Positions 1-21,432 of a DNA stretch of 21,432 bases are shown in pieces; position 1 is the first letter of the stretch; each line of letters starts with the position of its first letter. Both the position numbers and the translations under genes were made by a program. The stretch lies in the IMG/VR virus record IMGVR_UViG_3300042502_001607, positions 1 through 21,432 of that record; one strand, 5' to 3'. The notes below the pieces were generated by a model. The model saw only the letters and a list, made by a program, of their open reading frames with translations, was not told the DNA's origin and searched no databases. The stretch comes from a virus.

Positions 1-1
1 A

Positions 2-109
2 GCCGGTAAAGGTCTTAGAAACTTTGTAATGTCCAAGGTAAAGCGTGCAGAGGATACGCCCAGTGAAGTCCTTTTCTGGGACTCCGTTTATTCTCTGCCG
101 AACGTTTAA
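2..109 (+). CDS. Possible 3' end of an unidentified gene (partial)
   Basis: The frame starting at base 2 is open from the window edge to a TAA at 107-109, giving about 35 residues that end in ...SVYSLPNV. I recognise no family. The last codons and the stop fall inside the neighbouring attC site, which is common for integron cassette genes. However, the structure of that attC site argues for cassettes reading on the minus strand, so this could be a chance open frame. On the minus strand one frame over the same bases is also open. Low confidence. Confidence 0.22.
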   Translation, partial: AGKGLRNFVMSKVKRAEDTPSEVLFWDSVYSLPNV

Positions 110-199
110 GCTCAGCGATGAACGTGCTTGGCGCGGAGTGTGCTGCTCGGAGCACAATCCGTGACAAGCATGTTCATTCGCTGTAGCGCTTGGTTCGGC
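97..199 (-). repeat. Integron attC recombination site (attC1)
   Basis: This 103-base imperfect inverted repeat has outer arms GCCGAAC (97-103) and GTTCGGC (193-199). Inside them, 110-130 pairs with 165-187. Read on the minus strand the order is canonical: GCCGAAC, a 5-base spacer, an 8-base 2L box, a variable loop, a 7-base 2R box, a 6-base spacer, then GTTCGGC. The arm at 165-187 has two unpaired bases (T184, and T177 or T178) separated by a 6-bp helix. That is the spacing of the extrahelical bases known to orient attC recombination. The loop has its own small GTGCT/AGCAC hairpin. One outer-box position departs from the RYYYAAC/GTTRRRY consensus. Known for the family: the site is recombined as a folded single strand by the integron integrase. 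Confidence 0.72.
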
Positions 200-208
200 T
201 CAGTGATT

Positions 209-508
209 TTATTCCGCTAAGTTTTCGATTCGGAAAAATGATTCAGCACGCCGGACATGCAAAATATAGACATCACCATCCGTGATTCTATAATAAATCC
301 AGCACGGACTGATCCAAAGCTGTCGATAATTCGAAGCCGGAAATTCAGGAATTGATCGCCCGATCAATTTGAATCGCTCGACATTTCCCGTGGCATCGAA
401 AACCAATTGAGCGACCCGTTTAGCGGCTAACGGCTTATCCAGAGATATGTAATCTACAATAGCTTCAAGCTGCCGAAGCGCAGGCTCCGTCCAAATTAAT
501 TGAGCCAT
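209..508 (-). CDS. ParE/RelE-family toxin of a type II toxin-antitoxin pair
   Basis: The 99-residue product has the length and layout of the ParE/RelE superfamily: an N-terminal W6 with A10 and L11, an amphipathic helix pair with YI at 20-21 and a central GRSIPEF motif at 50-56. A C-terminal sheet follows, with YRQLW at 61-65, YYRI at 72-75 and ILHVRR at 82-87. ParE members poison gyrase and RelE members cleave mRNA on the ribosome; the sequence alone does not separate the two. The start codon (ATG, 508-506) lies inside the last codons of the antitoxin gene, a 13-base overlap typical of translational coupling. The stop is only 9 bases from attC1, so gene and site form one cassette. Toxin-antitoxin cassettes of this sort are known to stabilise large integron arrays. 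Confidence 0.85.
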   Translation of the reverse strand: MAQLIWTEPALRQLEAIVDYISLDKPLAAKRVAQLVFDATGNVERFKLIGRSIPEFPASNYRQLWISPCWIYYRITDGDVYILHVRRAESFFRIENLAE

Positions 509-753
509 TTCGCAAAACGTAATTTGGCATCCTCATTACTTACGATGCGACCATCACGGATCGCCTGCTCACCAAGAGCAATTCCTTCAAGTATGGATAA
601 TTTTTTCTGCAAACCCTCAAAGGACTCCACATCTATCAAATATGCAGCTGGACGACCATGCTGCGTAATCAAAACAGGGGAATGATCATCCTGTAGCGCT
701 GTAATGATTTCCGTAGCTTTTCGCTTAAGGGTTGTGACGAGTTCGGTTCTCAT
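496..753 (-). CDS. Phd/YefM-family antitoxin
   Basis: The 85-residue product matches the Phd/YefM layout. An N-terminal helical half (T7 to L20) leads into the conserved strand-turn segment VLITQHGRPAAYLIDVESFE at 27-46, which forms the dimeric DNA-binding fold. A charged C-terminal tail (from about residue 50) would wrap around and neutralise the toxin. In this family the antitoxin, with or without toxin, represses its own promoter by binding a palindrome. A perfect 8+8 palindrome abuts the start codon here. The gene lies upstream of the toxin and overlaps it by 13 bases, so the two would be made from one minus-strand transcript. Its base composition is well below that of the phage genes further right. 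Confidence 0.87.
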   Translation of the reverse strand: MRTELVTTLKRKATEIITALQDDHSPVLITQHGRPAAYLIDVESFEGLQKKLSILEGIALGEQAIRDGRIVSNEDAKLRFAKWLN

Positions 754-771
754 GTGGCACTAAAGTGCCAC
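754..771 (-). promoter_or_regulatory. Palindromic operator of the toxin-antitoxin operon
   Basis: GTGGCACT (754-761), two bases, then AGTGCCAC (764-771) form a perfect inverted repeat directly next to the antitoxin start codon at 753. Phd/YefM antitoxins autoregulate through such palindromes, so this is the likely binding site. It overlaps the proposed -10 element. Confidence 0.6.
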
Positions 772-789
772 TCAGCGAGACGTTGTCAA
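759..789 (-). promoter_or_regulatory. Candidate promoter of the toxin-antitoxin operon
   Basis: On the minus strand a perfect TTGACA lies at 789-784. A TTTAGT at 764-759 is 19 bases downstream and matches TATAAT at four of six positions. Transcription would begin at or next to the antitoxin ATG at 753, giving a leaderless or almost leaderless mRNA. The -35 match is strong; the -10 and its spacing are weak. The promoter lies inside the cassette, so it could work regardless of integron position. Confidence 0.45.
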
Positions 790-800
790 GTTTCATCTTT

Positions 801-896
801 GCCGAACGTTTGAGGTGACCTATGTCCGCAAAACCTGTGACTCTAAAACAATCAGAACTGACTAGCGCGGACATTAGGTCTAGCGACTGGTTGGGC
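801..896 (-). repeat. Integron attC recombination site (attC2)
   Basis: This 96-base imperfect inverted repeat has outer arms GCCGAAC (801-807) and GTTGGGC (890-896). The inner helix pairs GACCTA-TGTCCGC (817-829) with the arm around 867-880. On the minus strand the order is GCCCAAC, 5 bases, GCTAGACC, loop, GGTCACC, the 6-base spacer TCAAAC, then GTTCGGC. The two unpaired bases (T881, and T874 or T875) sit exactly where they do in attC1. The sequences of the two inner helices are unrelated, so structure rather than sequence has been kept, as expected for attC. The region 801-97 read on the minus strand is then one cassette of about 700 bases carrying the toxin-antitoxin pair. Confidence 0.72.
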
Positions 897-937
897 TGTA
901 TGACTTCCGTAATTCCGAATAACTAAACGATAACTTT

Positions 938-1171
938 ATGACTAAATGTAAAACAAGAACCGAATGGCTCGACCTGCTGCATAAATGTCAGAACGGCGAC
1001 GCCACCTGCATGTTTGTGCTGGGAGAAATCGAACGGGAAAACGCACGGCTGCTAGGGCTTCTAAGTGAAGTCTTTCAATGCATAGAATATGCGGAACGGT
1101 GCGGCGGACTGGACTCGGTCACTGAAATCAAGGTACGCCGTGCTTTGTCTGCCTCGCCCAACGTACACTAG
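938..1171 (+). CDS. Small hypothetical protein, function unknown
   Basis: I do not recognise this 77-residue product. It is hydrophilic, has four cysteines (C4, C17, C24 and C48, with another near C55) and a probable long helix from about residue 25 to 50. It has no membrane segment and no signal peptide. It starts with ATG 41 bases after attC2, has no Shine-Dalgarno sequence, and is followed by an intrinsic terminator at 1239-1281. Its base composition resembles the integron part more than the phage. Its last codons (SASPNVH) read through GCCCAACGT, which resembles an attC outer box, but I could not find a partner arm. It could be a cassette gene in reverse orientation or a phage edge gene. 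Confidence 0.5.
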   Translation: MTKCKTRTEWLDLLHKCQNGDATCMFVLGEIERENARLLGLLSEVFQCIEYAERCGGLDSVTEIKVRRALSASPNVH

Positions 1172-1238
1172 TGTAGAGGATTTGCCAGATAGGCACGCCA
1201 CACCCCGCCGAAACTGGAAAAAGGTAAGCATTCCACGG

Positions 1239-1281
1239 GTAAGGATAGGCAGGACCAACCCCTGTAAATCCTTACTTTTTT
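1239..1281 (+). terminator. Intrinsic terminator after the small gene
   Basis: GTAAGGAT (1239-1246) pairs perfectly with ATCCTTAC (1268-1275), with a second internal CAGG/CCTG helix in between, and is followed at once by six T (1276-1281). It would stop plus-strand transcription leaving the 938-1171 gene and so insulate the terminase genes from it. Confidence 0.7.
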
Positions 1282-1292
1282 CCATCAGCAGA

Positions 1293-1326
1293 AGACCCCA
1301 CGCGCCTTGTAAAAAACGTGGGGTTT
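1293..1326. other. Hairpin between the terminator and terS
   Basis: ACCCCACG (1295-1302) pairs with CGTGGGGT (1317-1324), extended by one wobble and one A-T pair. The loop holds six A. There is no clean T-run on either side, so I do not call it a terminator by itself. Confidence 0.4.
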
Positions 1327-1327
1327 A

Positions 1328-1371
1328 CTAAAAAATAGGAGTTGTTTCCTGTTTTATAGGAAACAACTCCT
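1328..1371 (-). terminator. Perfect 14-bp hairpin; terminator-like on the minus strand
   Basis: AGGAGTTGTTTCCT (1337-1350) and AGGAAACAACTCCT (1358-1371) are perfectly complementary around a 7-base loop. On the minus strand the stem is followed by A and then six T (1335-1330), the form of an intrinsic terminator. No minus-strand gene to the right needs one, so it could instead stop spurious transcription or act as a leader structure before terS. The plus-strand side lacks a T-run. Confidence 0.5.
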
Positions 1372-1410
1372 CAAACCGGATAGCTTCGCTGGGTGGCGGT
1401 TGGCTGATTA

Positions 1411-1947
1411 ATGGGCGTGACGCCCGAACCAGCACCGCAACCCGAAGCCGCCCAGCCCGAATTGTTCGCGCTGGATACCGTGCAGGGTTATGGAGCGCTA
1501 AAACCGAAGGAGCAACTGTTTGCGCAGGCCATCTTTGAAGGACACTCGCAACGCGCCGCCGTCAAGCTGGCCGGGTTCACCGGGAGCGCCGCCTCCCTCG
1601 ACGTCGCAGCGTCCAGATTGTTAAAAACCGCTAAGGTCCAAGGGCTTCTCAACCAAGCCTGGGTGCGCAGCGGGGCCTCGATCGACACGACCCTGCGCCA
1701 GGCCGCCGAGTTGCAGGCCCGCGCTTTCCGCGAGGCGATCAACAGCGACACGGTGGAGAAGCGGAAGCTGGCCTCGGCCCAATGGAAGGACGCTTCGAGC
1801 CTGATCGCGTCGATCCACGGCAAACTCACTCTCAACGTTAAACACACCGGCACGGTGGAATTCAGCCTGCCGCCCGAGGCGCTCGCCGCCTTGACCGCCA
1901 CCCGCCGCGAGTTGATCGCCGCCAACCAACCGGAGGCCGCCGCTTGA
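1411..1947 (+). CDS. terS: Terminase small subunit
   Basis: This is the DNA-recognition subunit of the packaging motor, which brings the ATPase/nuclease subunit to concatemeric phage DNA. The 178-residue product shows the usual helix-turn-helix region at about 29-80: LKPKEQLFAQAI, then the turn around EGHSQRAAVKLAGF, then ASRLLKTAKVQGLL. The pattern 'L-x-P-K-x-x-x-F ... A-A-x-x-A-G' followed by 'A-S-R-L-L' is typical of small terminases. A Pro/Glu/Ala-rich tail (1-20) precedes it and an Ala-rich tail ends the protein. The ATG at 1411 has no strong Shine-Dalgarno sequence. The gene sits directly before terL, overlapping it by 4 bases, which supports the assignment. It is the first gene of the GC-rich phage block. 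Confidence 0.8.
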   Translation: MGVTPEPAPQPEAAQPELFALDTVQGYGALKPKEQLFAQAIFEGHSQRAAVKLAGFTGSAASLDVAASRLLKTAKVQGLLNQAWVRSGASIDTTLRQAAELQARAFREAINSDTVEKRKLASAQWKDASSLIASIHGKLTLNVKHTGTVEFSLPPEALAALTATRRELIAANQPEAAA

Positions 1948-3452
1948 AGCTCGCCGACATGAGTCCGGAGCAGAAGGCGCTGCTGACTTCGCCCTACGGG
2001 TTCGGCCGTTACCTGCTAGGCATCCCGATCGCCGACACGGCGACCCCCAAAGTCGTGGCCGAGTGCCGCGACGAAAACCAACTTTACTACAAGGTCACCG
2101 CCAACGATCGCCAGAAGCAGGTGATCCAGGCGATGGAGCCGCACGGGGCGCGCGTCTCGGTGCGCACCTGCAACGGCGCAGGCAAGACCACGGTGCTGAT
2201 TCCGACCGTGGTGCTTTGGCACATGGCGCTGCACCCGCAGAGCAAGGTGGTCATCACCTCGGGCGTGGAGCGCCAGGTGCGCGGCCAGTTGTTCCCCGCG
2301 CTGCGCGCCCATGCCGGACGCCTGCCGGGCTGGGAGTTTACCGACAACCAGATCACCGCGCCGAACGGATCCGTGGCGATCGGCTTCTCGACCAACGACG
2401 GCGGGCGCTTCGAGGGCTGGCACGGCAACATCAACCCGCTCTACGACCAGCGCACCTCGGGCCCGCTGATGATCGTGGTGGACGAGGCCAAGAGCATCGC
2501 GCCGACGATATTTGACGCGATCGACCGCTGCACGTACCAGCGCTTGCTGTTTGCGTCGAGCTGCGGTGGCAGCACCGGCAAGTTTTACCGGAGCCAGACG
2601 AGCGAGGCGAAGTTTTACAAAACGTTTCAGATCGCCTCCGAGCATTGCCCACACGCGGACCACGCGAAGAACGCGGCGCTGATCGCCATGCGTGGCATCG
2701 CGGATCCGTTGGTGCGATCAAAGGTGTTTGCCGAATTCATGGAGGGGGCCGAGGGCACGATCATCAAGGCCGCGTGGCTGACTTCCCTGCGCAACAACCC
2801 GCCCGCCGCCATGGGTGGCGAGGAGCGGGTGTTCTGCGACTTCGCCGCCGGTGGTGACGAGAACGTGATCGCGTACCGCAAGGGCAACCGCGCCCGCGTC
2901 GTGGCCGCTTGGCGTGAGAAGGACACCATGAAGGGCTGCGGGCAATTTATTGACCACTTCAGAAAAATGGGGATCACCCCCGCGCGCTGCGCGCAGCTCG
3001 TGGCAGGCGACGCAGGCGGCCTCGGCAAGGTGATGCTGGACCGGCTCGCCGAGCTGGGCTGGGTCTTGGAGCGGGTCAACAACGGCAGCCGCGCCCGCGA
3101 CAAGGCTTATGCCAACATCGCCGCCGAGACGTGGTACGAGGGCGCGAAGGCGATCGAGCAGGGTCGCGTCGTGATTGACGAACTCGACGACGCCACCATC
3201 GCCCAGCTGACCGAGCGCACCGGCTACACCAACAGCGCAGGCGTGCTCCACGTCGAGGCCAAGGAGGACATGAAGTCGCGCGGCATCGACTCGCCCGACC
3301 GCGCCGACGCGTTGCTTGGGGCGATGAAGGAAAGCCGCCCGTGCGACCCGATCCCGTTTGTCGGTGGCTTCGAGCCCGACACCGGACTGATCGAACAAAT
3401 GGCCCAACGCCAGGGCATCACCGACATGGCCGGAGCCTTCGCCGGTTACTAA
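1944..3452 (+). CDS. terL: Terminase large subunit (packaging ATPase and nuclease)
   Basis: This is the motor protein that cuts concatemeric DNA and pumps it through the portal. The 502-residue product has a Walker A motif at about 74-83 (RTCNGAGKTT), a Walker B at 175-182 (LMIVVDEA) and a C-motif region near 203-210 (FASSCGGS). The C-terminal RNase H-like nuclease has acidic residues at D299 (CDFAAGGDE), D356 (AGDAGG) and D452 (SPDRADALLGA). All key motifs are present, so it looks intact. I place the start at TTG (1944), inside a TTGA overlap with the terS stop. GGAGG at 1932-1936 stands 7 bases upstream. An ATG at 1959 is the alternative. The portal gene follows after 51 bases. Confidence 0.95.
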   Translation: MKLADMSPEQKALLTSPYGFGRYLLGIPIADTATPKVVAECRDENQLYYKVTANDRQKQVIQAMEPHGARVSVRTCNGAGKTTVLIPTVVLWHMALHPQSKVVITSGVERQVRGQLFPALRAHAGRLPGWEFTDNQITAPNGSVAIGFSTNDGGRFEGWHGNINPLYDQRTSGPLMIVVDEAKSIAPTIFDAIDRCTYQRLLFASSCGGSTGKFYRSQTSEAKFYKTFQIASEHCPHADHAKNAALIAMRGIADPLVRSKVFAEFMEGAEGTIIKAAWLTSLRNNPPAAMGGEERVFCDFAAGGDENVIAYRKGNRARVVAAWREKDTMKGCGQFIDHFRKMGITPARCAQLVAGDAGGLGKVMLDRLAELGWVLERVNNGSRARDKAYANIAAETWYEGAKAIEQGRVVIDELDDATIAQLTERTGYTNSAGVLHVEAKEDMKSRGIDSPDRADALLGAMKESRPCDPIPFVGGFEPDTGLIEQMAQRQGITDMAGAFAGY

Positions 3453-3460
3453 CCCCACCA

Positions 3461-3477
3461 ACGTCACGTCACGTCAC
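3461..3477. repeat. Short ACGTC tandem repeat
   Basis: Three copies of ACGTC plus a partial fourth lie in the 51-base gap between terL and the portal gene, followed by an A/T patch. It may be slippage-prone. No function is evident. Confidence 0.5.
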
Positions 3478-3503
3478 GCCCAATTTTTAAAAGCCCACCC
3501 GAC

Positions 3504-5414
3504 ATGGTCACACACGAAGAAATCCTCGATGCAGTCCAAGCCCGCTCCACCTGGGAAAACAGGCAGGCGACTTGGTACAAGATGCGCCATGACGGGTTGC
3601 GCCGCATCAATAAGCCGTTCCCCGGAGCGGCCGATATGCACTTCCCGCTGGGCGACATGCAGATTGAGAAGCTGAAGCCGTTCTACCTGTCGCAGCTTTA
3701 CGCAAACGACACCATTGCGAGCTTCACCAGCCTTCGCCAGGAGAACATAGCCGCGCAGAACGAGGCCGCGCTGTGGTTCGATTACCAGCTCAAGCAAGAG
3801 AGCAACTTCGAGGACGAGCTATCGATCGCGGTCGACAAGATGCTCAACTGCGCCGTGGCGCCGGTGAAGGTTTACTGGTGCGCGGAGCGCGAGAAAATCT
3901 GCTTCGAGGCGGTCAACCCGACGCACCTGATCGTGCCCGCGCACACGGGGCGCTTGGCCGAGGCGGACTGGATCGTGCACGTGCAGCACTACAGCCTGCA
4001 CGCTTACAAGCGCCTGACCGACTTTGACCAGTCGGCCGAAACCCTCGCCGCGATCGCCGCCGGTGAATCCAGCGCCACGGCCAACGCGAGCTATGACCAG
4101 GCGCGCAGCACCCGCGAGGGAATCACCACCAACAGCAAAAAGGACATGCTCGTCGTCTGGGAGAAATACTCCCGCGACGAGGCGGGCAAATGGCAGATCG
4201 AGACCTACAGCCCCACCGCGCCGACCCGCCCGCTGCGGCCTGCGTTCGGCCTGCCCTACGCCCAGGGCGTGTTCGAATGCAAAAACCCGCCGCCGCCGTT
4301 TTTCGAGATGACGATGGAGCGCAAGGATCGTGGGTATTACGACCCGCGCTCGGTGATGGAGCGCCTCGCCCCGTTCGAGGCCGCGCTGTGCAAGGACTGG
4401 AACACCCAGAAGGATTACCAGACGCTGGTGTGTAACCCCGTTTTTACCGCCGAGAATGGCGTGCCGAACACGGCCAACCTGCGCATGGTGCCGGGGCAGA
4501 TTTTGCCGTTCAAGCTGCAGGCCGTGCAGATGCCGCCGATACCGGTGGACATTGCCCAAAGCATGATGGGCACGCGCTCGGTCGCCGACCAGCTGATCGC
4601 CGCGCCGGACTTCGGCACCGGCAGCCAACAGCCGGGCCGCGACAACAAAACCGCCAAAGAGGTCTCGCTCATTGCCAGCGTCATGGGGCAGGCCGCCGAC
4701 ATGCGCACGCGCAGCTTCCGCCGCGAGCTGGGCCACGGCCTGCGCATGGCTTGGGCGCTGTGCCTGCAATACGTCAAAACCCGCACCGATTATTTTAATC
4801 TGGATGGTTACGCGCAGATAGCACCGGAGGCGCTCGAGGGCAGCTACCGCATCGAGCTGAACGCGTCCGGCGACAACTGGAACCGGGGCATGGTGGTGCA
4901 GCAGGAGCAAGCGCTTTTCCAGATGTTCCGGGGCGACCCGTTCATCAACCAGGAGGAGCTGCGCCGCGGCCTGCTTAACGCCATGGACCCGCGCAAAACC
5001 AAAAAGCTGCTCATCGGTCAAGGCACCCAGCAGGCCGCGCAGTTGGAGGACCAGGCGCAGGAGATTTCCATCATGCTGCTGGGTTACCCGTCCGAGGTGA
5101 AGGAGACCGACGACCACGGCGCGCACATCCAGAGCATCGCCGGATTTACCCAGCGCCGCGCCACCAAGGGCGAGCCGCTGCCGGCCGAAGTCCTCGGCTT
5201 GCTGGCCCAGCACGTGGCCGCGCACGCGCAGGCATTGCAAAAGGCCAACCGCGACCAGTGGAAAGCGCAGGGCCCGCAGATCCAGCAGTACCTGCAACAG
5301 CTCGGAGCCGCCGCACAGCAGGCCGCGATGCAGGAACAGGCCGCCGCCCAGATGCAGCAACTGCAAGCCGGTTTCGGCCAGATGAACAGCAACCCGCAAG
5401 AAATCCCCGTCTAA
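3504..5414 (+). CDS. Portal protein
   Basis: Portal proteins form the dodecameric ring at one capsid vertex through which DNA enters and leaves and to which the tail attaches. At 636 residues this product is in the size range of the long portals of P22-like and other podophages. Supporting features are its position directly after terL; an N-terminal segment with NKPFPGAADMHFPLGD (about 36-51) and KLKPFYLSQLYAND; a long alpha/beta clip and stem region; and a conserved-looking helix with SVMERLAPFEAALCKDW near residue 280. The C-terminal tail (from about 585) is strongly Gln/Ala-rich and helical, like portal barrels. The assignment to the portal role is firm; the exact subfamily is inferred. 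There is no Shine-Dalgarno sequence. Confidence 0.85.
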   Translation: MVTHEEILDAVQARSTWENRQATWYKMRHDGLRRINKPFPGAADMHFPLGDMQIEKLKPFYLSQLYANDTIASFTSLRQENIAAQNEAALWFDYQLKQESNFEDELSIAVDKMLNCAVAPVKVYWCAEREKICFEAVNPTHLIVPAHTGRLAEADWIVHVQHYSLHAYKRLTDFDQSAETLAAIAAGESSATANASYDQARSTREGITTNSKKDMLVVWEKYSRDEAGKWQIETYSPTAPTRPLRPAFGLPYAQGVFECKNPPPPFFEMTMERKDRGYYDPRSVMERLAPFEAALCKDWNTQKDYQTLVCNPVFTAENGVPNTANLRMVPGQILPFKLQAVQMPPIPVDIAQSMMGTRSVADQLIAAPDFGTGSQQPGRDNKTAKEVSLIASVMGQAADMRTRSFRRELGHGLRMAWALCLQYVKTRTDYFNLDGYAQIAPEALEGSYRIELNASGDNWNRGMVVQQEQALFQMFRGDPFINQEELRRGLLNAMDPRKTKKLLIGQGTQQAAQLEDQAQEISIMLLGYPSEVKETDDHGAHIQSIAGFTQRRATKGEPLPAEVLGLLAQHVAAHAQALQKANRDQWKAQGPQIQQYLQQLGAAAQQAAMQEQAAAQMQQLQAGFGQMNSNPQEIPV

Positions 5415-5417
5415 GCC

Positions 5418-5942
5418 ATGCGCCGCTTTTTTAACTTTTTACGCAACGCCCTGCGCAGCCTCGTGGTGACCGATTACGAGGAGCACGTGCTGGCCGCTGC
5501 CCATTCGGCGGCACCGCATGCCGAGCTCTTGAAGCGCAGGACTCAGCTTATCGATCACGTGACCGTGATGGAGAAGCGCGAGCGTGAGCTGATGAATTCA
5601 GAGCCGCTGCTGAAGGATATTAAAAAAGCCCTGCAAGAGCCGAGCCGCTGGCTGCCGGACGTGGCGTTGACGGCGACGGAGGCCCGCGAGTGGGGCGTGA
5701 TGATCCAGAGCCCGATGGGGATCAAGATCGACACGGCGATGATTAACTTCTGCCAGCAGCAGGCGCAAGAGGCCATCGCGCAACCGCCCGACCGCATCCA
5801 GCACGCCGCAGGCGTGGCCCGTGGGTGCGTCGTGGCCTGGCAACTCGCAAAAACACTTTCCCGCATAGCCAACGCCGAAGTTGGCCACACCGAGTCCGAC
5901 GTCACCACGGCAGAAGCCGGGCTCGATCAACACCAGCCGTAG
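5418..5942 (+). CDS. Hypothetical phage protein between portal and scaffold
   Basis: I do not recognise this 174-residue product. It starts 3 bases after the portal stop, so it is translated from the same message. The N-terminus is basic (MRRFFNFLRNALRSL). Helical charged segments at about 38-75 follow, then a mixed region with WGVMIQSPMGIKID, and a Q/A-rich helix (QQQAQEAIAQ). No signal peptide or clear membrane segment is seen. Small head genes at this position in podophages often encode minor head or decoration factors, but the sequence does not prove such a role here. Confidence 0.7.
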   Translation: MRRFFNFLRNALRSLVVTDYEEHVLAAAHSAAPHAELLKRRTQLIDHVTVMEKRERELMNSEPLLKDIKKALQEPSRWLPDVALTATEAREWGVMIQSPMGIKIDTAMINFCQQQAQEAIAQPPDRIQHAAGVARGCVVAWQLAKTLSRIANAEVGHTESDVTTAEAGLDQHQP

Positions 5943-5955
5943 CAGATACCCGAAC

Positions 5956-6975
5956 ATGAGCGATACAGCCACCCTTCCCGCCAGCACCGACACCTCCGAC
6001 GCCGACATGCTCGCCGCCGCGATGGCCGCCGATGAAGGTCGGGAACTCCCCGCAGCCACCCCCGCACAGGCAACCACCTCGGCCGCGCCCGAGTCCCCCG
6101 GCACGTCGGCCGCCTCCGACGAGAGCGCAGACACCAAAGACCTGACCGAGGACGCCAGCAAGGCCACCAAGCCCGCAGCCAAACCGACCACCGACGCAAA
6201 ACCCGACGCACCGGCCAAACCTGAAACCGCTTTTCAAAAGGCGACCAAGGAAGCCGAGCGCAAGGACCGGTCGTGGAAGGCGTTTGACGCGGAAAAGACG
6301 GCCTTCCGTGAGGAGAAAACGAAGATCGTGAGTGAACTGGAAAGCCTGCGACGTGAAGTCACCGCCCTGCGCACGCAGCCAGCCGGACCCACGGAGCCAG
6401 CCAAGGACGAGCATGGGTTGACCGCTGCCGCGTATGAGCGGGCGGCCAAACGCTATGAAGACGAGGGCGACGCCAACATGGCCAACCTCGCCCGCAACAA
6501 AGCCGAAGCGCTTAAGCAACAGCAGCCTGCCCCGCGCAGCGCCGCCGTGCCCAATGCCGCCTCGGTGGACGAAGCCTGGAAAGCGCCGGAATTCCAACAG
6601 CGGTGGGCAGCCGAGGCTGCCGCCATCGTGCAGGCCGAGCCTGCGCTGGGTGATCCTGCGAATCCGATCTTCAAAGCCGTGGGCGAACTGGTGAATAACT
6701 CGCCGTTTGCCTCGTTTTTCAAAGCCCGCCCCGACGGCATCCGCGCCGCTGTCGAGGTTGCCAAGCTCCAACAAGCCGCCGCGCAGGCCGAGACGCTCCG
6801 CAAGGAAGTCGAGACCAGCAAGGCCGAGATCGCGCGCTTAACGAAACTCACCTCCCTGCGAGGTTCCCTGCCGAGTGGCCAGCACCCCAGCCCGAAGGCG
6901 TTGCATGAGATGTCGTCCGACGAGGCCGACGCCCATGTGCGCGCGCTGGCTGCATCCGCCGACCGAGGGGCCTAG
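5956..6975 (+). CDS. Putative capsid scaffolding protein
   Basis: Scaffolding proteins guide assembly of the procapsid and leave before or during packaging. This product (339 residues from ATG at 5956) lies immediately before the major capsid gene, the usual place. It has the usual build: an acidic, Ala/Thr/Pro-rich disordered N-terminus (about 1-95), a charged coiled coil (about 105-145, with EKTKIVSELESLRREVTALR), a helical middle, and a second coiled coil near 275-305 before a short basic-to-acidic tail. A TTG at 5881 would extend the frame by 25 residues into the preceding gene. I prefer 5956 because the extension looks like out-of-frame reading. No enzymatic motif is seen. Confidence 0.72.
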   Translation: MSDTATLPASTDTSDADMLAAAMAADEGRELPAATPAQATTSAAPESPGTSAASDESADTKDLTEDASKATKPAAKPTTDAKPDAPAKPETAFQKATKEAERKDRSWKAFDAEKTAFREEKTKIVSELESLRREVTALRTQPAGPTEPAKDEHGLTAAAYERAAKRYEDEGDANMANLARNKAEALKQQQPAPRSAAVPNAASVDEAWKAPEFQQRWAAEAAAIVQAEPALGDPANPIFKAVGELVNNSPFASFFKARPDGIRAAVEVAKLQQAAAQAETLRKEVETSKAEIARLTKLTSLRGSLPSGQHPSPKALHEMSSDEADAHVRALAASADRGA

Positions 6976-7032
6976 CACCGCATTTAAACACAACCGCCCG
7001 CCTGAGCACATCAGGCAGAACACACCACCACC

Positions 7033-8040
7033 ATGGCCGTTATCGACTCCACCCTGATCGCCAACACGATCCAGCCCCAGTATTCCAAGAAGCTGCTCGG
7101 CCACGCCGTCCAGCTCACCAAGCTCATCGACACCGCGCAGCTCGAGGAGTTGCCCGCCAACGCAGGCAGCACCAGCGTGCGCTTTTTCCGCCCTCCGGTT
7201 GCCAATTTGGCCGCTGAAGGCGCGCCCGCCGCGCTCGCCGAGGGCATTGCACCGTCCGCCTTCCGCTCCATCGCTTACACGCCCATCGACGTGACGCTCG
7301 CCCAGCGCGGCGCCGTGGCGAAGGTGACGGACATCGCCAACAACGTCGGCTTGGTCAAGTACCTCGACACCGCGATCGAGCTGATGGGCGAGGAGTTCGC
7401 GTTGGATTTCGACACCCTGCTGCGCAACATCCTGATCCACCCCAGCACCGGCCTGAGCAAACGCTACGGCCAAGGCCTGGCGAGCTTCGCTGCGACCGCC
7501 TCGGCCACCGTGGCCAACTCGGTCATCACCCCGCGCGACCTGCTCAACGCGATGACGCAGCTCAAGATCGCCCGTGCCCCGACCTTCGGCGGCAAGTACG
7601 TGGCCGTGCTTCCCCCGCAGGTGATTTCCGACTTGCTGAGCAATTCGGAGTTCCGCGAGGTCGTGCGCCAGAACAACGCCAACAAGATCTTCAACGGTGA
7701 GGTGGGCGAATACTACGGTTGCAAAATCGTGGAGGCCACCAACCCGTTCCAGGAGGATGAGACCGAGGGCACCTTTGCCACGACCTTCTCGGCCGCTGGC
7801 AGCAACACCACCGGCCTGATTTACACCAGCATCATCACCGGCAAGGGTGCCTATGGCTGCGTGAACATGAAGAAGATGGGCGCTTCCCCGCAAAAGCCCC
7901 AGCTGATCATCAACGACAAGCCGGACTCGGGCAACCCGCTCGGCCAATGGATGACGGTGGGCTGGAAGGCCTTCTACGCGGGCATGATCCTCAACAGCGC
8001 GTGGGGCATCTCGCTGCGCACCAAGTCGCAATTCGCCTGA
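7033..8040 (+). CDS. Major capsid protein, N4-gp56-like family
   Basis: This is the main shell protein, present in hundreds of copies per virion. The 335-residue product has the typical start of the N4-gp56 group: a short N-arm, then QLTKLIDTAQLEELPANAG, a strand with SVRFFRPP, a loop rich in Ala/Gly/Glu (LAAEGAPAALAEGI), and IDVTLAQRGAVAKVTDIANN at about 92-112. A middle section with PRDLLNAMTQLKIARAPTFG and the C-terminal GCVNMKKMGASPQKPQLIINDKPDSGNPLGQ look like the HK97-fold A-domain. The gene follows the scaffold candidate by 57 bases and is followed by a strong hairpin at 8064-8094, as is common after highly expressed capsid genes. The start sits in a CACCACCACC leader. Confidence 0.88.
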   Translation: MAVIDSTLIANTIQPQYSKKLLGHAVQLTKLIDTAQLEELPANAGSTSVRFFRPPVANLAAEGAPAALAEGIAPSAFRSIAYTPIDVTLAQRGAVAKVTDIANNVGLVKYLDTAIELMGEEFALDFDTLLRNILIHPSTGLSKRYGQGLASFAATASATVANSVITPRDLLNAMTQLKIARAPTFGGKYVAVLPPQVISDLLSNSEFREVVRQNNANKIFNGEVGEYYGCKIVEATNPFQEDETEGTFATTFSAAGSNTTGLIYTSIITGKGAYGCVNMKKMGASPQKPQLIINDKPDSGNPLGQWMTVGWKAFYAGMILNSAWGISLRTKSQFA

Positions 8041-8063
8041 GCTAACGCCTGACGAATAACCGC

Positions 8064-8098
8064 CAGGGGCGGACCGGCCAACGTGCCGCCCCTGTTTC
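8064..8098 (+). terminator. Terminator-like hairpin after the major capsid gene
   Basis: CAGGGGCGG (8064-8072) pairs perfectly with CCGCCCCTG (8086-8094) around a 13-base loop, followed by TTTCAATTT. The stem is very stable. The T-run is short, so termination may be partial, lowering fibre expression relative to capsid. Confidence 0.6.
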
Positions 8099-8131
8099 AA
8101 TTTAAACCAAAGACCCGCCGCGCCACCGACC

Positions 8132-10513
8132 ATGTCAACGATCGTCCCCACAGTCCGCCCCTACGCCAAGCCCGCCGTGGTGAGCCTCACCGGCACTCAC
8201 GTGTTCGTGATCGACCACCCGACGCTAGGCATGATGTCGATGAGTTACGCGGACCTGCGCACGCAGCTGGACGCCACCTATGTCGCCGCCCAGGCAGCCT
8301 GCGCCGCGAGCCAAAGCGCCGCCGGAGCGAGCCAAACAGCGGCCGCCGCATCGGCTGCTACCGCCACCACGCAGGCCAGCGCGGCCGGGGTGAGCGCAAC
8401 GGCGGCAGCGGCCAGCCAGGTCGCCGCCGCAGCCTCGGCCAGCGCTGCGGGCGTGAGCCAGACGGCGGCCGGGGTGAGTGCGAGCGCGGCAGGTGCCAGC
8501 CAGACGGCAGCCGGGGTGAGCGCCACCGCAGCCAATGCCAGCGCCACGGCGGCCGGACTGAGCGAGACCGCCAGCGCAGCCTCGGCAACGACGGCCAGCA
8601 CGCAGGCGGGGGTTTCCATCACGCAGGCGAGCAATGCGGCCGCATCAGCCGCCACGGCAGTCGCAAGCCAGGTGGCCGCCGGAGTGAGCGAAACGGCAGC
8701 GGCCGGATCGGCCAACGCAGCAGGCGTGAGCGAGATCGCGGCAGCGGCCTCGGCGGCAGCGGCCTTGGCGAGCCAGACGGCCAGCGCCGGATCGGCCTCG
8801 ACGGCGTCGGCGCAGGCGACGGCGTCGGCCAACAGCGCCAGCAACGCCGCCTCCAGCGCCTCGATCGCGCTCAATGCGCTGGCCCAGACGTTCAAAGGCG
8901 GGGTGTCTGGTGCGAGCGTACCGGCCACGAGCACCGCCACCGGAGACACCTACCGGATCACCACAGCAGGCACCAGCCAGAGCAAGACGTGGGCGATTGG
9001 AGACGCTGCGATTTACGATGGCTCCTCAGGCAGTTGGACGCAGCTCACCGGCTGGTTCGCCTACTGCGACTTACAGGCGGGTATCGCTTCGCAGGGGTTC
9101 AAAGGCTACCTGAACAGCGACGGCGCAACGCCCGACCGTGCTGCGGGCATCCAAGGCCCGTTTGACGCGGTGAACAACCCGCGAGGCTGGGTGGCGGGCG
9201 CGGCTACGCTGGAGTGGGTTGGTATACTTGCCATACCAACGACCGCATTTCCATCGGGACAAGGAAATCGTGTTTTTCATGTGGGACCTAGTGCAACACC
9301 TGGCGTATGGCCTGCATTTACAGACTCGTGTTTGACTGCGCAATTTTTTGGAAATAACCACGGAAAAACGGGAAACGAGTTTAGTCTAAATCAGAACGGA
9401 TTGAGCACTAATGGTTTCGCTAATCGGGAATGGCAATTGTCTGACTTCCGCACGCGATACTCGGGACGAACCATAAAACTGAGAATTAAGATTACGGCTG
9501 GCACATCGTCTCCGTATATTGAAGTCGATGACGTAGATATAACTAGCCTAGGAACATACGCAACATTTGGGACAAGCATCCCCGACTGGCTCGCTTCTAC
9601 TGGATTCACGCCGACCTACCACCTGACGGGCTACAACTGGCACTCCGGCCCCGCGCCCGTGGGCTGCTTTATTCTCGGTTCTCTGACCGACGCCGACCGT
9701 GCGTTTCACCGCAGCACGGGGCATTATCCGGCTTGGGTGGTCGCGGGGGGGAGTATGCTACAAAATACCGGGACGTGCTACACTACATTTGGTGCGGCCA
9801 TTACGGGAGCTTCGTCTAGTGGATTTAGTCTTACCACAGTAGGAACTGGATATCATGAAGTAAGAACGGCTCCTGTTTTCTCTGCTGTAAAAGGACAAAC
9901 AGTTAATATCTCATTCACCCAGACTGGCGCTCAGCCATTAACATGCTTTTTGAATGATGGGGTGCAGTATTTCACATCTGCGTCAGGTAGTAATTCATTC
10001 ACCGCAACGGTTCAAAACAGCACTTCATCGAATCAACTTGTTTTAGCATTTTCAGGCACGAGCGGGGCTTCTTTTGCTATATCTAATTTGGTCGTAAGGC
10101 CAAACGGTGCCCTCTCGCTCCCCGTCATCCAGCCCATCGCCGTCCTCGACGACGCGACCACCATCGGCGGCAATCAGGCGCGGCTCGTCGGCGTGACTCC
10201 GGTGACGGATAAACGCGATTGGCGCATCAGCGCTGACACGTTCACGAACGGCAACAAGCAGGTGCTCGAAGGCACGCTGCTCGACTCCACCGCCGACGTT
10301 ATCGACTCCATCGAGCAGTTCACCACGGGCACGCCAACGACCACCGTGGGCAGCGTCTCGGCGGGCTCACAATACAAAGCCTCGTCCGCCCTCTCCGCTG
10401 GTATCAACCCCGCCACCCTCGTCACGCGCAAGCTGGCAACGGGTGACATCTGGGTGAACAGCACCTCCACCGCTCAAGTCCGCACCACCATCACTGGCCA
10501 CCGCGCCGTCTAA
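8132..10513 (+). CDS. Tail fibre / receptor-binding protein with Ala-rich heptad shaft
   Basis: This 793-residue product has a fibre build. An N-terminal head (1-50) probably anchors to the virion. Residues about 50-255 form a low-complexity shaft of Ala/Ser/Thr/Gly heptads (variants of AAGVSQT) that should make a trimeric coiled coil, as in lambda-type side fibres. A junction follows, with GDTYRITTAG and GDAAIYDGSSGSWTQLTG, then a large beta-rich distal part (about 365-655) with jelly-roll or carbohydrate-binding-like strands. The tip is a C-terminal segment with DWRISADTFTNGNKQVLEG. The distal part is coded by two DNA islands of much lower GC content (about 9218-9600 and 9755-10100) with a GC-rich strip between, a sign of module exchange. 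Host-range selection usually drives such mosaicism. Confidence 0.78.
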   Translation: MSTIVPTVRPYAKPAVVSLTGTHVFVIDHPTLGMMSMSYADLRTQLDATYVAAQAACAASQSAAGASQTAAAASAATATTQASAAGVSATAAAASQVAAAASASAAGVSQTAAGVSASAAGASQTAAGVSATAANASATAAGLSETASAASATTASTQAGVSITQASNAAASAATAVASQVAAGVSETAAAGSANAAGVSEIAAAASAAAALASQTASAGSASTASAQATASANSASNAASSASIALNALAQTFKGGVSGASVPATSTATGDTYRITTAGTSQSKTWAIGDAAIYDGSSGSWTQLTGWFAYCDLQAGIASQGFKGYLNSDGATPDRAAGIQGPFDAVNNPRGWVAGAATLEWVGILAIPTTAFPSGQGNRVFHVGPSATPGVWPAFTDSCLTAQFFGNNHGKTGNEFSLNQNGLSTNGFANREWQLSDFRTRYSGRTIKLRIKITAGTSSPYIEVDDVDITSLGTYATFGTSIPDWLASTGFTPTYHLTGYNWHSGPAPVGCFILGSLTDADRAFHRSTGHYPAWVVAGGSMLQNTGTCYTTFGAAITGASSSGFSLTTVGTGYHEVRTAPVFSAVKGQTVNISFTQTGAQPLTCFLNDGVQYFTSASGSNSFTATVQNSTSSNQLVLAFSGTSGASFAISNLVVRPNGALSLPVIQPIAVLDDATTIGGNQARLVGVTPVTDKRDWRISADTFTNGNKQVLEGTLLDSTADVIDSIEQFTTGTPTTTVGSVSAGSQYKASSALSAGINPATLVTRKLATGDIWVNSTSTAQVRTTITGHRAV
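8280..8890 (+). repeat. Degenerate 21-bp repeats coding the fibre shaft
   Basis: The DNA repeats with a 21-base period matching seven-residue units, with many variants of the GCGGCCGGGGTGAGC type. Copies are diverged rather than identical. Unit number could change by recombination and alter shaft length. Confidence 0.65.
9218..9240. repeat. Perfect inverted repeat at the edge of the low-GC fibre module
   Basis: GTTGGTAT (9218-9225) and ATACCAAC (9233-9240) flank seven bases, exactly where the coding sequence shifts from GC-rich to AT-richer. It could be incidental, or mark a recombination junction. Confidence 0.4.
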
Positions 10514-10515
10514 AC

Positions 10516-10950
10516 ATGATCGAAGAAATCATCTCCCCTTGGCCCATGTCCGTCACGGTTTCAGCCGATCCCCTCGTCATCCTCGATGTCACGGGCATCT
10601 CGGGTAATTCCTACGTCGTGCAGGGCATCGGCCTCGAATCCCCGACCACGGCCAACGAGGCCAACGTCGAAGCCGAGCTGCCCGTGCTCTGGGCCAACCC
10701 GTACCGCTCGCCCGCGCCGCCACCCTCGCCCGTTACTCCGCTGCAAATCCGCCGCGCCCTCAACGCCTCGGGCATGCGCGGCATGGTCGAGGCCGCCCTC
10801 GCCGCCGCGCCACAGGACGCCCGCGACGCATGGGACTACGCCACCGAGGTCAAGCGCGACGACGCCACCCTCAACGCCATGGCCGCAGCCCTCGGGCTGA
10901 CCGCCATCCAGGTCGACGACCTGTTTAAGCTGGCCGCCTCTTACGCGTAA
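10516..10950 (+). CDS. Hypothetical phage protein, fibre-associated
   Basis: I cannot name this 144-residue product. The N-terminal half contains short beta strands (SVTVSADPLVILDVTGISGNSY) and ends in a proline-rich linker (YRSPAPPPSPVTP, about 64-76). The C-terminal 70 residues form a helical domain with LQIRRALNASGMRGMVEAAL, a WDYATEVKRDD segment and ALGLTAIQVDDLFKLAA. I recall this C-terminal type in small phage proteins coded near tail genes, but no role has been set by this sequence. It starts 3 bases after the fibre stop, so a fibre-chaperone or fibre-cap role is possible on position alone. Confidence 0.65.
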   Translation: MIEEIISPWPMSVTVSADPLVILDVTGISGNSYVVQGIGLESPTTANEANVEAELPVLWANPYRSPAPPPSPVTPLQIRRALNASGMRGMVEAALAAAPQDARDAWDYATEVKRDDATLNAMAAALGLTAIQVDDLFKLAASYA

Positions 10951-10956
10951 CCCGCG

Positions 10957-10970
10957 CCCCTTTTTTTTAA
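10957..10970 (+). promoter_or_regulatory. CCCC-T8-A motif before the next gene
   Basis: CCCC followed by eight T and then A stands 27 bases before the 10997 start. The same string occurs before the 16055 gene. It could be a weak terminator tail or a regulatory signal; there is no stem upstream strong enough to decide. Confidence 0.25.
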
Positions 10971-10996
10971 CCACCACCCGAACCCGAAAAACTCCC

Positions 10997-12865
10997 ATGA
11001 AACGTATCCTCCCGTGGCTTTTCGCCATTTACGTCAGCTTCATCACCGCCGCCCAGGCGCAACCCCAGCGCATCGTTGACGGCGGTGGCTGGACCCCGAC
11101 CACGATCAACAACTGGAACATCGGCAACGACCCGAAAGCCGTGCCGTTCGACTGGCGCACCGGCGGCCAGTTGACTTACCAGACCAACCGCGACGCCCGC
11201 ATCATTGACTGTTCGTTCACCCGATCCGGCGCTGGGCTGGTAGCCAGCGAGGCCGTCCAAGAAGGCACAACCGGATCCGGCATGACCGTTGCCCAGGCTT
11301 ACGGCAATCTACTCATCGACACCGGAACCACCCCGAGCGCCGAGTTTTTAATGCGCTCGGTGGATTCGATCCGGGGCGGCCACATCGCCACCATCAAGGC
11401 GACGCTGAGCCAAAAAATCGTTAACCAACACTTCGGCATCTACCTCGCGGACCTGATCGGCGACTCGGTGCCGTTCACCACCGACGCCACGGGGCTGTTG
11501 ATTTCGGTGACACTGCCCAGCGACCACGGATTCACCGCCGCCAACATCGGCCAAAGCTGCTACCTAGGAGGCGGAGTCGGAGCCGCCGTGATCGTGCCCG
11601 GCCGCTACGCCATCACCGCCGTAACGGGTGACGTGGTCACCTTTTCCCCTGTATTTGCCGCAACGTGGACACGCTCCACCACCACCGCGACCGTTACGTT
11701 TTTAGGCGGCAACCCGATCTTTTCCATCGCCGAAGCGGCCACGGTCAGCGCGTCGAGCGATGTGGCGGCCATCGTGAACGGGGCGGTTTCGCTGCTCACC
11801 CAGACGAGCGGGGGTATTACTACCTTTGCTTGCCTAAACGTAGGAGCAACCAGCGGAACGCTCACGCTCACGATGAGCGCCAAAGCCTGGACGCCGAACG
11901 CAGCGGGCACCGTGACGGTCTTTGGCTGGAATTGCGTATCGGCGGTTAAAAACGGCACGAGCGCCACGGCGACGTGGTTTGATACGCAGCGCAAGGGCTG
12001 GGCCTCGGGCGCCAGCACCCAGACCACCACCACGGACGCGAGCCCCGGGCAGATGCTGAAATTCTCGGGCGACACGACCTCGGAGTTTTTTAGCGACGCA
12101 TCGCCGGCTACCGCGAGTGCTCTGCAATTCACAGGCCGCGCCTCCCGCATGGAGTCGCTGGTGGATGCAACAACCCCGTTGTTCTTATTTATCCAGGCTT
12201 TTAACGGCGTGAGCGCACCGGCCACCACCACGCGCCTAACGATTGGCAAGTTCTCGCTGGAAGAGACGGGCATCAATAAAGTCATCATTGCAGGCGTGAG
12301 CCAGACCGGCACCGGCAACGCTCAGCGCGTATCGGTTGACCAGATGCCGTCGGTCGCCATTAACACGGCTCCGACTACAACCCCTGTTTCGGGTATGGCA
12401 GCCGCAGGTGCGGTGGCATCGGGCAATCCGGTGCAAGTTGGCGTTGTTGCAGCAACCGCTATACAAACCGCACGAACAGCGGGGCAGATCGTCCCTCCCG
12501 CCCACGATAAAAACGGCCGCTATATTGGCGCCAACGAGCAGATACGCGATCTGACGCAGATGGTGCCGATGGTGACGCTCACCTCGACGACCGAAACGAC
12601 CATCGTCCCGGCGACCGCCGCTATTTTTAACGATTTGCGCGCGCTGATAATCACCAACACCAGCGCGACAGGAACTCGGGTGGATTTCCGCCATGTGGCC
12701 GCAGGCACGGTGGTGTTTTCGGTCTGGGTTCCGGCCAACACCACGCTGCCCATCACGCTGCCGGTCGTCGCGCGCCAGGCCACCGTTAACACGGCCTGGA
12801 CGGCGCAACTCGGCACGGCCGTGACGGACGTCCGTATTACGGCATTCCACATCCAAGCCAACTAA
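10997..12865 (+). CDS. Structural/fibre-like protein with an N-terminal signal peptide
   Basis: This 622-residue product begins with a clear Sec-type signal: basic MKR, a hydrophobic core ILPWLFAIYVSFITAA, and an AQA site with cleavage expected after A21. The mature part is Thr/Ala/Ser/Val-rich and beta-rich, without catalytic motifs I recognise. Residues about 440-517 resemble the 'PVQVGVVAAT ... DKNGRYIG' type of linker seen in phage structural proteins. The last 105 residues (from QMVPMVTLTST) look like a beta-sandwich with repeated phrases such as LIITNTS and VFSVWVPANTT, a C-terminal domain I associate with phage virion proteins. A signal peptide is unexpected for a protein assembled in the cytoplasm. 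It may be exported, or membrane-held until lysis. The ATG at 10997 is needed to keep the signal. Confidence 0.72.
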   Translation: MKRILPWLFAIYVSFITAAQAQPQRIVDGGGWTPTTINNWNIGNDPKAVPFDWRTGGQLTYQTNRDARIIDCSFTRSGAGLVASEAVQEGTTGSGMTVAQAYGNLLIDTGTTPSAEFLMRSVDSIRGGHIATIKATLSQKIVNQHFGIYLADLIGDSVPFTTDATGLLISVTLPSDHGFTAANIGQSCYLGGGVGAAVIVPGRYAITAVTGDVVTFSPVFAATWTRSTTTATVTFLGGNPIFSIAEAATVSASSDVAAIVNGAVSLLTQTSGGITTFACLNVGATSGTLTLTMSAKAWTPNAAGTVTVFGWNCVSAVKNGTSATATWFDTQRKGWASGASTQTTTTDASPGQMLKFSGDTTSEFFSDASPATASALQFTGRASRMESLVDATTPLFLFIQAFNGVSAPATTTRLTIGKFSLEETGINKVIIAGVSQTGTGNAQRVSVDQMPSVAINTAPTTTPVSGMAAAGAVASGNPVQVGVVAATAIQTARTAGQIVPPAHDKNGRYIGANEQIRDLTQMVPMVTLTSTTETTIVPATAAIFNDLRALIITNTSATGTRVDFRHVAAGTVVFSVWVPANTTLPITLPVVARQATVNTAWTAQLGTAVTDVRITAFHIQAN

Positions 12866-12871
12866 TCCGAC

Positions 12872-13018
12872 GTGAATGAGCCGTACGAGATCATTGGGCC
12901 CGATCCGGACAACCCGACCACGCACGTGATGATCATCGTGCGTGGCGTGAACTACTCGGTTTTCCAGGGCGAGGAGCAGCTCACCGCCAACGATATCGCC
13001 ACCAATCTCAGCCAGTAA
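12872..13018 (+). CDS. Small 48-residue protein, GTG start
   Basis: GTG at 12872 opens a frame of 48 codons ending at TAA 13016-13018. The product begins (M)NEPYEIIGPDPDNPTTH and contains VMIIVRGVNYSVFQGEEQL. It looks like real protein: beta strands, few rare residues and GC-rich third positions. It starts 6 bases after the preceding stop and is in the same frame, so reading through that TAA would add it to the 622-residue structural protein. No family is recognised. Separate translation by re-initiation is the simpler view. The next ATG in this stretch is out of frame and stops after 17 codons. Confidence 0.55.
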   Translation: MNEPYEIIGPDPDNPTTHVMIIVRGVNYSVFQGEEQLTANDIATNLSQ

Positions 13019-13044
13019 CCACCCAACACAGAAAGACACGCACC

Positions 13045-13230
13045 ATGAAATCCTACAAAACCACCCTTGCTGGCGTCATCGCCGCCATTGCCACCTACCT
13101 CGCCAAAGATGCGAGCATTTCGCCTAGTGTGCAGCAGATCGCCGAAATCGTCGGCGTCGCCGCCACGGCATCGCTCGGCTTTTTTGCCCGCGACAACAAC
13201 GTATCCAGCGAGAACGCCGGAGCCAAATAA
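13045..13230 (+). CDS. Small membrane protein, possible holin-type
   Basis: The 61-residue product starts with KSYKTTLAGVIAAIATYL and has a second hydrophobic stretch IAEIVGVAATASLGFFA (about 32-48), ending in a polar tail with ARDNNVSSE. I know this pattern, two short hydrophobic segments and a terminal 'ARDNNV' phrase, from small phage proteins often placed next to lysis genes. A holin-like role is inferred from build and position only; the family has no proven function that I can cite. It leads a group of short genes (13045-13944), most of which carry membrane or lipoprotein signals. Confidence 0.65.
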   Translation: MKSYKTTLAGVIAAIATYLAKDASISPSVQQIAEIVGVAATASLGFFARDNNVSSENAGAK

Positions 13231-13233
13231 CCG

Positions 13234-13479
13234 ATGAGCCTCACCGCGCTCGCCTCGATCATCCTGGCCCTTTGCAAAGCGGTACCCGCCGCCGCGCAGT
13301 TGGCCGAGTTGGTCGGAGCGCAGCTCGCCGAGGCCCGCCGCCATGCCGCCGATGCACAAACCCAAGCCGATCTCACCCGCGTGGCGGCGCAGCCTTGGGC
13401 TTGTCCTCGGACTTGCCCTCACCGGGGGCTGCACTGCACCGAGCAACCTGCCGCGCCTGCGCGCCCAGCCGGACTATGA
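13234..13479 (+). CDS. Small membrane-anchored protein, possible inner spanin
   Basis: The 81-residue product starts 3 bases after the previous stop. Residues 2-26 are hydrophobic (SLTALASIILALCKAVPAAA) and are followed by a charged helix, AQLAEARRHAADAQTQADLTRV, ending near residue 50. The rest (PWACPRTCPHRGLHC and on) is low-information and overlaps the lipoprotein gene in another frame. Membrane segment plus short coil, with an overlapping downstream lipoprotein, is the arrangement of Rz/Rz1 spanin pairs, which fuse inner and outer membranes at lysis. It is much shorter than typical Rz, so the assignment is tentative. Confidence 0.5.
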   Translation: MSLTALASIILALCKAVPAAAQLAELVGAQLAEARRHAADAQTQADLTRVAAQPWACPRTCPHRGLHCTEQPAAPARPAGL

Positions 13480-13558
13480 AGATGCCCTGCGCTGCGCTCC
13501 GAATTTCACCCAAGACGCCCTGAACACGATCGCCAACCTCGAAGCCAACCGCCGCTAA
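13343..13558 (+). CDS. Rz1-like outer-membrane lipoprotein (o-spanin candidate)
   Basis: The 71-residue product has a textbook lipoprotein signal: basic PAWRRS, the hydrophobic core LGLVLGLA, and the lipobox LTGGC with lipidation at C30. The mature part is about 42 residues, polar, with a proline near each cysteine and a second cysteine at about 52. It starts inside the preceding small gene in a different frame (137 bases of overlap), just as Rz1 is embedded in Rz. ATG 13343 and ATG 13352 are both usable; GAGG at 13330-13333 favours 13343. The stop at 13556-13558 shares one base with the next ATG. An o-spanin would imply a Gram-negative host with an outer membrane. Confidence 0.6.
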   Translation: MPPMHKPKPISPAWRRSLGLVLGLALTGGCTAPSNLPRLRAQPDYEDALRCAPNFTQDALNTIANLEANRR

Positions 13559-13944
13559 TGTCCGCCCAGAACTCTCAACTTTTTGAACCCCGTTCCGTCG
13601 ACGCGTTGTTTTCGGCGATCATGACGCGCCAGGAGATCGCCGAGGAAAAGACGGAGACGTTCCGTATCGAACTGCGCACCCGATTCGAACGGGGGAGCAA
13701 GCGCATGGAAGAACTCGCAGCAGCCGTTGAACAGATCCGGATCCACGACCAAAGCATCGATAGCCGAGTAACCCGGCTGGAGGATTCCGACATCACTCGC
13801 CGGATCAACACGCTCGAGCTCGCCGAGACCGCGATCCGCACCGAGCTGGCCCGTTTTAAGGGGGCCTTGTGGGTGATCGGCGGCCTGCTCGGCATCCTGC
13901 AAGCCGTGGGCATCACCTTGTTAAGCAATTATTTAAACCGCTAA
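13558..13944 (+). CDS. Coiled-coil protein with C-terminal membrane anchor (XhlA-like)
   Basis: The 128-residue product has a long charged coiled coil (about 20-95, with IRIHDQSIDSRVTRLEDSD and INTLELAETAIRTELAR). A single C-terminal membrane segment at 103-122 (ALWVIGGLLGILQAVGIT) and a short basic tail follow. This layout is that of XhlA/haemolysin-type phage membrane proteins, which act with holins and endolysins in lysis. It is joined to the lipoprotein gene by a TAATG overlap, so it is likely in the same translational unit. No enzyme motif is seen. The alternative is a virion-associated membrane protein. Confidence 0.6.
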   Translation: MSAQNSQLFEPRSVDALFSAIMTRQEIAEEKTETFRIELRTRFERGSKRMEELAAAVEQIRIHDQSIDSRVTRLEDSDITRRINTLELAETAIRTELARFKGALWVIGGLLGILQAVGITLLSNYLNR

Positions 13945-13967
13945 GATAAAACCGAAAGACCAAAACC

Positions 13968-14231
13968 ATGATTTCACCCGAAGCCGCCCCCGCCTCCGCT
14001 CCCTCCCTGATGATCCCACTCGCTGCCTTGGCAGTCGAGGGCACCGCGCCGGAGGCCGGTGAGGAGATCAGCCTGCAAGCCGTCACCGCCCGCATCGTCT
14101 CGATCGAGGGCGACCAGGCGCGCGTCGAGGTTGTCGCCATCAATGGCCAGCCGATCGCGGGCGAGTCGCCCATGAGCGAGGACGACGAGATGCGCGCCAT
14201 GGCCGAAAAGGCCGACGGCGCAGCCTATTAA
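13968..14231 (+). CDS. Small acidic hypothetical protein
   Basis: I cannot name this 87-residue product. It is acidic, with an Ala/Pro-rich start, a predicted beta-hairpin in the middle (VTARIVSIEGDQARVEVVAINGQPI, about 39-63, strands around a Gly-Asp turn), and a negatively charged tail (SEDDEMRAMAEKADG). It lacks membrane segments. It sits between the lysis-type genes and the second fibre gene, with a 23-base gap and an AAAACC leader before the ATG. Confidence 0.6.
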   Translation: MISPEAAPASAPSLMIPLAALAVEGTAPEAGEEISLQAVTARIVSIEGDQARVEVVAINGQPIAGESPMSEDDEMRAMAEKADGAAY

Positions 14232-14259
14232 ACGACCGAGCACCGAAGGATCCAACGCC

Positions 14260-14469
14260 ATGCCGACCTTTGCCTATTCCACCGGGCGCGCCGTCAAAAT
14301 CAGCGACGGCACGCCCAGCCTGCGCCCGCGCATCACCGAACAGAGCGACGACGCGAGCATCAGCAAAAGCATCCTGGCCGGTTACCGTGACCTAGAAACA
14401 CGCGGGAGCCGCCACCGCGCCAGCCCGGCCGCCGCCCGCCGGATCCGCGCAGCCCTGCAAACCGCCTAA
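14260..14469 (+). CDS. Small basic hypothetical protein
   Basis: No family is recognised for this 69-residue product. It is rich in Arg and Ser, basic overall, with a probable C-terminal helix (SPAAARRIRAALQTA). It starts 28 bases after the previous gene and ends 11 bases before the next, in step with the operon. GC-rich third positions and the A/C leader before the ATG support it as a real gene, although its shortness leaves doubt. Confidence 0.5.
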   Translation: MPTFAYSTGRAVKISDGTPSLRPRITEQSDDASISKSILAGYRDLETRGSRHRASPAAARRIRAALQTA

Positions 14470-14480
14470 AAAAAACCACC

Positions 14481-15356
14481 ATGCCCGCCACGATTACCTT
14501 CACGCGCCCCTCGTTCGGGGAAAACGACACGCTGCCGCCTTCTGCGTTCAATGCCTGCACCGTGCTCTCGGGCACCGTGCCCGATGCCGAGGCGGGCGCT
14601 TATGGCGTGATGCGTCTGGCGGGCGACCTCACGGGATCGGCATCGGCCCCACAGCTCACCGCCACCGGCGCCACGGCGGGCAGCTATGGGGTAAACGTGC
14701 TGAACATCCCGCAGCTGACGGTGGACGCCAAGGGCCGGATCACCGCCGTGGCGGATCGGGCGCTGGGCACGGCCTACGGCAAGACGGTGATCGAGAGCGC
14801 CGATGAGGCCGCAGCCCGCACGGTGCTGGGGCTGGGTGGCACGACCTTTCTGGACGCGGTCTACGTGGCCGTGATGTCGCGCCAATACCCGGTGGGCGAG
14901 ATGCTCATCACGCGGCGCAGCGCCAACCCGAACACGTGGCTGGGCTTTGGCACGTGGGTCGCCTACGGCGAGGGCAAGACGCTCGTCGGCCTGAATGCTG
15001 CCGAGGCGGAATTTGACCTCCTCGACAAGACCGGCGGGGCCAAGACGCACACGCTCGCGGCGGGCGAAATCCCAAGCCATACGCACAGCTTCAGCGGGAC
15101 CGGAACAACCAGTACAACAGGAGCACACGTCCACGTGCAAAACGGTGGAGCAGTTAACCCGAGCGGGGTAACGTTGTTTGCAGGCGTGGCGGGTGCCGGT
15201 GGAGCAAATCTGGGAAATTCAGCGGCCACCTCCAGCACTGGCGACCACGCACACACCGTGACCATTTCCGGCACCACCGGCAGCGCGGGCAGCGGCACGG
15301 CGCACAACAACCTGCAGCCGTACATCACGGTGTTTTTCTGGAAGCGCACCGCCTAA
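14481..15356 (+). CDS. Tail fibre / gp10-gp12-type receptor-binding protein
   Basis: The 291-residue product has fibre-type repeats early (GVMRLAGDLTGSASAPQLTATG and IPQLTVDAKGRITAVAD, about 42-92). Its C-terminal half is of the T4 gp10/gp12 kind: YPVGEMLITRRSANPNTWLG (136-155), W159, then GGAKTHTLAAGEIPSHTHS (185-203) and the end motif HNNLQPYITVFFWKR (275-289). Paired histidines H200/H202, H216/H218 and H256/H258 match the metal-binding HxH motifs of short tail fibre tips. It is probably a second receptor-binding protein, or the tip of a short fibre. No peptidase or hydrolase motif is visible. Confidence 0.8.
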   Translation: MPATITFTRPSFGENDTLPPSAFNACTVLSGTVPDAEAGAYGVMRLAGDLTGSASAPQLTATGATAGSYGVNVLNIPQLTVDAKGRITAVADRALGTAYGKTVIESADEAAARTVLGLGGTTFLDAVYVAVMSRQYPVGEMLITRRSANPNTWLGFGTWVAYGEGKTLVGLNAAEAEFDLLDKTGGAKTHTLAAGEIPSHTHSFSGTGTTSTTGAHVHVQNGGAVNPSGVTLFAGVAGAGGANLGNSAATSSTGDHAHTVTISGTTGSAGSGTAHNNLQPYITVFFWKRTA

Positions 15357-15368
15357 CCGCCTAAAAAA

Positions 15369-16022
15369 ATGAACCTCGGCGACCTCAAAACCTTTACCGC
15401 GGCCAAGCTCGGGCTGTCGGATTCGATCACGCAACTACAGGCGGGGGAATTCGCAAAAGCGCGCTGGCGCATGTTGTGGAACCACCACCTGTGGCGGCAG
15501 TCGCGCATCTTGGCCGAGGTGGCCGTCACCTCGGGGCAGCAGGAGGTGACGCTGCCCGCAGGCTTCGAACTCGTGCTGGCCGCCCGCTGGAACACCCACA
15601 CCGGGCTGGCCGCGCAGCTGGACTTGTCGGTTTTTAATAGCAACCCGGCCAGCTGGACAGCACCGGGGCCGGTCATGGGATACTCGCCGATGCCACGCGA
15701 TAGCGCCGGGCTGGTGCGGATCCGCCTGCACCAGGTGCCCGACGCCGCAGGCGTGCTGCTGGCGATGGGCAAGGCCACCTGCCCCGAACTGGTCAGCGAC
15801 CTCGACGCGCCGTCGATCAGCGGCACCGACGAGTGCCTCGTGGCGTTTGTGATGGGCGACCTTTACCAGTGGATGCGGCAGTTCTCCAAAGCCGGTGCGT
15901 TCTTCCAGGAGGCGCAGGCCCTACTGGCGAAGATGATCGAAATCGAGACCGCCCAAACCACCGAGCTGCGCCAGCTCTTGCCCTACGCACAGACGCTCGA
16001 ATGCGATCCGCGCGATTATTAA
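15369..16022 (+). CDS. Putative head-tail adaptor protein
   Basis: The 217-residue product is mostly helical with a central beta part. Helix-rich ends (MNLGDLKTFTAAKLGL; FSKAGAFFQEAQALLAKMIEIE) flank a middle with SGQQEVTLPAGFELVLAARW. This layout, and its place just before a nozzle-like gene, fit the adaptor ring that docks to the portal in podophages (T7 gp11 / P22 gp4 class, or the SU10-type adaptors). Sequence likeness I can see is general, not specific, so the role rests partly on gene order. A six-A run ends one base before the ATG and there is no Shine-Dalgarno sequence. Confidence 0.6.
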   Translation: MNLGDLKTFTAAKLGLSDSITQLQAGEFAKARWRMLWNHHLWRQSRILAEVAVTSGQQEVTLPAGFELVLAARWNTHTGLAAQLDLSVFNSNPASWTAPGPVMGYSPMPRDSAGLVRIRLHQVPDAAGVLLAMGKATCPELVSDLDAPSISGTDECLVAFVMGDLYQWMRQFSKAGAFFQEAQALLAKMIEIETAQTTELRQLLPYAQTLECDPRDY

Positions 16023-16028
16023 GACGAT

Positions 16029-16041
16029 CCCCTTTTTTTTA
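16029..16041 (+). promoter_or_regulatory. Second CCCC-T8-A motif
   Basis: CCCC, eight T, then A stand 14 bases before the 16055 start and 7 bases after the previous stop. It is the same string as at 10957-10970. Confidence 0.25.
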
Positions 16042-16054
16042 GAACCCGCACGCC

Positions 16055-17791
16055 ATGCAACTGTTTAACGACGCTCTGGACGACACACCCGCCGATGCCG
16101 GATCGCTGGGGTTTACCGGCATGGACGCCACCACCAAGCCCGACCAGTTGCCGCCCGACCTGCTGCGCGATGGGCGCAACCTGTGGATGGACGGCAGCGG
16201 CATCGTGCAAACCCGCCCCGGCCTGCGCCTCAACGCGTTCCTCGATCCCGACGCCGTGCTGGCGGTGGGCGATACCCGCGTGCAGGGCGCGGGGTATTAC
16301 GACACCCCCACCACCGAGACGTTGTTGGCGGTGCGCAACGGCAAGCTGTACGCCGTGGACAGTTCGGAGGCCAGCGCCGCGTTTACCCACCTCGCCGGAC
16401 CGACGCCCTCGGCCACGGCAGCAGTGAAGTTTGCGCAGTTGGTGGATCGCATGTTTTACAGCGACGGCACGCTGCGCTGGGCGCTCGACAACGCAGGCTG
16501 GTCATTCGGCACCGTTTCGACGTTTTCCACCGCCGCCGCCATGCCGACCTGGGCGACGATCATCGCGCACAACTTCCGGCTGCTCGCCGTGGAGGCCAAG
16601 GGTTACAAGCTGTACGCGAGCGCCGTGGCCAGCGCGCACAACCCGGCCGATTGGGTGCCGACGGAAAACATCCGCGTGGGCACCGGCGAGGGCGACCCGA
16701 TCAAGGCGCTGATTAGTTCCCAAGGAGGGAACTTGATCGTGCTCAACCTAGGCAGCGCTTGGCTCGTGGACACAACCGCCGCCGCGCTGGCCAACTGGAC
16801 GGTGCGCAAGATCACCGACGTGGCCGGTTGCGTGGAGGGCAAGACGGCAGTGGCGCTGGGGCAGGATGTGTTTTTCTTGAGCCGTTACGGGGTCGTGAGC
16901 CTCGGGGCGCTGTCGGACAACATCAGCCTAAACCCGGCCACCACGCTGTCGGCGCCCGTGCAGCCTTACATTGACCGCATCAACTGGCTGGCCGTGGACA
17001 CCGCCTTTGCGACCGTCTGGCAGGAGCTCTACCTGCTGGCCGTGCCGCTCGATGAGGACACGCTGCCCACGGTGATCTTGCCGTTCAACGTGCGCACGCG
17101 GCGCTGGATGACGCCGTGGACGATCGGCAGCCAGGGTGTGCTCACCGGCGACGCCAGCGGGGCGGCCGTGCTTATCGACGAGGATGACTTCTTTCTGGTG
17201 GATGAAACGGGAGCGGTGCTGCTCGATTCCGGCGTGGTCACGCCCAGCCTGGAGGCGCTGGAATTCACCGGTCTGAGCGCAGCGGCGCTCACCCGCTTTG
17301 CCGGACGCCAGGAGACGGTGATCGGTGACAGCGTGGGCCGGTTGCTCAGGATCGACCCGAGCGCCGAGCGCGACGATACCAACCCGACGAGCAGTCAGCC
17401 CGTCGAGAGCTGGGCCACGCTGAAGGCGCACAACTTCGAGCTGCCGCAAAACCTCAAGCAACCGTTCACCTTGGATGTGCAGTTTGAGCGCAGCACCGCG
17501 ACCGGCTGCCAGCTGAACCTCGTGCGCGATGGCCAACTGGCGTACCCCGACATCACGCTCGCCGCCAGCGAGACGATCGCGGCCGGACTTTCCACCGGCA
17601 ACCTGACCTCGTTTCCTGTGGTGTTCCCCTTGGTGTTCAAGCCCAACACCACCTACCGCCGCAGCTTCCACTTGCGCGACAAGCCGAGGTTCATCGAATG
17701 CGGCCTACAGGTGCACAGCCCGCGCGGGCGGTTGCGCCTACGCAGCGCGCGGTTTTCGGCGTTCATCGACTCGGCAGAATTGCTCCGTTAA
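16055..17791 (+). CDS. Tail hub / nozzle-like protein (P22 gp10 / T7 gp12 class)
   Basis: The 578-residue product looks like a beta-propeller. Repeated strand phrases of the type 'DGRNLWMDGSGIVQTRPGL', 'ETLLAVRNGKLYAVDSSE', 'FAQLVDRMFYSDG' and 'NFRLLAVEAKGYKLYAS' recur at about 40-60 residue intervals. A nozzle or hub ring closes the tail tube of podophages (T7 gp12, P22 gp10, which also stabilises packaged DNA). Its place after the adaptor candidate agrees. The C-terminal 150 residues form a separate beta domain (YRRSFHLRDKPRFIECGLQVHSP). No enzymatic motif is seen. The assignment is strong for a podoviral tail structural protein and moderate for the exact homologue. Confidence 0.72.
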   Translation: MQLFNDALDDTPADAGSLGFTGMDATTKPDQLPPDLLRDGRNLWMDGSGIVQTRPGLRLNAFLDPDAVLAVGDTRVQGAGYYDTPTTETLLAVRNGKLYAVDSSEASAAFTHLAGPTPSATAAVKFAQLVDRMFYSDGTLRWALDNAGWSFGTVSTFSTAAAMPTWATIIAHNFRLLAVEAKGYKLYASAVASAHNPADWVPTENIRVGTGEGDPIKALISSQGGNLIVLNLGSAWLVDTTAAALANWTVRKITDVAGCVEGKTAVALGQDVFFLSRYGVVSLGALSDNISLNPATTLSAPVQPYIDRINWLAVDTAFATVWQELYLLAVPLDEDTLPTVILPFNVRTRRWMTPWTIGSQGVLTGDASGAAVLIDEDDFFLVDETGAVLLDSGVVTPSLEALEFTGLSAAALTRFAGRQETVIGDSVGRLLRIDPSAERDDTNPTSSQPVESWATLKAHNFELPQNLKQPFTLDVQFERSTATGCQLNLVRDGQLAYPDITLAASETIAAGLSTGNLTSFPVVFPLVFKPNTTYRRSFHLRDKPRFIECGLQVHSPRGRLRLRSARFSAFIDSAELLR

Positions 17792-17808
17792 CCGCCAAGA
17801 AAAACGCC

Positions 17809-18252
17809 ATGACACCGACGATCGAGCAGTGCGCGGAGTTTTTGAAAAAGCACGGGGCCGGGCCCAAGGTATGGCCACCGGAGGCGGTGCTGCCGTGGTT
17901 GACCTGGCACTGGAAAAACGGCGGGGTCGGCATCGCGCACGAGAACGGTGAAATCTTCGCGGTGGGCGTGGCCCGCTGCCTGCACCACCTGAGCGAGTCG
18001 GACTCGCACTACACCCACTTTGAGGATGGCTTTGTTTTATGGTGCGATGAGCTTGCCAGCACCCGCCCCGAAGGCATATCCATTTTATTGTCACTTGCCC
18101 GCGACCGTTTCGGACCACGGATGGCCGTCGTCGGGCAAGTGTTCAACCGCCCCGGTAAGCTGCGTATGCTTCCATGGAAAACCGTGGAAAGATATATAAC
18201 GCAGCAATTTACCAAAAGCCATGGGCAGTCCGAAAGCACCCGCAGCACCTGA
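17809..18252 (+). CDS. Hypothetical virion protein, possibly GNAT-like
   Basis: The start is set at ATG 17809 (147 residues), because the in-frame upstream extension lies inside the nozzle gene. The layout of helix, WLTWHWKNGG, strand pair GIAHENGEIFAVGVARCL, then PEGISILLSLARDRFGP and a basic end GKLRMLPWKTVERYI recalls acetyltransferase-fold proteins, including the small internal virion protein of T7-like phages (gp13 class). No conserved acetyl-CoA loop is clear, so activity should not be assumed. The last 32 bases overlap the next gene. It sits first in the row of probable internal proteins. Confidence 0.5.
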   Translation: MTPTIEQCAEFLKKHGAGPKVWPPEAVLPWLTWHWKNGGVGIAHENGEIFAVGVARCLHHLSESDSHYTHFEDGFVLWCDELASTRPEGISILLSLARDRFGPRMAVVGQVFNRPGKLRMLPWKTVERYITQQFTKSHGQSESTRST

Positions 18253-19288
18253 CTACGCCGCCGCCAACCGCGAGGCGATCAGCGCAGACGTATCCACGCT
18301 ACCAACACGCAACCTGATCGAGCAGGCCGCGCAGTTGGGCAAGCTCGTCACCTACACCGACCCCGCCACCGGCCAGCAAATGACCGCGGACTTCACCGGC
18401 CTCGGCCAGTCCGCCCTGATGGAGCAGGCCGCGCAGCTCGCCAGCCAGTACAACGCCGACACCCAACGCCAGCAGCTCGCGCTGCGGCAGGAGCTCGGAC
18501 TGGCCAATGCCGAGCAGACGACCAGGGAAATCCAAGCAGCCGACCCGCTCGCCTACCAGGCGCGGCAGGATTTGACGGGGCGAATTCTCGGCGACCTCAA
18601 TGCGCCCGCATCACGCGTGCTGGGCAGCCAGTCCATCTACGACGCCGCCACCCGGCTCGGTGCGCTCGACCCGACCACCGACACACTCAACTACGGGGTG
18701 CAGCAGGCGCTCAAGGACTACAACACCGCCGGATTCAGCGAGTCGACGCAGCGCGAGCTGAACAACCAGATCCGCGCCGGACAGGTATCGCGGGGCAACT
18801 TTTTAGGCGACGCCGCCGCCGTGGCCGAAGCCAGCCAGCAGGGGCAGGCCATGGACCAGCTGCGCCAGGCGCGCCTTGGGCAACTGCTCACCGCGCAAGG
18901 GCAGGCCTTTGGGCAAAATCAGGCGCTCAACCAGGCGAACCTGCAAGGCGCGCAGGCCCTCTCGGGCGACCAGCGCCAAGTCGAAAACACCAACTACGGC
19001 CGCAACCAGCAAACCCTCGCCAACGCGAGCGCGATGGTGCTGGGCCAGCCGATCACAAACCAGTTCGGCAGCTTGCAGGGAGCCCAGCAGGGCGCAGTGG
19101 GCATGGCTCAGGCCCCGCAAGTCAATGTCGGCGGACTTAACCCGAACGCAGGCCAGCAGAACTATGCAGGCCAGATGCAGGCGTGGCAGACCAACGCCAA
19201 CATCGCCGCGCAGGGCAATCCGTGGATGGCGCTCGCCGGTCAAGTCGGCGGCGCAGCCGCTGGTGCAGGTATGGCCGCGCTCGTTTAA
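18221..19288 (+). CDS. Putative internal / DNA-ejection protein
   Basis: The 355-residue product is Gln/Ala/Asn-rich and mostly helical. It begins MGSPKAPAAPDYAAANREA, a start I associate with internal virion proteins of podophages. It has long amphipathic helices (about 28-110 and 190-275) and ends in a small-residue hydrophobic tail (PWMALAGQVGGAAAGAGMAALV) that could insert in a membrane. Ejection proteins travel ahead of the DNA and help form a channel across the host envelope. Position after the nozzle gene supports this. The start lies inside the preceding gene (32-base overlap). Confidence 0.6.
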   Translation: MGSPKAPAAPDYAAANREAISADVSTLPTRNLIEQAAQLGKLVTYTDPATGQQMTADFTGLGQSALMEQAAQLASQYNADTQRQQLALRQELGLANAEQTTREIQAADPLAYQARQDLTGRILGDLNAPASRVLGSQSIYDAATRLGALDPTTDTLNYGVQQALKDYNTAGFSESTQRELNNQIRAGQVSRGNFLGDAAAVAEASQQGQAMDQLRQARLGQLLTAQGQAFGQNQALNQANLQGAQALSGDQRQVENTNYGRNQQTLANASAMVLGQPITNQFGSLQGAQQGAVGMAQAPQVNVGGLNPNAGQQNYAGQMQAWQTNANIAAQGNPWMALAGQVGGAAAGAGMAALV

Positions 19289-19308
19289 AATAAAAACACA
19301 CCAACACC

Positions 19309-20136
19309 ATGAGCTACCTAGCCGACGGATTAAGTCAGGGATTCCAATCAGGGTTCGCCGCAGGCACCCAGAAGAAGCGCGACAAAAAGCAGGCCGAAGA
19401 CCAGAAGGCCCGCGACGTGCTGCAAGGCGAACAGGCCAAGGCGCTTCAAACCGAGCGCTTGGAGGCCGATGCCAAGCGGGATTTTGAAAACCGCACCTGG
19501 CGCAGCGGGGAATCGGAGCTGGATCGTATCAACCGCTCCGATGAGGCCAATGTTGACCGCGCACTGCGTGCCGCCGAACTGACCAAGCGCGCCGAAGCGG
19601 AGCAGGCAGACCAAGCGTTAAAGGCCTCGCTTTATTACGACCAGCAAAGCCGCCAGGATGAACAGGCGAGCGTAGCCCGCGCCCTAGCCGCGCCGATGCA
19701 AGCGGAACAACTGCGTGCCATGAAGCAGCAAAACGACGCCTACGGCCAACCCAAGCCGCTACCCGTGCCAATGGAGACGCTCGAATACGATCCGATGGAT
19801 CCGACCGGTGCCCCCAAGCGGCGCATCACCGGCCCTCTCGGCAGCCTTGGCACGATCACGGGAGCGGCCGCGCCAGCCGGAGCCAAACCGGCCAGCGTGA
19901 TTGATTCATTCCTCAAGCCGCCCGCTGCGGCAGCTTCCACCACAGCGGAGCCTGCGCAGCCTGCCGCCGCCGCAGCCTTCCCCGCACCCAAGCCTGCGGC
20001 CCGCGACAATGGTGATATGCAGCGCTTGCTGCGCCAGTTTGGAGCCCTGCCGCCCGAACAAATGGCCGCCGAACTCGCCGCCGCTGGTATCCAAGTCAAC
20101 CCCGACGCCCTCCGCCGTCCGAACCGCACCTATTAA
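19309..20136 (+). CDS. Coiled-coil hypothetical protein, probable internal virion protein
   Basis: The 275-residue product has a Gly-rich amphipathic start (MSYLADGLSQGFQSGFAAG), then a very charged coiled coil from about 20 to 130. An Ala/Pro-rich linker follows (about 190-240) and a short helical end (MQRLLRQFGALPPEQMAAEL). No enzyme motif is seen. Together with the genes on each side it fits the internal protein group of a podovirus, but likeness to a named protein is not visible. The leader is A-rich and ends in ACACC before ATG. Confidence 0.6.
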   Translation: MSYLADGLSQGFQSGFAAGTQKKRDKKQAEDQKARDVLQGEQAKALQTERLEADAKRDFENRTWRSGESELDRINRSDEANVDRALRAAELTKRAEAEQADQALKASLYYDQQSRQDEQASVARALAAPMQAEQLRAMKQQNDAYGQPKPLPVPMETLEYDPMDPTGAPKRRITGPLGSLGTITGAAAPAGAKPASVIDSFLKPPAAAASTTAEPAQPAAAAAFPAPKPAARDNGDMQRLLRQFGALPPEQMAAELAAAGIQVNPDALRRPNRTY

Positions 20137-20137
20137 A

Positions 20138-21432
20138 ATGCCCGCACAACGCCCCCCCGAGTGGTCCGAACTGGAAGCGGACCCCAAGTGGTCAACTCTC
20201 GACCGTGAACAGAAGCGTGTGGTGCTCGCCAATTGGGGCTCCACCGTGGCGGATTACGTCGCCGAGAACGGCGGGTTTAACCCCGACACTGAAACCAGCT
20301 TCAAGACGACGCTGGCCGGCATTGCCGAAAAGCACGACCTCGTGCCGGGCGTGGGCGAAAAGACTGGCCAGTGGTTCACCGACGCGTGGCACAACTTGAG
20401 CCGGGGCGCGCTCAATGACTTTGTGGGCGGGGTGATCGAGGCCCCGCTGCGTGTTGCCGAGAACGTGTTGCCCAATGATTGGGTGGACGCGGAATCGGCA
20501 GCCAACGCGGTCGCAGGATTTCGCAAGGCGGTTGATGAGGCGCACCCGGTACGCCCCGAGTTTGCCGAGAGCATCCCCGGCCAAGTGGTGCGTGGTTTGG
20601 GTCAAGCCATCCCGAACGTGGCGCTGGGCGCCCTGCGCCTGCCCGGCCTCGCCGCCGGTGCGGTGGCGCAGTCCTTTGACCAAGGCTACCAGGACGCCGT
20701 GCAGAGCGGAACCACCCCGAGCGAGGCGTTTAAATCAGGTGTGGCCAACTTGCCCGGAGCCATTCCCGAATACTACGCCGACAAGGTGGCGCTTGGTGGA
20801 CTCATGAGCGCGGCCAAGGTGGCCCCGCTCAAGCGCGAAATCGTCAAAGCAATCGCCACGGGAGCAGCCAGCGAGGCCACCCAGCAGACGTGGTCTAACG
20901 CCGTGGCCTCGTACATAGTCGGCTACGATAAAGAACGCGAACTTACCCAGGACGTGGGGAATTCGGCACTGGTTGGCGGACTCACCGAGGGAATCGTGCG
21001 TGCAGGCACCAGCGTTGCAGAAAATGCCGCCGCCCGCTCGGGGCACAAGGAGTTTGCCCAGCAGCTCGACACCGCAAAAAACATCCCCGAAAGCACCAAG
21101 ACGCTCCTGCTCCAGCAGGACCAGCTCCGGCGCGGCCTGCGCCCGGCTCAAATGTTTCCCGCCGGAACCACCCCTTTGCCCATGATCGATGGCATGGAGC
21201 AGGTGAAAAATGAGCGTGGCGTTTTTCATTTTAACCCGAAGCAAATCACCGCGGCCGAAATCCTCTCGGCCAGCCGCGACGGCAAAGAAAACGAGATTTT
21301 AGGGCTTGGGCCCGTGAGCAAACCCGCAGCGCAGGCCCGCGCCGCCGCGACCGGCGAAAAGCTGGTGGCCGTGGCCGAGCGTGCCGCCGATGGCACCGAA
21401 ATCAAGACCACCATAGGCACCACCGGCACCGC
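20138..21432 (+). CDS. Large internal / polyvalent-type virion protein (3' end outside window)
   Basis: ATG at 20138, one base after the previous stop, opens a frame that stays open to the window edge, giving 431 complete codons. The N-terminus (EWSELEADPKWSTLDREQKRV) is followed by a region with PGQVVRGLGQAIPNVALGAL and GLAAGAVAQSFDQGYQDAVQSG. A helix with GAASEATQQTWSNAVASY comes near 246-263. These phrases resemble the helical, amphipathic parts of very large phage virion proteins that are ejected with the DNA and often carry several enzyme domains. No catalytic motif is visible in the part present; a lytic transglycosylase or peptidase domain may lie beyond the edge. Confidence 0.65.
   Translation, partial: MPAQRPPEWSELEADPKWSTLDREQKRVVLANWGSTVADYVAENGGFNPDTETSFKTTLAGIAEKHDLVPGVGEKTGQWFTDAWHNLSRGALNDFVGGVIEAPLRVAENVLPNDWVDAESAANAVAGFRKAVDEAHPVRPEFAESIPGQVVRGLGQAIPNVALGALRLPGLAAGAVAQSFDQGYQDAVQSGTTPSEAFKSGVANLPGAIPEYYADKVALGGLMSAAKVAPLKREIVKAIATGAASEATQQTWSNAVASYIVGYDKERELTQDVGNSALVGGLTEGIVRAGTSVAENAAARSGHKEFAQQLDTAKNIPESTKTLLLQQDQLRRGLRPAQMFPAGTTPLPMIDGMEQVKNERGVFHFNPKQITAAEILSASRDGKENEILGLGPVSKPAAQARAAATGEKLVAVAERAADGTEIKTTIGTTGT

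What the first reader, a model, noticed from the sequence alone, without database searches (positions are those of the whole stretch)
97..896. Toxin-antitoxin integron cassette between two structurally matched attC sites
Two imperfect inverted repeats of 103 and 96 bases share outer boxes and spacer lengths. Both carry two extrahelical bases at the same two positions, 6 bp apart, on the same arm, while their inner helices and loops are unrelated in sequence. That is the signature of attC sites, whose structure is selected rather than sequence. The orientation given by the extrahelical bases (minus strand) agrees with the strand of the Phd/ParE genes between them.
Basis: partly seen in the sequence, partly recalled or inferred. 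Interest (0 to 1): 0.75.

Follow-up and report, generated by a model that had tools for sequence, protein, structure and literature searches.

The report
Phage integron array borrowing host integrase
A bacterial virus carries a docking site and a row of swappable gene cassettes like those of its probable host's gene-capture system (integron), but not the enzyme that moves them; comparison of related viruses shows that cassettes have been exchanged, which points to viruses using the host's enzyme to trade genes.

Summary
Both repeats are attC sites: a covariance model built only from Verrucomicrobiota chromosomal attC scores them 96.9 bits (E 6e-24) and 59.6 bits (E 5e-14), both on the minus strand. 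The window is not a bacterial integron but part of a complete phage genome (about 38.7 kb); the array sits between replication genes and terminase. The phd/parE cassette (103-806) is in standard orientation, and its attC is 101/103 identical to one in an Opitutaceae-family chromosomal integron.

Beyond the finding: (1) an attI-like site ends the array (1156-1251, minus); the same model finds attI beside intI in Opitutaceae-family genomes. (2) Fourteen array-bearing contigs from at least five unrelated phage backbones have 1-10 attC and no tyrosine recombinase. (3) Whole cassettes are shared across lineages. (4) Two phages 99.9% identical outside the array hold different cassettes, with breakpoints at the integrase cut points. 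(5) Phage cassette genes mostly run opposite to the usual direction.

Best explanation: an integrase-less integron platform worked by host IntI in trans. Phage attC clusters were known; attI platforms without intI, inverted genes and such exchange were not in the literature I searched.

The parts
97..199 (-). attC of the TA cassette, 103 nt, chromosomal (host) type
   Evidence: R1 96.9 bits, E 6e-24; 101/103 identical to an attC of the G537 chromosomal integron, the two differences in paired positions
801..896 (-). attC of the next cassette (gene C cassette), 96 nt, subtype shared with other phages
   Evidence: R1 59.6 bits, E 4.9e-14; relatives in G022, G023, L130, L147
103..806 (-). TA cassette as a recombination unit (704 b): box bases, promoter region, phd, parE, attC
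   Evidence: right box of attC 97-199 (GTTCGGC) matches left box of attC 801-896 (GCCGAAC) as expected for the G|TT cut; start-to-start spacing 704
496..753 (-). phd/yefM-type antitoxin gene, 85 aa
   Evidence: PF02604, 5e-14
209..508 (-). parE-type toxin gene, 99 aa, overlaps the antitoxin gene
   Evidence: PF05016, 4.7e-14
807..1161 (-). gene C cassette (355 b), first cassette after attI; its gene is inverted
   Evidence: its right box GCCCAAC at the attI matches the right box GTTGGGC of attC 801-896
938..1171 (+). gene C, 77 aa, runs opposite to cassette direction; last residues PNVH and stop codon lie in the attI
   Evidence: the ORF listing; homologs in arrays of G021 (89%) and G029 (78%)
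1156..1251 (-). attI-like site at the head of the array
   Evidence: conserved beside the array in 13 of 14 phage contigs; same model finds sites next to intI in Opitutaceae-family genomes. The window copy is in the training set
1..109 (+). 3' end of gene B (108 aa in the longer contig), inverted gene of the next cassette; ends SLPNV* inside the attC box region
   Evidence: L003 3840-4166; weak homologs in arrays of G025 and G029
1411..3452 (+). phage backbone next to the array: terminase small subunit gene and probable large subunit gene
   Evidence: phrog_51 1.2e-6 for 1411-1947; the large-subunit label for 1944-3452 is from position and its weak phrog_5902 match, inference
7033..8040 (+). 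phage major head protein gene
   Evidence: phrog_1357, 1.7e-36

Best explanation
The feature is part of a small integron without an integrase, carried by a phage of Verrucomicrobiota (probably Opitutaceae or near relatives): an attI-like insertion site plus a row of attC cassettes. The integron integrase of the infected host cell cuts the phage attI and folded attC sites in trans, so cassettes are inserted, excised and exchanged with other phages and with the host's chromosomal integron. The phd/parE cassette was captured from a host integron. The other cassettes are mostly phage accessory genes, held in the opposite orientation so that they are read together with the phage genes. Shown by sequence: attC and attI homology, cassette boundaries, exchange, absence of a tyrosine recombinase. 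Inferred: that host IntI is the enzyme, that it acts during infection, the direction of capture, and the host's identity.
For: attC by an independent bacterial model. attI-like site at the array head; model hits beside intI in G006, G524 and G252 and within the integron of G537. Box-travel test 42 of 59 against 19.7 in shuffles, 24 of 59 within sites; last attC and attI boxes agree in 11 of 13. Whole cassettes shared between unrelated backbones: G020.1 = G028.7 over 268/268 b, G019.4 ~ G023.1 at 98.8%. G023 and G030: 99.92% identical over 12.5 kb with different cassettes and breakpoints at the cut points. No tyrosine recombinase in 14 contigs, two of which, G002 and G028, have 127-b end repeats indicating complete genomes. 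IntI over the cut-off in 69 of 200 host-family genomes. Host-type attC plus host gene direction of the TA cassette. Precedent that phage attC are IntI substrates: PMC9892861.
Against: No recombination was measured. The phages were found through their attC, so prevalence is unknown. Host assignment rests on attC and attI similarity only. The TA donor cassette was not found in chromosomes. The attI-like site of bacteria matches the phage model only at 22-37 bits, and in 8 of 200 family genomes. A recombinase of another type encoded by the phages was not excluded. Some neighbouring boxes do not match (17 of 59), so part of the arrays has drifted or been rearranged otherwise.
Confidence: 0.82

Rival explanations
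1. A one-off piece of host integron (a CALIN) captured by a phage through illegitimate recombination and now inert.
For: The phage lacks intI. Phage CALINs are known (PMC9892861).
Against: At least five unrelated phage backbones carry such arrays headed by the same kind of attI-like site. Near-identical phages differ by cassettes at the cut points. Cassettes are shared across lineages.
Confidence: 0.08
2. Cassettes are exchanged between co-infecting phages by homologous recombination in the similar attC sequences, without any integron integrase.
For: attC subtypes are similar in sequence among phages, which gives short homologies.
Against: Box bases go with the neighbouring cassette, not with their own site, and the G023/G030 breakpoints lie at GCCTAA|C and in the attI box, which homologous exchange within attC would not favour. 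It does not explain the attI-like site or the host-type attC.
Confidence: 0.07
3. The arrays are assembly chimeras of host integrons and phages, or integron contigs misfiled as viral.
For: All are metagenome contigs; repeated attC sites can confuse assemblers.
Against: The window and G002 agree through the array and close into one circle. Arrays are flanked by phage genes on both sides in several contigs. Phage cassettes differ from chromosomal ones in attC subtype, gene direction and content, including RNA ligase, DNA methyltransferase and PAPS-reductase family genes.
Confidence: 0.02

Closest known systems
CALINs (attC clusters lacking intI) in phage genomes, Qi et al. 2023, PMC9892861
   Same: attC arrays without intI in phages, including virulent ones; attC usable by IntI1 in E. 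coli for five of six tested; one prophage with a RelE/ParE-Phd cassette
   Different: Here an attI-like site heads the array, the host group is Verrucomicrobiota, genes are mostly inverted relative to attC, at least five unrelated phage backbones share cassettes, and two near-identical phages show cassette replacement. The paper describes cassettes in TJE1 and PH101 as same-direction and reports attI only in its prophage and P1 integrons
Sedentary chromosomal integron of Verrucomicrobiota (e.g. G537, G006)
   Same: attC structure and sequence (101/103 for 97-199), attI-like sequence, cassette boundaries
   Different: No intI in the phage; short array; most phage attC have other loop subtypes; gene direction reversed in most phage cassettes
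Type II TA cassettes of chromosomal integrons (ParE / Phd-YefM)
   Same: Overlapping antitoxin-toxin genes in the same direction as the attC, promoter-like sequence before phd
   Different: Carried in a phage array; a stabilising role there is untested

Membership tests
Integron | integron integrase gene intI | tested here: not met
   No TIGR02249 or PF00589 match in the 38.9-kb contig of this phage, complete by its end repeat, nor in 13 others
Integron | attI site | tested here: met
   Conserved site at the array head, related by model to sites beside intI; recombination not tested
Integron | attC sites in a cassette array | tested here: met
   R1 hits on one strand, two in the window and a third in the longer contig
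Integron | cassettes move as units with a cut at G|TT | tested here: met
   Comparative evidence only
CALIN | two or more attC without intI nearby | tested here: met
   The attI-like site goes beyond the usual definition
Type II ParE / Phd-YefM TA | antitoxin and toxin domains in one operon | tested here: met
   PF02604 and PF05016 above cut-off, genes overlap
Type II ParE / Phd-YefM TA | toxicity neutralised by the antitoxin | not testable with these tools
   Needs expression in a laboratory strain

The most novel reading that the evidence does not exclude
Unrelated, apparently non-integrating phages keep a dedicated integrase-less integron (attI plus array) as a gene-exchange port that runs on the host's IntI. 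The host integrase thereby links phages and host in one cassette pool, and phage cassettes have been reorganised (genes inverted; C-terminal tails such as LPNV or LPNVQAQR and stop codons supplied by the neighbouring attC or attI) to fit phage transcription.
Probability: 0.65. Interest if true: 0.88.

Novelty: new variant of a known kind. Interest (0 to 1): 0.8.

Why it matters
If true, the host's integron integrase, usually seen as a bacterial adaptation tool, also serves phages as an exchange system for accessory genes. That would be a defined, precise route for genes to move between unrelated phages and between phage and host, a new force in integron evolution, and a simple marker (the attI-like site) to find such phages and link them to hosts. 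It is directly testable with existing attC x attI assays.

Tried and rejected
Rfam: no match in the window. Near DNA search in annotated phages: no match; the cassette in plasmids: one weak TA match in Vibrio. ParE homologs in 384 genomes of the class: 44 hits, none of the 15 loci inspected next to a detected attC, so the donor cassette was not found. Folding energy alone does not support repeat 2. Most GTAGCGCNTGGTTSGGC hits in viral contigs have no partner arm; many are one repeated phage gene. A first idea that the TA genes are reversed relative to the attC (from the GCCxAAC...GTT order alone) was dropped after comparing the side of the extrahelical bases with gene direction in chromosomal arrays. 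Pattern hits L194, L195, L196 and L198 for the attI core had no model support.

Full report
Observation. Between them lie a PhdYefM antitoxin gene and a ParE toxin gene on the minus strand. Free energy supports the first repeat strongly (z -6.4) but not the second (z -1.2), so a structure model was needed.

attC test. A pattern from the conserved right arm, searched over about 85,000 species genomes, gave 43 stretches, mostly Verrucomicrobiota. There the sites stand in tandem arrays with cassette spacing, and genes run into the side with the extra bases. Nine of 13 genomes with such sites hold an IntI over the curated cut-off (two of the 13 are Planctomycetes). From 27 Verrucomicrobiota sites a covariance model (R1) was built: the two extrahelical A columns are invariant, and the stems covary far above shuffled and slid controls. 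R1 contains no phage sequence. It scores the window repeats 96.9 bits (E 6e-24) and 59.6 bits (E 4.9e-14), both on the minus strand, with the next unrelated match at 15.6 bits. E-values are rough because calibration was short.

What carries them. The window is a virus record. A longer contig, G002 (38,859 b), is identical to it over 19,169 b and continues into its other end (99.7%), and G002 has a 127-b end repeat, so the phage genome closes into a circle of about 38.7 kb. The array lies between a DnaC-like helicase loader region and the terminase genes. Left of the window there is a third attC (G002 19440-19532; 35.9 bits).

Other phages. Pattern scans and R1 found the same kind of sites in other IMG/VR contigs, clustered and on one strand in the 14 contigs analysed, with 1 to 10 attC each. 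By nucleotide similarity the 14 fall into at least five unrelated backbones. The lineages tested have different hallmark genes: a lambda-type gpA terminase and portal; a head-to-tail connector (PF12236) type; a phrog_2 terminase; a terminase with portal and HK97-type capsid. Eight other viral contigs given as controls had no R1 hit at E 0.1. None of the 14 has a tyrosine recombinase match; most are fragments, but G002 and G028 have end repeats.

attI. Right of the last attC, in 13 of these 14 contigs, the box that should close the last cassette is followed by a conserved stretch of about 95 b. In the window it is 1156-1251, minus. A sequence model of 11 of these sites (R2) was used on 200 genomes of the Opitutaceae family; 8 had matches, the best in G524, G006 and G537. 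In G006, G524 and G252 the hit lies 470-640 b from the start of the intI match with the same geometry; in G537 three copies lie inside the integron. The window copy and most phage copies are in the training set, so their scores are by construction; the site of G021 and the bacterial ones are not.

Cassettes move as units. In integrons the cut is G|TT, so six bases of the box belong to the neighbouring cassette. Accordingly the right box of an attC matches the left box of the next attC in 42 of 59 pairs (shuffles 19.7, none of 10,000 as high) against 24 of 59 within sites. The same test holds in a chromosomal integron (33 of 35 against 25.2 in shuffles). The window shows it plainly: attC 97-199 ends GTTCGGC and attC 801-896 begins GCCGAAC, while the two boxes of the latter site do not match each other. 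Whole cassettes are shared between phages with unrelated backbones: G020.1 and G028.7 are identical over 268 b including attC; G019.4 and G023.1 are 98.8% identical. G023 and G030 are 99.92% identical over 12.5 kb, yet carry different cassettes between a left flank identical over 880 b and the same attI, and the breakpoints fall at GCCTAA|C and at the attI box.

Gene direction. In 72 phage cassettes the main ORF runs with the phage genes, opposite to the usual cassette direction, in 39 against 7 clear cases (26 ambiguous); in the chromosomal G537 array it is 1 against 25 (9 ambiguous) (p = 5e-12). ORFs were called mechanically. Many phage ORFs read into the next site and take their last residues and stop codon from it (LPNV*, LPNVQAQR*, LPNVV*). 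Products of the larger phage cassettes include RNA ligase, DNA methyltransferase and PAPS-reductase families, typical phage accessory genes; most have no known relative.

The TA cassette. It differs from its neighbours: its genes run in the chromosomal direction and its attC is of the 103-nt chromosomal type, 101/103 identical to one in G537, the two differences being in paired positions. Five attC of this length occur in the phages, and four of the five cassettes have their longest ORF in the host direction (4/5 against 14/67, p = 0.01). The simplest reading is capture from a host integron. The donor cassette itself was not found.

Mechanism. Shown: homologous sites, boundaries, exchange, lack of an own tyrosine recombinase. 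Inferred: host IntI (present over the cut-off in 69 of 200 family genomes) recombines phage attI and folded attC in trans, probably when single strands arise in infection. The TA pair may stabilise the array or act on the host; this is untested.

Known work. Qi et al. 2023 (PMC9892861) found CALINs in phages and showed that phage attC can be recombined by IntI1. I found no report of attI-headed arrays without intI in phages, nor of Verrucomicrobiota phages with integron parts; the library holds only part of the literature and no preprints. I therefore file this as a new variant of a known kind.

Noticed in passing
L199 12165-12257 (record G571, 23,050 b): An attI-like site (66 bits) in a viral contig with no attC found in the whole record: possibly an empty platform.
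   Followed up: partly
G031 (record of L138/L156, 44,784 b): Eleven attC of a more distant kind in two clusters on opposite strands, without IntI match; phage or host fragment not decided.
   Followed up: no
L038 (record G572, 58,339 b): Four weak attC-like hits (24-41 bits) in two places of another viral contig.
   Followed up: no
L219 6407-6492, 12380-12467; L220 718-795: Three attI-like sequences inside the long chromosomal array of G537, kilobases from intI; their origin is unexplained.
   Followed up: no
window 1337-1371: Perfect 14-bp inverted repeat with 7-nt loop between the attI-like site and the terminase gene.
   Followed up: no
window 755-795, minus strand: TTGACA-like box and palindrome GTGGCACTTTAGTGCCAC just before phd, a likely own promoter and operator.
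   Followed up: no
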